Shown in pieces: positions 1 to 64,000 of a stretch of 64,000 nucleotides of DNA. Position 1 is the stretch's first letter. Each line of letters starts with the position of its first letter. The DNA comes from Flavobacteriia bacterium (GTDB lineage: Bacteria > Bacteroidota > Bacteroidia > Flavobacteriales_D > Crocinitomicaceae): NCBI GenBank assembly GCA_016183815.1, contig JACPDW010000007.1, forward strand, positions 248,001 to 312,000. The letters are read 5' to 3'. A program made the position numbers and the translations under genes. The notes beneath the pieces were generated by a model. That model ran no database searches, was not told the origin of the DNA, and saw nothing but the letters and a program-made list of their open reading frames with translations.

Positions 1-672
1 CACTTTTAACCCTTTAGGAAAGATTCCTGATTCTCCTCTTGTAACAATTTCGCTCCATTTTTTTAATTTAATGTCGTTTGAAACACCATAAATAGTACCA
101 AATCTTGGATGTTTTCCGTCCCATTTTAAAATCCCAAACGCTCCTGTTTTTATATTCATCACATCTAAGTTGATGTTTTCCGTAAGAAGTGATTTTACTA
201 CTGAAAAATGTGTTCCTGCAATACTTACAACTCCCACCACTCCTTTTGTTGAAAACACCCCCATGCCTCTCTTTACACCTTGTTTTTTTCCAACATTTAT
301 AGTAAAATAATTATTTCTTTTTGCCCATCCAGATTGAATAATTTCTCCTGATATGTAATTATATCTTTGTTTGTATAATGTATCTTCGATTTTATAGTAT
401 TGTCGATTAATTTGATGAAAACTAACTGGATTTTTCTCTTTTAAATGAGCGTATTCTTTTTGTAATTGTCTGTTTTGATTGCCTAAATCAAATAAACTCG
501 TAAAATATTTTTCCCATGAAAACAACCATCCATTAATGTTAGAAGCGGAAGTAAGGTATTGACTTTTAGGGAAATTTACATTGGAAAAATAAAAACTCAA
601 TGAAATTCCTTGTAACAATACAAAAAATAAAAAAATTTGAAAACGCTTAATAAAAGCTAAAAATTCTCTCAT
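1..672 (-). CDS. mreC: Rod shape-determining protein MreC, N-terminal part (runs off the left edge)
   Basis: About 224 codons are visible, starting at the ATG complementary to 670-672; the rest lies beyond base 1. A single hydrophobic segment near the N-terminus (about residues 9-28) is followed by a short coiled-coil-like stretch and then the beta-rich MreC core, including a GEII-x-(S/W) type strand, NVGKKQGV-x-RGMGV and KGVVGVV. That is the order expected of MreC, the inner-membrane partner of MreB/MreD in cell-wall elongation. It is transcribed away from the peroxidase gene at 820, and the 147-bp gap must hold both promoters. Partial only because the window ends. Confidence 0.9.
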   Translation of the reverse strand, partial: MREFLAFIKRFQIFLFFVLLQGISLSFYFSNVNFPKSQYLTSASNINGWLFSWEKYFTSLFDLGNQNRQLQKEYAHLKEKNPVSFHQINRQYYKIEDTLYKQRYNYISGEIIQSGWAKRNNYFTINVGKKQGVKRGMGVFSTKGVVGVVSIAGTHFSVVKSLLTENINLDVMNIKTGAFGILKWDGKHPRFGTIYGVSNDIKLKKWSEIVTRGESGIFPKGLKV

Positions 673-819
673 GACATGAACTCTTTTTCAAAATTAGTAC
701 AATTTAACGATTTGCATACTAAAACAGAACATGTTTTAATGTTTTTGAACAGAAATCGATTTTTAAACGCTTAAGTAAACACGATAGTTTTGTATTTTTG
801 CCTTTCAAACAAATAAGAA

Positions 820-1152
820 ATGAAGACATATTATAATCCAGAAGACCTTAAAAAGTTTAGTTCAATTGGTGAATTTGAACCTCGTTTAGCAAAAAAATTT
901 TTCGATTACTATGGAGAGGTTTTTAAAGAGGGTGCATTAACAGAAAGAGAAAAATCATTAATTGCTTTAGCCGTTGCCCATACCATTCAATGCCCTTATT
1001 GTATAGATGCTTATACTCAAGATACATTAGAAAAAGGTTGTGATGAAGCCCAAGTAATGGAAGCTGTTCATGTGGCTTCCGCTATTCGAGGAGGTGCTAC
1101 ATTAGTACATGGTGTTCAAATGATGAATAAATTTAAGGAACTGTCAATGTAA
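820..1152 (+). CDS. Arsenosugar biosynthesis-associated peroxidase-like protein (AhpD/CMD fold)
   Basis: A 110-residue carboxymuconolactone decarboxylase/AhpD-like protein. The redox pair is seen in CPYCIDAYTQ, followed by an alpha-helical GGATLVHGV segment. The next gene starts 8 bp downstream and is an ArsS-type radical SAM protein. This peroxidase plus ArsS pairing is known from arsenosugar loci, where the first residue of the CxxC is often selenocysteine; here it is Cys. A TATTTTTG -7 element at 793-800 precedes the ATG by 19 bp, with no clear -33 element. The reaction is inferred from the family; no arsenic methylase or transporter is next to it. Confidence 0.85.
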   Translation: MKTYYNPEDLKKFSSIGEFEPRLAKKFFDYYGEVFKEGALTEREKSLIALAVAHTIQCPYCIDAYTQDTLEKGCDEAQVMEAVHVASAIRGGATLVHGVQMMNKFKELSM

Positions 1153-1159
1153 TACTATA

Positions 1160-2125
1160 ATGTTTCTAAAATTTTCTAAACAATTAGACCTTCATGGTTT
1201 AAATCCGTATTTGCCAAAAAATATAGAAATTTTACAGGTGAATCTCGGTAAAATGTGCAACCAAACTTGTAAACATTGTCATGTGGACGCCGGACCTCAT
1301 CGAAAAGAGATAATGGACATGGATACCATGCAATATTGTTTAAACGCTTTAGATGTTTTACAATGCAAAACGGTGGACATTACAGGTGGGGCTCCAGAAA
1401 TGAATTCAAATTTTAGATGGTTTGTTGAAGAATGTTTTAATAAAGGAGTTAAAATTTTGATTAGGTGTAATTTAACAATTATTGAAGCCAATAAAAAATA
1501 TTATGACTTGCCTCATTTTTATAAACAGGTCCAAGTCGAAATTATTTCTTCTTTACCTTATTATTTACCTTCTAAAACAGATGCTCAAAGGGGAAAAGGC
1601 GTGTTTGATAAAAGTATTTCGGCTCTAAAAAAATTGAACGAAATTGGTTACGGCAAAGAAAATAGTGCATTAAAATTGCATTTGGTCTATAATCCAACGG
1701 GAGCATTTCTTCCAGGAAATCAAAAAGCCTTGGAGTCTGAATTTAAAATTAAATTGAAAAATTTATACGGCATTGACTTTTCCTCTTTGTTTACTATAAC
1801 TAATGTTCCCATTAATAGATTTTTACAGTATTTAAAAGATTCTGGAAATTATGGCCATTACATGGAAAAACTTCTACAATCATTTAATCCGAAAGCTGCT
1901 GAAAATACTATGTGTAGAAACACTCTCTCTGTTTCATGGGACGGATTTTTATACGATTGTGATTTTAATCAAATGCTGGATTTAAAAGTAAATTCTTCCG
2001 CTCAACATATTAAAAACATTGAGAAAGAAATTCTTTTAAAAAGAGAAATTATAACTGGTTTACATTGTTATGCATGTACTGCAGGTGCAGGATCAAGTTG
2101 TGGAGGAGAAACAGCTAGCGATTGA
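1160..2125 (+). CDS. arsS: Radical SAM protein of the arsenosugar biosynthesis (ArsS) type
   Basis: A 321-residue radical SAM enzyme. The [4Fe-4S]/SAM motif CNQTCKHC lies around residues 33-40, with the GGAPE (GGEP-like) motif after it. The C-terminal domain is cysteine-rich, with C-x-D and CYACTAG followed by SSCGGE. This layout fits the ArsS family, thought to transfer the 5'-deoxyadenosyl group of SAM to methylated arsenic. In many relatives the SSxGG position is selenocysteine; here an ordinary TGT codon is used. It is co-transcribed with the peroxidase (8-bp gap). The family call is firm; activity on arsenic is by analogy. Confidence 0.85.
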   Translation: MFLKFSKQLDLHGLNPYLPKNIEILQVNLGKMCNQTCKHCHVDAGPHRKEIMDMDTMQYCLNALDVLQCKTVDITGGAPEMNSNFRWFVEECFNKGVKILIRCNLTIIEANKKYYDLPHFYKQVQVEIISSLPYYLPSKTDAQRGKGVFDKSISALKKLNEIGYGKENSALKLHLVYNPTGAFLPGNQKALESEFKIKLKNLYGIDFSSLFTITNVPINRFLQYLKDSGNYGHYMEKLLQSFNPKAAENTMCRNTLSVSWDGFLYDCDFNQMLDLKVNSSAQHIKNIEKEILLKREIITGLHCYACTAGAGSSCGGETASD

Positions 2126-2275
2126 CTTTTTTAAAAGTAATAACCATCATAAATACATTGTATCTCTTTTTTTAATCCTATTTTTAGAATTGATTTTTAA
2201 TAATAATATGTAACAAATTTGCGTTAATTTTGTCGTATAAAGTTTATATGTAAAAACTTTTCAATTTATTATTAA

Positions 2276-4618
2276 ATGAAAACAAGAAAACAAAAAGTTT
2301 TAAGCACATTATTTTTCTTTTGTATCTCATTGACAAGTATTGCTCAAAACAAGTTTACAATAAGTGGAAATATTAAAGATGGCAATAAAGGAGAAGAAAT
2401 TATTGCAGCTTCTGTAAAAGTTAAAGGACAAAATCTTGGTACAAGATCTAATGAATATGGTTTTTATTCTATCAGTTTGCCCGAAGGAGACTATACAATA
2501 GTCATTTATGCATTAGGTTTTACTTCTATTGAAAAAGAAATTTCCTTAGATAAAAACATTCAATTGGATATTGCTTTAGAGCCTGTAAAAACAGACAAAA
2601 CACAAGAATTGGTAGAGGTGGTGGTTAGTACTGCTAAAAAAGATGAAAATATCCGTCAATCTACGATGGGAGTTGAAAGATTAGATACTAGAGAAATAGC
2701 CAAAATACCTGTTTTGTTTGGTGAAAAAGACATTATTAAAACCTTACAATTATTACCAGGCGTGAAAAGTGCTGGAGAAGGAAATTCAGGTTTTTTTGTC
2801 CGAGGTGGGGCTGCCGATCAGAATTTGATATTATTAGACGAAGCCCCTGTGTATAATGCCTCTCATTTACTTGGTTTTTTTTCTACTTTTAATTCTGACG
2901 CCATAAAAGATGCCGTTATCTATAAAGGAAATCAACCATCAAATTTTGGCGGAAGATTGTCTTCTGTATTAGATATAAGAATGAATGAAGGAAATAATAA
3001 AAGATTTAATGTTGGAGGTGGTATTGGACTAATTGCCTCTAGACTTGCTGTCGAAGGACCAATCGTTAAAGAAAAGGGTTCTTTTTTATTAAGTGGTAGA
3101 AGAACGTATGCCGATGTGTTCTTAAAATTAAATGAGGATTTTAAAGACAATAAGTTGTTTTTTTATGATTTAAATGCAAAATTAAATTATAAGATTTCTA
3201 AAAAAGACAAACTTTATTTATCTGGTTATTTTGGTCGAGATGTATTAGGAGTAGGTGAGTCTTTTGGTTTTTCTTGGGGAAATGCAACAGGGACATTAAG
3301 ATGGAACAGAGTCATCAGTGATAAATTGTTTTCAAACACTTCATTGATTTACAGTGCTTACGATTACAAAATCATGATTAAAAGTGGTGATGTTGATTTT
3401 AATATTGTTTCTCGAATTAAAGATATTAATTTTAAACAAGAATTCCAGTATTTTTTAAACACTAAAAATAAAATCAAATACGGTTTAAATGTAATCCATC
3501 ACACAATCACTCCCGGTCAAATTGAAGCTGAATCAACGGCAGGATTAAACTTCAATAATCAAAAACCATCAAAATCATTAGAATACGCTGCATATATTAA
3601 CAATGAATGGTCTTTAAATGAATCGTTTACAATAAATTATGGTTTACGTTTAAGTGCTTTTTCTGTTTTAGGAAATGGAGATAATTATTATTTTTATGAT
3701 GAAGAAGGTAAAGTAAAAGACACTACATTGTTAAAAAACAATTCTTTTCAGAAAACCTATTTTGTTCCCGAACCACGTATTTCTATGAGTTATGCAGTAA
3801 ATACAAATACTTCAATAAAATTAGCATATTCTAGAAATGCTCAATATATTCATTTATTGTCTAATTCTTCTACTTCTTCACCTACTGATGTTTGGATGGG
3901 AACATCACTTAATACAAAACCAGAAATGGCAGATCAATTGGCTTTGGGTTGGTTTAAAAATTTAAAAGAAAACCAATACGAACTTAATATTGAAGGATAT
4001 TACAAACAATTGTACAATCAAATTGATTTTAGAAATGGAGCAGACATTAATGCAAATGAAATCTTAGAAGGAGAACTGCTATACGGTATTGGAAGAGCGT
4101 ATGGAATAGAATTTATTATCAAGAAAAAGATAGGAAAACTTTCTGGTTGGTTTGGATATACTTTGTCAAAAACAGAAAGAAAAATAGAGGGGATTAATAA
4201 TAATGAATGGTACAATGCTAGACAAGATAGAACACACGATTTATCTCTTGTTGTTATCTACGACTTATCACCAAAAATTTCACTTTCTTGTTTGTTTGTT
4301 TTTTATACTGGTAACGCCGTCACTTTTCCTTCAGGGAAATATCAAGTGGATGGACAAACACAGTATTCATTTACAGAAAGAAATGAATCAAGAATGCCTA
4401 ATTATCACAGAATGGATCTCGGCTTAACTTGGAATTTGAAAAACAAAGAAAAATTTGAAAGCAGTTTAAATTTCTCTATTTACAATGTCTATGCTCGTGA
4501 AAACGCTTATGTAATTAATTTTAAACAAAACGAAGACAACCCTGAAAAAACAGAAGCCGTTCAATTGTCTTTGTTCAGATTAGTTCCAGCCATTACTTAT
4601 AATTTTAAATTCAAATAA
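2276..4618 (+). CDS. TonB-dependent outer-membrane receptor with carboxypeptidase-regulatory-like domain
   Basis: A 780-residue receptor. An N-terminal signal peptide ends near AQN. A CarboxypepD_reg-like beta-sandwich covers roughly residues 28-115, a plug domain roughly 115-235 (VLFGEKDIIKTLQLLPGV, FVRGG, NLILLDEAPVYN), and then the beta-barrel runs to a C-terminus ending in Phe-Lys. Such receptors bring a specific substrate across the outer membrane using TonB energy. The substrate is not readable. A -7 element TAATTTTG at 2225-2232 lies upstream. The DUF4249 lipoprotein begins 1 bp after the stop, a very common partner that probably forms part of the same uptake complex. Confidence 0.92.
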   Translation: MKTRKQKVLSTLFFFCISLTSIAQNKFTISGNIKDGNKGEEIIAASVKVKGQNLGTRSNEYGFYSISLPEGDYTIVIYALGFTSIEKEISLDKNIQLDIALEPVKTDKTQELVEVVVSTAKKDENIRQSTMGVERLDTREIAKIPVLFGEKDIIKTLQLLPGVKSAGEGNSGFFVRGGAADQNLILLDEAPVYNASHLLGFFSTFNSDAIKDAVIYKGNQPSNFGGRLSSVLDIRMNEGNNKRFNVGGGIGLIASRLAVEGPIVKEKGSFLLSGRRTYADVFLKLNEDFKDNKLFFYDLNAKLNYKISKKDKLYLSGYFGRDVLGVGESFGFSWGNATGTLRWNRVISDKLFSNTSLIYSAYDYKIMIKSGDVDFNIVSRIKDINFKQEFQYFLNTKNKIKYGLNVIHHTITPGQIEAESTAGLNFNNQKPSKSLEYAAYINNEWSLNESFTINYGLRLSAFSVLGNGDNYYFYDEEGKVKDTTLLKNNSFQKTYFVPEPRISMSYAVNTNTSIKLAYSRNAQYIHLLSNSSTSSPTDVWMGTSLNTKPEMADQLALGWFKNLKENQYELNIEGYYKQLYNQIDFRNGADINANEILEGELLYGIGRAYGIEFIIKKKIGKLSGWFGYTLSKTERKIEGINNNEWYNARQDRTHDLSLVVIYDLSPKISLSCLFVFYTGNAVTFPSGKYQVDGQTQYSFTERNESRMPNYHRMDLGLTWNLKNKEKFESSLNFSIYNVYARENAYVINFKQNEDNPEKTEAVQLSLFRLVPAITYNFKFK

Positions 4619-4619
4619 A

Positions 4620-5396
4620 ATGATTAATACTTTAAAAATTTTTTGTTTAAGCTCACTTTTTTTATTTTCATGTGAAAAAGTGATAGAAGTTGACTTAAAC
4701 GATGAAGAAGAAAAAATTGTTATCGAAGGTATAGTTGTTTCTGGTGAAGAAGAGCATTTAGTAAAAATAAGCAAAACCATTAAAATTGGAGACACTGGAA
4801 CTTTTCCTTTTGTTGACAATGCACAGGTTACATTGTGGGACAGTGAAGGAAACAATCAAGTTTTAACCTATTTTTCTGAGGGAGTCTATAAAACCGTTGA
4901 TTTTTTAGGGGTAGAAGGTAGGACTTATACTTTAGAGGTTAATTGGAATGGAAATACTTATACAGCACATAGTACAATACCTAATCAAGTAAAAATTGAT
5001 TCTTTAACATTAGAAGAATTTGGATTTGGTTCAGATAAATATTATTATCCTGTTCCACGTAGAATGGATACTCCTAATGTTAAAAATTATTATCTTTTTA
5101 AACTCTATCAAAACAGCGAAAGGGTTGAGGGTATATATTTACAAGACGATCAATATTCTGATGGGGTTGAAATCTTACAACCAATTTTTGGAGGAGAGTT
5201 TAAAAGTGAAGATACTTTAAGTATTGAAATGAATTGCATCGATAACAATGTGTATAAATATTTTTTTGCTTTAGCACAAAATGGTGGAGGAACAGGAGGA
5301 TCTATACCTGCCAATCCAAAAAACAATTTTAGTGGGAATTGTTTGGGTTATTTTTCTGCACAGACAAAAGAAGTAAAAACACTTATTATACCATAG
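4620..5396 (+). CDS. DUF4249-family lipoprotein
   Basis: A 258-residue protein with a short signal peptide and lipobox-like LFLFSC, followed by the typical start of DUF4249 proteins (CEKVIEVDL, then IVIEG). It begins 1 bp after the TonB receptor stop, so the two are translated as an operon. DUF4249 proteins are surface or periplasm-facing lipoproteins that almost always sit next to TonB receptors in Bacteroidota; their exact role is not known. An accessory role in ligand capture is inference. Confidence 0.85.
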   Translation: MINTLKIFCLSSLFLFSCEKVIEVDLNDEEEKIVIEGIVVSGEEEHLVKISKTIKIGDTGTFPFVDNAQVTLWDSEGNNQVLTYFSEGVYKTVDFLGVEGRTYTLEVNWNGNTYTAHSTIPNQVKIDSLTLEEFGFGSDKYYYPVPRRMDTPNVKNYYLFKLYQNSERVEGIYLQDDQYSDGVEILQPIFGGEFKSEDTLSIEMNCIDNNVYKYFFALAQNGGGTGGSIPANPKNNFSGNCLGYFSAQTKEVKTLIIP

Positions 5397-5463
5397 ATTT
5401 GTTTTTCCTTTCATAAGGAGTATTTTCTTTTAATCATTTTAAGTTTTAAACAATGTGAATTGT

Positions 5464-5471
5464 TAATTTTG
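5464..5471 (+). promoter_or_regulatory. Putative -7 element (TAATTTTG) directly before purN
   Basis: Matches the Bacteroidota -7 consensus TAnnTTTG exactly and ends 4 bp before the purN GTG. If it is used, transcription would start at or within a few bases of the start codon, giving a leaderless or nearly leaderless mRNA. No good -33 TTTG is seen at the usual distance, so this could be a chance match in AT-rich DNA. Confidence 0.4.
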
Positions 5472-5475
5472 TAAG

Positions 5476-6060
5476 GTGAAAAAAAATAATTTAGCCGTTT
5501 TTGCTTCTGGGTCTGGCAGTAATACAGTGAATATTATTCAATATTTTCAAGAAAATGAATTTATTGAAATAAAATTAGTTGTTTGCAATAAATGGGATGC
5601 ACCAGTAATTCAAAAAGCTGTCAAATTGGGTGTTTCCGTATTTATTTGCACCAATGACGAGCTTGATAAAAAAGATTTTATATCCAACATTATGGAGGAA
5701 TATTCAATTCAAGGCATCGTTTTGGCTGGTTTTTTGAGAAAAATTCCCTCAGACTTAATCCAAAAATTCCCTCAAAAAATTATTAATATTCATCCTGCTT
5801 TATTGCCAAAATATGGAGGAAAAGGAATGTATGGTATGTTTGTACATCGTGCAATTATTCAAAACAAAGAAAAACATAGTGGTATTACCATTCATATTGT
5901 AGATGAGAAATACGACAATGGAGAAACTTTATTTCAGGAAAAAGTAGAAATTACAGCAGAAGACAATCCGGAGTCCTTACAACATAAAATACATTTGTTA
6001 GAAATGGAATTCTTCCCACAAATCATAGAAAAACACTTTAGCAATAATGAAAATAATTGA
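5476..6060 (+). CDS. purN: Phosphoribosylglycinamide formyltransferase (GART)
   Basis: A 194-residue enzyme of purine synthesis, converting GAR plus 10-formyl-THF to FGAR in the cytosol. Seen: N-terminal phosphate-binding FASGSGSN, the catalytic NIHPALLPKYGG block (Asn and His) and the HIVDEKYDNG block with the catalytic Asp. The start is GTG, because the SGSGSN motif lies within 15 residues of the N-terminus as in the whole family and there is no ATG upstream in frame. The 3' end overlaps the next gene (marC) by 14 bp, suggesting translational coupling. Confidence 0.95.
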   Translation: MKKNNLAVFASGSGSNTVNIIQYFQENEFIEIKLVVCNKWDAPVIQKAVKLGVSVFICTNDELDKKDFISNIMEEYSIQGIVLAGFLRKIPSDLIQKFPQKIINIHPALLPKYGGKGMYGMFVHRAIIQNKEKHSGITIHIVDEKYDNGETLFQEKVEITAEDNPESLQHKIHLLEMEFFPQIIEKHFSNNENN

Positions 6061-6643
6061 ATTTTTTTCTGGCTTTAATTTTGTTGAATTTTCTAAAGCG
6101 ACGATGGTACTTTTTGCTGTGATTGATGTGATTGGTTCGATTCCTATGATTTTAAGAATTAAAGAACAAGCAGGAGAGTTAAAACCATTACAAACAGGAT
6201 ATGTCACCTTTTTTATTATGATTGGCTTTCTAATTTTAGGAGAAAGTGTTTTGCATTTATTCGGTGTAAATATTCAGTCATTTGCTGTTGCTGGTTCAAT
6301 TTTGCTTTTTGCAATGAGTGCAGAAATGATATTAGGTATTCATTTGTTTAAAGACAATGCTGGTGGAAAAACAGCAAGTATTGTTCCTTTAGCCTTCCCT
6401 CTTTTAGTTGGAGCTGGAACTATGACAACTCTAATTTCAATAAGAGCAGAATATCAGTACATCAATATTGTGTTGGCCATTTTTGTTAATAGTATTTTCA
6501 TTTTTTTAGTTTTAAAAGCAAGTAAAAAAATCGAAAATGTTTTGGGGGAGTCAGGAATTTCGATATTAAAAAAAGTTTTTGGAATCATATTGTTGGCTTT
6601 AGCCGTTAAATTATTTACTTCTAATTTAAGTCAACTTTTCTGA
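6047..6643 (+). CDS. MarC-family integral membrane protein
   Basis: A 198-residue protein with about six hydrophobic segments and MarC-family features: FAVIDVIGSIPMIL near the N-terminus, a central AGSILLFAMSAEMILG, then PLAFPLLVGAGTMTT. MarC proteins sit in the inner membrane; their transport role is unproven, and the old link to multiple antibiotic resistance has been withdrawn. It starts inside the end of purN and ends 3 bp before the YigZ gene. Confidence 0.88.
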   Translation: MKIIEFFSGFNFVEFSKATMVLFAVIDVIGSIPMILRIKEQAGELKPLQTGYVTFFIMIGFLILGESVLHLFGVNIQSFAVAGSILLFAMSAEMILGIHLFKDNAGGKTASIVPLAFPLLVGAGTMTTLISIRAEYQYINIVLAIFVNSIFIFLVLKASKKIENVLGESGISILKKVFGIILLALAVKLFTSNLSQLF

Positions 6644-6646
6644 TTT

Positions 6647-7246
6647 ATGGAATCTTTATATTATACTGTAGAAAAGCAAACTACTGGAATATATAAAGAA
6701 AAGGGAAGTAAATTTTATTCCTATCTTTTTCCGATAATTAATGAAATAGATGTCAATCCAATTCTTTCTAAATTAAAAAAAGAACACCCACAAGCAAGGC
6801 ATTTTTGTTATGCTTGGAAAATAGGTTTTGAAAAAGGAAAACATAGAATTAATGACGATGGCGAACCAAGTGGAACGGCAGGAAATCCCATTTTTAATCA
6901 AATTTTATCTCAAAAATTAAGCAATGTTTTAATTGTAGTAGTACGTTATTTCGGTGGTACATTACTTGGAAAAAGTGGTTTAATTTCGGCATATAAAACA
7001 TCAGCCAAAGAAGCTGTTAAAAATGCAAAAAAAGTACTTTTAGAAGAACGTATTGCTTTACGTTTTGATTTTGATTACCATTTGTTAAACGAAGTTATGA
7101 AAATACTAAAAAAAATGAAAGGTGAAATCTGCAAACAAACAATTAACCAAAAAGTTCAAATTGGGTTTGACACTACAAAAAAAGAATGGGAAATATATAA
7201 GGAAGCCCTTTCCTCATTAGATATTAAAATAAATATTACTGTTTAG
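6647..7246 (+). CDS. YigZ/IMPACT (UPF0029) family protein
   Basis: A 199-residue protein with the UPF0029 signature around residues 70-115 (DDGEPSGTAGNPI, VVVRYFGGTLLGKSGL, AY). The N-terminal domain is the IMPACT/UPF0029 fold and the C-terminal part looks like the small EF-G-domain-V-like DUF1949 domain. Relatives may act in translation or nucleotide/RNA binding, but the function is not settled. It starts 3 bp after marC and its end overlaps the convergent DUF3109 gene by 11 bp, leaving no room for a separate terminator. Confidence 0.9.
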   Translation: MESLYYTVEKQTTGIYKEKGSKFYSYLFPIINEIDVNPILSKLKKEHPQARHFCYAWKIGFEKGKHRINDDGEPSGTAGNPIFNQILSQKLSNVLIVVVRYFGGTLLGKSGLISAYKTSAKEAVKNAKKVLLEERIALRFDFDYHLLNEVMKILKKMKGEICKQTINQKVQIGFDTTKKEWEIYKEALSSLDIKINITV

Positions 7247-7832
7247 GGGGTTTTTTACTATACTCTTGCCACTCTACATCTATTAATTCCAATTCCTTAT
7301 AAAACTCCTCACCAAAAGCATTTATAATGGCATTTTTAAGAAATTGATATACGGGAATTTTGTTTTTTTCGCCTAATAAAATAGCTGCTTTACAAATGTC
7401 CCATTCATGATAATTTAAAGCCGCTCCGTTTTTTAAATTCTGCACTCTAATAGGGTAGAGTTGACAAGAAATAGGTTTATTAAAAGGTATTTTGTTGTTC
7501 AAAAAAGCAAGTTCAATTCCACAAACTATTGTACCTTCTTCAGTTTTTTGAGAAAAGACACAGTTTTTTCCATGGACTAGTTGAGTTGCTTTTTCATTTT
7601 CCCAATCAGAATAAAAAAATCCATCTTTTTCAATTTTTCTCTTTCCTTCAAGATGAATATAAGGTAAAATTTTATCTAAATGTAATTCTAAAAGACCCAT
7701 TTCGTCTTCGTTTATAGGAGCACCACCATTTCCTTCGACACAACAAGCCCCTTTACACATCTTATAATCACAACTAAAATACCGACTAAATATTTCAGAA
7801 GAAACCATTTTATTTTGGACTTCAAATAGCAT
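7236..7832 (-). CDS. DUF3109-family cysteine-rich protein
   Basis: A 198-residue protein with a conserved set of cysteines: CDYKMCKGACC near residues 20-30, then CVFSQ, CGIELA, CQLYPIRV and CKAAI. This is the DUF3109 pattern, related to the YkgJ-type putative metal or Fe-S binding proteins. No reaction is known. It lies 2 bp downstream of the FAD oxidoreductase gene and is probably co-transcribed with it. Confidence 0.85.
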   Translation of the reverse strand: MLFEVQNKMVSSEIFSRYFSCDYKMCKGACCVEGNGGAPINEDEMGLLELHLDKILPYIHLEGKRKIEKDGFFYSDWENEKATQLVHGKNCVFSQKTEEGTIVCGIELAFLNNKIPFNKPISCQLYPIRVQNLKNGAALNYHEWDICKAAILLGEKNKIPVYQFLKNAIINAFGEEFYKELELIDVEWQEYSKKPPKQ

Positions 7833-7834
7833 GT

Positions 7835-8932
7835 TTAATTAGAATATTCACCAGACAAGACTTTTAAAACTTTTTCGTCTTTTTTGAATTTTAGCATTAA
7901 AACAGCAAAGTCAACAAGTAAATCTTTTTGAGAATATTTAAAAACTCTTTGTTGAGTGTTTTTAGCAGAAGCATAAGTTTTACTAAATCTTTTACGCCAG
8001 TTCAATTCATATTCTTTGAGTAATTCAATGTTGTCGCTCTCTATTGCATCACAAAGAGCGGTTTTAGCCATATATGCTGCTTCAAAAATAAATTTATACC
8101 CTTCACCGACAACTGGATTTACTTGAGATACGGAGTCACCTACACAAAGGATGTTTTTATGAACAAAATTTGTAAGTACTGGAGTAATAGGTATACTTCC
8201 ACCTTCTTTTATGTTGTTGTCTTTTTCAACTAATTTTTTTATTTTTGGAATGGAAAAAAGAGAATCCATTTGTTGATTTAGATTTTTTAAATTTTTACTA
8301 CCAAAAGTACCGAATCCAAAAATGGCTCTATTGTTTTTTAAGGGAAAAATCCAAGCATAACCCCCTTCAAAAGATTTACCAATAAAAAGATGAGCTTCGT
8401 TTGGATTACCAAGATATTTTACATTATATTCTACGCCAGTGGCTAAGTCAGGATTTTTAGGTAGTAAATTAAATTTTTTACTAAAAACTCCATTTATTCC
8501 AGAGGCATCAACAAAATAATCAGAATAATAATGTTTGTCGTCTTTGTCAATTACAGAAAGAATTTGTCCATCATTTTTTAATGAACATTCTTTAATATTT
8601 ATACCACTTTTTATCTCAACATAATTTGTATCAATACTTTCTAAAAGTTCTTTATGTAAAAGATATTTATCAAGAATTAATCCCTCTCCAGTTAAGATTC
8701 TTTTGAAATGTTTTGAATAAAATGTTACTTGTGAAATTGGTTGAGCAATTACATTTTCAGATAAATCAAAGGATTTTAAATTAATAAAACTCCCTAAAGT
8801 TTTAAATGATAAAGAAAGTGGATCGCTTTTCCTCTCTAACAAAAGAGTTTTAATTTTCGCTTTCCCTAATTCACGTGCTAACATCAAACCAGAAGTTCCT
8901 GCACCAACAATAAGCACTTGGTATTTATTCAT
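7835..8932 (-). CDS. FAD-dependent oxidoreductase, geranylgeranyl reductase-like
   Basis: A 365-residue flavoprotein. The N-terminal dinucleotide fold has VGAGTSG at about residues 9-15 and an acidic residue after beta-2 (LLLERK). The second FAD motif CVGDSVSQVNPVVGEG is near residue 265. The pattern matches the geranylgeranyl reductase/lycopene cyclase/squalene epoxidase-like group. Substrate unknown; prenyl-lipid or quinone-related chemistry is one possibility. It sits 33 bp after atpG on the same strand, so read-through from the atp operon is possible. Confidence 0.8.
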   Translation of the reverse strand: MNKYQVLIVGAGTSGLMLARELGKAKIKTLLLERKSDPLSLSFKTLGSFINLKSFDLSENVIAQPISQVTFYSKHFKRILTGEGLILDKYLLHKELLESIDTNYVEIKSGINIKECSLKNDGQILSVIDKDDKHYYSDYFVDASGINGVFSKKFNLLPKNPDLATGVEYNVKYLGNPNEAHLFIGKSFEGGYAWIFPLKNNRAIFGFGTFGSKNLKNLNQQMDSLFSIPKIKKLVEKDNNIKEGGSIPITPVLTNFVHKNILCVGDSVSQVNPVVGEGYKFIFEAAYMAKTALCDAIESDNIELLKEYELNWRKRFSKTYASAKNTQQRVFKYSQKDLLVDFAVLMLKFKKDEKVLKVLSGEYSN

Positions 8933-8965
8933 GGAAATAATGTTTTAAAAGAAAAGAGATATTAG

Positions 8966-9835
8966 TTAATTATTTAAAGCTTCAGCTCCTCCTACTATTT
9001 CTAAAATTTCATTTGTAATAGCAGCTTGTCTAGCTTTATTATAACTTAATTTTAAATTTCTTTGTAATTCGCTAGCATTATCAGTTGCTTTATGCATTGC
9101 TGTCATTCTTGCACCATGTTCAGAGGCATTGGAGTCTAACAATCCTTTATAAAATTGTACTTTAAGTGATTTTGGGATAAGTTCTTTAACTATTTCTTCT
9201 TGAGAGGGTTCAAAAATATAATCTCCCAATGCACCATTTTCTGAAATTGTTGGCGTAACAGGTAAAAAAGTTTCCACTTTAATATCTTGGGTTGCAGCAT
9301 TAATAAAAGAATTGTAAACAAGTACAATATGATCGTATTTTTTCTCTAAAAACTGTTCCATTAAACGAGATGCAATAGTAGAAGAGTTTGTAAAATTTAA
9401 GTCTGAAAAAATATCATCCACACCAACTTCAGAATTCGGAATGCGAAAATCACTTTTTCTAAACGCATCGGTTACTTTTTTACCTAGACAAAGCAAATTT
9501 ACGTTTGATGAAGAAAAATCACCCTTTAGTAATTCATTAACTTTCTTAATGATATTGTTGTTAAAACCACCACATAAACCTCTATTTGAAGAAATGGCTA
9601 CAATTAGTACATTATTTTTACCTCTATTAATTGCAAAAGCATTATCAGAAATATCTAAACTTGAACTAAGATTTTCAAGAATGTCTTTTAATTTTTTGGC
9701 GTATGGTCTCATCTGAACAACAGCATCTTGAGCTCTTTTTAATTTAGCTGCAGACACCATTTTCATAGCAGAGGTTATCTGCATTGTCGAACCTACGGAG
9801 GTTATTCTATTTCGTATTTCTTTTAAACTTGCCAT
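8966..9835 (-). CDS. atpG: ATP synthase F1 subunit gamma
   Basis: The 289-residue central-shaft subunit of F1. N-terminal MASLKEIRNRITSV and AMKMVSAAKLKRAQ, plus the C-terminal helix with SELQRNLKLSYNKARQAAIT, are hallmark gamma sequences. It is the last gene of atpB-E-F-H-A-G. It is separated from atpA by 94 bp containing a long AT-rich inverted repeat, whereas the other F1 genes are much more tightly packed. Confidence 0.97.
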   Translation of the reverse strand: MASLKEIRNRITSVGSTMQITSAMKMVSAAKLKRAQDAVVQMRPYAKKLKDILENLSSSLDISDNAFAINRGKNNVLIVAISSNRGLCGGFNNNIIKKVNELLKGDFSSSNVNLLCLGKKVTDAFRKSDFRIPNSEVGVDDIFSDLNFTNSSTIASRLMEQFLEKKYDHIVLVYNSFINAATQDIKVETFLPVTPTISENGALGDYIFEPSQEEIVKELIPKSLKVQFYKGLLDSNASEHGARMTAMHKATDNASELQRNLKLSYNKARQAAITNEILEIVGGAEALNN

Positions 9836-9861
9836 TTTAAATAAATTAAAAAGTTAAAATT

Positions 9862-9915
9862 AAAAAGTTAAAAGTTAAAAAATTTTACTTGTTTTTAACT
9901 TTCAACTTTTAACTT
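9862..9915 (-). repeat. AT-rich inverted repeat between atpA and atpG
   Basis: The left arm (about 9862-9882) and right arm (about 9892-9915) are built from iterations of AAGTTAA and pair over roughly 20 bp with about one mismatch around a 10-nt loop. On the atp mRNA this would form a hairpin between the atpA stop and the atpG start. It could tune the amount of gamma or act as a processing site; no U-run terminator is obvious. Confidence 0.6.
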
Positions 9916-9929
9916 ATAACTTATCATTT

Positions 9930-11504
9930 TTAATATTTATCTGCAATTTCTTTAGCAACTTTGGTTAACAAATCTGTTGCCTCATCAGTATATTTTCCTG
10001 CTTTTAATTGAAGTAAAATGTCAGAATGTTTAGCTTCTAAAAAGTTTAAATATTCTGTTTCAAATTCTTTTACTCTATTGATAGGAACTTTTTGTAACAA
10101 TCCTTTTGTTCCAGCATAAATTATAGCAATTTGTTTTTCTACTGGATAAGGGTCGCCTTCTTTTTGTTTAAGGATTTCCACATTTCTAGCTCCTTTATCC
10201 AAAACTGATTTGGTCGCTGCATCTAAATCTGAACCAAATTTAGCAAAGGCCTCTAATTCACGATATTGAGCTTGATCTAATTTAAGAGTACCCGCAACTT
10301 TTTTCATGGATTTGATTTGAGCATTTCCACCTACACGTGATACAGAAATACCAACATTAATAGCGGGACGAATACCTGCATTAAATAAATCAGATTCTAA
10401 AAATATTTGACCGTCAGTGATAGAAATCACGTTGGTTGGAATATATGCGGAAACGTCACCCGCTTGAGTTTCAATAATTGGTAACGCGGTCAAAGAACCA
10501 CCACCTTTAACAATGCCTCTTAATGATTCTGGTAAGTCGTTCATTTGGGAAGCAATTGTGTTGTCCGCAATGATTTTTGCTGCTCTTTCCAATAAACGAG
10601 AATGTAAATAGAAAACATCACCTGGATATGCTTCACGACCTGGAGGACGACGTAACAACAAAGACACTTCACGATAAGCTACTGCTTGTTTAGATAAATC
10701 ATCATACACAATTAGCGCAGGACGACCAGAATCTCTAAAATATTCACCTATTGCTGCTCCTGTCATAGGTGCATAAAACTGCATTGGTGCAGGATCTGAT
10801 GCGTTCGCAGCTACAACAACAGTATAAGCCATTGCTCCTGCATCTTCAAATTTTTTCACAATACCAGCAACGGTTGATCCTTTTTGACCTATGGCAACAT
10901 ATATACAAAAAACAGGTTCTCCTCTGTCAAAAAATTCTTTTTGATTGATAATCGTGTCGATTGCTACGGTTGTTTTTCCAGTTTGACGGTCACCAATAAT
11001 TAATTCTCTTTGTCCTCTTCCAATTGGAATCATCGCATCAACCGCTTTGATACCCGTTTGTAAAGGCTCATTTACAGGTTGACGAAAGATAACACCAGGT
11101 GCTTTTCTTTCTATCGGCATTTCGTATAAAGTTCCAGAAATATCACCTTTACCATCAATAGGTAAACCGATTGTATTTACAACACGACCTACTAAACCAT
11201 CTCCTACATTTACAGAGGCGATTTTTCCAAGTCTTTTTACAGTATCCCCTTCCTTTACTTCGTTTGAACGACCTAGAAGTACTGCTCCCACATTATCTTC
11301 TTCTAAGTTTAATGCGATTCCTTGTAATCCACCGTCAAATTCTATTAACTCACCGTATTGAACACCTGTCAATCCATAAATTCTTGCAATACCATCTCCA
11401 ACTTGAAGAACAGTACCAACTTCTTGCAATTCAGCTTCAGATTTGAATCCTGATAATTGCTCTCTTAAAATCGCAGATACTTCTGCTGGTTTTACGTCTG
11501 CCAT
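9930..11504 (-). CDS. atpA: ATP synthase F1 subunit alpha
   Basis: A 524-residue non-catalytic nucleotide-binding subunit of F1. Walker A GDRQTGKT is near residue 170, and [11 protein letters not shown] and the [14 protein letters not shown] block (alpha signature) follow. The length is typical. The beta (atpD) and epsilon (atpC) genes are not nearby, as is usual in Bacteroidota where they form a separate locus. It sits 29 bp after atpH. Confidence 0.98.
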
Positions 11505-11533
11505 ACTAATTTTTATTTGTGGGGCTTTCGCCT

Positions 11534-12067
11534 TTATTTAGTTAAACTTACTTTTAAATTTCTTAATTTACTCGATATGGAAGCATCGTATTGAGTATCA
11601 CCCATTTGTAGGACAAATCCACCGATTAAATTTTCGTTAATTTTTTCTTCTATTTCTAATTTACCTTTTAAAGCCGAAGCTAATTTTGAGGTTAATGTTT
11701 GTCTAGTTTTATCATCTAATTTGGAAGCAGAAACAATTGTTACAGGTATAATTCCTTGATTTTCTTTTAATTGAGAGATAAAAGAATGTGCAATCTGTGC
11801 CAATGCTCCTTCACGTCTATTTTTAAAAATTAATTGCATAAAAAGAGAGGTGAGATCACAAAAATCTGGAAACAAAATTTTAAAAATATCTATTTTTTTC
11901 TCCGCTTTTATGATTGGATTATCTAAAAACAATTGAAAATCTCTTGTAGATTGATAGGCAGTTAAAAAAGCGTTTAAATCAGAAGAAACATTGTCAACTT
12001 TATTTTTTTCTATACAAAGCTCAAGTAGTGCTTTAGCGTATCTTGCTGCTGATTTTGTTGCTTTCAT
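11534..12067 (-). CDS. atpH: ATP synthase F1 subunit delta
   Basis: A 177-residue OSCP/delta subunit joining F1 to the peripheral stalk. [14 protein letters not shown] at the N-terminus and the C-terminal motif [21 protein letters not shown] are characteristic. It lies 4 bp after atpF. Confidence 0.95.
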
Positions 12068-12071
12068 CTTA

Positions 12072-12566
12072 CTAATTCAAATTAATGTCTTCAGCTAATT
12101 TTGAAGCCAATGTTTTTTGTTTTTCATCAGATGATAACTCTTGTCTGATAATTTTTTCAGCTATTTGAATAGAAAGAACGGCTACTTGATCTTTCAGCTC
12201 TTGCATTGCAGCTGTTTTTTCCATTTCGATGGCCTGATGAGCCGTTGCAATAATTTTAGCTGATTCACTTTTTGCTACTGATTTAGCATCATCTACCATT
12301 TTTGAAGCAATCTGATGTGCATCTTTAACAATTTTATCTCTTTCTGCTCGGGCTTCTTTTAACAAGTTTTCATTTTGAAGTTGAAGAGATTGCATCTCCG
12401 CTTTAGTTTTTTCAGCTAATTCAAGAGAATCTGCAATTTTTTGTTCACGTTCATTGACCGCTTTTAAAATAGGTTTCCATATAAACTTAGCTAAAATAAA
12501 AAGTAAGATACAGAATACTAAAGCTGTCCAAAATAATAAGCCAATACTAGGGGTTATCAAATCCAT
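12072..12566 (-). CDS. atpF: ATP synthase F0 subunit b
   Basis: A 164-residue peripheral stalk subunit: one N-terminal membrane helix (GLLFWTALVFCILLFILAKF) followed by a long, charged, alanine-rich coiled coil, which is the standard subunit b design. There is a 61-bp gap from atpE and 4 bp to atpH. Confidence 0.95.
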   Translation of the reverse strand: MDLITPSIGLLFWTALVFCILLFILAKFIWKPILKAVNEREQKIADSLELAEKTKAEMQSLQLQNENLLKEARAERDKIVKDAHQIASKMVDDAKSVAKSESAKIIATAHQAIEMEKTAAMQELKDQVAVLSIQIAEKIIRQELSSDEKQKTLASKLAEDINLN

Positions 12567-12627
12567 ATTTAATCAATTTTAATTTAAAAAAAATAACCGC
12601 AACCAACCGTTACGGCTATTTTAAGTT

Positions 12628-12861
<234 letters not shown>

Positions 12862-12879
12862 TTAAAAGTTACACATTTA

Positions 12880-13989
12880 TTAATGGTGTGCTTCTTCCAC
12901 CGCAGCTCCAATAAACAATGCTGAAAGCAATGAGAACAGGAACGCTTGTAAAAAAGCCACCAACAATTCCAAAACTGAAATAAATAACGCCATAGGAACA
13001 GACAGGCCGCCCCAAGCAAGGTTTTTATTGATAAAAATTATCGAAATTAAAGCTAAAATAATAATATGACCTGCTGTAATATTCGCAAACAAACGAATCA
13101 TCAAGGCAAATGGTTTTGTAATAATACCTACCAATTCTATAGGAATCATGATTGGTAATAAAACGTATGGAACACCTGGTGTAGAAAAGATGTGCCCCCA
13201 ATAATTTCGATTACCTGAAAATACCGTTACAAGTAAAGTACAAAATGCTAAAAATAAAGTGACCGTAATGTTTCCTGTTAAATTAGCTCCCCCTGGTAAA
13301 AATGGAACTAAACCTAACATATTATTTATGTAAATAAAAAAGAATATTGTCAATAAGTAAGGCACATATTTTTGATATTTGTGGTGATTAATATTTGCTT
13401 TTGCAATGTCATCTCTTACCATTATTATTAGTGGTTCAATAAACTTAGCTAATCCTTTAGGTGCAACCGCTCCGTTTTTTTTGTAAAATCTTGCTATGGA
13501 AATAAAAATAAACAATAAAATTATCGAACCAAAAAATAAGGACAAAACATTTTTTGTTATAGAAAAATCAATTGGAGTAACTGCATTGTGAACATGACCA
13601 TCTTCAAATTGTAGGTCACCATTTTTTAAAGAGTATATTTTTTCGTGATAAAGAGCATAATTTGAAGCTGAACCTTCACCTTTAAGATAAGTAATTTTTT
13701 TGCCACTTTTTATATCTACTGCCTCCACTTCAGTGCCATGATATAAATTAGAAGATGAAAAAACTTGAAGACCATTATTAAGCACAATTACAGGTAAATA
13801 AATTGATGTTCCTGAATGACCTTCTCCCCATAAATGCCATTCATGTGCATCTTTAATGTGATGCATAATCATTTCCCCTACATTAAATTTTTCTTCACTG
13901 GAATCAGAAGCACTTACATAAAAGGAAGAAAATATCAATAAAAAGCTGATTAACAATGATTTAAAAGTATAAAAAATCTTGTTTTTCAT
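12880..13989 (-). CDS. atpB: ATP synthase F0 subunit a
   Basis: A 369-residue proton-channel subunit counted from the ATG at 13987-13989. The essential Arg is seen in IRLFANITAGH, with further membrane helices to a C-terminal EEAHH. An N-terminal signal-like helix (SLLISFLLIFSSFYVSAS) and a soluble extension of about 100 residues precede the core, as in other Bacteroidota. A longer frame up to 14025 would need a TTG lying inside the promoter spacer, so the ATG at 13989 is preferred. First gene of the atp operon. Confidence 0.95.
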   Translation of the reverse strand: MKNKIFYTFKSLLISFLLIFSSFYVSASDSSEEKFNVGEMIMHHIKDAHEWHLWGEGHSGTSIYLPVIVLNNGLQVFSSSNLYHGTEVEAVDIKSGKKITYLKGEGSASNYALYHEKIYSLKNGDLQFEDGHVHNAVTPIDFSITKNVLSLFFGSIILLFIFISIARFYKKNGAVAPKGLAKFIEPLIIMVRDDIAKANINHHKYQKYVPYLLTIFFFIYINNMLGLVPFLPGGANLTGNITVTLFLAFCTLLVTVFSGNRNYWGHIFSTPGVPYVLLPIMIPIELVGIITKPFALMIRLFANITAGHIIILALISIIFINKNLAWGGLSVPMALFISVLELLVAFLQAFLFSLLSALFIGAAVEEAHH

Positions 13990-14012
13990 GTAAAAGAAAT
14001 TTAATTTGGGTG

Positions 14013-14042
14013 CAAAGGTAGGCAATTTTCTTTATTTACAAA
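14013..14042 (-). promoter_or_regulatory. Promoter of the atp operon (TTTG-N18-TACCTTTG)
   Basis: On the minus strand the -33 element TTTG (14039-14042) is followed by an 18-bp spacer and the -7 element TACCTTTG (14013-14020), a full match to the Bacteroidota housekeeping sigma consensus. Transcription should begin around 14005-14009, leaving roughly 16-20 nt before the atpB ATG. Confidence 0.85.
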
Positions 14043-14216
14043 TAAAAATGCCAAAAATTCACATTAAATATGAATGTTTTTATTTTTACTTTATCATAGA
14101 GATTCTGAATCAAATTTTTATTTTTAAAGTATTAAATTATCGTGTGAAAACCGATTTTGAGTTTTTCAATAAACAGTAGATTAATAATATTGCTTTAAAT
14201 TTCTTTATTTTGCAGA

Positions 14217-15896
14217 ATGAAAATTCTGATAAAGGGAATAACATCTTTTTTAAAAATATCCATTTTATTTGTAGAGTTAATATTTTCTATCTTATTTCTA
14301 TTTCTTATTTATTTAATTTGGATTTCTCAAGTAAAAGAGCCAAGTTTCAATGAAATTAAAATTAATGCAAGACAAATAAATGCTGAAGGACATTTTCAAA
14401 TCGGAAATTCCTGGCTTAAAAAAAATCCTTATGGTGTTTGGGAAATGTATTTAGAAGGGTCTCCTTATCAAAGAGGTAAAATTTATGGAGAATTGTCTAA
14501 AGAGTTGATACAAACGCAAGAAAAACATTTTGTAAATCAAATAGATCGTATAGTTCATGGCTCTGTATGGCAACATTTTTTAAGATTATTAATTGGGTTT
14601 TTTAATAGAGACTTAATTAGCTACATACCTATTGAATACCAACAAGAAATGTTAGGCATAAGTCATTCTTTCGATAAAAAATACAACTATATCTCCACTC
14701 CTTTTTCTCGAATTTTAAACTACCATGCAGCACATGATATCGGACATGCGTTGGCAGATTATAGAGTGGTTGCTTGTTCATCATTTGGATTAAAAAAAGA
14801 TAAATCTTCAGATGGGCAATTATTAATAGGAAGGAATTTTGATTTTTATGTCGGTGATGAGTTTGCGGAAGATAAATTAATGTTGTTTATAAAACCAACA
14901 AAAGGATATGCCTTTGCGAGTTATTCATGGGCTGGATTTATAGGGGTTGCCTCGGGAATAAATGAAAAAGGACTGACCATTACAATTAATGCAGCTAAAT
15001 CAGATTTGCCTACCAAAGCAAAAATGCCCATTTCACTTTTAGCAAGAGAAATATTACAATATTGCTCAAACGTTGAAGAAGCGATTAAAATTGCTAAAAA
15101 AAGAGAAGTTTTTGTTTCAGAAAGTTTGTTAATTGGCTCTAAAAATGACAATGAAATAATAATAATTGAGAAAACACCTAATTCTACAGAAGTGTATAGA
15201 AGTAATGACAATCAAACCATTTGTACCAATCATTATCAATCAAAAAAACTTTCCAAACGCAAAGAAAATAAAATCAATTATGAGAATAATGATACTAGAT
15301 ACAGGTACGAACGATTAAAACAATTATTAAGTGAAAAAGAAAAATTTTCTGTAGTTGATGCCATTCATGTATTAAGAGATCAAAAAGATTACAAAGAAGA
15401 CACTTTAGGAATGGGAAATCCTAGAGCAATTAATCAAATGATAGCACATCATAGTATTGTTTTTCAACCAGAACGTAAGATTTGTTGGATTTCCACAAAA
15501 CCGTATCAATTAGGGAAATTTATTTCATACAATTTGGACAGTATTTTCAAAAACAAAAAAAATGACCGTTATGAAGAACTTCCCGCAGATTTGTTTCTAC
15601 AATCAGATAATTATAAAAAATTTGTAGAATTTCAAGAAATCAAAAAAGAAATTCAAGCTTATTTAATTTTAGGAAAGGAGTTTGCCTTATCAAAAGAAAA
15701 GGAAAAAAGATTTATTCAATCTAACAGTGAGTTGTATTTAACTTATCAATTGTTAGGGGATTATTATAAGAAAAAAGGACAAAAAAGCAAAGCCACTTTT
15801 TATTATGAAAAAACCTTGAGAAAAAACATAGCTTCAAAAGGAGAAGAAAAAAAGATAATAGAAGAAATAAAACTATTAAAAAAGGAGAAAAATTAA
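14217..15896 (+). CDS. C45-family Ntn-hydrolase-like protein (acyltransferase/amidohydrolase)
   Basis: A 559-residue protein with an N-terminal membrane anchor (about residues 12-36), then a C45 (acyl-CoA:6-APA acyltransferase/linear amide hydrolase-like) domain. Cys187 in VVACSSFG is the expected autocatalytic cleavage site and N-terminal nucleophile. GRNFDFY and the GFIGVASGINEKGLTIT strand follow, then TNHYQS. The last 100 or so residues are charged and helical, with TPR-like YLTYQLLGDYYKKKGQ. Substrate unknown; it probably works anchored in the periplasm. TATTTTG lies only 5 bp before the ATG. Confidence 0.82.
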   Translation: MKILIKGITSFLKISILFVELIFSILFLFLIYLIWISQVKEPSFNEIKINARQINAEGHFQIGNSWLKKNPYGVWEMYLEGSPYQRGKIYGELSKELIQTQEKHFVNQIDRIVHGSVWQHFLRLLIGFFNRDLISYIPIEYQQEMLGISHSFDKKYNYISTPFSRILNYHAAHDIGHALADYRVVACSSFGLKKDKSSDGQLLIGRNFDFYVGDEFAEDKLMLFIKPTKGYAFASYSWAGFIGVASGINEKGLTITINAAKSDLPTKAKMPISLLAREILQYCSNVEEAIKIAKKREVFVSESLLIGSKNDNEIIIIEKTPNSTEVYRSNDNQTICTNHYQSKKLSKRKENKINYENNDTRYRYERLKQLLSEKEKFSVVDAIHVLRDQKDYKEDTLGMGNPRAINQMIAHHSIVFQPERKICWISTKPYQLGKFISYNLDSIFKNKKNDRYEELPADLFLQSDNYKKFVEFQEIKKEIQAYLILGKEFALSKEKEKRFIQSNSELYLTYQLLGDYYKKKGQKSKATFYYEKTLRKNIASKGEEKKIIEEIKLLKKEKN

Positions 15897-15912
15897 ACAA
15901 CAAGTAATTTAT

Positions 15913-16596
15913 ATGATTTCTGTTCTAATTCCAATAATAGGTTTTGGACAGCGAATTGGCTTTGATGAAATAGACAATTCAAAAGTAGCCCCATGGATAG
16001 TTGAATTATCGTCTGAATATCAATGTGTTTATCATTTTGGGGATTCGGAAATGGAATCCGATTTTATATTGATTATTGAGAATGATAGATGTTGTGCTCA
16101 AATTAAAAATGGCAACTGGACTCTTGACGGAAAAAAGTGGATAATACATTATGAAAATTTAATTAATGTTAGAATTGAAGGAAACCTTTTCTTTTCAGAC
16201 AAAACAAATGGGGAGTTTGTTCTTTATGATAATGGAAAAGAAAAAATTAAGGGTTTAAAAGTATTTAATTCATGGAGTGGATTAACACAAAATGGTGAAT
16301 ATGAAATCGGAACTAAATCTTATCCTGTAGCTGACTATTTCTCAGGAAAATTTATTCAAGCTTCATTAAGACAGTTAAACTCAGAAGAATTGAGAAAAAT
16401 GTCAAAATCAGACTTAAAGCTAATGCGTAATGAAATTTATGCTCGATATGGATTTATCTTTAAATCAGGTGGTGAAATGGAGTTGTATTTTAAAAAACAA
16501 GAATGGTATTTAGCTCTATACAATAACGTTGACAATTTTTTAACGGAAATTGAAAAAGAAAACATCAAATTGATACAAAAACTTGAAAGCAAATAA
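15913..16596 (+). CDS. YARHG-domain protein, probably secreted
   Basis: A 227-residue protein. A short hydrophobic N-terminus ends at GFGQ, like a signal peptide. The middle is beta-rich and the last 80 residues form a YARHG domain: LRKMSKSDLKLMRNEIYARYG, then FKKQEWY. YARHG domains are extracellular and thought to bind peptidoglycan or polysaccharide; their role is unproven. It begins 16 bp after the C45 gene and is probably in its operon. The start is uncertain because the hydrophobic segment is short. Confidence 0.75.
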   Translation: MISVLIPIIGFGQRIGFDEIDNSKVAPWIVELSSEYQCVYHFGDSEMESDFILIIENDRCCAQIKNGNWTLDGKKWIIHYENLINVRIEGNLFFSDKTNGEFVLYDNGKEKIKGLKVFNSWSGLTQNGEYEIGTKSYPVADYFSGKFIQASLRQLNSEELRKMSKSDLKLMRNEIYARYGFIFKSGGEMELYFKKQEWYLALYNNVDNFLTEIEKENIKLIQKLESK

Positions 16597-16926
16597 AAAA
16601 TGCTAATACAATTTTACCACAATTTGTCCCACATTCAGTGAAAAGCATCGTAGGTAAAATTGACACTGCCAAAGGCAGCATAGATGATAATTTTTAACGG
16701 TCTATATATGTAAAAAGTATTAAAGCTGAAAAAATTTAAATGACTACCTAAAGCTTTTCCCAAAAATTTAAATTGTATTGTCAAGATTTGATTTTCAGCC
16801 TTGTTTCTAAAACCAAATATATTTCGAAGTTATCTATTATTTTGCTTAAACCATTGCATTAAAAATCATAAAACAACTAATAAACTTCGATAACAAAATG
16901 TTTTATTTTATTTCAGCAGACCTTAA
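16597..16926. other. Intergenic region with a MITE relic at its right end
   Basis: 330 bp without a credible gene. A small hairpin (CTGCC-AAA-GGCAG near 16667-16679) could weakly terminate the YARHG transcript. The last 60 bp hold a relic of the repeat described at 27295-27412. Nothing else is recognisable. Confidence 0.6.
16863..16922. repeat. Relic of a MITE-like repeat (inverted relative to 27295-27412)
   Basis: Bases 16889-16907 are an exact 19-bp inverted match to 27311-27329, and both end in AGCAGACC. Similarity fades leftwards and no opposite terminal repeat is visible, so this is an end fragment. It stops 4 bp before the stop codon of the LDH-like gene. Confidence 0.65.
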
Positions 16927-17835
16927 TTAAGCTAAATACATTTCTTCGATACATTTGTTTAATTGTTTAACCTCTTCCTCATTTAAATCAAAATCGGTAG
17001 AAATTTTTATTTGATTTGAATGAACTTCACAAGGATAACTCAATACAACGCATGTTGCCCTTTTTCTCAATTCAATACTACTTTCTGTTATCTCAATAGA
17101 AAGACATAAAACTGTTTTTTCATTGTTTTGCAACGCTTTGACAATTTGCACGATGTTTTCTGCAATACCAAACTTTGTTGCTTTTTCTGTTTTCCTAATC
17201 TGTGAGGCAGATTGTATTAACTCCTCCTTTAATTCATTTAATTGTGTTTCATTAAAATAATCATAAACACTTTTTCCATTGATAAATGTTTTTGACCAAA
17301 GAGGAATCATTCCTTGTCCATGTTCGCCAATTACATAAGTTGTGATGTCATTGGGGTTTACATTTAGTTTATAGGAAAGAATGTATTTTAACCTAAATGT
17401 GTCTAAAGATGTCCCCGTTCCTATTATTTGTGATGGTGCTTTTAACACATCAATCAAACACTTTGTAACTTTATCTACTGGATTTGTAACAGTAATTAAG
17501 TAACTTTTGGAATCTAATTTTAAATCATTAAAAAGTGTTTTGATTAACTCCTTGTTTTCTTTCTCAACTGAGCTTCTTGGCATTCCATATTGGTTTGAGA
17601 ATCCAGCAGTATAAACGATATAATCCATGTCCAATAAAGACAACTGATTTAATCTAGTACATTGGTTTGAATTCATCACACAAGCATGCGAAAAATCAAG
17701 TATTTTCCCCTCAATACTCGGGTGGATGTCATAAATAAAAAAATGACAATTTGTAAAAAAAGAGTTAAACAAAGAAGCCGACAATGACCCAACTTCACCA
17801 AAACCAATGAATAATATCTTTTTCCCCAATACCAT
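16927..17835 (-). CDS. Lactate/malate dehydrogenase family protein with unusual specificity residue
   Basis: A 302-residue NAD-dependent 2-hydroxyacid dehydrogenase. The Rossmann motif GFGEVG (11-16) with Asp36 indicates NAD. The catalytic set is present: Asp and Arg in TSLDTFRL and His in GEHGQG. In the mobile loop AGFSNQYGMPR, the residue that separates LDH (Gln) from MDH (Arg) is Asn81, so neither activity can be assigned with confidence. It lies 4 bp after menB and is probably co-transcribed with it. An ordinary LDH, an MDH or a dehydrogenase for another 2-keto acid are all possible. Confidence 0.8.
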   Translation of the reverse strand: MVLGKKILFIGFGEVGSLSASLFNSFFTNCHFFIYDIHPSIEGKILDFSHACVMNSNQCTRLNQLSLLDMDYIVYTAGFSNQYGMPRSSVEKENKELIKTLFNDLKLDSKSYLITVTNPVDKVTKCLIDVLKAPSQIIGTGTSLDTFRLKYILSYKLNVNPNDITTYVIGEHGQGMIPLWSKTFINGKSVYDYFNETQLNELKEELIQSASQIRKTEKATKFGIAENIVQIVKALQNNEKTVLCLSIEITESSIELRKRATCVVLSYPCEVHSNQIKISTDFDLNEEEVKQLNKCIEEMYLA

Positions 17836-17839
17836 TTAA

Positions 17840-18661
17840 TTAGGGAAATTTTGGATATTTTTGAAAATCAGGATCCCTTTTCTCTAAAAATGCTCTTTTT
17901 CCTTCTTGAGCTTCATCGCTTAGATAGTAAAGTAAAGTTGCATCTCCTGCTAATTCCATTATTCCTTGTTGCCCATCTAATTCAGCGTTCAATCCTCTTT
18001 TAATCATTCTAATAGCTAATGGACTTCTTTTCATAATTATTTTACACCATTCAACAGTAGTATCCTCTAAAAGATTTAAAGGAACAACCTTGTTCACCAT
18101 TCCCATATCTTCTGCTTCTTTAGCTGTATATTGATTACATAAAAACCAAATTTCTCTGGCTTTTTTTTGTCCTACGTGGCGTGCAAGATAGGAGGAGCCA
18201 AAACCACCATCAAAACTGCCCACTTTTGGTCCGGTTTGACCAAAAAGAGCATTTTCAGAAGCAATAGTTAAATCACAGACAACATGCAAAACATGACCTC
18301 CACCAATAGCATAACCGTTAACCATCGCTATGACTGGTTTAGGCATTGAACGAATTGCTTTATGTAAATCCAATACATTTAAACGAGGAACACCATTTTC
18401 AGAAATATAACCACCCACTCCTTTCACATTTTGGTCACCACCTGAACAAAATGCCTTATCCCCTGATCCAGTTAAAACGATGACAGAAATATCATTTCTT
18501 TCTCTGCAAATGTTCATTGCGTCTAACATTTCCATATTTGTTTCAGGGCGAAAAGCGTTATACACCTTTGGCCTATTAATAGTGATTTTTGCAATGCCTT
18601 CAAAAAATTCAAATTGAATGTCTTTATACACCTTAATACTTATCCAATTTCTCTTACTCAT
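17840..18661 (-). CDS. menB: 1,4-dihydroxy-2-naphthoyl-CoA synthase
   Basis: A 273-residue crotonase-fold enzyme of menaquinone synthesis. Seen: [14 protein letters not shown], the oxyanion-hole SGGDQNVKG and [10 protein letters not shown] blocks, and the MenB-specific [18 protein letters not shown]. It closes the naphthoate ring of o-succinylbenzoyl-CoA. Menaquinone is the expected electron donor of the nitrate reductase encoded just to the right on the opposite strand. A TAATTTTG -7 element lies at 18676-18683. Confidence 0.95.
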
Positions 18662-19015
18662 AAATTGTTTTTTTGCAAAATTAATCTAATAAACTAAGTT
18701 TACCATATTATATAGAGCAAGAAAATTTTGTAAACTCTTTTGTTGGCCGTGTATACAATGTTTTTACTTAGTATGAAAAAAAATCTTTTGATTAAGATTT
18801 ATTTTTTTTAAATAAATTTTTGTAAAAACTTTACAAGAGTCAATAATCTGAATTTCGTTGTTGTAATTTTTAATTATGTCGAGAAAATTTTAAGTATTCA
18901 ATCTCTTATCTTTATTTAGACTGATTCTTTATTGTAGCATTTTCTAATTTATATGATTTAAATCATATTATAAAGTCTGTATTCTTTAAAAATTTGCACT
19001 ATAAAATAGCACAAA
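18662..19015. other. Divergent regulatory region between menB and the nar operon
   Basis: 354 bp, very AT-rich, no gene. It contains the menB -7 element (18676-18683, minus) and, near the nar side, the FNR-like palindrome described separately. A candidate nar -7 (AAAATTTG, one mismatch to TAnnTTTG) lies at 18989-18996. Confidence 0.6.
18951..18968. promoter_or_regulatory. FNR/CRP-family operator-like palindrome upstream of the nar operon
   Basis: ATATGATTTAAATCATAT is a perfect 18-bp palindrome whose core, TGAT-N4-ATCA, matches the FNR half-site arrangement (TTGAT-N4-ATCAA) except for the outermost base. Its centre is about 41 bp before the start inferred from the -7 candidate at 18989-18996, the position used by FNR-type activators. 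Oxygen- or nitrogen-oxide-responsive control of nar is therefore likely but inferred. Confidence 0.65.
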
Positions 19016-19573
19016 ATGAAAAAAATGGCATTATCAAAAAAATTATTTATCGGTGCGTGCTTGACTTTTATTTTATTGACACAGAATGTGTTAGCGAATA
19101 GTGGTTCAAGATCGATGACAGCTGGTGAAGCGACAGGTAAACAATATTTTGAGGGTTCAATTCGATTTGAAAATGACGGTCCCTCTTGTATTTCTTGTCA
19201 TTCAGTAAACAACGCTCAAGTTGCAAATGGAGGTTTGTATGCTAAAGATTTAACCGACGTGTACACCCGAATGGGAGAGGGTGTCTCTGCTTGGTTAATG
19301 GCTCCTTCGTTTCCAGCGATGATGACTTCTTATCAAAACAATCCTTTAACTGAAAAAGAAAGAAAGTCATTGGCTGAGTTTTTAAAGTATGTGAACGATA
19401 CTAAGTCAGGTCAAAATGCTTCTAAAGGTTACGACACAATGTTGATGGCTGGAATAGGAGGGTTTTTTGGCATTTTAGTATTGATTGGTTTAATTTGGTT
19501 TAAACGAAAAAGAAACATGGTAAAAGAAGACATCTTCAGCCGTCAATCGAAAGCATGGGATGCAAAACATTAA
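19016..19573 (+). CDS. Membrane-anchored monoheme cytochrome c of the nitrate reductase operon
   Basis: A 185-residue protein. An N-terminal signal sequence ends near VLANS; a single heme site CISCH is at residues 58-62, with a likely Met axial ligand in FPAMMTSY; then a C-terminal membrane helix (about 140-160) and a short charged tail. The cytochrome domain should face the periplasm. It is the first gene of the nar operon, 31 bp before narG. A cytochrome c gene leading a nar operon recalls narC of Thermus, but this one is smaller and monoheme. Its role as electron carrier to or from NarI is inference. Confidence 0.85.
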   Translation: MKKMALSKKLFIGACLTFILLTQNVLANSGSRSMTAGEATGKQYFEGSIRFENDGPSCISCHSVNNAQVANGGLYAKDLTDVYTRMGEGVSAWLMAPSFPAMMTSYQNNPLTEKERKSLAEFLKYVNDTKSGQNASKGYDTMLMAGIGGFFGILVLIGLIWFKRKRNMVKEDIFSRQSKAWDAKH

Positions 19574-19604
19574 TAATAATTAAACACTTTAAATTGTAAA
19601 AATT

Positions 19605-22600
19605 ATGAGTTGGATTGAAGATATAATTTCCCCGGAAACAAGAAAATGGGAGGAATTTTACAGAAATAGATGGCAATACGACAAAGTAGTACGTAGTACT
19701 CACGGAGTTAATTGTACGGGTGGTTGTTCTTGGGCAATACATGTAAAAGATGGTATAGTAGTATGGGAAATGCAACAATTGGATTACCCTCAATTTAATA
19801 AAGAAGTGCCTCCTTATGAGCCAAGAGGTTGTCAAAGAGGGATTTCTTATTCTTGGTATTTATATAGCCCTATTCGTGTTAAATACCCAATAATACGAGG
19901 TGCTTTATTGGATTTGTTTAGAGAAGAAAAAGAAAAAGCTGGAGGTGATCCCGTTAAAGCATGGGCAAATCTTCAAGCGGATAATACCAAAAGAAGAAGA
20001 TACCAACAAGCTCGTGGAAAAGGTGGTTTTAGAAGAGTAAAATGGGATGAAGTGATAGAGCTTATCGCTGCTTCAAACATCTACACTGTTCAAAAATATG
20101 GCTCTGACCGTATTATAGGTTTTGCTCCAATTCCTGCAAAATCAATGTTGAGTTACGCTTCTGGAGCTCGATATCTACAGTTAATGGGTGGTGTAAACTT
20201 GAGTTTCTACGACTGGTATTGTGATTTACCAAATGCTTATCCAGAAATTTGGGGTGAGCAAACAGACGTATGTGAAAGTGCTGACTGGTACAAATCCAAA
20301 TTTATTGTATCTATGGGTGCAAATTTAGGAATGACCCGTACACCAGATATTCACTTCTTCTCAGAAGCTAGACATAATGGAACAAAAACAGTGGTTATGG
20401 CACCAGACTTTAGTATGGTTGCCAAACATGCTGATCAATGGATTCCTGTTCATGCTGGTTCAGATGGAGCTTTTTGGATGGCAGTTACTCATGTGATTTT
20501 AAAAGAATTCCATGTGGACAGACAAGTTCCATATTTTATAGAGTATGTTAAAAGATATACAGATTGTCCTTTCTTAGTAAAAATTGAGAAAGATGGTGAC
20601 AATCTTGTGCCAGGAAGAATGATGCGTGTTGATGAAGTAGATAGCTTTAAAAACGTAGAAAATCCAGAATGGAAATTCTTAAACTTTGATACCAAATCAG
20701 GAAAATTGGTTTCTCCAATGGGTACTATGGGTTACCGTTGGCAAGATCAAAAAGGTAAATGGAATTTGAAATATAATGATGGAGAAACAGGAACTGAATA
20801 TGATCCTGAATTGACCTTTATTGATAAAAAAGACGAAGTATTACAAGTTCAATTTACTGAATTTGGTTTGAACAAACACGTTAATCGTGGCGTTCCTGTT
20901 CGTTACATCAAAAACAAAAATGGTGAAAAAGTAGCTGTAGCAACTATTTATGATTTAACCATGGCTCAATATGGAGTTGGAAGAGGTTTAGAAGGTGCAT
21001 ATCCAGCTGACTTTAACGATAAAGACCAAGCTTATACTCCAGCATGGCAAGAAATATTCACTGGAATTAGCCGAAAAGAAGTAATTCAGTTGGCTCGTGA
21101 ATGGGCAAGCACGGCTGAGGTTACTAAAGGTGCTTGTATGGTTATCGTTGGTGCAGGTATTAACCACTGGTTCCACGAAAACTTAATGTATCGTTCTGCA
21201 ATTATGGCTCAAATGTTGACTGGCTGTAACGGTAAAAACGGTGGTGGTATGAACCACTATGTTGGTCAAGAAAAATTAGCACCTATGGACTCTTGGTCAA
21301 CTATAATGAGTTCTAAAGATTGGGATACTTCTCCACGTTTACAACAAGGACCTATTTGGCATTATATCAATACTTGTCAGTGGAGATACGATGGAAACCA
21401 AAAATATTACAATTCCGTACCAGATAATAAAATCGCTGGAATGCACTCTGCAGACTGGGCAGTAATGGCGGTTAGAAATGGTTGGATGCCTTATTATCCT
21501 CAATACAACAAACGTAATTTTGATATTGTTGAAGATGCACGTAAAAGTGGAGCTACTTCAGAAGATGAAATGCGTAATTATATTGTGGAACAATTAAAAT
21601 CTGGAGATTTAAAACATTCAATTGTTGATCCAGATGAAGAAATCAACTTCCCTAGAGTATGGTTTATTTGGAAAGGAAACGCTATTGGTACTTCTTCAAA
21701 AGGTCATGAGTATTTCTTAGATCACTATTTAGGAACTCATACTAACAAAATTGCAGATGAAGTAGCTGGTGATATAGTAAAAGACATCTCTTATAAAGGA
21801 AAAGAAGCTCCTAAAGGTAAAATGGATTTGGTGATTGACATCAATTTCCGTATGGATACTTCAGCTTTATATTCTGATATAGTTTTACCAACAGCATCTT
21901 GGTATGAAAAAGCAGATATCAACTCAACGGATATGCACTCTTTTATACACCCACTTTCTGAAGCTATCCCTCCTGTTTGGGAATCTAAAACAGATTGGCA
22001 AATTTTCCAAGGATTGGCTAAAAAAGTGCAAGAAATGGCGGCTCATTATCTACCAAAACCAATGTTAGATGTGGTTAACCAGCCGTTAACTCACGACTCT
22101 AAAGACGAGATTACACAACCTCGTTTAAAAGATTGGACTAAAGGAGAATGTGAACCAATCCCTGGTAAAACAATGCATAAAATCGTCTTTAAAGAACGCG
22201 ATTATACGAAAATTTACGATAAATTTATCACTTTAGGAGATGGTGTTGCTAAAAATGGACTTGGTGCTCATGGAAATCATTATAAATGTGCAGACGTATA
22301 TGATGAAATGCTTGAAAACAAAGAACATGTAATACGTTTAAACGATGGTAAAGAATATCCATCAGTTAAAGACGATGTGGAAGCAATCAATGCGATTCTT
22401 AAATTATCTACATTAACAAATGGCAAATTAACAAAACGTTGTTATGAAAATATGGCAGAGTTAATTGGAATTGAAGAAATCGCAAAACTTGGTGACGGGT
22501 ATGAACAAATCGAGATGGAATATCGTGATTTACAAGCTCAACCAAAAAGATACAATTCGTCTCCACTTTGGTCTGGTTTAATGCACGACGGAAGAACTTA

Positions 22601-23249
22601 TGCTGCTTATACGTATAATGTTGATTATCTTGTTCCATGGAGAACTTTAACTGGAAGACAGCATTTCTATTTAGATCATGATGCTTACATCTCATTTGGT
22701 GAAAATCTAGCTACATACAAACCATCACCAACACCAGAAGCTTATGGAGATTTAAGAAAAACGGTAAATGATGGTCAAGCAAAAATGTTAAATTGTTTAA
22801 CTCCTCACGGTAAATGGCATATTCACTCTACTTATGGTGATACATTAAGAATGTTAACCTTGTCAAGAGGTAATGAGCCATGTTGGATGAGTGAAGGCGA
22901 TGCTGCTGAATTAGGCATCAAAGATAACGACCACGTAGAGGTGTACAATGACCATGGTGTTTATGTAACAAGAGCCTGTGTCAGTGCTAGAATCCCTAAA
23001 GGTGTATGTATCGTTTATCACGCTGTTGAGAGAACGTATAACATTGCAAAATCACAAATTAGAAGAGGGAAAAATGGTGAACCAAGAAGAGGAGGGATGA
23101 ACAACTCCTTTACAAGAGTCCATTTGAAACCAAATTTAATGTGTGGTGGATATGGACAGTTTTCTTACCACTTCAATTATTGGGGTCCGGTAGGTGTAAA
23201 CAGAGACACCCATGTATTGGTTAGAAAAATGCATGTAGTTGAATATTAA
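19605..23249 (+). CDS. narG: Respiratory nitrate reductase alpha subunit (molybdopterin)
   Basis: The 1214-residue catalytic subunit reducing nitrate to nitrite at a Mo-bisMGD centre. The FS0 cluster ligands are visible as His33, Cys37 and Cys41 (HGVNCTGGC) plus Cys76 (PRGCQRG). The Mo ligand Asp221 is in [13 protein letters not shown]. Similarity to E. coli NarG is continuous to the C-terminus. No twin-arginine signal is present, so the active site should face the cytoplasm as in classical Nar. The N-terminus is about 17 residues shorter than in E. coli. Confidence 0.97.
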
Positions 23250-23283
23250 TTAGTAAAAACAGAATATTAAAAATTCATATATC

Positions 23284-24777
23284 ATGAATGTAAGAGCACA
23301 AATATCAATGGTTTTCCACTTAGACAAATGTATTGGATGCCATACTTGTTCCGTAGCTTGTAAAAACGTATGGACAGATAGAAGAGGAGCAGAATACATG
23401 TGGTGGAACAATGTAGAAACCAAACCAGGAACTGGTTATCCGACAAAATGGGAAGACCAAGAAATCTACCAAGGTGGATGGGAAAAAAATGGTGATTCCG
23501 TTTCTTTGAAAGGAGCTGGAAGGATTAGAGGTTTAAAAAACATATTCCACAACCCAAACATGCCTACTTTAGAGGATTATTACCATCCTTGGGCATATAA
23601 ATATTCAGATTTATTTACTGCCCCTGAAGGAGACGATCAACCGATTGGACGAGCAGTTTCATTAGTTACTGGAGAACCAATTGACATTAAATCTGGTCCA
23701 AACTGGGATGATGATTTAAGTGGTACTCCTGATTACGCAAGAAAAGATGTGAATTTCCAAAATTTAGATGCAATAGATCAAGAAGCGATGTTCCAATTGG
23801 AGCAAATGACCATGATGTACTTGCCAAGAATTTGTAATCACTGTTTAAATCCTGCTTGTGTTGGTTCTTGCCCTTCTGGAGCTCTTTATAAAAGAGGTGA
23901 AGATGGTATCGTTTTAATCAACCAAGAAAGATGTAGAGCTTGGAGAATGTGTGTAACAGCATGTCCTTACAAAAAAAGTTACTACAACTGGCATACTGGT
24001 AAATCAGAAAAATGTATCCTTTGTTACCCTAGAATTGAAAGTGGACAAGCTCCAGCATGTATGCACTCTTGTGTAGGTAGAATTAGATACTTAGGTGTGA
24101 TGTTGTACGATGCCGATAAAATTGAACAAGTAGCCGCATCTAACGATAAAGATTTAATCTTTAATCAATTAGATATTTATCTTGACCCAAATGATCCAAA
24201 TGTGATTAGAGAAGCGAGAAAAAATGGTGTACATGATTCCACTTTAGAAGCTGCAAGAAAATCTCCTGTATATAAATTTGTTAAAGAATGGGGAATTGCA
24301 TTGCCTTTACACCCTGAGTTCAGAACATTACCGAACTTGTTTTATGTACCACCTATGTTACCAGCGATGGCTCACGTAGATGAAAAAGGATTGTATCAAA
24401 CAAAAACAACGGATATGTTCCCTAACATTGATCAAAACAGAATGCCGATGAAATATTTAGCTTCTTTGTTTACCAATGGAGATACTCGTTTAATTACTCA
24501 TGTATATGAGAAATTATTAAGTGTAAAATTACATAGAAGAAATTCAACTGTTGGTGATTTAAATCAAGAACAATTAAATAGTGTTGTTGAAAAAACAAAA
24601 GTTGGTCCTGAAACAGCCGACGCTATCTATCGTCTTACATCATTAGCAACTTTTGAAGAAAGATTTGTTATTCCTCCAGCTCATCGTGAAGAATCTATCG
24701 AAATGTTAGAATCAACAGCAGATGCTAAAGGTGAAACAGGTTTTGGATTTAAATTAAGACCAAAAAGAGGATTATAA
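23284..24777 (+). CDS. narH: Respiratory nitrate reductase beta subunit (Fe-S)
   Basis: A 497-residue electron-transfer subunit with four cysteine groups: CIGCHTCSVAC, CNHCLNPACVGSC, CRAWRMCVTAC and CILC with CMHSC. The Trp in CRAW marks the 3Fe-4S cluster, as in NarH. It passes electrons from NarI hemes to NarG. It starts 34 bp after narG and ends 7 bp before narJ. Confidence 0.97.
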   Translation: MNVRAQISMVFHLDKCIGCHTCSVACKNVWTDRRGAEYMWWNNVETKPGTGYPTKWEDQEIYQGGWEKNGDSVSLKGAGRIRGLKNIFHNPNMPTLEDYYHPWAYKYSDLFTAPEGDDQPIGRAVSLVTGEPIDIKSGPNWDDDLSGTPDYARKDVNFQNLDAIDQEAMFQLEQMTMMYLPRICNHCLNPACVGSCPSGALYKRGEDGIVLINQERCRAWRMCVTACPYKKSYYNWHTGKSEKCILCYPRIESGQAPACMHSCVGRIRYLGVMLYDADKIEQVAASNDKDLIFNQLDIYLDPNDPNVIREARKNGVHDSTLEAARKSPVYKFVKEWGIALPLHPEFRTLPNLFYVPPMLPAMAHVDEKGLYQTKTTDMFPNIDQNRMPMKYLASLFTNGDTRLITHVYEKLLSVKLHRRNSTVGDLNQEQLNSVVEKTKVGPETADAIYRLTSLATFEERFVIPPAHREESIEMLESTADAKGETGFGFKLRPKRGL

Positions 24778-24784
24778 ATAAATT

Positions 24785-25468
24785 ATGAAAAACAGAGCTC
24801 ATTATACCATATTGTCAGATCTTTTCAGATATCCTGATTCGGATTATAAAGAAAAAGTGAAAAGAATTGAAGACTTGATGATTGCAAATTATCCTGCGAT
24901 TTATATGGATGCTCTTCCATTTTTTAACTACATCAAAGAGGAAGATTTATACAAAATAGAAGAAGTATTTAGTATGACTTTTCATATACAAGCCATTTGC
25001 TTTTTGGATTTAGGTTATGTTTTATTTGCTGAAGACTACAAAAGAGGTGAGTTTTTAGTTAAAATAAAAGATGAACAACGAAAAGTAAATAATGATTGTG
25101 GTAATGAATTAGCTGATAACCTTCCAAATATTCTTACTTTAATGACTAAGATGGAAGATCTTAACTTTTTAGATGAATTTGCCATCCGAATCGTTAAACC
25201 AGCGTTAGAAAAAATGCTCGAAGAGTTTGATTTAGCTAGAATTGAATTGAAAAATAAAGTTCGTTTGAAAAAACAAAAAGTTTTGTTGATGCCTGACGAA
25301 GAAAACAGAAATATTTTTCAATATGCAATACAAGCATTACGTGCTATAATTGTAGAAGATTTTAAAAGTGTAAAGTATCATGACCCTAAAATAGTTCCAA
25401 CTTTAGGAGGAAATTTTATTAAAAATTGTTCAACCGGATGTTCTGTTCCAGAGAGTCCAAAAAAATAA
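24785..25468 (+). CDS. narJ: Nitrate reductase assembly chaperone NarJ
   Basis: A 227-residue, helical, TorD/NarJ-family protein. The N-terminus ILSDLFRYPDSDYKEKV is typical, and the position between narH and narI is the classical one. It would hold NarG for Mo-cofactor insertion. Sequence conservation is low, as usual; position is the stronger evidence. Confidence 0.9.
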   Translation: MKNRAHYTILSDLFRYPDSDYKEKVKRIEDLMIANYPAIYMDALPFFNYIKEEDLYKIEEVFSMTFHIQAICFLDLGYVLFAEDYKRGEFLVKIKDEQRKVNNDCGNELADNLPNILTLMTKMEDLNFLDEFAIRIVKPALEKMLEEFDLARIELKNKVRLKKQKVLLMPDEENRNIFQYAIQALRAIIVEDFKSVKYHDPKIVPTLGGNFIKNCSTGCSVPESPKK

Positions 25469-25473
25469 AAATA

Positions 25474-26922
25474 ATGATTATGAAAAAGTATAAACATTCA
25501 AAACAAATGAGTCAACTCATTAAAATTTGGTCTCGTTTGTGTTATGCCAAAGCAATTAATTTAGTTTGGGTTGGTGTTTTCTTATTACACTCTTTAGTAC
25601 TTCAAGCTAAAAGTGGTGAAGAAAACTTTAATTCATTATGTATGACCTGTCATAGTTTGACGGACAAAGTGCTGGTTGGTCCAGGATTGGCTGGAGTGAA
25701 AGACAGAGCAAGCGAAGAGTGGTTGATTAAGTGGATTAAAGATCCTGCAGCTTTATTGTCAGCAAATGACAAATATGCTACGGAGATTTTCAATAAATTT
25801 AATAAAGTTCCAATGCCTGGTTTTCCTCAACTTAGTGACGATGAAATCAAAGAACTTTTAGCTTTTATTGATTCAAAATCTGTTGCACCAGCAGCCGGTG
25901 CTCCTGCAGAAACTGCTTCAGCTTCCTCTTCAAGTTCATCGGTGAGTTCTTCAACAGATAGCGTTTTAAAAGAGGATCCATTTTTCTCAAAATTTGGTTT
26001 TCTAATTTTTATTGGTATTGCTGTTGTTGGGTTTTTACTTTATCGTTATAAAAGAAAAACAAAAGAACTAATTAATCATTTAGGTCATCATGAACCAGCA
26101 CACCAAATTCCTAATTATGCATTTTTATTGATGTCTTATTTAGGTATCGCTGGAGTGTTAATCTTTTTGGTTGTCTATATGTTAGAAAACAATTTAGGTA
26201 AAATCAACGATATGATGTTTATTGCTTTACCTTATGTTGCTTTTGCTATCTTTATCATTGGTTCGATTTACAGATACACTAAAAGAGGGTACCAATTCAC
26301 TTCGCTTTCTTCACAATTTTTAGAAGGGAAAAAATTATTTTGGGCATCTCAACCGTTTCACTGGGGGATATTCATAATATTTTTCGGACATTTAATTGCC
26401 TTTTTATTTCCAAAAGCTGTATTGGCTTGGAATGGTGAACCAGTAAGATTATTAATATTAGAATATTCTTCTTTTGCTTTTGGTATAGCTGCTTTATTTG
26501 GTTTAGCGATGTTAATCAAAAGAAGATTAAACAACAAATCTTTATTGGTTGTAGCAAACAAAATGGACATGTTGGTATATACGGTTTTAGCTGTACAAAT
26601 ATTATCTGGTTTAGGAGTAGCGTTTTTTGTACGTTGGGGGTCTTCTTGGTTTTCATCAGTTTTAACACCTTATTTACGTTCAATATTCTCCTTTAATCCA
26701 GACATTACCGCAGTAGCTGAAACACCTTGGTTGGTTCAAGTGCATATCATTTCTGCGTTTGTAATTATCGGAATTATTCCTTTTACAAGATTTGTTCACT
26801 TCTTGGTTTATCCTCTTGATTATCTGTGGAGAAGAACACAAGTAGTGATTTGGAATTGGAATCCAAAAAATATTCGTGCATCTGTTAAATGGAATTTTGG
26901 AAAAAAGACAAGAAATCATTAA
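25474..26922 (+). CDS. narI: Nitrate reductase gamma subunit with fused N-terminal cytochrome c domain
   Basis: 482 residues from the ATG at 25474, about twice the usual NarI. Order: signal-anchor helix; cytochrome c domain with CMTCH at 56-60 and a likely Met114 ligand; Ala/Ser-rich linker; one extra membrane helix; NarI domain. The four heme b ligands are all present: His296/His306 (spacing 10) and His424/His442 (spacing 18), the same spacings as E. coli His56/66 and 187/205. NarI takes electrons from menaquinol; the fused cytochrome suggests exchange with a periplasmic carrier as well. A longer frame reaches 25426 but overlaps narJ, so 25474 (or 25480) is chosen. Confidence 0.93.
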   Translation: MIMKKYKHSKQMSQLIKIWSRLCYAKAINLVWVGVFLLHSLVLQAKSGEENFNSLCMTCHSLTDKVLVGPGLAGVKDRASEEWLIKWIKDPAALLSANDKYATEIFNKFNKVPMPGFPQLSDDEIKELLAFIDSKSVAPAAGAPAETASASSSSSSVSSSTDSVLKEDPFFSKFGFLIFIGIAVVGFLLYRYKRKTKELINHLGHHEPAHQIPNYAFLLMSYLGIAGVLIFLVVYMLENNLGKINDMMFIALPYVAFAIFIIGSIYRYTKRGYQFTSLSSQFLEGKKLFWASQPFHWGIFIIFFGHLIAFLFPKAVLAWNGEPVRLLILEYSSFAFGIAALFGLAMLIKRRLNNKSLLVVANKMDMLVYTVLAVQILSGLGVAFFVRWGSSWFSSVLTPYLRSIFSFNPDITAVAETPWLVQVHIISAFVIIGIIPFTRFVHFLVYPLDYLWRRTQVVIWNWNPKNIRASVKWNFGKKTRNH

Positions 26923-26986
26923 CTTTGTACCCAAATAAGGTCAATCTACATCCTACTCCTTGTTTATTGTTTCTTGTTTTAGGTAT

Positions 26987-27024
26987 AAGAAGCCACTTTG
27001 TAAAAGGTGGCTTCTTTGTTTTTT
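26987..27024 (+). terminator. Rho-independent terminator of the nar operon
   Basis: The stem arms AAGAAGCCAC (26987-26996) and GTGGCTTCTT (27007-27016) are perfectly complementary around a 10-nt loop that can partly pair, and they are followed by a T-rich tail. Confidence 0.85.
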
Positions 27025-27294
27025 ATGGCTATTTTGTTTTATTTTTTTAATGTACTTGTTTGACTGTCAAGTATTAAAAATGATGCCGAGAAAAACTTAA
27101 AAGACATAGACATCTTTGCACTTAATTAAAAAGAGAAGGGTACATTAAAAAAAAAATTTATATTATGAACAGGATCTGTATGGACATATTATACTTGTTC
27201 AAGTAAAATTTTTTGCATAGAATGGGATATCAGTAATTCAAGTTGTACAAAATATAGAATTATAGAAAAAAAACTGCTATTTAATCTTCAAATA

Positions 27295-27412
27295 GGGTCT
27301 GCTGAAAAACAATAAAACATTTTGTTATCAGTGTTTATGAGTTGATTTACATTTTACATGCTTGATTTTATCAACAATTTCGCTTAAAATCTTGCACTTT
27401 TTGAGCAGACCC
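27295..27412. mobile_element. 118-bp MITE-like element
   Basis: Bounded by terminal inverted repeats GGGTCTGCT and AGCAGACCC; the symmetry continues inwards after one mismatch (AAAA/TTTT). Both sides are flanked by the dinucleotide TA, which could be a target duplication. It has no coding capacity. A degraded inverted copy of its left half is at 16863-16922. The family is not identified. Confidence 0.7.
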
Positions 27413-27442
27413 TAGGCATAGAGTTTCTCTTTCTAAAGACTT

Positions 27443-28054
27443 TTATTTCCCGTTTTTCCAATAAAAATCAAAACATATTGGACAAATGGTATGACTGGTG
27501 TTATTTGGGCATTTTTCTACCCAATCAGGAATCCAATCCCATTGATGAAGGTTTTTTGAGTGTTGTGTTTTACGACAATTACTACATTGATAATACAAAC
27601 CGTCTTTTTGAAGGTAATCTTTTGTGTTTGGTTTAAAATTATGTTGAGTTATGGCTTCGGATTTTTTCAAACTATTGATGACAATCAATCCCTTTTTAGT
27701 TGCAATTGGAAAAACATCCATGTGAAAAATCCTAAACTCTTCTTTTGAAGAACATTCGTAATCGTGTCGCCAAACAGTTTCCTCCTCAATTACTTTTTTA
27801 AATGCCTCAATATAAAATTTGTTTAAAACTCCACAAACAGAAGTATCAAAAGGGGATAAAATTGGATATTGAATAATGATTTTTTCGATGTCATCGTTAT
27901 CTTTTGCGAAATTAAACCATGCTTTGTTGAAGTATATAAACCTCAATTCACTATCTAAAGCAAAAACAGCATGTGCATTACTCTCTAAAAATTCAAAATC
28001 ATATTCTTTGCTAATTTCTAAAAATTCGTCCGTATATCTTCTAAAAAAATCCAT
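27443..28054 (-). CDS. PAS-domain protein with C-terminal zinc-ribbon-like tail
   Basis: 203 residues from the ATG at 28054. The PAS-like region covers roughly residues 20-135 (NAHAVFALDSELRFIYFNKAW). The tail has CSNCRKT, WDWIPDW and SHTICPICFDFY, the Cys-Cys...SH-x-ICP-x-C pattern seen at the ends of many bacterial sensor proteins and thought to bind metal. No kinase or output domain. A longer frame starts at 28102 but lacks extra conserved sequence. It is divergent from the hybrid kinase at 28244, which it may serve. Confidence 0.7.
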   Translation of the reverse strand: MDFFRRYTDEFLEISKEYDFEFLESNAHAVFALDSELRFIYFNKAWFNFAKDNDDIEKIIIQYPILSPFDTSVCGVLNKFYIEAFKKVIEEETVWRHDYECSSKEEFRIFHMDVFPIATKKGLIVINSLKKSEAITQHNFKPNTKDYLQKDGLYYQCSNCRKTQHSKNLHQWDWIPDWVEKCPNNTSHTICPICFDFYWKNGK

Positions 28055-28115
28055 GCTTATTTTTTGTTGCAAAGTAAATCTATATATCTTTTTTCTAATC
28101 ATTCCACATAAAAAA

Positions 28116-28133
28116 ATAGGTATTTATACCTAT
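28116..28133. promoter_or_regulatory. Palindrome ATAGGTA-N4-TACCTAT in a divergent promoter region
   Basis: Perfect 7-bp arms with a 4-bp AT spacer, midway between the start of the PAS protein (minus) and the hybrid kinase (plus). It has the size of a dimeric repressor or activator site. No cognate regulator is known. Confidence 0.4.
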
Positions 28134-28243
28134 AAATCAAATAACATATACTATTTTAAAATCAATTGAATTAATTTAGTAGAAATTTAATAAGGATTTA
28201 TTAGATTTATAATTTTTTTATATTTCCCTACTCTATTAATTAT

Positions 28244-31200
28244 ATGAAAATAAAGCAAAGATTAAGGATATTTTTTATATTGCTAACCACATTTTGTGCC
28301 TTAACAATAGGGTTTTTTAGTTATTATAACTCAAAAAAGGCATTAGAAAAACAAATCATTAAAGGTTTTAATGCCAATTTGCACTCTAAAATAAACGCAA
28401 TTCGAATGTTCATTGAGTTAAGAAAAGACCAATGTGGGACTATTTCTGGAACATACCTCTTAAAACAAATTAATAAAAACAATACCATTGAATTGTCAGA
28501 AAAAATTTCAAAGCACTTGAATTATATCCATGAACAAATCAAAAAAAATGAAATTTCATACAAAAATTCAGATACTTCTCAATTTTCAATAGAATATATT
28601 GGAATAAGAAATCCCACTGGAAAAATGATTTTTTGCAGTAAAAATTGTTTTATTGGAACGCAAAAACTTATCCCTAAGAATAAAATTATTCGTCAAAACA
28701 GTATTTTTTTAGGACTTGAAAAAGATTCCAGTTTAAACAAAAATGTTCTATTATTTCAAGCAGCAATCACTAATGACAAGAATGAGTTCACTGGTATTGT
28801 AGAATTGGCTCTAAAAACCAATCATTTAGAAGACATTTGTGAAGAAGATGAAAATGGTAAAAAAAACGGAGAAGTTCTGTTAATGAGGAAAGCAGATCAG
28901 GATGTGGAGTTTTTGTATAAACCTAAAAATTTTTATGATAAAAACAAAATTTCTCTTAAAGACCTTAAATTAACTCCTTTTATTGTGGTTTTAAATAATA
29001 AACAAGGGGTTGAAATCTTTAATGATTTTCGTGGAGAAAAAGTACTAAACGTATGGCAATCGATTCCAGATTTAAACTGGATATTGTCCACACAAATCAG
29101 CACAAAAGAAGCTTTTTACACTTTAAATCAATTAAAATACATTCTTTTTTTGATTTGTTGTTTTATTTTATTAACTGTCTATATTTTTGCTCATTTTATT
29201 TCAAAGTCTTTCACAAAACCCATTTTAAATCTATCAACTGTTTTTCAAAAAATTAGTAAGGGCGAAAAATGTACTCCACTTAAACTCTATCATACTGTTG
29301 AACTTAAAGAACTTGCTGTAAGTGCTAATGAAACCATATCATTTATTAACGAAATTATTAATAAATCTGAAAAAATTGGAAAAAACACGCCTAATATTCT
29401 GTTCCCACTTAAAAGTGAAAATGATAAATTAAGTGCTGCATTACAAAAAATGAGCGATAATTTAACTCAACTCCGAAAAAACAGTGAGGATTCTTTATGG
29501 TTAGAAAGCAGTTTACGTCAAATTAACGAGTCCGTTTTAGAAGCTAAATCTATTGAAGAAATTGCAAAAATTCTTTTAAATGAAATCTCATTAAAAACGC
29601 AAATTAATATTATTGTTTTTTACCTTTTTAAAGCGGAAAAGGAACAATTGATTTATATAGAAAGTCGTTCTGTTTCTGCGTCTTCTGTTCCACAAAAAAT
29701 TGCCAAAAATGAAGGTTTAATTGGACAAATTATCGTTGATAAAAGAAAAGTTCATTTACCTGCTCATCAAACAGATAAACTGTCGTTTGTAACTTCAATC
29801 AGTAAAAGTGAACAAATTGACTTATTGCTTTTGCCATTAATTTACAAAAATGAACTTTTTGGAGTGCTTGAGCTTGCTAAAACCACTCCTTATACATTTA
29901 ATGAATTGAAATTTTTTGATGAATTAAGTACTGATATTGCCTCTTCTCTCTCAAATGCAATACAAATGAATAAGATACAAGATTTACTAGAAGAGTCTCA
30001 ATCTCAAGCTGAAGAGTTAGGAGCACAAACAGAAGAGTTACAACAACAAACCCATTTATTATTGGCTTCTGAAGAAGAACTTAAAGCTCAACAAGAAGAA
30101 TTGTTAATCATCAACCATGAATTAGAAAAACAAAGAGAATTAATTCAAGATAAAGCCGTAGAATTAGAAAAAATTAGCAATTATAAATCGGAGTTTTTAG
30201 CTAACATGAGCCATGAATTGCGTACTCCTTTAAATTCAATCTTGTTGTTAAGCAAACTATTACAAGACAATAATGAAAAAAATTTAACTGTTGAACAAAA
30301 AGAATTTGCTCAAATTATCAACGAATCGGGAAATAATTTATTACACCTTATCAATGACATTCTCGATTTAAGTAAAATTGAATCAGGATTTGAACAGTTA
30401 CAACTTGAAGAAACTTCTTTACCGCAACTATGCAAAGGACTAGATCAAGTTTTTTCAACTTTAAGTCAACAAAAACAGTTGATTTATACATGTATTCCAA
30501 AATCAGTAATTCCAGAAACAATTATAACAGATGGATTTAAATTAGATCAAATTCTAAAAAATTTATTATCTAATTCATTGAAGTTTACTGAAAACGGTCA
30601 TATTACTTTAGAAGTCTCCATTATCGATTCAGATGAAGTGCAATTTTTAGGGTTTCATTACAATAAAATGTTGTGTTTTAAAGTAGAAGACAGTGGTATA
30701 GGAATTCCAAAAGAGAAAATTCAATTGATTTTTTCCGCCTTTCAACAAGCGGATGGTACTACCAAAAGAAAATATGGAGGTACTGGCTTAGGACTGACCA
30801 TAAGCAAAAAATTAGCCCAATTGTTAGGTGGTGATTTGTTCGTTGAAAGTGAAGAAGGAAAAGGCAGTACTTTTTCTTTATATATTCCATTTGATGAAGA
30901 AGTTAAGACAAATATTAATAATGAAAAGAAAAAGGAAATTGAATTCACAGATATTAAACACAAAAACATCTTACTTGTTGAAGACAATAAAAATCAAGCG
31001 TTAGCTCTAAAGTATTTTCTTGAAAACAGTTCATTTACTTGTTTTATTGCGGACAATGAAAAAGATATAAAAAATATTTTTTTACAACAAAAAATCGATG
31101 CAATAATTCTTGATTTACATTTACCAGATATAGATTCTGAAGAGTTGATGAAAAATATTTCTAAAGAAAAATACAAACAAAAACCTCCAATTATTGTTTA

Positions 31201-31759
31201 TACTGGCAATCATATTAAGCCAGTTGATGAAAAGAATTTAAGAATATATGCCGAGACCATAGTAATAAAAACGGTTAACAGTTACCATCGATTGATAGAA
31301 GAATTATTTGCCTTATTAAAACATAATTTTAATACTAATCAAATAAAAATATCTACTTATGAACAAGATGAGAATTTAAAAGGTAAAAGTGTTTTAGTTG
31401 TAGATGACGATATCAGAAATATTTATTCTGTAACAAAATTATTGGAAAAGCAACAAATCAAGGTTTTATCGGCATTAAGTGGAATAGAAGCACTTCAAAT
31501 GTTAGAGCAACATCCTGAAATTGAGTTGATTTTGATGGACATGATGATGCCTGAAATGGACGGATATGAAAGCATTCCTGAAATTAGAAAATTAGAACAA
31601 TGGAAAAATATTCCGATTATCGCACTGACTGCAAAAGTGATGAAAGAAGACAAAGAAAAATGTATGGAAGTAGGGGCTTCTGATTATCTTGCTAAACCGG
31701 TAAATGAATTGTGTTTGCTGGCTTTGATTAGGTTGTGGGTAAGTAAGAATGGAGAATGA
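28244..31759 (+). CDS. Hybrid sensor histidine kinase (HAMP-GAF-HisKA-HATPase-REC-REC)
   Basis: A 1171-residue membrane kinase. Two membrane helices (about 8-28 and 296-316) enclose a periplasmic sensor. HAMP, a GAF-like domain (about 415-575) and a Gln/Glu-rich coiled coil follow. The phosphoacceptor is His657 (MSHELRTPLNS). The ATPase domain has the N, G1 (DSGIGIPKE) and G2 (GGTGLGL) boxes. Two receiver domains begin near 907 (Asp in ILDLHLPD) and 1048 (Asp in LMDMMMPEMDG). It heads a signalling operon with a single-domain response regulator, CheR and a second hybrid kinase. Ligand unknown. Confidence 0.93.
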   Translation: MKIKQRLRIFFILLTTFCALTIGFFSYYNSKKALEKQIIKGFNANLHSKINAIRMFIELRKDQCGTISGTYLLKQINKNNTIELSEKISKHLNYIHEQIKKNEISYKNSDTSQFSIEYIGIRNPTGKMIFCSKNCFIGTQKLIPKNKIIRQNSIFLGLEKDSSLNKNVLLFQAAITNDKNEFTGIVELALKTNHLEDICEEDENGKKNGEVLLMRKADQDVEFLYKPKNFYDKNKISLKDLKLTPFIVVLNNKQGVEIFNDFRGEKVLNVWQSIPDLNWILSTQISTKEAFYTLNQLKYILFLICCFILLTVYIFAHFISKSFTKPILNLSTVFQKISKGEKCTPLKLYHTVELKELAVSANETISFINEIINKSEKIGKNTPNILFPLKSENDKLSAALQKMSDNLTQLRKNSEDSLWLESSLRQINESVLEAKSIEEIAKILLNEISLKTQINIIVFYLFKAEKEQLIYIESRSVSASSVPQKIAKNEGLIGQIIVDKRKVHLPAHQTDKLSFVTSISKSEQIDLLLLPLIYKNELFGVLELAKTTPYTFNELKFFDELSTDIASSLSNAIQMNKIQDLLEESQSQAEELGAQTEELQQQTHLLLASEEELKAQQEELLIINHELEKQRELIQDKAVELEKISNYKSEFLANMSHELRTPLNSILLLSKLLQDNNEKNLTVEQKEFAQIINESGNNLLHLINDILDLSKIESGFEQLQLEETSLPQLCKGLDQVFSTLSQQKQLIYTCIPKSVIPETIITDGFKLDQILKNLLSNSLKFTENGHITLEVSIIDSDEVQFLGFHYNKMLCFKVEDSGIGIPKEKIQLIFSAFQQADGTTKRKYGGTGLGLTISKKLAQLLGGDLFVESEEGKGSTFSLYIPFDEEVKTNINNEKKKEIEFTDIKHKNILLVEDNKNQALALKYFLENSSFTCFIADNEKDIKNIFLQQKIDAIILDLHLPDIDSEELMKNISKEKYKQKPPIIVYTGNHIKPVDEKNLRIYAETIVIKTVNSYHRLIEELFALLKHNFNTNQIKISTYEQDENLKGKSVLVVDDDIRNIYSVTKLLEKQQIKVLSALSGIEALQMLEQHPEIELILMDMMMPEMDGYESIPEIRKLEQWKNIPIIALTAKVMKEDKEKCMEVGASDYLAKPVNELCLLALIRLWVSKNGE

Positions 31760-31785
31760 GGAATTATGAATGGAGAATTAAAGAT

Positions 31786-32163
31786 ATGAAAAAAGAAAAA
31801 AGGATACTAATTGTTGATGATGACAGGTTGTCTGTTATGGCATTGAAAAAAATTTTAGGAAATCATGATTTTAAAACGTTTTGTGCTTATAATGGGAATG
31901 AAGCGCTTGAATCACTTAGTGAAAATCCAGATATTAATATTATTTTATTGGATTTGGTAATGCCAGAACTCAATGGAATTAAAACCTTTTCCAAATTAAA
32001 AACAAATGAAAAATTTAAAGATATTCCTATAATTGTTCTCACAGCTAGAGTTTTAAAAGAAGAAAAAGAATGGTTAGAAAAAAATGGTTGTTTTGCTTAT
32101 CTTGAAAAACCCTTTGATATGGAAAAATTATTTGAATTAATTAATCAACTTTATTTAAATTAA
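31786..32163 (+). CDS. Single-domain response regulator
   Basis: 125 residues from the ATG at 31786: a lone receiver domain with DDD near the N-terminus, phospho-acceptor Asp in ILLDLVMPELNG, Thr in VLTAR and Lys in LEKPF. The frame is open from 31756, but the extra 10 residues precede the first beta strand without conservation. It is probably a phosphotransfer partner of the hybrid kinases on either side. Confidence 0.9.
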   Translation: MKKEKRILIVDDDRLSVMALKKILGNHDFKTFCAYNGNEALESLSENPDINIILLDLVMPELNGIKTFSKLKTNEKFKDIPIIVLTARVLKEEKEWLEKNGCFAYLEKPFDMEKLFELINQLYLN

Positions 32164-32165
32164 TC

Positions 32166-32990
32166 TTGTCTGAAAAATTTTTACATATTGAAAAGGAGGA
32201 ATATAATGTGTTGTTACATGTTTTAAAACAAGAATTTGATTATGATTTTTACGAATTTTCACCAAACTCCTTCCAAAGAAGAATACTTCGATTTATATCC
32301 AAAGAAAAAATTAATGTAAAATCACTTATCAATAAACTTTTATCTGAAAATGGGTATTTGCAGTACTTTATTAATGAATTGACTGTAAACGTTACAGAAT
32401 TTTTTAGAGATCCAAGTATGTATTTTGTTTTAAAAAATGAAATTTTTCCTAAATGGGAAAGTTTTCCTACTGTGCATATTTGGATAGCTGGTTGTTCAAC
32501 TGGTGAAGTGGTCTATTCGTTAGCCGTTTTATTATATGAAAATAATTTGTTAGATAAGTGTGTTATTTATGCGACCGACATCAATCAAAACAACTTAAAC
32601 AAAGTAAAAGAAGGAAAATATCCAAAAGCTTTACTTTCAAGCTATTTAAATCAACATCAATATGTAACAAATACTTCCAACGCTCACGATTATATTCAAA
32701 TAGATGAAAACACTTTTACTTTTAATCAAAATATAAAAAATAAAATTATTGTTGCCAAACACAACCTTGTAAATGATGAAAGTTTTAATGAATTTAATTT
32801 AATCATCTGCCGAAATGTATTTATTTATTTTGAACAAAAACTGCAAAATAGGGTTTTGAAATTATTTCATAATAGTTTAAAGTCCAATGCTTATTTAATA
32901 TTAGGTAAAAAAGAAAATATCGACTTTTCAGATTGTTTGCCACTTTACAAAACCCTACATAAAAAAGAAAAAATTTACCAAAAAAATTAA
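32166..32990 (+). CDS. CheR-type protein-glutamate methyltransferase
   Basis: A 274-residue SAM-dependent methyltransferase with the CheR features NVTEFFRD (motif near 76-83), IAGCSTGEVVYS (SAM-binding glycine motif), ATDIN and CRNVFIYF. It starts at TTG, 2 bp after the response regulator. In chemotaxis CheR methylates receptors; here no chemoreceptor or CheB gene is nearby, so it may modify one of the adjacent sensor kinases. That is inference. Confidence 0.88.
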   Translation: MSEKFLHIEKEEYNVLLHVLKQEFDYDFYEFSPNSFQRRILRFISKEKINVKSLINKLLSENGYLQYFINELTVNVTEFFRDPSMYFVLKNEIFPKWESFPTVHIWIAGCSTGEVVYSLAVLLYENNLLDKCVIYATDINQNNLNKVKEGKYPKALLSSYLNQHQYVTNTSNAHDYIQIDENTFTFNQNIKNKIIVAKHNLVNDESFNEFNLIICRNVFIYFEQKLQNRVLKLFHNSLKSNAYLILGKKENIDFSDCLPLYKTLHKKEKIYQKN

Positions 32991-32994
32991 TGAG

Positions 32995-35900
32995 ATGAAT
33001 CCAATTACATCATTACCAATACTCATTGTGGACGACTTATTAGTCAACTTAATTTCTTTATCTAAAAATTTGCAAGCAAAAGGATTTGAAACAGAAAATT
33101 GTTTGTCAGCTAATGAAGCAATCAAAAAATTAAAAGAAAAAGACTATGGGTTGTTATTGCTGGATGTACAAATGCCCGAAATGGATGGTTTTGAATTGGC
33201 TACTTTTTTGAAAAATGATGAAAAAACAAAAAACATACCCATAATATTTATTACGGCATTATATCCTGATAAAGAAATGATAATGAAAGGATTAGATATT
33301 GGTGCATGTGATTTTTTAAATAAACCCTTCGACATAGATATACTTGTCTTAAAAATTAAAAATTTACTGTATTTATCATGTATAGAAAACGAATTACAAG
33401 TTACTAAAAACGAATTACTTAAAAAAAATATTTTATTAGAAAAAAAAGCTAAAAGAAGCAATTTTTCCTTTGAAGCTCTTTTTTATAACACTCGGGATTT
33501 GTCAGTAATAGTCAATAAAGAAAGAGAGATTTTAGCAGTAAACGACCGATTTGTCAATTTTGACCGAATTGAAAGCAAAACATTGATAGGTAAAAAAATT
33601 GAAGATCTTCCTTTTACTTTTGAAATTACCAACTACCCTTTAAAAATTAATGAATGTTTTACTTTAGCTTTTTTAGATATTGTAAATAAAGAGGAACATG
33701 TCATCGTCAAAATATCTAATACGGCTGAAGGAGATATTTATTATGAAATAAACTTTATAAAAATACAAGATGACACCGAAGAAGATTTGATGATCATTGT
33801 TTTGAGGAATATAACAAAAAGAATTGCAAGAGAAAAAGAATTAAAAGACCATCAATCTTTATTGGAGATGGCAGAAAAAAACGCTTCTCTTGGCAGTTGG
33901 TCGATTGATTTACCTGAATTTAAGATAAAATGGTCCAATGAAATGTTTCGTTTGTTTGAGTTTGATAAAAAGAAAAATGAACCAAGTCATGAAGAATTTA
34001 TGAATAAAATTGATATTAACAGCAGAGATATCATACAAAAAAACATTGAATTAATTTATAAAGAAAATGTTTGCCCTGGTAATATCATTGTGCAGACCAA
34101 TATTGAGTTGATGAAACACAAATACATTTTGTTTAATCCCAATTGTGAAAAAAATTCTGAAGGTAAAATTATTAGAATGTACGGAACTTGTTTAGACATA
34201 ACAGAACAAATACTTACAGAAAACAAGTTAAAAGAAACCAAAGAAAGTTTAGAAAACATTTTAAAAATTGCCAATTCAGGTATAGTTTTACTTTCTAAAG
34301 AAAAAACTTTTCTATATACTAATCCTTACATGAAAAAAATGTTGGAATGTGAGGATGAAGAAATCATTGGAAAATCATACCTAGATTTCATATTACCAAG
34401 TGAAAAACAAAAAATAGAAGAATTAATACAAGGTGTAGAAGAAGGCAATCAAACGGAATTGGATATTGAAAGGATTTTAATCAGTAAATCAGGTAAAAAA
34501 ATTATTACACACCTTAAATGTAGTTATGTATTTGATGAAAGTAATAAAATAAAATATGTTTTGGGTATCTATACCGATATTACAGAAAAAAAGACAAACG
34601 AATTAGAGTTAGAAAAACAAAGAAAATTGTTTAAACGAATTTTAGATCATTTTCCTTTAGGAATCTATATTTCCAATAAAAAACATGAATTAGAGTACGT
34701 TAACCCGATAGCAAAAAAACTTTTTGGAAAAAACAATAGTAGATTTTGTTATGAATATTTTCACGATAAAAAACAAGCTTGTGAATTTTGTAAAAATAAA
34801 CAAGTTTTTAATGGAGAATCGGTTACTTGGCATTGGTCCACTCCTGATAATAAAAAACATTTTGAGCTGGTTGACCTCCCCTTAACCAACATTGATGGAT
34901 CCCTTTCTAAATTAGAAATCATCATTGATATAACAGAAAAAAAAGTGTTTGAACAGAAATTAATAGAAAGTGAAGAAAGGTTTAACAAGTTATTACAAGA
35001 AGGTAGTGACCTAATAAGAATATTAGACGAAGATGGAAAATATAAATACTTAAGTCCTAATCACACTAATGTATTAGGATACGAAAAAGACGAATTGATT
35101 AATAAAATTGGATTCGATTATGTTCATCCAGAAGATAAACAAGCCGTTTATTCACTTTTTCAAAGTTTAAAAACTAAAAAAAGAACAAAATCAGTGCCTT
35201 ATCGTATTTTGCATAAAGATGGTACTTGGAAATGGGTACATTCAATCGGTACAAATTTAAAAGACGATCCAATAATAAAAGGGTACATAATTAATACTTC
35301 TGAAATTTCTGATTTAATAGAGGCACAAGAACAAATCAAATTAAGTGAATACCGTTTCAAAACAATGATTTCAGAAGGAAGTGATATGATTCAGGTCTTT
35401 AATGAAAAAGGAACCTGTGTCTATGCTAGTCCAAATCACAAAACGATTTTAGGATATTCAGACCGAGAAGTACTTAAAAATAAATTGAGTCAAATGGTAC
35501 ACCCTAACGATTATGCTATTCTTTCTGAAAATCTTGAAACCGTTATAAGGAAAAAAATTGCAAAAACAAAACCATTTAGAGTACGACATAAAAACGGCAC
35601 TTACCGTTGGTTGCAAAGTGTCGGAACAAACTTGATACACGATGAAATTATTAAAGGTGTTGTAGTAAACACTACTGATATAACGGATCTAATTACCTAT
35701 CAAGAGCAACTTCAAATGAGTAATAAAAGGTACGAAACAGTAAATTCTGTAACTAAAGATGCTATTTATGAATGGGATATGATAAAAGACATTTATTATT
35801 GGGGAGAAAGTTTTTATCGTGTCTTTCATTTTCCAAAAAGTAAAAAAGTTTTTAAAGTAAAAGATTGGGAAGGTTTTATGAATCCTGATGATGTTGAACT

Positions 35901-37182
35901 CTTTTATCCTTTGTGGAACAGAATTATGCAAAATCCAAAAGAAAACAAATGGCAAAAAGAATACAGAATAAAAAATGGTTTAGGAGAATTTGTTTATGTT
36001 GAAGAGATTGCCCATATTTTCAGAGATGAACAAGGTAAACCAATACGAATGATAGGAGTATTAAGAGACATAAATGAAACCAAAGAATTACAAAAGTTGT
36101 TAGATACTGCATCAAAATTAGCAATGGTAGGAGGATGTGAAATAGATTTCATCAACGAAAATCACCATTGGACGGAGATTACTAAAGAAATTTTTGATGT
36201 ATCTTCTGATTTTGTTCCGAGAGTTGAAAAGATTTTTTCTTTTTTTGAAGGAGAGTACTTAGAAACGTTAAAAAAAGCGTTTAATAACGCAAAAAACAAA
36301 GGAAAAGACTTTGATTTAGAGTTAAAAATTATAACTGAGAAAAACAATCATAAATGGGTACGTATTATTGGAAACACAGAAATGGTTAAAGGTAAGTGTG
36401 TTAAAATTCTTGGAAGTTTTCAAGACATTACAGTGCTTAAAACAAACGAATATGCTCTCACCATGTTGCATGATAAACTAGAAAAATATACACAAAGATT
36501 AGAAAACTCTAACAAAGAATTAGAACAATTTGCATATGTGGCTTCGCATGATTTACAAGAACCCTTAAGAATGGTTACTGGATTTTTAACTCAATTGGAG
36601 AAAAAATATTTTGATTTATTAGATGATAAAGCCAAACAGTACATCAATTTTGCCGTTGATGGAGCGAAAAGAATGAGAGAAATGATTTTGGGTTTGTTGG
36701 AGTATTCAAGATTAACAAAACGTAATGAAGATAAAGAGCCAATAGATATAAATGAAATTGTAATCAGTGTTTTAAGTTTGAACCATAAATTGATTAAAGA
36801 AAAAAGAGCAAAAATCATTTATAAAAAACTACCTATTATTGTTTCATACAAAACCCCAATGATGCAAGTCTTTAAAAATTTGATTGAAAATGCTTTAAAA
36901 TATTCAAAAGATGAGGTCGATTGTATAATTGAAATAAGTGCTGATGAGACAGAAAAAGAATTTATTTTAAGCATTAAAGACAACGGAATAGGAATTGATA
37001 AACAATATCACGACAAAGTGTTTTTGTTGTTTCAGCGAACCTATCTTATAGGGAATAATAAAGGAATGGGAATGGGACTTTCAATTGTAAAAAGAAGTGT
37101 TGAAAATATGGGGGGAAATATCCTTTTATTTTCAGAATTAGGCGAAGGAAGTACTTTTCAAATTCATCTACCAAAAGCTTAA
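32995..37182 (+). CDS. Hybrid histidine kinase: receiver, multiple PAS domains, HisKA, HATPase
   Basis: A 1395-residue, apparently soluble kinase. An N-terminal receiver domain (about 1-125, Asp56 in LLLDVQMPEMDG) is followed by about eight PAS/PAC units, several marked by a closing D-I-T-E-K-type sequence. The phosphoacceptor is His1185 in ASHDLQEPLRM, and a HATPase domain with DNGIGID and GMGMGLS ends the protein. The repeats at about 660-785 and 785-905 are near copies of each other, implying recent internal duplication. It starts 4 bp after cheR, in the same operon. Confidence 0.93.
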   Translation: MNPITSLPILIVDDLLVNLISLSKNLQAKGFETENCLSANEAIKKLKEKDYGLLLLDVQMPEMDGFELATFLKNDEKTKNIPIIFITALYPDKEMIMKGLDIGACDFLNKPFDIDILVLKIKNLLYLSCIENELQVTKNELLKKNILLEKKAKRSNFSFEALFYNTRDLSVIVNKEREILAVNDRFVNFDRIESKTLIGKKIEDLPFTFEITNYPLKINECFTLAFLDIVNKEEHVIVKISNTAEGDIYYEINFIKIQDDTEEDLMIIVLRNITKRIAREKELKDHQSLLEMAEKNASLGSWSIDLPEFKIKWSNEMFRLFEFDKKKNEPSHEEFMNKIDINSRDIIQKNIELIYKENVCPGNIIVQTNIELMKHKYILFNPNCEKNSEGKIIRMYGTCLDITEQILTENKLKETKESLENILKIANSGIVLLSKEKTFLYTNPYMKKMLECEDEEIIGKSYLDFILPSEKQKIEELIQGVEEGNQTELDIERILISKSGKKIITHLKCSYVFDESNKIKYVLGIYTDITEKKTNELELEKQRKLFKRILDHFPLGIYISNKKHELEYVNPIAKKLFGKNNSRFCYEYFHDKKQACEFCKNKQVFNGESVTWHWSTPDNKKHFELVDLPLTNIDGSLSKLEIIIDITEKKVFEQKLIESEERFNKLLQEGSDLIRILDEDGKYKYLSPNHTNVLGYEKDELINKIGFDYVHPEDKQAVYSLFQSLKTKKRTKSVPYRILHKDGTWKWVHSIGTNLKDDPIIKGYIINTSEISDLIEAQEQIKLSEYRFKTMISEGSDMIQVFNEKGTCVYASPNHKTILGYSDREVLKNKLSQMVHPNDYAILSENLETVIRKKIAKTKPFRVRHKNGTYRWLQSVGTNLIHDEIIKGVVVNTTDITDLITYQEQLQMSNKRYETVNSVTKDAIYEWDMIKDIYYWGESFYRVFHFPKSKKVFKVKDWEGFMNPDDVELFYPLWNRIMQNPKENKWQKEYRIKNGLGEFVYVEEIAHIFRDEQGKPIRMIGVLRDINETKELQKLLDTASKLAMVGGCEIDFINENHHWTEITKEIFDVSSDFVPRVEKIFSFFEGEYLETLKKAFNNAKNKGKDFDLELKIITEKNNHKWVRIIGNTEMVKGKCVKILGSFQDITVLKTNEYALTMLHDKLEKYTQRLENSNKELEQFAYVASHDLQEPLRMVTGFLTQLEKKYFDLLDDKAKQYINFAVDGAKRMREMILGLLEYSRLTKRNEDKEPIDINEIVISVLSLNHKLIKEKRAKIIYKKLPIIVSYKTPMMQVFKNLIENALKYSKDEVDCIIEISADETEKEFILSIKDNGIGIDKQYHDKVFLLFQRTYLIGNNKGMGMGLSIVKRSVENMGGNILLFSELGEGSTFQIHLPKA

Positions 37183-37317
37183 TAATCAATGTTATATAAA
37201 TACATTGATTAATTTTTATACGTAGAAATACTTGGTTTTTGAAAAAAAATCTTTTTTATTGTTTGAATTAAATTAATTTTAATTGAATAATTTTTGAATT
37301 TGTAATAGATAATCAAA

Positions 37318-37968
37318 ATGAAAAAAATTCATATTTTATTGGCGGATGATCATTCAATGATTAGAAAAGGTTTAAAACTAATGTTGGCACAACAAAATAC
37401 TTTTGAACCCATTTTTTATGATGCTGAAAATGGAGCTGAAGCATTACAACGTATAAAAGAGGAGGAAATTGATGTTTTACTTTTAGACATTACTTTGCCT
37501 GAAGTTGATGGGATTAGTGTTTTAAGAAAATTAAAATCCATACAAAGTAAATTGCCTGTTATTATCTTAACCATGCACAAAGACAAAAATATTGTCAAAC
37601 AAGTTTTGGAATTAGGTGCATTAGGATATATGTTGAAAAATTCTGGTTTAGAAGAACTCACCAAAGCCATCACAACAGTTCTGCGAGGAGAACGCTTTTT
37701 TAGCAATGAAATAGCACAAATGATTTTTCATGAAAATGAACAAATAAAGCAACAAAAAAGTGCAATAGAATTTGAAAGCAATTTGTCTAAAAGAGAAAAA
37801 CAAATTTTATCTATGATTGTAAAAGAAATGACAAGTCAAGACATAGCAGAAGAAATCAATGTAAGTAAAAGAACTGTTGAAGGACATCGAAAAAACATTA
37901 TGGACAAATTAGGCATTAAATCGACTGTTGGATTGGTAAAATATGCTTTAAAAAACGGTTTTGAGTAA
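37318..37968 (+). CDS. NarL/FixJ-family response regulator
   Basis: A 216-residue transcription regulator. The receiver domain has DDH near residue 10, the phospho-acceptor in LLLDITLPEVDG and Lys in MLKNSG. The LuxR-type helix-turn-helix near 150-210 shows LSKREKQIL, QDIAEEINVSKRTVEGHRKNI and MDKLGIKS. It lies 135 bp after the multi-PAS kinase with its own AT-rich leader. Confidence 0.95.
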   Translation: MKKIHILLADDHSMIRKGLKLMLAQQNTFEPIFYDAENGAEALQRIKEEEIDVLLLDITLPEVDGISVLRKLKSIQSKLPVIILTMHKDKNIVKQVLELGALGYMLKNSGLEELTKAITTVLRGERFFSNEIAQMIFHENEQIKQQKSAIEFESNLSKREKQILSMIVKEMTSQDIAEEINVSKRTVEGHRKNIMDKLGIKSTVGLVKYALKNGFE

Positions 37969-38371
37969 ATGAGATTAATTGATAAAATCTGATAGAAATA
38001 CCACTTTTGTTTTCCCACAGATGTTCGCAGAAAAATTTAATCAACAAATTTTTACCTTATTTACACCAATCTAATCCTTGTAAACCTGTGTAATCCATGT
38101 CAAAATATAGCCACGAATTTCACGAATGAACACGGAATTAAAGAAAATCTATTTTAAGTGTGATAGATACAAATGAGTGTAAATCTGTGTAATCTGTGGC
38201 AAAATATAGCCACGAATTTCACTAATGAACACGGAATTAAAGAAAATCTATTTTAAGTGTGATAGATACAAATAAGTGTCAATCTGTGTAATCTGTGACA
38301 AAATTTAGCCACGAATTTCATGAGACAACGAGAACATGTTTCACGAATTTCATGAGACAACGAGAACATGT
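37969..38371. other. Intergenic region filled by the left 99-bp repeat array
   Basis: No gene. From about 38020 to 38107 there is a degraded repeat copy (for example CTGTGTAATCCATGTCAAAATA near 38086-38107), then the array described at 38108-38373. Confidence 0.65.
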
Positions 38372-38373
38372 TT
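38108..38373. repeat. Left array: two 99-bp tandem units plus a truncated unit
   Basis: Units begin with TAGCCACGAATTTCA at 38108, 38207 and 38306, exactly 99 bp apart. The third is cut short after 15 bases and joined to GAGACAACGAGAACATGTTT; the 32 bp at 38310-38341 are then duplicated at 38342-38373, ending on the stop codon of the GxxExxY gene. Bases 38207-38341 are identical to 38934-39068. Confidence 0.9.
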
Positions 38374-38746
38374 AATAAACAACTCTTTTGTATTTTAAAC
38401 TTTGTTCACCAAAATTAACTAGTAAAGCCAATTTGTTATTTGACACTTTTAAATAATTAATCGTTTGTGCTAAAAATTCATCTCTTAAATTTGAAACAGC
38501 TTTAATTTCCACAATAACATTGTTAAACACAACAAAATCGGCAAAAAAAGAATGCTCTAAAATGACATTTTTATATCGCACTTGATATTGTTTTTCTCTT
38601 ACAAAAGGTATGTTCGCTTTTTCAAACTCATAAGCTAATGCATCTTTGTAAATAATTTCTAAAAATCCTGAACCTAAGTTGTTGTGTACTTCAAAACATT
38701 TGTTGATAATTTGATAACTTTCTTTTGATTGAATTAATTCCCTCAT
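38372..38746 (-). CDS. GxxExxY-family protein (PD-(D/E)XK-like)
   Basis: A 124-residue protein of the GxxExxY family: Gly27-Glu30-Tyr33 in GFLEIIY. Asp70 (FFADFVV) and Glu80-Ile-Lys82 (VEIKAV) give the D...ExK arrangement of a PD-(D/E)XK nuclease fold, with Gln in AQTINYLK downstream. The family is widespread, often multi-copy, and has no proven function. Here the gene is framed exactly by two matching arrays of 99-bp repeats in the same orientation, and its stop codon touches the left array. Nuclease activity is a fold-based inference. Confidence 0.9.
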   Translation of the reverse strand: MRELIQSKESYQIINKCFEVHNNLGSGFLEIIYKDALAYEFEKANIPFVREKQYQVRYKNVILEHSFFADFVVFNNVIVEIKAVSNLRDEFLAQTINYLKVSNNKLALLVNFGEQSLKYKRVVY

Positions 38747-39223
38747 ATTTTTATATTTTTAAAGATCTCTTTATCTAAGTTACAAAAAATATTTTAAATA
38801 ATTCCCATTATTTTACATAGTAGCATTAAAAAATTTAGCCACGAATTTCACTAATGAACACGGATCAAAGAAAATCTATTTTAAGTGTGATAGATACAAA
38901 TGAGTGTAAATCTGTGTAATCTGTGGAAAAATATAGCCACGAATTTCACTAATGAACACGGAATTAAAGAAAATCTATTTTAAGTGTGATAGATACAAAT
39001 AAGTGTCAATCTGTGTAATCTGTGACAAAATTTAGCCACGAATTTCATGAGACAACGAGAACATGTTTTACAACTAATTGTTGATTTTTGCAAGATAAAT
39101 AAGCAGGATTGCTAAAATGTAGTGTTCTTTTGACCATAAAGCATAATTATGGGGTTTGTTATGGTCTTTAACGATTTAATTTTGAAAAGGTTATACTTTT
39201 ACATGTTTATTCAATAAGTACTC
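38747..39223. other. Intergenic region with the right 99-bp repeat array
   Basis: 477 bp without a gene. It holds the right repeat array (38836-39068) and, nearer the ATPase, an inverted repeat GACCATAA (39132-39139)/TTATGGTC (39159-39166) that may end the ATPase transcript. Confidence 0.6.
38836..39068. repeat. Right array: two tandem units plus a truncated unit
   Basis: Units begin at 38836 (98 bp, one indel), 38934 (99 bp) and 39033 (36 bp, ending in GAGACAACGAGAACATGTTT). Same order and orientation as the left array; the last 135 bp are identical to 38207-38341, 727 bp away. Confidence 0.9.
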
Positions 39224-40366
39224 TTATTTATATTGTAACCAACGAGAAAAAAAGCAATTGTAAACTACATAATTTTTTCTGTCATTTTCTTGTTCAACAT
39301 ATATCATTTCTGTTTTCAATAAAGCATTTAATGATCTTTTAACAGTTGAAGCTGCGCCTAAATCATACTTTTTAAGAAAAGCAGCAGATGTGATTTGTTC
39401 AACTTTATCTTCTTTAGCAATGGCTTTAAGTAGTTTCCATTGACTTGGAGTTAACATGTTTCGATATTGAAAATAGATTTCTTCATTAAGTTTCAATATT
39501 TCCATGGCTTGTTTATGGGCAATATTGAGTGTAATTTTTTTTCCTCCAAATAAATAAATGCGATGACATAAAAATTGGGTATAAAATGTATGTGTTTTAG
39601 TAAACTCAAATATAAAGTCTAAAGCATCCTCTGTTATTGTTTTTTTATTTTTTTCAAAATGATAGATGATAAATTTTTGATATGCTTCTCTTTCTATTTT
39701 TTTTAAGAATAACGCTTGTGTACTTTGATAAAAAGGTCGTTTGTAACTATAAAACATTTCCGTTAATAGGTGTGGACTACTTCCACTAAAAACGAAGTGA
39801 ACATTTTTAAGCGTTTGAATTTTCGTTCTCAAAATTGCTTCCATGTTTTTTTCAGGATAAGAGGCAATTTGTTGGAATTCATCAATTAATACTAATATAG
39901 GTTGTTCTTGTGCTTCTAAAAAATTAAACAAATCCATTAAGGTGTTTTCAAATTGTTTGTCTCTACTATAGTCTAAACTCAATTCAGGTAAACCACTCAA
40001 TTCATTGATGCTCATTATTGGACGTAACTTTTTAATAACTTGAAATGCTTTTTTCCAAAATGGGTCTTTTTCTGGAAATGCATTTATTATTCCCGTAGCA
40101 ATTTGGTTGGTAAAATCCCGTAAATTCGTTGTACCATACATGTCCACATATATTCCTATCCCAATTTTTTTAGATTTAAATTGATGTAAAACATGATGTA
40201 ATAAACCCGTTTTCCCCAATCTTCTAATAGAAATTAGGCTGGTATTTAATCCGTTTTGGGCATATTTAATAATGTTTTCAGTTTCTATTTCCCGATTACA
40301 AAAATATTCCGGACTCACATAATCCTTTAATAAAAAGGGATTTTCGATTTTTTTCACACCTAACAT
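39224..40366 (-). CDS. Archaeal-type AAA/STAND ATPase with C-terminal winged helix
   Basis: A 380-residue ATPase. The P-loop is in IRRLGKTGLL (about residues 49-58), the form seen in the archaeal-ATPase group (PF01637-like). Walker B is LVLIDEFQQIA, and a sensor-like FSGSSPHLL follows. The last 80 residues (LTPSQWKLLKAIAKED, SAAFLKKYDLGAASTVKRSLNALL) look like a winged-helix DNA-binding domain. Such ATPases are frequent in accessory islands and their role is usually unknown. Its promoter carries 14-bp iterons, so DNA binding by its own tail is a testable idea. Confidence 0.85.
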   Translation of the reverse strand: MLGVKKIENPFLLKDYVSPEYFCNREIETENIIKYAQNGLNTSLISIRRLGKTGLLHHVLHQFKSKKIGIGIYVDMYGTTNLRDFTNQIATGIINAFPEKDPFWKKAFQVIKKLRPIMSINELSGLPELSLDYSRDKQFENTLMDLFNFLEAQEQPILVLIDEFQQIASYPEKNMEAILRTKIQTLKNVHFVFSGSSPHLLTEMFYSYKRPFYQSTQALFLKKIEREAYQKFIIYHFEKNKKTITEDALDFIFEFTKTHTFYTQFLCHRIYLFGGKKITLNIAHKQAMEILKLNEEIYFQYRNMLTPSQWKLLKAIAKEDKVEQITSAAFLKKYDLGAASTVKRSLNALLKTEMIYVEQENDRKNYVVYNCFFSRWLQYK

Positions 40367-40381
40367 AGTTGTATTTTTTCA

Positions 40382-40438
40382 CAAATATACAACAAAATGC
40401 GTAACGCAAAACAAATTACGCAAAATGCGTAACGCAAT
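40382..40438 (-). promoter_or_regulatory. ATPase promoter (TTTG-N17-TATATTTG) overlapped by three 14-bp iterons
   Basis: On the minus strand the -33 TTTG (40407-40410) and the -7 TATATTTG (40382-40389) are 17 bp apart, a full consensus promoter 16 bp before the ATG. TGCGTAACGCA occurs at 40398-40408 and 40426-40436, with a degraded copy ending in TTACGCA at 40412-40422; the centres are exactly 14 bp apart. The first copy covers the spacer and -33 element, so a bound protein should block transcription. Confidence 0.8.
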
Positions 40439-40450
40439 GTGTGAAATTAA

Positions 40451-40497
40451 TATTCTCCGACATGGGTGATTTTGCCTAGGCGGTTAAGACGGACTTT
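40451..40497 (-). repeat. Protein-end remnant A (47-bp direct repeat)
   Basis: 47 bp, 41 identical to 41310-41356. Read on the minus strand it ends an open frame with KVRLNRLGKITHVGEY and a stop at 40447-40449. The frame is open for only about 22 codons, so this is a gene remnant, not a gene. The parent family is not recognised. Confidence 0.7.
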
Positions 40498-40550
40498 GTA
40501 ATGAATTTTTTGATTTTAGTTGTTTGCAAATAGAAGACTTTCGAAAAAAG

Positions 40551-41069
40551 TCATTCTTTTTTTTTGAAAAGAGCTTTTATTTTGTGAATGATACTTGTGT
40601 TTTTACTGAAAATATGTATTTTTTGTAATTCTTCTACATCAGCCAAATCTTTTAACCTTCCAGTTGACATTTTATTTGTTACTAAATCGTGTAAATGAAT
40701 AAAATTCACAGATAATTTTTCACTATAATCAAACGGTATTACTTGTTTTTTTTCTTCTTCGTATATTAAACCTGAAATGGAATTTAAAACATCTACTACA
40801 AACAATCCTTCTCCTACTTTAAAACTGAAAGGTTTCGAAAAATCTAAATTTTCAATTTGCAAAAGACTCTCTGAATCGTAAGCTAAAGAGGCAAAAGCAT
40901 GGATAATCTTTTCTTTATTTGTATATGTGGGATTAACCCAAATATCCAAATCACCCGTTGATCTTCCATAGCCATGAAAAATAACTGCATAACCACCAAC
41001 AATCATATAGTCAACCTCAAAACGGTTAAAAGCATTCAATATTTCTTCGAAATTTTCAGCTAAATTCAT
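40551..41069 (-). CDS. Nucleotidyltransferase-fold protein (DUF6036-like), putative toxin-antitoxin component
   Basis: 172 residues from the ATG at 41069, whose ATGA overlaps the TGA of the small upstream gene. The nucleotidyltransferase core is visible as VGGYAVIFHGYGRSTGDLDIWV (a GG/GS motif and an acidic D-L-D pair) with a further Asp in FVVDVLN. RLKDLADVEEL near the end is typical of this family. The frame is open to 41108, but the overlap decides the shorter start. It is probably one half of a two-gene module; which protein would be the toxin cannot be read. Confidence 0.8.
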   Translation of the reverse strand: MNLAENFEEILNAFNRFEVDYMIVGGYAVIFHGYGRSTGDLDIWVNPTYTNKEKIIHAFASLAYDSESLLQIENLDFSKPFSFKVGEGLFVVDVLNSISGLIYEEEKKQVIPFDYSEKLSVNFIHLHDLVTNKMSTGRLKDLADVEELQKIHIFSKNTSIIHKIKALFKKKE

Positions 41070-41269
41070 GGGTTTACAATCGTGATTTTTTTCACCAAAG
41101 TTTTCCAAGTCCCATCAGGAAGCAAGTGTTCTTTGTAAAGCATTTTTCGTAAAACTTCTAAGTTGGATAAACGCTCTCTATAACTTAATTGAGTTTGTTT
41201 GCTAGCTTCAAATCGTTTTTCATCTTCTAATGAAGTAAATACCTGAATTTTTTTTGACTTACTTTCCAT
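41066..41269 (-). CDS. Small protein coupled to the nucleotidyltransferase
   Basis: A 67-residue, charged, helical protein (RFEASKQTQLSYRERLSNLEVLRKML). I do not recognise a named domain. It precedes the nucleotidyltransferase with a 4-bp ATGA overlap, so both are made from one mRNA driven by the promoter at 41290-41319. Small partners in this position are common for this nucleotidyltransferase group, which suggests an antitoxin- or adaptor-like role. Confidence 0.7.
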   Translation of the reverse strand: MESKSKKIQVFTSLEDEKRFEASKQTQLSYRERLSNLEVLRKMLYKEHLLPDGTWKTLVKKITIVNP

Positions 41270-41289
41270 GTCATGTTTTTTTACGTATT

Positions 41290-41319
41290 CAAAGGTACAA
41301 TTTTTTTAGTATTCTCCAA
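41290..41319 (-). promoter_or_regulatory. Promoter of the nucleotidyltransferase module (TTG-N19-TACCTTTG)
   Basis: The -33 TTG (41317-41319) and -7 TACCTTTG (41290-41297) on the minus strand lie 21 bp before the ATG at 41269. The -33 element falls inside remnant repeat B. Confidence 0.7.
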
Positions 41320-41428
41320 CATGGACGATTTTGCCGAGGTGGTTGAGACGGACTTTTTTTGGTCTTTTTAGACTTATAAAATTCACTTTCGTTTTACATT
41401 CAAATAAGATACATTTTTTTAAGTCTGT
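41306..41428 (-). pseudogene. Protein-end remnant B (41 codons), containing the second 47-bp repeat
   Basis: An open frame on the minus strand ending KKVRLNHLGKIVHVGEY with a stop at 41306-41308; no start codon. The repeat part is 41310-41356. It shares its last 16 residues with remnant A at 14 positions. Together they look like two surviving C-termini of the same protein family on either side of the nucleotidyltransferase module. Confidence 0.55.
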
Positions 41429-41521
41429 TTATCGTTTCCAAATTCCATAAGTAATTTTTTATACTTTTGATTTTTTAAATTTTAAGCTATGGATTTTAAT
41501 ATAAAAAGTAAAAATTAATCT

Positions 41522-42100
41522 GTGAGAAAACGATTTATCTACTTTATGCTTTTTTTTCTATTCGTGGCATTATATGTTTCATTTACAGAGACTTTACCAT
41601 TTGAAAAATTAACTAAAAAACGTGTGGTGCTACGTGAAAATCCAAAATTTATTATTGATAGGCAATTTACATCAAAGCTAAGTGAAAGTGATTATTTCAT
41701 TAGCTTCAAGTTTATAAGTTTTAAGGACAGTTTAAATATTATGGGTAATGACTTATATTTTTCTAATAGAGACAAAATCAAAAAAGAAATAAAGTCAGGA
41801 GATACTATTGAAATAAGTTATCATCCACAATTTTTAACAATAAGTCAGATAGAAAAACATGGTGTAAAATATATGAATCCCAGAAAAGCATTCGATGAAA
41901 GTGACAAAATTGAGTTTTCGGTGTTGCTTTTAAGTATTTCAGCACTCTTTATTTGTGTGTTAGGTTTTATACTTTCCTATAAAAACATTAAATTTATTGG
42001 ATGGATTTGCACAGTAGTTATTTTGCTGATAGCAATTTTTGTCTTTATTTTTACAGAGGTAACTTTTACCGATCCTACGAAATACAAAGAGTTTTATTAA
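41522..42100 (+). CDS. Membrane protein of unknown function
   Basis: 192 residues with an N-terminal membrane helix (about 5-20) and two C-terminal helices (about 136-154 and 161-182); the middle part is likely periplasmic. No domain recognised. The start is GTG at 41522 (or ATG at 41546). An ATG at 41489 in the same frame is closed by TAA just 3 bp before the GTG. A -7 element TACTTTTG is at 41462-41469. Confidence 0.65.
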   Translation: MRKRFIYFMLFFLFVALYVSFTETLPFEKLTKKRVVLRENPKFIIDRQFTSKLSESDYFISFKFISFKDSLNIMGNDLYFSNRDKIKKEIKSGDTIEISYHPQFLTISQIEKHGVKYMNPRKAFDESDKIEFSVLLLSISALFICVLGFILSYKNIKFIGWICTVVILLIAIFVFIFTEVTFTDPTKYKEFY

Positions 42101-42275
42101 TATTTAATGTTTACTTATAAAGTATTTTAGGAGTTAAATTTCCTAGTTTATGAAACAATATAAGGTACTGTGGAATACATCAAATTATTTATAACAACTC
42201 TATATGTTGATGTGTTAAACATCTTATATTCATCACTTTTTAAATACTAAAAAATCCAAAAATCAAGTAAAATAT

Positions 42276-45200
42276 TTATTTTTCTTTCACCAAATGGATA
42301 TACCCTTGTAATCTTCCTCCTTCACCAAAAACATCTACATAATCTACGATATAAAAATAAACGCCATCGTGTATTTCTTTTCCATTGCTTTTTCCGTCCC
42401 AGCCAGGTGAATAACCGTCTGCCTCATAAATGGAATTACCCCATCTATTGGTAATTGTTACGTGATACTCTTTGATATTAAATGCCTTTACTGGACCAAA
42501 AAAATCATTTTTACCATCGTTATCGGGAGTAAAAACATTCGGCATTTCTATAGCAATACAACCTTCATTATTTTCAGGTTGGGCAACGGAAACACTTATG
42601 TTGGATTGACAACCTGCTTGATCAGTAACGTTAACAGAATACGTCCCAATACTTAATCCTATTTGAGAACTGTCAGTTGAACCATTGTTCCATATATAAG
42701 TGTAAGGAGGACTACTTCCAATGGCAGAAACAGAAACACTTCCTTCCGATTTTCCTTCACATGTAGGAGTAGAATTAGCACTTAAAGAAACAGGTGAACT
42801 GATTTGTGAAACATCAACATTAGTTGTCTTTACACATCCGTTTGCATCAGTAACAGTAACTGAATATGACCCTGCTTGTAATTGTGTAAGATTTTGTGTT
42901 GTTTCTCCATTTGACCATAAATAAGTAAAAGTTGGTGTACCACCTAATACTTGAAGATTTATCCAAGCAATGGAATCTCCAAAACACATCAAGTCGCTAA
43001 CCGTTGTATTTAATAACAATGCACTATCTGGCTGAGTTATTGTTACAGAAATGGTTTGGGTACATAAGTTTGCGTCCGTTAAAGTCAATTGATAATTACC
43101 TTCAGGTATTGAAGTTAAATCTTCACTAATTGAATTATTACTCCAAAGAAAATCATAAGGAATTGTACCTCCTGAACTTGTAACCTGAATAGAAGCTGTA
43201 GATTCACCATAACAATTCACATCGGTATGTGTTTCAGTCAAAACAAGAGCATCAGGAGTGTCAATGGTAAAGCTTTCTGTTAATTCACAAGCGTTGTCAT
43301 CGGTAATAGTAACGGAATATGTTCCTGCAGCAAGTGAGTTTATGTCTTGTGTTGTTGGACCGTTATCCCATTGATAGTCAAATGTTCCTGTTCCTCCAGC
43401 TACTTCAATATCAATAGAAGCATCTTGATCACCAAAACATTGTAAAGTCGTATTATTAGATGAGGTGATATAAATTAAAGTATCAGGTTGAGTAATTATA
43501 AAAGATTTAAAACCACCACAGGAATTTCCGTCTATAACATTTACCCAATATTCACCTGCACTTAAATTATTGGCATCTTCGTTGTTCGTGTTATTGCTCC
43601 AATCAAATAAGTATGGGGAAAGCCCATTTAGTAGAGTAATGTTTATACTGCCAGTAGTAGCACCATAACAAAGCACATCAGTAATCACTTCTGTCATTTG
43701 TATTGCGTCTGGATCAGATAATGAGGTGTAAATGGTATCTATACAGCCATTATAATCTGTGACTTCACAAAAATAATTTCCTGCATATAAAGCATTTATA
43801 TCTTCAGTTGTTTCACCGTTATTCCAAAGATAAGAATAATTTGGAGTTCCACCTGTAACTTGCATTTCTATTGAACCTTGACTTCCTTGTTGACAAACAG
43901 GATTGATGTTATTGAAGATAACCGTTAAAGAGTCTGGTTGTGAGATGCTTACATCGAAGTTTTGGGGACATAAATTGTTATCACTAACAGTAACGGTATA
44001 ATCCCCAGCGGATAGATTAGAGAGGTCTTCTGTTTCTTCTCCTCCAGACCATAAAAATGTATAAGGTTCAATCCCTCCATTAATACTTAAATCAATAAAT
44101 GAGTTGTTGTCTCCATAACACAACAAGGTGCCAGTTTGAGCTGTAATAATCATCGAGGCATCAGGCTGTGTAACAGTGAATGATTGATAAACACTACAGG
44201 AATTGATATCCGTAACCGTATCTGTATAAACTCCTGCTGGTATTGATATTAAATCTTCAATAAGCTCATTATTTGACCACAAAAAAGAGTAAGGTAAAGT
44301 TCCTCCACTTATCGTTACATCAATTTCACCTGTTGAGTTTCCATAACACAAGACATTTGTAACAGTTCCTGTAATTGTAATAGCTTCTGGTTGTGTGAGA
44401 ACAATTGTGTCCCATGCTTTACATCCAGTATCGTCTGTTAGTTCTACAACATATTCTCCCGCCGTCAAAGAATTAATATCAGGAGTAGAAATTCCTGTAT
44501 TCAACCAACTATAACCAATAGGAGATACACCTCCATTTACACTAACGGTAGCACTTCCATCATTTTCTCCGAAACAACTGATGTTTTGACCATTGTAGTT
44601 TGAGGTAATACTTGCATTTGCTTCAAAAACAGGAGGTTCTGAGATTGAAAAAGACTCTGTATAAGTACATCCATACGTATCAACAACACTTACATCATAC
44701 GACCCAGCGAAGAGACTTCCTGCGAGTGAATCTAAATCATTATTTGACCATTGATAAGTAAAGGGTGCATTTCCGTTACCTTGTACACGAATAAAACCAC
44801 CACCATAATGGTAACAAGAATCATTTTGACTTTCTAAGAGTGTAATGCTTGGATTTTCACTAACAAAAACAGGAGCTAAAGTATCGTCAGTGCAAGATTG
44901 TCCGTTATAAGTTACAAGTAATTGATATTCACCTGAATGGATTAGCTGTGCATCTGTTATTTCTGGATTAGAAATCGTAGAAGAAAAAGAATTTGGACCG
45001 ACCCATTGATACGTTAAAAAAGTGGAAGATGGAAAGGAAAATTGAAGGGTTTCACCTACACAAATGCTATCCGTATAATTAATTTCAAGTGTTGGACAAG
45101 AATTAACGTTTATAGTTACAATTCCACTTTCAGGCGAAGGACAGCCATTTTGATCCAATTGGTCTGACAAACCATTATTTCCATTAGTAATCCCTGAAAT

Positions 45201-46661
45201 TTGACCTGTTCCGAAAACATAAGCTTTGTTTTCTAAAGTTGTTCCACATTGCCAACTAGGACAATCATCGAGTAGTTGAACTCTAAATTTTAATACAGTA
45301 CTGTCCGCTCCATTTGAAGAATTTATTACATTCCCACCAACTGTTCCATTTGCACTTGTTCCAATTCTTGCTTTAACCAAGTGACCAGAAGATAAATATT
45401 CCGCTTGATCACTATCTAACACGTCAGTTTTTACACCAGAATTTGGCCCATAAAGTATTTCCAATGAGCCAGGAACAAAAGACAAACGATTGTCTAAAGT
45501 GTCGGTTAGATAAGTCCCTGTTGAAACATCAGAACCAATGTTTTTTACTGAAACTGTATATTCTAAAATATCACCTGGTACAACTGTACCTCCGTTTATA
45601 TCGACGTACGAAACACCAGCACGCAAATCAGGCTCATATCCATCAATTGCTGAAGTAATAACACTTGTCAAAACAGTTTCAGATTGAGTAGAGACACGAA
45701 TAGAGGCACTGGTTGCTGCATTTCCAATAAAATTAAAGGTAGAATTGTCTGGAGAATAGATGTTTGCATCATGTCCTAAGTTGTTGTTATAACTAGGATT
45801 TCTAAAAGCGGTTAACGAACCATTTCGTGAAATAGTACTATTAAAAGCATTATCGGATTGATGTAAAGCATCACTAATATTAACAAACGAGCCGGCACCG
45901 TTAAACTCTAATTGATCTCCTGTTTGAGCACGATCTCCATCATGTGCAACAACACCTAACTCAAAATTAACTGCTCCACTTGGAGGTGTTAAAAATCCAC
46001 TTAAATCAATATTTACTGTACCTGCTCCAGAACTTACATTAGCTAAACCATCAAAAACGGTTATATTTTTCATGGATTCGTAAATGTTTTGATAAACAAC
46101 AACCATTGTCCATGCTCCAAAGGTATTTGAACCAGTTTCAGTAACTACATTAGCAATTCGGAATGTCGAATTAATAGGGTTTGCTTGTACGATGTTTGTG
46201 ACGTCTTTAAAACAAAAATAAGCCGTTTTACCTATGTCATTGTCAAAAAGATTATCAGCGGTTACCTCCATATAACTACCATTATTTACACTAATTTTTA
46301 CTTTGTTTCTGTTGATAAAATTGGGCGTGTTGTCTGGTAAATTATTAAGTAAGCCATTCCAATATAAACCTGCCCATATAATTTCACTGCAATTGGGTAA
46401 AGCTAATTGGTCAGAGGATGACATATAGGTTGAGCCATCGTTGTCAATATCTACAAAATCCATAGAATAATTATTATTGTCACCACTACCATTTGGAGGC
46501 ATTTCATTATTAGCACTACAATCACAACCTACAGAGGTGTTGGATAAAAAAATCAACCCACCTTTTAAATTAGTTTGATATCGTATGGAAAAAGGGTCTA
46601 TAATTTGAGTAAAAACAAAAGAAGAACAAAATAGAACTAAAACAAAGCTTTTTATTTTCAT
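42276..46661 (-). CDS. SprB-repeat adhesin with T9SS type B sorting domain
   Basis: A 1461-residue secreted protein. Signal peptide; a beta-rich N-terminal region of about 340 residues; a DUF11-like domain (DLRAGVSYVDINGGTVVPGDILEYTV); then about ten SprB-type repeats of 70-80 residues, each with a C-x-G start, a Y-x-(Y/F)-x-W-S/N-N core and AG-x-Y-x-V-x-V-D. The last 85 residues (NVFTPDNDGKNDFF, NRWG, GWDGKSNGKEIHDGVYFY) are the gliding-motility/T9SS type B C-terminal domain. It is probably a surface adhesin used in attachment or gliding, and stands alone in its operon. Confidence 0.93.
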   Translation of the reverse strand: MKIKSFVLVLFCSSFVFTQIIDPFSIRYQTNLKGGLIFLSNTSVGCDCSANNEMPPNGSGDNNNYSMDFVDIDNDGSTYMSSSDQLALPNCSEIIWAGLYWNGLLNNLPDNTPNFINRNKVKISVNNGSYMEVTADNLFDNDIGKTAYFCFKDVTNIVQANPINSTFRIANVVTETGSNTFGAWTMVVVYQNIYESMKNITVFDGLANVSSGAGTVNIDLSGFLTPPSGAVNFELGVVAHDGDRAQTGDQLEFNGAGSFVNISDALHQSDNAFNSTISRNGSLTAFRNPSYNNNLGHDANIYSPDNSTFNFIGNAATSASIRVSTQSETVLTSVITSAIDGYEPDLRAGVSYVDINGGTVVPGDILEYTVSVKNIGSDVSTGTYLTDTLDNRLSFVPGSLEILYGPNSGVKTDVLDSDQAEYLSSGHLVKARIGTSANGTVGGNVINSSNGADSTVLKFRVQLLDDCPSWQCGTTLENKAYVFGTGQISGITNGNNGLSDQLDQNGCPSPESGIVTINVNSCPTLEINYTDSICVGETLQFSFPSSTFLTYQWVGPNSFSSTISNPEITDAQLIHSGEYQLLVTYNGQSCTDDTLAPVFVSENPSITLLESQNDSCYHYGGGFIRVQGNGNAPFTYQWSNNDLDSLAGSLFAGSYDVSVVDTYGCTYTESFSISEPPVFEANASITSNYNGQNISCFGENDGSATVSVNGGVSPIGYSWLNTGISTPDINSLTAGEYVVELTDDTGCKAWDTIVLTQPEAITITGTVTNVLCYGNSTGEIDVTISGGTLPYSFLWSNNELIEDLISIPAGVYTDTVTDINSCSVYQSFTVTQPDASMIITAQTGTLLCYGDNNSFIDLSINGGIEPYTFLWSGGEETEDLSNLSAGDYTVTVSDNNLCPQNFDVSISQPDSLTVIFNNINPVCQQGSQGSIEMQVTGGTPNYSYLWNNGETTEDINALYAGNYFCEVTDYNGCIDTIYTSLSDPDAIQMTEVITDVLCYGATTGSINITLLNGLSPYLFDWSNNTNNEDANNLSAGEYWVNVIDGNSCGGFKSFIITQPDTLIYITSSNNTTLQCFGDQDASIDIEVAGGTGTFDYQWDNGPTTQDINSLAAGTYSVTITDDNACELTESFTIDTPDALVLTETHTDVNCYGESTASIQVTSSGGTIPYDFLWSNNSISEDLTSIPEGNYQLTLTDANLCTQTISVTITQPDSALLLNTTVSDLMCFGDSIAWINLQVLGGTPTFTYLWSNGETTQNLTQLQAGSYSVTVTDANGCVKTTNVDVSQISSPVSLSANSTPTCEGKSEGSVSVSAIGSSPPYTYIWNNGSTDSSQIGLSIGTYSVNVTDQAGCQSNISVSVAQPENNEGCIAIEMPNVFTPDNDGKNDFFGPVKAFNIKEYHVTITNRWGNSIYEADGYSPGWDGKSNGKEIHDGVYFYIVDYVDVFGEGGRLQGYIHLVKEK

Positions 46662-46830
46662 TTTAAAGGGAGTTTGAACAAACTTACAATTTATAACAAT
46701 ATAATGACTTGTTTTTTAATAAAAAGTTGCTTTTATTGAGTAATCAATTTTAATCCTACTCAATTTTTATTTTTGGGATACCAAGTTAGAGTGCAAAAAT
46801 TAATTTATAGAATTGTATATAAAAAAACAA

Positions 46831-46904
46831 ACCACTGAGAAAGTAAGATTACAAAGAAAAAACACCGCAGGTGTTGTACCACAATGTTCTTCTTTCTTAG
46901 TGGT
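46831..46904. repeat. 74-bp hairpin/MITE-like element
   Basis: Ends ACCACTGAGAAAG (46831-46843) and CTTTCTTAGTGGT (46892-46904) are inverted with one mismatch. An inner perfect stem AACACC-GCA-GGTGTT sits at 46861-46875. It resembles the non-coding accordion-like repeats common in Bacteroidota genomes. Confidence 0.6.
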
Positions 46905-47379
46905 AAAAAAAAATGATTTTAACGACTTAAATTGGTAAGCCAATTTTATTTTTCAAAGGCTTAATTGGATTTCAATTTTATTATTGCGTATAGTAAGCTT
47001 AGCTCCTAGTCGATTTAACCTAAAATCAGCATTAGAAATACTGATTCGATTAACAAAAACTAAATCAATTATTTACAAAATTGATAGATTTTTTAAAACG
47101 GGGATAAATTTCATTTTATCATTTAGTTCGTTTTTTAAAAAACTCCTAATGATTAATTCGGGTTTAAAAATAATATATCAAATGTTTATACCAAATCGTT
47201 TGTCCTCCACAAGTTCCATCCATATTTTTTGAGGTCAAGCTCTCAAAAGGAAGGATGGTTGAATATCAATTTATTACATTACATTTGATTTTTGGACTAA
47301 AGTTTAATATTGGTATATCCAACAATTAATTTCAACTGGCTTTATTTATCTAAAACATTGTTGTTTAAAGCGTAATTAG

Positions 47380-47399
47380 TTAATAATCGAACTCAGGTT
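47380..47399. repeat. Solo terminal repeat of the 60.3-kb MITE
   Basis: TTAATAATCGAACTCAGGTT is identical to the right end of the element at 60255-60520. No left end was found upstream, so this is a single leftover end. Confidence 0.6.
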
Positions 47400-47424
47400 A
47401 ATAAATAGTTGAAAAAAGAAAAAA

Positions 47425-47847
47425 CTATTGTAATTTTAAATATTCTCCTAAAGTTTCTAAAGATAGTTTGCTTTTATTTTGAAGCTTTTTACGCCCGAAA
47501 AAAAGAAATAAACCCTGAGGTTTACATTTCGTTTTTAAATGTACATAAGAAAAGCCATTAACAGCTTGATATGTTTTAATTGTAATTTCAAACAAATATG
47601 GATGGTAAGATTTTAATTTAATTTTTTTGTTTTTCTCGTATTCACTAATTCGAAAATTAAAAACTTGATTTTTTTTAAACAAATTAATTTTTATGACTAT
47701 GCAACTACCTTTAATATTTTGATGCATCGTAACGTGCTCTAATCCATCTATATATCTCAACCAAAGGGGTAAATTGTCTATTTCAAAAATAAATTCATTC
47801 AAAAAATGAAATTTAATCATTAATTTTTTTTCATCCTCCATTTTCAT
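47425..47847 (-). CDS. Hypothetical protein, possibly SRPBCC fold
   Basis: 140 residues, beta-rich with a C-terminal helix; pattern FHFLNEFIFEIDNLPLWLRYI ... LKTKCKPQG ... LETLGEYLKLQ is compatible with a START/SRPBCC-like lipid-binding fold, but the resemblance is weak. It follows the PstS-like gene by 14 bp and is probably in its operon. Confidence 0.5.
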   Translation of the reverse strand: MKMEDEKKLMIKFHFLNEFIFEIDNLPLWLRYIDGLEHVTMHQNIKGSCIVIKINLFKKNQVFNFRISEYEKNKKIKLKSYHPYLFEITIKTYQAVNGFSYVHLKTKCKPQGLFLFFGRKKLQNKSKLSLETLGEYLKLQ

Positions 47848-47861
47848 TGTAAAAGAGTTTA

Positions 47862-48749
47862 TTAAAATCCATTTTCTTTATTTAGTGCTCTGTGCATAGG
47901 TAAAATCTTGAAAAACCCTTCTCTTTCCATCAAATCTTGCCCAATATCAGAGAGTTCAAAATTGATAAAATCATTTATTATTATATCTTCAAAATCAACT
48001 ATATATTGATACAAAGGCCTAGACAAAGGGTAATTTCCATTTAAAACGGCCATTCTTTCAAAAGGAGAGATTGAACTTCCTCCTTCAATTGCTATATTTA
48101 TTGCCCAAATACCTTCAATAGGGAAATGTTCTTTAGTTGAAATACTAGCTAAATCAACATAAGAAAATCCAGCTAAATCTTGTTTTATTGCTTTTACAAT
48201 TTCTTTAGCATTGTCCTTTTCAATTATACCTGAAACGTAGCCATTTGGAGCAAATTTGTCTTTAATAAAATGATTTGTTCCTGAAGTGCTTTTTCTACCA
48301 TACAATTGAATCTTTAAATCAGGTCCACCAAAAGTTTTCCAATTTGTAGTCCTGCCTTCTAAAATATCGCTTATTTGGGTTAAATTAAGGTCATGTACTC
48401 CTAGTTTTGGATTTACAATAAGTGCAATGGCATCTAAACCAATAATTATTTCCTTAACTTTTTTATCAAAAGTTCTTTCTGCCTTTTTTATCTCATTATC
48501 ACTTAATTTTCTAGAACAATTCAAATAATATAAATTTCCATTAAGAAATTCTTGAACTGCTTCTTCAGAACCCCCACCTAAAACAATAATTTTCTTTTTC
48601 GAGTTTTTATTGAAATGCTTTGAAAGTGCATAAACAACTTCATTCGAGGTGTTAGATCCTTTAAAAGTTAAAGCAGGAGTTTCTCTATTTTTTTTTGTGC
48701 AACAAATTAAAAAAAAGGCACTTAAGACACTTAATAAAATTAATTTCAT
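47862..48749 (-). CDS. PstS-like phosphate-binding lipoprotein
   Basis: 295 residues from the ATG at 48749, giving a signal peptide and lipobox LICC. The PBP-like (PstS) fold is seen in FKGSNTS, the ISDILEGRTTNWKTFGG block and GRKSTSGTNHFIKDK, and the C-terminal SRPLYQYI. It would bind phosphate or a similar oxyanion in the periplasm. No pst permease genes are nearby, so it may act in sensing or scavenging. The longer frame to 48815 adds residues before the signal peptide and crosses a TACCTTTG -7 element (48768-48775). Confidence 0.8.
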   Translation of the reverse strand: MKLILLSVLSAFFLICCTKKNRETPALTFKGSNTSNEVVYALSKHFNKNSKKKIIVLGGGSEEAVQEFLNGNLYYLNCSRKLSDNEIKKAERTFDKKVKEIIIGLDAIALIVNPKLGVHDLNLTQISDILEGRTTNWKTFGGPDLKIQLYGRKSTSGTNHFIKDKFAPNGYVSGIIEKDNAKEIVKAIKQDLAGFSYVDLASISTKEHFPIEGIWAINIAIEGGSSISPFERMAVLNGNYPLSRPLYQYIVDFEDIIINDFINFELSDIGQDLMEREGFFKILPMHRALNKENGF

Positions 48750-48913
48750 ATTATGATTTTTTATTTGCAAAGGTAGAATGTAACTATAATTTGTACATTT
48801 AGATACTTTTAACAAACTATTAATTAATACCTAAATCGATTTTTAAATGCACAAACATTAAAATCATTGTGTTAAATATTACTAAATGAAATAAATTATT
48901 CCTGTTCTTTCAT

Positions 48914-49668
48914 TTAAGAAACAATGTCACTAACGTATTGTTCTGTTAAACTAAGTTTTGCCATATTTTGAATTTTGACCTTGTCATCAAAACTTAAATA
49001 GTCTGATATAATATTATTAGAATTGGAAGGGTCGTAAAATTTTTCATTGATAACTCTTTGCGTAAAAAATCTAAAATTCGAAGAATCCTAGAAAACAAAT
49101 TTTTCTTTTTACATTTTCTTAAAACTTTTATTACCACTAACTCTAAATACATTGTTGGAAAATTCAATTGGTGTTTTTCTCTCCACAATTTCATTAAAAT
49201 TATTTCTCTTTGAAATTTAGTTTCGACAACATTTAGAGTATGAATGTTAAAATTTGTTACAATTTCTTTATTGAGGTTTAAATTGTTTAAAACATGAAAA
49301 TTGTAAGTATTTGCTTTCTTTTTGGCCAAAAGAATATTAAAGTTTATACCTTTATAATTGAAAATTATTTGATTATTACTTTTTGAAACATTTTCACCAA
49401 ATTGAGTAAAATAATCAAAATACAATTGTAAAATCTCCTCAGGTTTTCGTTTGTCTTTCTCCTTTATTGAAACAAGAAGTTTAACTTTTGGAGCATCCTT
49501 TATATTTGTTTTCTTTATACTTGAACCAAAAACAATTATTGGGTTAATTTTTTTCTTTTCAAAGGATAAAATGATTTTCTTTATTTCATTAATAACAGCT
49601 TCATCAAGTATGCTATTAGTTTTTTCATATTTCACTACTAATTCTATCAAATACTTTTCGATATTCAT
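48914..49668 (-). pseudogene. Nucleotidyltransferase-fold gene, frameshifted and lacking catalytic acids
   Basis: The intact frame runs from the ATG at 49668 and the first stop is at 48994. The reading frame of the family continues in another frame (from about 49064, RVINEKFYDPSNSNN ... DYLSFDDK) to a stop at 48914-48916. One extra T in the T6 run at 49064-49069 (A6 on the plus strand) would restore it. The fold is shown by VFGSSIKKT and by LMKLWREKHQLNFPTMYLELVVI. The catalytic D-x-D of relatives is Lys61-Val-Lys63 here and the third acidic position is Asn111, so even a repaired protein should be inactive. Confidence 0.75.
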
Positions 49669-49935
49669 ACTTTTTTTAGTTCGAACTTATGCAAAATTTA
49701 GCTTTAAATCACCAATTTAATAATTACTTAACAGAGATTTAATATATTATTTATTTTGTTTCAACTTTAATTTTTTTTAAAATATAAATGGATTTAGAAA
49801 TGTACCTGTTAATTTAACAAAATAAAAACTTTTAAACCAAACCCCTTTATTTATCAATTATTTTTAATTTTAACATTGTTTCTTTGTCTAACTATCAATT
49901 ATGAAAATCATAGTTGATGCATTAAAAAAAAAGTT

Positions 49936-50834
49936 ATGAAGAATTATATACTTTTAGCTATATTACATTATTTGTTTATTGTCACTGTTTATTGTCAGGA
50001 TACAATAATAACTACTAAACTTGTTGTTTATACTGGAAAAGTGATAAAAGTAGATTCGGTTGATTTAATTTTGAACCGAAATATTGGTGGGAATTTTATA
50101 AAACAAGTCTTCGATTTAAATGAAATTTTACAAATCATTTCGAAGATGGAAAAATAAAATTCTTAAATTCAAAAGTTACTTATCAAGCAAATAAGACATC
50201 TGAACACATCGTTCAATCTTCAAATGATTATGAAAAAATAGTTTATTCAAATTTTAATAAAATAAAAAAATTTGAAAATTATCTTTTTGAGTTAAATGAT
50301 GGCACAACAATCAAAGGCACTTTACTTCAAATAAACAATTTTGAATATTATATTGGTTTAAAGGGGGAGAAATATATGTCAATCAGCAAAAACATGGTTA
50401 AAAATATAACGCCATACGATTACCATTTTAATGACGATATCATTTTTAAGTTGTACAACAATAAATATATTTTTGATCATAAAGCTTATTCAATTGAAAG
50501 TTTAAATAAAATTCTATTAAATTCAAACTACAATGAAGTTGTTGAGTTGGCTAAAAAAGCTCGTAAAAAGTATAGAAATTCAAAAATTTGTTTGATTTCT
50601 TCATTTTCAGGAATACCTATTTTCTTCATAGGTTTTATGTTGTTAATAATTGATGGTTTTAAATCGGATAAAGATGGACCGATACCAAATGATAGAAGTT
50701 TGGTGTTTTTTGGCTCGTCTGTTGCAACATCAATACCATTAATAATTACCTCAAAAAATTGTTCAAAAAAAGGAAAAAAATTGACTAAAATAGCCCTTGA
50801 AAAATACAATCAAGCAAAACTTAAGAATGATTAA
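49936..50834 (+). pseudogene. Frameshifted gene for a membrane protein of unknown function
   Basis: The first part (49936-50157, signal peptide MKNYILLAILHYLFIV) stops early. The frame from about 50141 onwards continues without interruption to 50834 (EDGKIKFLNSKVTYQ ... LFELNDGTTIKG ... two hydrophobic segments near IFFIGFMLLII). Adding one T to TTT at 50138-50140 would join them into a product of about 299 residues. No family recognised. True decay or a sequencing indel are both possible. Confidence 0.7.
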
Positions 50835-51016
50835 GTTTTGTCAATTGCTTTTTATTCTCTTTACAGAAGTTTTAACATTCTCTTTTCAAAAGATTTTTTA
50901 ATTTTACATCATTAATTTTGCCGAAAGTGTAATCATAATAGCAAAAGCTGTTTTCTTGCAATTTCGTTGATGATTTTCTTATAAAATTGGATAATATTAA
51001 TTACATTTGATATAAA

Positions 51017-51760
51017 ATGAAGTTTTTCCTAATTTTGTTTCTAACTTTTTTGTTTTTAAAAAGTATCAGTTCTTGTAGTCAAAATCAAGAAAAAAAAGAG
51101 CCCCTACCAAAAAAATCTTTATCATATCCCAAAGAAGTAGAAAAATATTTAGCAATATTTCCAAAATTAAAAGAATCTATTCATTTTGACAGCACCCGCC
51201 TTCTTGACACAAATAAATTTAAAAACAAAATACCACTTGAATTAGTTGAATTACTAAGTAAAAAGTTATCTAAAGATGAGTTGAGCGAAGACAATCAACA
51301 TTATTTTTCTGCCTATAAAAAGATTGAAGACAGCAAATTGGACGATAAATACGAAGATTTCCTAAAAAAATTAGACATTGGAATGATTCAAAACGCAGAA
51401 GTTTTTTCTATCGGTCGGTGGGAGGTCGGTGATACTCTTTCTTTTTTATTGTGGAATTTGACCTATGAATCCTATCCCGCTTGTCCTATTTTTAGTGGAA
51501 AACATTTTTTTATTACTTTAATTTATTTTGATAAGATAGTACATACCACACAAATAGCTGGAATAGAATTCTCAGCTGACGCTCCTGTTACGGCTGAAAC
51601 TTTTGTGTTGGGAACTCTAACCGAATCCCTGCAACTGCTTCGTAAAAAATATGTTAAAGTAAAAGAAGAAGAGGAAATCATTGAGTATGGTATGACTAAA
51701 GAAAAGTGGAATTTGGATAAAAAACTCAATTGGGAAAAAGAAAATCTAAATGGAAAATAA
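51017..51760 (+). CDS. Lipoprotein of unknown function
   Basis: 247 residues with a signal peptide and lipobox-like KSISSC, then a charged, mostly helical body and a beta-rich part around GRWEVGDTLSFLLWNLTY. No domain recognised. The -7 element TACATTTG (51002-51009) is just 7 bp before the ATG. The end overlaps the start of sufS by 11 bp, so it is co-transcribed with the suf genes; a functional link is not evident. Confidence 0.7.
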   Translation: MKFFLILFLTFLFLKSISSCSQNQEKKEPLPKKSLSYPKEVEKYLAIFPKLKESIHFDSTRLLDTNKFKNKIPLELVELLSKKLSKDELSEDNQHYFSAYKKIEDSKLDDKYEDFLKKLDIGMIQNAEVFSIGRWEVGDTLSFLLWNLTYESYPACPIFSGKHFFITLIYFDKIVHTTQIAGIEFSADAPVTAETFVLGTLTESLQLLRKKYVKVKEEEEIIEYGMTKEKWNLDKKLNWEKENLNGK

Positions 51761-52979
51761 AAGAAGGTTTAGCGTAAGAGAAATAAGAGAAGATTTTCCA
51801 TCACTCCGACAGTTGGTTTATGGGAAAAATTTAGTCTATTTTGATAATGGTGCAACATCACAAAAACCTCAATCGGTGTTGGATTCCATTAATAAATTTT
51901 ACTCTAAAGACAATGCAAATATCCACAGAGGCGTTCATCATTTAAGTCAAAAAGCCACCAACGAATTTGAAGAATCAAGAAAGACAATTGCTCGGTTTTT
52001 AAATGCTTCTACTCACGAAGAAATCATTTTTACAAAGGGGACTACCGATGGGATAAATTTGATTGCTTTTTCGTTTGGAGAACTCTTAAAAGAAGGAGAC
52101 GAAGTGTTAATCACCGCCATGGAGCATCATTCCAATATCGTTCCTTGGCAAATGCTTTGTGAAAGAAAAAAATGTAGTTTAAAAGTATTGCCCATAAATG
52201 AAAATGGTGAATTGCTTTTGGAGGAGATAGATCAATACATAAGTGAGAAAACTAAAATTTTTGCCTTTACTCATATTTCAAATACTTTAGGAACAGTCAA
52301 TCCCATAAAAGAATTGGTTCAAAAAGCTCATCAGTTTGGTGCAGTTGCAGTTGTAGATGGTGCTCAAAGCATTCAGCATAAACCAATTGATGTTCAAGAT
52401 TTAAATTGTGATTTTTATTTATTTTCTGGTCACAAAGTTTATGGTCCTACAGGTATTGGTGTTCTTTATGGAAAAGAAAAATGGCTTGAAAAAATGCCTC
52501 CTTATCAAGGTGGTGGAGATATGATAAAAAAAGTGACTTTTCAAAAAACCACCTACAACGAGCTTCCTTTTAAATTTGAAGCGGGCACTCCTCATATTGC
52601 TGGAGGGATTTGTCTTGGAAAAGCCATTGAATACCTTTCTCAATTTAATTTCCACGACATAGAAAAACATGAAACCATGCTTACGGACTATGCACAAGAC
52701 TTATTATACACTTTTGAAGACATAGTTATTTATGGAGAATCAAAACATAAAACAGGAGTTGTTTCATTCAATATAGAAGGTATTCACCCTTTTGATTTAG
52801 GGACTTTATTAGACAAACAAGGAATTGCAGTCAGAACAGGACATCACTGTACTCAACCTCTTATGGATTTTTATAAAATTCCTGGAACTGTTCGTTGTTC
52901 CTTTGCTTTGTATAATACAAAAGAAGAAATTGATTTTTTTATTTCAGCGATGGATAAAAGTATTCGAATGTTAAAATAA
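51750..52979 (+). CDS. sufS: Cysteine desulfurase SufS
   Basis: A 409-residue PLP enzyme that takes sulfur from cysteine for Fe-S cluster assembly. The PLP lysine is Lys229 (SGHKVYGPTG) and the persulfide cysteine Cys367 is in RTGHHCTQPLM, the group II (SufS) form. It is followed 4 bp later by sufE, its sulfur-acceptor partner. The scaffold genes sufBCD are not in the window. Confidence 0.96.
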   Translation: MENKRRFSVREIREDFPSLRQLVYGKNLVYFDNGATSQKPQSVLDSINKFYSKDNANIHRGVHHLSQKATNEFEESRKTIARFLNASTHEEIIFTKGTTDGINLIAFSFGELLKEGDEVLITAMEHHSNIVPWQMLCERKKCSLKVLPINENGELLLEEIDQYISEKTKIFAFTHISNTLGTVNPIKELVQKAHQFGAVAVVDGAQSIQHKPIDVQDLNCDFYLFSGHKVYGPTGIGVLYGKEKWLEKMPPYQGGGDMIKKVTFQKTTYNELPFKFEAGTPHIAGGICLGKAIEYLSQFNFHDIEKHETMLTDYAQDLLYTFEDIVIYGESKHKTGVVSFNIEGIHPFDLGTLLDKQGIAVRTGHHCTQPLMDFYKIPGTVRCSFALYNTKEEIDFFISAMDKSIRMLK

Positions 52980-52983
52980 TCTA

Positions 52984-53403
52984 ATGTCGATAGAAGAAAA
53001 ACAAAAACAAATCATTGAAGATTTTGAATTATTAGATGATTGGGAATTAAAATATGAACATATTATTGAATTGGGAAAATCTCTTCCTCAAATTGAAGAC
53101 AAGAAAAAAACGGAGTCGAATTTAATTGAAGGTTGTCAATCAAAAGTGTGGTTAGATTCTGTTTTAAAAGAAAACAAACTGTATTTTTTTGCAGATTCAG
53201 ATGCCATCATCACTAAAGGGATTATCGCTTTATTAATCGATGTTTTTAATGGGCAAAGTCCTGAAGATATTTTGAATTCAGAAGTTTATTTTATCAATCA
53301 AATAGGATTACAAGAACATTTATCACCAACTAGAGCCAATGGTTTGTTGAGTATGGTCAAAAAAATAAAAATGGAAGCGATTAAAAACGCAACAGTTAAT
53401 TAA
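52984..53403 (+). CDS. sufE: SufE sulfur-acceptor protein
   Basis: A 139-residue protein with the conserved EGCQSKVWL motif carrying the sulfur-accepting cysteine (about residue 51). It stimulates SufS and passes sulfur to the SufBCD scaffold. Adjacent to sufS and 8 bp before terC. Confidence 0.95.
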   Translation: MSIEEKQKQIIEDFELLDDWELKYEHIIELGKSLPQIEDKKKTESNLIEGCQSKVWLDSVLKENKLYFFADSDAIITKGIIALLIDVFNGQSPEDILNSEVYFINQIGLQEHLSPTRANGLLSMVKKIKMEAIKNATVN

Positions 53404-53411
53404 TATTATAA

Positions 53412-54185
53412 ATGGAAACTATATATAGTTATTTTTCGATTTTTGGAACAGCTGAAGGTTGGTTTTATTTAGTGGTTTTATCACTGTTAGAGATTGTTTT
53501 AGGCATTGACAATATAATTTTTATCTCCATTATAACGGATAAACTTCCAAACGAAAGTAAAAGAAAAGCCAGAAATTTAGGTCTGTTTTTGGCTCTGATT
53601 GTTCGCTTAATTCTTTTAAGTTTTGTGGCCTTAATAATGAAAATGACAGAGCCACTTTTTACTCTTTTTTCATTTTCACTTACTGGTCAATCGTTGGTTT
53701 TACTTTTAGGTGGATTATTTTTAATCTACAAAAGCACCACTGAAATGCATGGAAGTATTGTTGGACATGATGAGATTAAAGCAAAACAAAAAAACAAATT
53801 AAGCTCAATAATCTTTCAAATTGTGCTTATTGATATTGTATTTAGTTTCGATTCCATCATCACTGCTATTGGTATGACAAATGAGATTGGTCATAATGAC
53901 CCAACAAAACATCCCATGGTTATTATTTTTGGAGCTGTGATTATCTCAATGATTATAATGTTGTTGTTTGCTAAACCAATTTCTGACTTTATTAATCAAC
54001 GACCAACAATAAAAATGATTGCTTTGTCCTTTTTAGTAACCATTGGCGTGATATTAGTCGCAGAATCCTTTGGTCAACACTTGCCAAAAGGGTATATTTA
54101 TTTTGCTATGGTTTATGCTTTGATAGTTGAATTTTTAAATATCCGGATGAGAAAAAATAAAGGATTAAAAGAAACCCCAAAATAA
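53412..54185 (+). CDS. TerC-family membrane protein
   Basis: 257 residues with about seven membrane helices and the TerC acidic motifs EIVLGIDNIIF near residue 27 and DIVFSFDSIITAIGM near 145. TerC proteins are linked to metal (especially manganese) export and to tellurite resistance; which applies here is not readable. Confidence 0.9.
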   Translation: METIYSYFSIFGTAEGWFYLVVLSLLEIVLGIDNIIFISIITDKLPNESKRKARNLGLFLALIVRLILLSFVALIMKMTEPLFTLFSFSLTGQSLVLLLGGLFLIYKSTTEMHGSIVGHDEIKAKQKNKLSSIIFQIVLIDIVFSFDSIITAIGMTNEIGHNDPTKHPMVIIFGAVIISMIIMLLFAKPISDFINQRPTIKMIALSFLVTIGVILVAESFGQHLPKGYIYFAMVYALIVEFLNIRMRKNKGLKETPK

Positions 54186-54200
54186 ACCTAAAGTTTACAG

Positions 54201-54467
54201 ATGAATACTAATTTAATTAATCTTAAATCTCAACTCGAACAACTGGATTGGCCTTCGTTATATTATTATAAATTTATTATACCCAACACTCCTGAAACAC
54301 TTGCAAAAGTCGCTTCTTTATTTGAGTCAGATAGTGATCTTTCATTTCAACCTTCCTCTAAAGGAAATTATACTTCTGTAAGTGTAAAAGAAATAGCTGT
54401 AAATGCCGAACAAGTAGTTGAAAAATATGAAAAAGCAATACAAATTAAAGGTTTAATCGCATTATAA
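54201..54467 (+). CDS. DUF493 (YbeD-like) protein
   Basis: 88 residues with the DUF493 pattern: LEQLDWPSLYYYKFIIPN, FQPSSKGNYTSVSVKEI and a C-terminal helix. A small ACT-like fold of unknown function. Its stop codon is directly followed by the ATG of the next gene. Confidence 0.85.
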   Translation: MNTNLINLKSQLEQLDWPSLYYYKFIIPNTPETLAKVASLFESDSDLSFQPSSKGNYTSVSVKEIAVNAEQVVEKYEKAIQIKGLIAL

Positions 54468-54848
54468 ATGGAACATTCTTATATCCCTTATTTTTTTATC
54501 TCGCTGGTAATTTTGATAATTTTAATAGTTTATCGAAAAATGTACTCAAATTTGAGTAAAGAAAAGAATTTACAAAAAAATTATTGTCAGTTGTATTCTT
54601 TAGAAAACAAAATTGCAACGGGTGAAATCGAGTTTTTTTTTAAATGTCCTGATAAAATCACTCTTCATTTCGAAATTTTAGACAATAAATTCAAAGTAAT
54701 TGAGACGCTCGTATCGAAAGAATTTAATTCTGGGTCTCACATTTTACGTTACGATTCAATCAAACTTTCTGATGGAGTTTATTATTATCAATTAAGAACA
54801 GAAAATCAAAAAACGTATAAAAAAATGGAAATTAAAAACCATGTGTAA
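54468..54848 (+). CDS. Small membrane-anchored protein of unknown function
   Basis: 126 residues: one N-terminal membrane helix (about 5-22) and a soluble beta-rich domain (KITLHFEILDNKFKVIETLVSKEF ... DGVYYYQLRTENQ) that resembles secretion-associated or FlgD-like Ig folds, without the cleavage signal of a sorting domain. Immediately after DUF493. Confidence 0.6.
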   Translation: MEHSYIPYFFISLVILIILIVYRKMYSNLSKEKNLQKNYCQLYSLENKIATGEIEFFFKCPDKITLHFEILDNKFKVIETLVSKEFNSGSHILRYDSIKLSDGVYYYQLRTENQKTYKKMEIKNHV

Positions 54849-54903
54849 AATCTTTTGTCTTTTTATTCTATTCTTTACTCCGTTTGGCTAAGAATTTATT
54901 TAC

Positions 54904-56448
54904 TTGCATTTGAAAAAAGTTCAACATATCGCTATTTTTTTAATTTTTTTCTCATTAGTTAGTCAGAGGTTTTCTGTTTTTGCACAAAAAAATATATTAG
55001 AATTGCTTCCTGGAAGTGAGAAATTAATTTACGATGAAAACAAAAAAACACAACGATTGATAGGAAATGTACGTTTTATCTATCAAGGAAACAAAATGTT
55101 TTGCGACTCAGCAACCTATTATGAAAAAGAAGGAATCGTTAATGCTTATGGTAATGTACATATTAATAAAGACGACACTTTAAATTTGTTTTGTGATTCG
55201 ATTCATTACTTTTCAAAAATTAAAAAAGCAAAACTTTGGGGACATGTTAGAATCAGAGATAGAGAGTATAAAATCACAACAGATTCACTTGAATATGACG
55301 CTAATAAAGGTCAAGCCGTATATCGACATGGTGGAAAAATCGAAAATATCCTTAAAAAAGAAATACTACTAAGTAAAGTTGGCTACATTTATCCTGATTC
55401 TAAAAATTTTATTTTTAGTGGTAATGTTCGTTACAACACTCCAAATATTAAAATGACAACAGATACTTTGAAGTATCAATATTTACAAAAGAAAGTGTAT
55501 TTCTACGGTCCAACGAAAATTACAACAGAAGACAACGTTATAACTTGTTCTAAAGGTTGGTATCATACTGAAAGTGAAGAATCCTTGTTACAAAAAAACG
55601 TTCAAGTTCTTCAAGAAAGCACAATAATCAAAGGGGATTCATTATATTATCATCCTAAAAAAGGACTTGCAATTGGAAGAGGTAATATTTTTTATGCAGA
55701 TACAACAGAAAAAATAAGTTTTCAAAGTCAATATTTTTATAAAAACGATGCAAAAAAAATAAACTTCATCACTGATAAAGCACTGTGCTCCTATCTGTTA
55801 GAAAAAGACACTTTATTTATTCATGCAGACAGTATTTTTGTTTTTTCAGATTCATTAAAAAAAGTTACTTCTGCACAAGCATATCATCATGCTAGATTTT
55901 TCAAATCAAACCTTCAAGGACGTTGCGATAGCATTTCTTTTTTAAAAGACAAAGGGTTTATGGAAATGTTTTATGATCCTATTGTCTGGAGTCAAAATGC
56001 AGAGCTAAAGGGTGTAAAAATGAATGCACATTTAAAAGACAGTGTATTAGATAAAATTGAAATCCTTGAAAACTCAAGCGTTGTGATGGAGGTGGACAGT
56101 AGTTTGTACAACCAAGTGTATGGAAAAGAGATGTTTTGTTATTTTCTTCAAAATGAATTACATAAAGTAGAGGTCTTTGGCAATTCTCAAACAATTTATT
56201 TCCCAGAGGAAAAAACGGATAAAGACAGCATTTTTGAAATCAAACGTTCTGGTATGAATAGAATTTATTCTGGTGATATTAAAGTATATTTAGATAGTGG
56301 TGAAGTAAAAAAGGTAGTTTATCTCACCCAAGCAGATGCGGTTTTTTACCCTTTTAATCTAATCAATAAAGAAGAACAATTCATCAAAAATTTCTCTTGG
56401 AATCCATTGTTAAGACCAAAAAGAAAAGAAGAGTTGTTTAATAGATAA
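54904..56448 (+). CDS. OstA/LptA-like protein for lipopolysaccharide transport
   Basis: 514 residues. The start is probably TTG (54904 or 54910), as no ATG precedes the signal peptide. The N-terminal half repeats the OstA/LptA beta-jellyroll: RLIGNVRFIYQGNKMFCDSA, VNAYGNVHINKDD, LWGHVRIRD. A long C-terminal beta region follows. OstA-like proteins bridge the periplasm for LPS export. It is longer than E. coli LptA, as is usual in Bacteroidota. Confidence 0.85.
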   Translation: MHLKKVQHIAIFLIFFSLVSQRFSVFAQKNILELLPGSEKLIYDENKKTQRLIGNVRFIYQGNKMFCDSATYYEKEGIVNAYGNVHINKDDTLNLFCDSIHYFSKIKKAKLWGHVRIRDREYKITTDSLEYDANKGQAVYRHGGKIENILKKEILLSKVGYIYPDSKNFIFSGNVRYNTPNIKMTTDTLKYQYLQKKVYFYGPTKITTEDNVITCSKGWYHTESEESLLQKNVQVLQESTIIKGDSLYYHPKKGLAIGRGNIFYADTTEKISFQSQYFYKNDAKKINFITDKALCSYLLEKDTLFIHADSIFVFSDSLKKVTSAQAYHHARFFKSNLQGRCDSISFLKDKGFMEMFYDPIVWSQNAELKGVKMNAHLKDSVLDKIEILENSSVVMEVDSSLYNQVYGKEMFCYFLQNELHKVEVFGNSQTIYFPEEKTDKDSIFEIKRSGMNRIYSGDIKVYLDSGEVKKVVYLTQADAVFYPFNLINKEEQFIKNFSWNPLLRPKRKEELFNR

Positions 56449-56523
56449 TTGTCCTGTTTTAATTGTTTCTAACTCCAATTTTAAACATTTAGTATTAAAA
56501 TTACCTAACTTTACAAAAAATAA

Positions 56524-57801
56524 ATGCAAGAATTAAAACATGTCCTCTTAATTACCTATTATTGGCCACCTGCAGGAGGTCCTGGGGTACACCGTTGGTT
56601 GCGTTTATCAAAATATTTTTACGAAAACGGGTTTCAATTATATGTCTATTGTCCTAAAGATGCTGCTTGGCCGATAATAGACAATAATTTATGTAAACAA
56701 GTTGATTCTCATATAATTGAAATTCGCAACACGATTTTTGAACCTCATAAATATTTAGGAAAAAAAAATAACCCAAATGTGGGTGGAGGACTTACACAGG
56801 ATAAAAGAAGTTCTTTTTTACAAAAATTGATTATTTGGACAAGAGGTAATCTATTTATTCCTGATGCACGAGTTTTTTGGATTAAACCGAGTGTAAAATT
56901 TTTAAGTCAATATTTACGTCAACACCCTGAAATTAAAACAATTATTTCCACAGGACCACCTCACAGTTTACATGTAATTGCGTTACATTTAAAAAAACTT
57001 TTTCCAATAAAATGGATTGCAGATTTTCGTGACCCTTGGACTCAAATAGATTTTTACGAAGAGCTAAAAACGGGAAAAAGAGCTGATTTGAAACAAAAAA
57101 AATTAGAAAAAGAATGTTTACAAAAAGCAGATGAAATCATTACAGTTAGTAAATTTTGTGGAGAAGGATTACAAAATATTGTTCCTAGAACTATCCATAT
57201 TATTACTAACGCTTATCCTTTTCCAGAAAAGACGGAAAGAAATAAAGCGTTTACTGGCTTTTCTCTTGCTCATTTTGGAAGTATTTCGAACTCAAGAAAT
57301 CCTGAACTATTGTGGGAAGTTTTAGGTGAATTAGTAAACGAAAACGAAGATTTTAAAAAAGAATTACAAATAGTTTTAGCAGGAGCAGTAGATTTTAGTG
57401 TATTTTCTTCTATCGAAAAGAATGGTTTAAAACCCTTTCTTTTTCATTTTTCTATGTTGAGTCATGAAGAAAGTATAAAAAAACAAAAAGAATCTGCTCT
57501 TTTATTACTTCTAGCAAATAAAACTGGAAACACCAAAGGAATTTTAACTGGAAAAGTGTTTGAATATTTAGCAGCTTATAGACCCATTTTAGCTTTTGGA
57601 GAGAATGGTGGCGATTTACAAGAGTTAATTGAAAACACTCAAGCTGGCTCTTTTTTTACCTATCAAGAAAAATCCGCTTTAAAAAACACTTTGAAGGAGT
57701 ATTACCAACTTTATAAGGAAAATAACTTAGAAGTGAACTCCGTTAATCTTTCATTATACGATTCAAAAGAACAGGTAAAAAAAATATTTCAGTTACTTTA
57801 A
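56524..57801 (+). CDS. Glycosyltransferase (GT4-like)
   Basis: A 425-residue GT-B fold glycosyltransferase. N-terminal YYWPPAGGPGVHRWLRLSKYF is typical of Bacteroidota GT4 enzymes; the C-terminal donor site is seen in GKVFEYLAAYRPILAFG and a following Glu-rich GGDLQELIE. Presumably acts on surface polysaccharide or LPS sugars in the cytosol. Sugar unknown. Confidence 0.85.
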   Translation: MQELKHVLLITYYWPPAGGPGVHRWLRLSKYFYENGFQLYVYCPKDAAWPIIDNNLCKQVDSHIIEIRNTIFEPHKYLGKKNNPNVGGGLTQDKRSSFLQKLIIWTRGNLFIPDARVFWIKPSVKFLSQYLRQHPEIKTIISTGPPHSLHVIALHLKKLFPIKWIADFRDPWTQIDFYEELKTGKRADLKQKKLEKECLQKADEIITVSKFCGEGLQNIVPRTIHIITNAYPFPEKTERNKAFTGFSLAHFGSISNSRNPELLWEVLGELVNENEDFKKELQIVLAGAVDFSVFSSIEKNGLKPFLFHFSMLSHEESIKKQKESALLLLLANKTGNTKGILTGKVFEYLAAYRPILAFGENGGDLQELIENTQAGSFFTYQEKSALKNTLKEYYQLYKENNLEVNSVNLSLYDSKEQVKKIFQLL

Positions 57802-57803
57802 AG

Positions 57804-58277
57804 TCACTTTTCATTTGTGTCCAATATTTTTTTTAACTCTTCTAATATTTCGATTGCTTTTTTTTCAAAAAATTTCTCTTTCATTTTTACCTCACCAAAA
57901 GACTTTTTCCAAAAAACTATTTTACCACAATCAAGCCCGATATTAATAGACGCAATGGGCACATTGTTTTTATCGTAATACACTATTCCATGTTGAGGAA
58001 AAAAGGTTTTACTCAGCCCTTCCTGTAAACCATAAGTGCCATTAGATATCAACTTTTCTATTTCTGAAAGTTGATGTTCAATCAAAGTATCACCAGGTAT
58101 CTTTCTGCTTTTTGCATATCCAAAATTATCATGAAAAATAAATTTATCTGGTCTAGATTTTAACTCTTCCATATTGTATCTAAAACATACAGCATAGTCG
58201 AACTTTAAAGGGAAAAAGTTTGTTTGTTTTTGACTAAAAATTAAACTTTGAAAAAGAAAAAAGTAGAGAGTAAGCAC
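57804..58277 (-). CDS. Secreted protein of unknown function
   Basis: 157 residues, GTG start 3 bp after the acyltransferase stop, with a signal peptide ending near FSQK. The rest is beta-rich with two cysteines (AVCFRY, GLDCGK). No family recognised. Convergent with the glycosyltransferase, 2 bp between stops. Confidence 0.65.
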   Translation of the reverse strand: MLTLYFFLFQSLIFSQKQTNFFPLKFDYAVCFRYNMEELKSRPDKFIFHDNFGYAKSRKIPGDTLIEHQLSEIEKLISNGTYGLQEGLSKTFFPQHGIVYYDKNNVPIASINIGLDCGKIVFWKKSFGEVKMKEKFFEKKAIEILEELKKILDTNEK

Positions 58278-58280
58278 GAC

Positions 58281-59603
58281 TTATAATTTTGGTATAAGGA
58301 CTTGAATTTTACTTAACAATACTTTTCTTTTTTCGACAAAAGAAGATAAAGTTTTTTTACTCCAATATTTTCTTATTTTATATTCTTTATAGGCCTTAAA
58401 CCATTGATAAGTATATAGACCAAAAAAAGGCAAAAATAAATAAACAAGCAAACTCACCCAAAAATCATGTATAAATGTATGATGATATATCATAACAATT
58501 GGAATCATTAAAATGCCCATTAAAATCAACCCCATAACCATTTTCACAGAACTCCAAAAAACCTTTCTTCTGAATTTTTTCTCGACAAAATTTTTAATAA
58601 ATCGATAAAGAAAAAAGAAATGAATAAGTCCTATTGGCACAAAAGGAGCATACAGAAGCATTTTCAAAAGCTGTGTTTTTGTTGAAAGTTTCTGTTTTTC
58701 AGTCATTTCAGCAACGTGTCTTTCCTCCACTTTAGTTTTCTTTAATAAACGAAAATACGTATCTAATTCATCTTTTAAACTCGTTAACTCTTGGTTTTCA
58801 TCTAAATTTTGTTCGTTCATCCATAGAGCTAATTTTCTGGAGTTTTTCCATCTTGTTTTAAGAGATTTTTTTGGATTAAAGTCTTGATGATGCAAACCGT
58901 TACTTAATAATCTTGAAATATGTTCATGAAAAGTCAACCAATTCTTATTTTCAACATGAGTGATTTGTTCTTTTATAAGCTCTTCAATTCTTTTTGTTAC
59001 ATCATTAATTGTTTTAGCTGGGTTTTCAAGGTATTGTTCTTTATAATCATTCAAACAAAATTTATTTGAGTTAGAAATTAAAATGCTTGATCCTAAAACG
59101 GAAGGTTCTGTATAATTAATTCCAATGGCTTGAATGTAAATTTTCTTTTTCCAATTCATACTTTCTAAAGCACCAAAACCAATTTTAGCCGTTCCTTTTT
59201 TAATTGGCTTTAAGCGTCTTATAAACACATCGTCTGTAAACCCTTCGCCAAAAACAAGCAAATTTCTTCCATATTTTAATACTTGATTACATTTTTTAAA
59301 GACTTCTTGGTTTTTTCCTTTTGTATCTTCCCCATCATGTTCTCTATATATTGGTAACATTTGTGCAGACCATAAAATTGGACGAGTAACAGGAGTAAAC
59401 ACATCTGAACGGGTCATAAAAAACACGATAGGATTTTGTAAAACAGCTACCACCAATGGATCCATAAATGAGGAGACATGGTTGCTGACAAAAATTGTTC
59501 TCCCGAAAAATCTTTTGGGAGCATTATTAAAAACAATAGGTCGATAGTAAATTCTTAAACTATATTGTAAAATAATTTTTAATATAAAATAAAAAATTCT
59601 CAT
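58281..59603 (-). CDS. Lysophospholipid acyltransferase (PlsC-like)
   Basis: 440 residues. The acyltransferase motif NHVSSFMDP (NHxxxxD) lies near residues 37-45 and FGEGFTDD replaces the usual EGTR. Two to three membrane helices occur near residues 330-400. Such enzymes acylate lysophospholipids or glycerol-phosphate at the inner membrane. The C-terminal membrane part is longer than in E. coli PlsC. A TATTTTTG -7 element is at 59613-59620. Confidence 0.85.
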   Translation of the reverse strand: MRIFYFILKIILQYSLRIYYRPIVFNNAPKRFFGRTIFVSNHVSSFMDPLVVAVLQNPIVFFMTRSDVFTPVTRPILWSAQMLPIYREHDGEDTKGKNQEVFKKCNQVLKYGRNLLVFGEGFTDDVFIRRLKPIKKGTAKIGFGALESMNWKKKIYIQAIGINYTEPSVLGSSILISNSNKFCLNDYKEQYLENPAKTINDVTKRIEELIKEQITHVENKNWLTFHEHISRLLSNGLHHQDFNPKKSLKTRWKNSRKLALWMNEQNLDENQELTSLKDELDTYFRLLKKTKVEERHVAEMTEKQKLSTKTQLLKMLLYAPFVPIGLIHFFFLYRFIKNFVEKKFRRKVFWSSVKMVMGLILMGILMIPIVMIYHHTFIHDFWVSLLVYLFLPFFGLYTYQWFKAYKEYKIRKYWSKKTLSSFVEKRKVLLSKIQVLIPKL

Positions 59604-59707
59604 AATTTAATACAAAAATATTCAATTTCATTAAACAAAAACTGAATAATTAAACTTAAATATTCAGGTTAATAAGAATTTACTCTTCTAAATTTCTAAT
59701 TTATAAA

Positions 59708-60127
59708 CTAAAAAATTTCGTTTGCAGAAAAATGAAAAGCACATTCAATGGCAGCGTTTTCATCAGAATCTGAACCATGAACTGCATTGTGGGCTTTACT
59801 TTCAGCAAAATCTTTTCTTATTGTTCCTTCTGTAGCTTCTGCAGGATCTGTTGCACCAATTAATGTTCTAAAAGCATTTACGGCATTGTCTTTTTCTAAA
59901 ATAGCTGCTACAATTGGACCTGAACACATGAAGTCCACCAATTCGCCATAAAATGGTCTTTCAGCGTGCACCTCATAAAATTTTTGAGCTTGTTCTTTGC
60001 TTAAATGAGTATATTTTAACGCTTTAATTGCAAATCCATTTTGAATAAATCGATCGATGATTTGACCCATATAACCGTTTTTAACCGCATCGGGTTTAAT
60101 CATTGTAAATGTTCTATTTGTTGCCAT
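59708..60127 (-). CDS. ndk: Nucleoside diphosphate kinase
   Basis: 139 residues balancing NTP pools by phosphate transfer. N-terminal [10 protein letters not shown] and the active-site HGSDSDENA (catalytic His in NAVHGSD) are diagnostic. Length typical. A TACTTTTG -7 element is at 60148-60155. Confidence 0.97.
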
Positions 60128-60760
60128 ATTTAAAATAAAAATGAGTGCAAAAGTAGTTTATTTTTTCATACTATTGAGGTAAAACGAATAAATTTTATAC
60201 ATTTGAACATTACTTCTTGTTTTTTAAATACATTGGAGTTGTTTAATTATTATGAACCTGAGTTCGATAGTAAAATTGAAATTCAGATTAATATAAAGAA
60301 CTGTTAGACAAGGATTTTGATCGAAAATTTAGAGGCTAAATCGAGAGAAAACAACAAAGTATAACAGGTTTTTATATAAAGTGAAAAAATATTCCGCTGA
60401 TAAACAACGATTTACTTCACAACCCTTTATCGATTTATCTCGATAAATCTTCAAAAGTGCCATTCGTAACTCATTGTTTTTGAGCGGTCTGAATCCAATT
60501 TTAATAATCGAACTCAGGTTATGAAAGATAAATTAATTCAAGACCGTTTCAAAACACAATTCTCATAATTTAATACAAAAAAATTTAAATTCCTCATCCC
60601 GAAGCAAACAATAGGGACTGTGGATTCAAATTTTTGAAAAGCATCGATTATTGACTTTTGCAAAGGTCTTATGTTACTAAATGTCATCTAAGACAAAATT
60701 TATTTGCCAAAGCACAAAAAATACACAAAATTATTAAAGTTTAAATGCGTATTTTAATTA
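60128..60760. other. 633-bp intergenic region with a MITE-like element
   Basis: No gene. It contains the ndk promoter side and the element at 60255-60520; 60521-60760 is AT-rich without visible structure. Confidence 0.6.
60255..60520. mobile_element. 266-bp MITE-like element with 32-bp inverted ends
   Basis: Left end 60255-60286 and right end 60489-60520 are inverted copies with only a few mismatches, starting AACCTGAGTTCGAT. ATG is found directly outside both ends and may be a 3-bp target duplication. The inside has no open frame. The right end recurs alone at 47380-47399. Confidence 0.65.
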
Positions 60761-62182
60761 TCAATCCATTGAAGATTTAAAAATCTTTTCTAAAGGAATC
60801 GTCATTCTAATTTCACAACCTTTGTTAGGACTGGAAATAATTTCAGAAGAGCCAGAGAATAAATCAACTCGTTTTTTAAAATTAAAAAACCCCAAACCAT
60901 ACTCTATATTATTGATATCAAAACCCTTACCATTGTCTTTGATAGAATAATACAATTCGTCATTTTTTTCGCATAAAGATACTTGAATCAAATTGGCTTT
61001 GGAATATTTGTTGATGTTTCGCAGCTGTTCTTGTAATATTCTGTATAAATTAATCTTTAATTCAGTTTTTAATTCAATATCTTTAATTTTTTCTGAAATA
61101 TTTAATTCATATTTGTATTTATCTTTTATATCTGGACTTAAAAATAATCTTTCAAACGCATCATATAAACTTAAATTGTAGATAAAATTAGGTGATATTT
61201 GATAGGATAAATTTCTAATTTCAGTCAGGGAGAGTTGAATACTTTCTTCTAAATGATCTATGTATTCTTTTTTTAAGTCTTTGCTTGTAATTTTTAATAG
61301 ATTAATGTCATAAATACAAGAAGCCAAAACTTGACAAATATTATCGTGTAAATCAGCACTGATTTCTGAGCGTTCTTTTTCTTGTGTGTCGATTATTGCT
61401 TGTGTTAAAACAATATCCATTGATTTTTTTTCTGTTATATCATTGATGATAAACAAGTAACAAGCCTGATTTTGATATTGAATAGAATTGTAATTAATTG
61501 AAACATCTATTGTTGTTTTATCTTTCTTTTTATGTTTACCAATATTTAAAAAAAAGGGTAAAAACTCCTCTTTTTCTAAAATTTGGAATTTGTCGTGTAC
61601 ATTTTTAGGTAAAATTTCATAAATTGCAAGTTCTTTAAATTCGTCTTTACTATACCCATAATTTTGAGTGGCAGAATGATTGACCAGTTCAAATTGCATT
61701 TTTTCTGGTGAGATTACAAAAATCGGCTGTGGTGATAATTGGAAAAGTTCTAAATACCTTTTTTCTGAAAGTTTAAGTTCATTTAACACTTTCTGTCGTT
61801 GAAAACTATACAAAATACATTTGAATAACAAAGCAGAATTTAATTCATCTTTTAAAAGGTAATCACTTACTCCTAAAGAGATAGCTTTGGTGGCAAATTT
61901 TATTTCAGTATAACCAGTTAAAACTATAATGGGAGTATTATTAGCAACTTCTTGTACACTTTTGATAAGTTTTTCGCCCTCCATGTCTGGCAAGCTCAAA
62001 TCTAATAAAATTACATCAAAAGTTTCATTTGAAAGAAGTGAATTTTTTGCTTCAAGAAACGTTTTTGCATGAACAATTTGTGGGAAATGAATTTCTTCTT
62101 TCAGTAGTTCATCTACCAAAAAAAAATCTCCTAAATTGTCTTCAACAACTAATACTGAATAGGATAAATGTCCCTTAAGCAT
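60761..62182 (-). CDS. Receiver-PAS-histidine kinase (HisKA_3 type)
   Basis: 473 residues. N-terminal receiver domain (VVEDN ..., Asp in ILLDLSLPDMEG), a PAS domain near 135-255, then a HisKA_3 dimerisation domain with the phospho-acceptor His279 in ADLHDNICQVLA and a HATPase domain (DNGKGFD, GLGFFNFKKR). HisKA_3 kinases usually signal to NarL-type regulators; none lies next to it, the nearest in this window being at 37318. Third gene of a minus-strand cluster. Confidence 0.92.
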   Translation of the reverse strand: MLKGHLSYSVLVVEDNLGDFFLVDELLKEEIHFPQIVHAKTFLEAKNSLLSNETFDVILLDLSLPDMEGEKLIKSVQEVANNTPIIVLTGYTEIKFATKAISLGVSDYLLKDELNSALLFKCILYSFQRQKVLNELKLSEKRYLELFQLSPQPIFVISPEKMQFELVNHSATQNYGYSKDEFKELAIYEILPKNVHDKFQILEKEEFLPFFLNIGKHKKKDKTTIDVSINYNSIQYQNQACYLFIINDITEKKSMDIVLTQAIIDTQEKERSEISADLHDNICQVLASCIYDINLLKITSKDLKKEYIDHLEESIQLSLTEIRNLSYQISPNFIYNLSLYDAFERLFLSPDIKDKYKYELNISEKIKDIELKTELKINLYRILQEQLRNINKYSKANLIQVSLCEKNDELYYSIKDNGKGFDINNIEYGLGFFNFKKRVDLFSGSSEIISSPNKGCEIRMTIPLEKIFKSSMD

Positions 62183-62192
62183 TTAAATTGAT

Positions 62193-62633
62193 TTAATAAT
62201 TACTTTGTATTACGCTGGTTTTAAACCAAAAATCTTCTATAGTATTTACAGCGTCAATGTATCCGTTGATGTCAAAAGGTTTGATTATGTATGAATTGGC
62301 GTGGTTTTTAAAACAAAATTTTATGTCATGGTGACTTCCAGAAGTTGTAAACATTACAATTGGTATGGATTTGGCCTCTTCATTCTCTTTGACATTACAC
62401 AACACTTCAAAACCAGATTTTAATGGAAGATTGATGTCTAATAAAATCATATCAGGGGTATCCGCTTCATGAAAAGGAAAGGATTTATTAATAAAATCTA
62501 TTGCTTCCACTCCATTTTTTACCACGTCGATTTGGTAAAGCAAATTGGCTTCTTCAAAAGCTTCTTGTGTTAATAATATATCGCCCTCATTGTCTTCGAC
62601 AAGTAGAATACGAACTTTCTGTTTACTTTTCAT
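62193..62633 (-). CDS. Single-domain response regulator
   Basis: 146 residues: receiver domain only (VEDNEGDILL, phospho-Asp in MILLDINLPLKSG, Thr in MFTTSG, Lys in IKPF) of the Rcp1/CheY-like type that often follows bacteriophytochrome or PAS kinases. Between two kinase genes with 10-bp and 9-bp gaps. Confidence 0.92.
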   Translation of the reverse strand: MKSKQKVRILLVEDNEGDILLTQEAFEEANLLYQIDVVKNGVEAIDFINKSFPFHEADTPDMILLDINLPLKSGFEVLCNVKENEEAKSIPIVMFTTSGSHHDIKFCFKNHANSYIIKPFDINGYIDAVNTIEDFWFKTSVIQSNY

Positions 62634-62642
62634 AATTAGAGT

Positions 62643-63632
62643 TTATTTAGTATTGTTTAATTCAATAAAAAATGTAGTCCCTTCGTTTACAGTTGATTTG
62701 AGGTAAATTTTTCCATTTAATTTATCAATAATTTTTTTAACGATGGTCAAACCAACGCCATAACCTTGATGTTTTTTAGTAGAAATTCGTTGAAAAGGTT
62801 GAAATATTTTTTCGTAATATGCAGCATCAATACCTATCCCATTATCGGAAACTTTTAATAAATAATGGTCTTCTACTTTATCTAAAACGAGGTCAATTAT
62901 AGCTTTTTCTTTCGGTTTTTTGTATTTTATAGCGTTGTCTATTAAGTTGCTAAGACATTGAGATAAAAGAATATAATGAGAATAAAATGTTGCGTTTTGT
63001 GTAACATGAATTTCTGAAGTTTGAGCATTTATTTTTTCGTTATTTAAAAGTTTTATCTCTTCTATCATTTGTGATAAATCAATCTCTATGTAATTTTTAG
63101 GGTTTATTTGATCGATACTACTCATCTCAAAAAACACATTAATGATTTCCTTCAAACGAATTGCTCCATTTATAGAAAAATCAATGTATTGATGGGCTTT
63201 TTCGTCAAGTGAATTGGAGTATTTTTTTTTGAGATTACTAAGAAAAACACTAATGGAACGTAAGGGCTCTTGTAAATCATGCGAAACTAGAAATGAAAAT
63301 TGTTCTAACTCTTTATTTGCTTTTGCAAGTAATTCATTTTGTTTTCGTAGTTCTTTTTTTACTTTTTTTACATCTTCAATTTTTTGATATAAAATTTTAT
63401 AATTTTTTCTTAACAAAAAAAATAAAAAAATAGAAGTAATAATTACAAAAAACCACCCTTTGTAAAATTGAAAAAGTTTATAATAATTGTTTGAAGAATC
63501 ATCAAAAATTAAACATAAAACCCAGTCACTAAGAACAATCCATGTTAAACCGAAAAGCAGATAATACAGCGATATTTTTAGATAAGGGTTAATTTGGCTA
63601 ACAATTTTGTAAGTAAAAATAAAACTATTTTC
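62643..63632 (-). CDS. Membrane sensor histidine kinase with uncertain start
   Basis: The kinase part has a phospho-acceptor His in SHDLQEPLRS and a HATPase domain with DNGIGID and GYGVGLT. A TTG at 63416 would give 257 residues, but the frame stays open to 63632 and encodes a known sensor module: two membrane helices around YYLLFGLTWIVLSDWVL and YKGWFFVIITSIFLFFLL. No ATG, GTG or suitable TTG exists in that part, so the true start is a rare codon or hidden by an error. 9 bp before the response regulator gene. Confidence 0.85.
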   Translation of the reverse strand, partial: ENSFIFTYKIVSQINPYLKISLYYLLFGLTWIVLSDWVLCLIFDDSSNNYYKLFQFYKGWFFVIITSIFLFFLLRKNYKILYQKIEDVKKVKKELRKQNELLAKANKELEQFSFLVSHDLQEPLRSISVFLSNLKKKYSNSLDEKAHQYIDFSINGAIRLKEIINVFFEMSSIDQINPKNYIEIDLSQMIEEIKLLNNEKINAQTSEIHVTQNATFYSHYILLSQCLSNLIDNAIKYKKPKEKAIIDLVLDKVEDHYLLKVSDNGIGIDAAYYEKIFQPFQRISTKKHQGYGVGLTIVKKIIDKLNGKIYLKSTVNEGTTFFIELNNTK

Positions 63633-63661
63633 TCAAATAAACAAAAATGTTAAAAAATTTT

Positions 63662-63910
63662 TTAAAAAACAGCAGTACAAATAGTTGTATCATTATTTCT
63701 ATTATCCTCTGAATTGTTGAATTCACTTTCAATACGTTTACATTTTCTTGTTGCACACTTGTCGTTGTAACTTTTTACTGTTTCAATATGCATTTGGTTT
63801 TTCACTTTTATATTTTTAGATTTTATAGTACATGAGCAAACGTAATTTTTTTCACAAGAGAGTAGAACTATTGAACAAAACATTAAAGACAGGAGGGTAA
63901 AATTTTTCAT
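63662..63910 (-). CDS. Small cysteine-rich lipoprotein
   Basis: 82 residues with a signal peptide and lipobox LLSC, then CSCTIKSK and CATRKCKR. Six cysteines follow the lipobox Cys. No family recognised. It lies just upstream of the sensor kinase and may share its transcript. Confidence 0.65.
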   Translation of the reverse strand: MKNFTLLSLMFCSIVLLSCEKNYVCSCTIKSKNIKVKNQMHIETVKSYNDKCATRKCKRIESEFNNSEDNRNNDTTICTAVF

Positions 63911-64000
63911 AATATTGCGTGTAAAGAATTCTTAATAAAGTTACTAAAGGGTAGAAAGAAATTTTATAAAAAACAGCGTTAATAGGTACTTCTACTTAAG

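Follow-up and report, generated by a model that had tools for sequence, protein, structure and literature searches.

A GxxExxY gene in the window (the whole stretch of 64,000 nucleotides analysed here) lies between two repeat arrays, and its arrangement proves to be a local form of a widespread one. We document the linkage of GxxExxY genes to arrays of helically phased words, the covariation of word and protein subfamily, the joint insertion of gene and arrays, the insertion of gene-less (solo) arrays, and purifying selection on the protein. At odds of roughly two in three, we consider that the gene and its flanking arrays form a small mobile unit whose nuclease acts on its own arrays; the binding and cutting are inferred.

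Two arrays enclose the window gene

The features of the locus, in order of position, are as follows.

38015..38107, no strand assigned: decayed repeat unit (CCACAGATGTTCGCAGA ... AACCTGTGTAATCCATG) at the outer end of the left array, recognized by reading the sequence; the family D1 register reaches 38038 at 75% identity
38108..38206, plus strand: left array unit 1, 99 bp, with arms at 38111-38133 (plus) and 38177-38199 (minus)
38207..38305, plus strand: left array unit 2, 99 bp
38306..38341, plus strand: left array unit 3, truncated, one arm start followed by GAGACAACGAGAACATGTTT
38342..38373, plus strand: second copy of the truncated end of the left array, overlapping the stop codon of the gene by 2 bp
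38372-38746, minus strand: GxxExxY gene, 124 aa, protein cluster 6 (GxGFLEIIYKDAL)
38836..38933, plus strand: right array unit 1, 98 bp, with arms at 38839-38861 (plus) and 38904-38926 (minus)
38934..39032, plus strand: right array unit 2, 99 bp, with the same sequence as 38207-38305
39033..39068, plus strand: right array unit 3, truncated, with the same sequence as 38306-38341

The sequence-only reading had described a GxxExxY gene with an array on either side, both oriented the same way and each made of two 99-bp units plus a truncated third. The arrangement itself is confirmed from the sequence. Some details can be added: the first right unit measures 98 bp, and the left side carries an extra truncated end and a decayed unit. 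The 135 bp reported as common to both arrays (38207-38341 and 38934-39068) are identical at 135/135 positions, and the match runs 6 bp further to the left to give 141 bp. Within the left array, units 38108-38206 and 38207-38305 are alike at 94/99 positions. The tag GAGACAACGAGAACATGTTT is found three times, at 38322-38341, 38354-38373 and 39049-39068, and nowhere else in the window; the left array does reach the stop codon, as had been claimed, through the copy that begins at 38354 and ends at 38373. Where each array ends on its inner side, the tag stands in place of the usual continuation of the unit.

Each 99-bp unit is an inverted pair of arms, CCACGAATTTCACKAATGAACACGG on the left and CCACAGATTACACAGATTTACACTC on the other strand on the right. 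Both arms are rows of the 7-letter word CACnnAT, with spacers of 2 and 3 letters. Alignment of the upstream to the downstream flank of the window gene scored 204, whereas the maximum was 13 for 24 genes encoding ParE (a control family of small accessory genes from the same set of relatives) and the 95th percentile of shuffled flanks was 12. The window arrangement is therefore not due to chance. The full 99-bp unit occurs only at this place in the window genome, where single arms of its type are also found elsewhere. The LuxR gene beside the window copy was found in relatives, but no empty site for this copy could be identified there, because synteny to the right of LuxR is not conserved.

Two further loci in the window were noted. 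At 40551-41108, a nucleotidyltransferase-like gene (DUF6036) has on each side a copy of a coding fragment that ends in KVRLN(H/R)LGKI.HVGEY-stop, and no phased words are present; these repeats are probably a gene-fragment duplication. On the minus strand, 42276-46661 encodes a 1461-aa protein with many repeats, which we take to be of the type of Bacteroidota gliding-motility adhesins.

GxxExxY is a predicted RecB/Cas4-like nuclease

The window protein matched PF13366 (E = 2e-36, 125.2 bits against a cut-off of 22) and TIGR04256, the GxxExxY profile (E = 7e-41, 139.3 bits against a cut-off of 35). No transposase domain was detected in the protein. Residues G27, E30, Y33, D70, E80, K82, Q94 and Y98 are all intact. 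Among GxxExxY homologues, Y33, E80, K82, Y98, N111 and F112 are invariant and G27, E30, D70 and Q94 almost invariant, with D70 kept in at least 90%. The conserved motif set of the family, D, ExK and QxxxY, is that of RecB-like nucleases.

An AlphaFold2 model of the window protein, built with 70 homologues, had a pLDDT of 96.9. Its top structural match was SSO0001, a Cas4 protein (Z 10.3, 98 residues, 3.2 A), and restriction enzymes, Hjc and lambda-type exonucleases scored lower (Z 6-8). The Cas4 iron-sulphur cysteines are absent from the window protein, which has a single cysteine and no room for an iron-sulphur cluster. The profile matches, fold match and intact motifs bear out the initial description of a PD-(D/E)XK-like gene. 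We predict that GxxExxY is a RecB/Cas4-like PD-(D/E)XK nuclease, an activity inferred from fold and motifs. Orthologous GxxExxY pairs have dN/dS values of 0.055 and 0.16, and these low values imply that the protein stays functional, under purifying selection.

Matching arrays flank most GxxExxY genes

We gathered GxxExxY loci from relatives, named GTDB genomes, further Bacteroidota and Planctomycetota genomes, and plasmid records. The genomes used are drafts and MAGs, and the Pseudomonadota are barely sampled. Exact 6-mer recurrence gave a visible but weak enrichment and was replaced by flank alignment and word profiles. Association was measured by aligning the 300 bp upstream to the 300 bp downstream of each gene, with a threshold score of at least 16. 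Of 83 GxxExxY genes, 73% reached this threshold; among the controls it was reached by 10.7% of 121 other ORFs in those loci, by 2.2% of mismatched flanks and by 0% of shuffled sequences. Matching repeats were found on both sides of 67% of 177 GxxExxY genes from 78 genomes, and 58% of a further 33 loci, mostly from Planctomycetota, had matching flanks. Among the Flavobacteriales relatives, 43/61 GxxExxY genes had matching flanks versus 0/24 ParE genes. By eye, word arrays stand on both sides of most GxxExxY genes, no more than about 200 bp away; about a third of the genes have no detectable matching flanks. The association of gene and repeats would have been refuted had GxxExxY genes usually lacked them, and this is not the case.

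The 99-bp unit had been proposed as the repeat of the system, but it does not extend beyond this locus. What is general and conserved is a word of 7-8 letters repeated every 8-10 bp, mostly in inverted arrangement. Self-matches in the flanks exceed those in far flanks 2.6-, 2.8- and 3.7-fold at lags 8, 9 and 10, with a second peak at lags 19-20; the two ranges correspond to one and two turns of DNA. In most loci the arrays end in GCCAC/ACCAC...GTGGC/GTGGT. The exact 99-bp unit is confined to a single place in its genome, as it would be had a local tandem duplication in one draft assembly, or chance, produced the arrangement. This explanation can practically be discarded, since it is refuted by the recurrence of the same architecture in 78 genomes from several phyla, including complete plasmid records.

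Several loci depart from the usual arrangement. The GxxExxY frame reads into the array in L281 and L282, where the N-terminal extensions MNREHEINHRDTETQRQ and GCHHGDTENTERP are translated words. Phased word arrays also flank an AlbA_2-like gene (L044 3467-4862) and a DinD-like gene (L079 4783-5620), the latter apparently in a restriction-modification region, so genes other than GxxExxY may ride between arrays. On a Sphingomonas parapaucimobilis plasmid (L275 1480-1908), GxxExxY lies between fabD and fabG with hardly any room for arrays, and this copy is possibly domesticated.

GxxExxY genes are often multi-copy and widespread, as the sequence-only reading had held. Roughly one in two of the Bacteroidota and Planctomycetota genomes sampled carries them, with up to 17 copies in a genome, and many copies are partial or stop-containing pseudogenes. 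Plasmid-borne spread was considered and rejected, because only 8 of 72,556 plasmid records carry GxxExxY and all 8 are typed as non-mobilizable. A phage origin was likewise rejected, with 0 matches in 50,697 phage records.

The patchy presence of the gene (32/59 relatives, 74/148 Bacteroidota genomes) and its RecB-like motifs, including QxxxY, are compatible with a defence nuclease directed against invading DNA, for which the phased words would mark self DNA as Chi does for RecBCD. We regard this as very improbable. No PADLOC anti-phage defence model matched, each genome has only a few arrays, clustered around the gene and not spread out like Chi sites, and the many pseudogenes and high copy numbers are a better fit to a selfish element.

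The word follows the protein subfamily

Protein clusters have their own words. Proteins of the GPGLLESAYE type are flanked by CGCAAAG or CACAGAG, those of the GFLEIVYKDAL type by CACGAATT or CACAGATT, those of the GYGFLEKVYENAL type by nnCnGATT or CACGAATGAA, those of the GNGFQEVIYQRAL type by nATGATT with a TCTGAAC end, and those of the GPGLLESVYHKCL type by ACTAAG or CTTAG. The window genome alone has four GxxExxY copies with four different words.

We compared flank-word similarity with protein identity between genomes and obtained a Mantel r of 0.29 (permutation sd 0.014). This is far above a paralogue-swap null in which flanks were exchanged within one genome (mean 0.112, sd 0.016, maximum 0.168 in 1000). 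The covariation holds between phyla: for 48 genes outside Bacteroidota, mostly from Planctomycetota, against 159 Bacteroidota genes, r was 0.187 (p <= 2e-4). When two protein types are tabulated against two word classes, the ratio of AG to AT words is 64:5 for the GPGL type and 4:36 for the GFLE type (p = 6e-19), and the 17 genomes with both protein types contain 47 concordant and 6 discordant cases. We note that the covariation counts take each gene as an independent case, which does not hold for related insertions; host relatedness does not affect the paralogue-swap and within-genome results. The word classes were set after viewing the data, and they play no part in the flank-alignment and k-mer tests. 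The word tracks the protein subfamily and not the genome, and the proposed link between repeat and gene is upheld both inside genomes and across phyla.

Gene and arrays insert together, and arrays insert alone

Comparison with relatives revealed junctions that are closed where the unit is absent. In G001 and G004, a GxxExxY unit splits two rhomboid genes that abut in G002, G003, G005, G009 and G037 (0 to about 12 bp apart, no array). Another unit lies between purA-like and relA/spoT genes in G001 and G004, and the corresponding gap in G002, G003 and G005 is 32-139 bp, also without an array. As relatives without the unit have no array at either junction, the genes did not insert into existing arrays there. 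Gene and arrays insert jointly. In Planctomycetota, inspection by eye placed GxxExxY directly behind a leuD-like gene.

Nearly identical tandem duplicates of the whole gene-plus-array unit were found in L206, L182 and L058, and can be explained by recombination between the enclosing direct repeats. These were the only near-identical copies seen; none was seen at unlinked sites in one genome. No clear target-site duplication was established, a possible ATGAA repeat being found at the pdxJ junction only, and the exact ends of the unit are undefined.

Gene-less arrays were located with a pattern of three phased AT words, which occurs at 12 sites in the window genome (6 of them at this element), 20 in G002, 15 in G020 and 22 in G054; a reversed control pattern gave about zero sites. 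Most of the solo sites that we inspected lie between genes and consist of inverted pairs spanning about 55-140 bp. One of them, in G054, separates pdxJ from a hydrolase gene, two genes that overlap by 4 bp in most relatives with a readable junction. Gene-less arrays also move, as this insertion demonstrates. Solo copies keep the spacers of the resident gene's arrays in 13/13 cases in G020 (spacers 1,3), 17/19 in G054 (2,2) and 6/6 in the window genome (2,3), although one of the last may have matched by chance within coding sequence.

Within arms, the information content of the free word letters exceeds that of the spacer letters (2.0 vs 0.9 bits in G054, 1.36 vs 0.78 in G020, 1.11 vs 0.85 in G002). 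This better conservation suggests that the words are contacted, for which there are no binding data, and not that the arms pair with each other. We also considered a hairpin as the main recognized feature and rejected it: although the G002 solo copies fold strongly (z -5 to -9.7), the window units fold no better than shuffles (z -1.3 and +0.3). Because the window units are poor hairpins, recognition of phased double-stranded words is the more likely.

Repeats of AT words are also numerous in G043, G018 and G002, which lack the cognate gene type. A genome-level correlation between the presence of a gene type and the number of solo arrays was unconvincing, as arrays persist after the cognate gene is lost, and the comparison of spacers took its place. 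Repeats unlinked to GxxExxY would have counted against the sequence-only reading. They are not unlinked, the word type being tied to the gene, but copies do persist in genomes without it. In G043, a genome without any GxxExxY match, tandem CCACAGATAACACAGATTAACAC units at 69-bp spacing (L336, G043:C46:165400-168000) form an orphan repeat family.

That arrays are more widespread than their cognate genes, and that other accessory genes are occasionally found between them, is what one would expect if the arrays were independent MITE- or REP-like repeats serving as safe insertion sites in which GxxExxY genes accumulate. We find this improbable. The word tracks the subfamily across phyla and even between paralogues that share a genome, the rhomboid and purA-relA junctions are free of arrays in congeners without the unit, and ParE genes of the same genomes are never flanked.

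Somewhat more room remains for the possibility, still unlikely in our judgement, that the arrays are GxxExxY binding sites with a regulatory or genome-maintenance role (operator, repair control or processing) and that another enzyme or host recombination moves the unit. Words and spacings that track the protein are expected of any DNA-binding partner, the protein is under purifying selection, and DNA ends are the substrate of the RecB/Cas4 fold family in repair and in the processing of prespacers. Yet no other enzyme gene recurs inside the units, and gene-less arrays insert at new sites, which a pure regulator would not need. The claim that gene and repeats are one mobile unit is supported: joint insertion is observed at two junctions and a gene-less array at a third, but that the protein moves or cuts the repeats is only inferred.

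A model for the proposed mobile unit

If GxxExxY is the nuclease that acts on its arrays, it would bind its own word array as an oligomer, with one protomer or contact per word and per helical turn, and would cut at or near that array. The cut array, sometimes together with the gene, may then be relocated to, or copied into, another intergenic position, perhaps through host repair. Each subfamily would read its own word, which would allow several units to occupy one genome without cross-talk. Dispersed gene-less arrays would be the non-autonomous offspring of the unit, as REP sequences are to RAYT transposases.

Relation to known systems

REP and REPIN sequences together with RAYT (TnpA-REP) transposases form 'REPtrons', in which a gene is flanked by repeats that are also dispersed as intergenic palindromes (PMC3733652, PMC8266576). 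The GxxExxY unit is similar in having one dedicated gene between repeats, and palindromic repeat copies that are scattered between genes elsewhere and tied to a resident gene. Gene and repeat types are also paired, several types occur per genome, and repeat-bearing genomes without the gene exist. It differs in its enzyme, a PD-(D/E)XK nuclease instead of an HUH Y1 transposase, and in its repeat, a word with a helical phasing of 8-10 bp, often with several words per arm and without a conserved GTAG tag. No HUH Y1 tyrosine transposase is encoded in the unit, whose only gene is that of the PD-(D/E)XK protein. The array ends examined share no GTAG tag of the kind (GTAG or CGTC) that REP sequences carry on a 20-40-bp palindrome. 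The earlier comparison with REP sequences and RAYTs, with a nuclease-type protein in place of the transposase, was apt in its logic, though without HUH transposase and GTAG tag the unit is not a REPtron.

Insertion sequences, MITEs and other transposons with terminal inverted repeats resemble the unit in their inverted ends, their small non-autonomous copies and their insertion between genes that are closed in relatives. Occupied and empty sites could be compared at three junctions in relatives, and no empty site was found for the window copy. The unit has no known transposase domain, its sole gene encodes a 124-aa nuclease core, its ends are multi-word phased arrays, and a clear target duplication has not been established.

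Cas4/RecB nucleases (SSO0001, lambda exonuclease, AddB) share with GxxExxY the predicted fold and the D, ExK and QxxxY motifs, but GxxExxY has only about 124 residues, is linked to phased repeats and has no helicase or Cas1/Cas2 partner. A repeat array beside a Cas4-like nuclease gene recalls CRISPR. Here, however, repeats lie on both sides of the gene and as dispersed solo copies, the sequence between the arms is itself repeated so that there are no unique spacers, and neither a cas operon nor any cas gene is found among the neighbours.

No Rfam family matched window positions 37000-40500 at E <= 0.5. In the open literature we found no description of such a system, GxxExxY being named only in passing, and none of five repeat words was found in open papers; subscription papers and preprints were outside these searches.

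We consider the GxxExxY unit a new variant of repeat-plus-enzyme systems; were the nuclease to move DNA unaided, the unit would form a class to itself. Only tentatively do we go further and propose a separate class of prokaryotic mobile DNA, in which a stand-alone RecB/Cas4-like nuclease with a subfamily-specific protein-DNA code spreads itself and gene-less arrays without a known transposase or recombinase, and of which periodic repeats in several phyla are the products.

For the GxxExxY family, which has no assigned function, the word-matched repeat provides a testable substrate. The link explains many periodic intergenic repeats in Bacteroidota and Planctomycetota, and it provides a natural code for protein-DNA recognition that exists in many variants. 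Should the nuclease drive the movement by itself, this would be a mechanism of mobility outside the HUH, DDE, tyrosine and serine enzymes.
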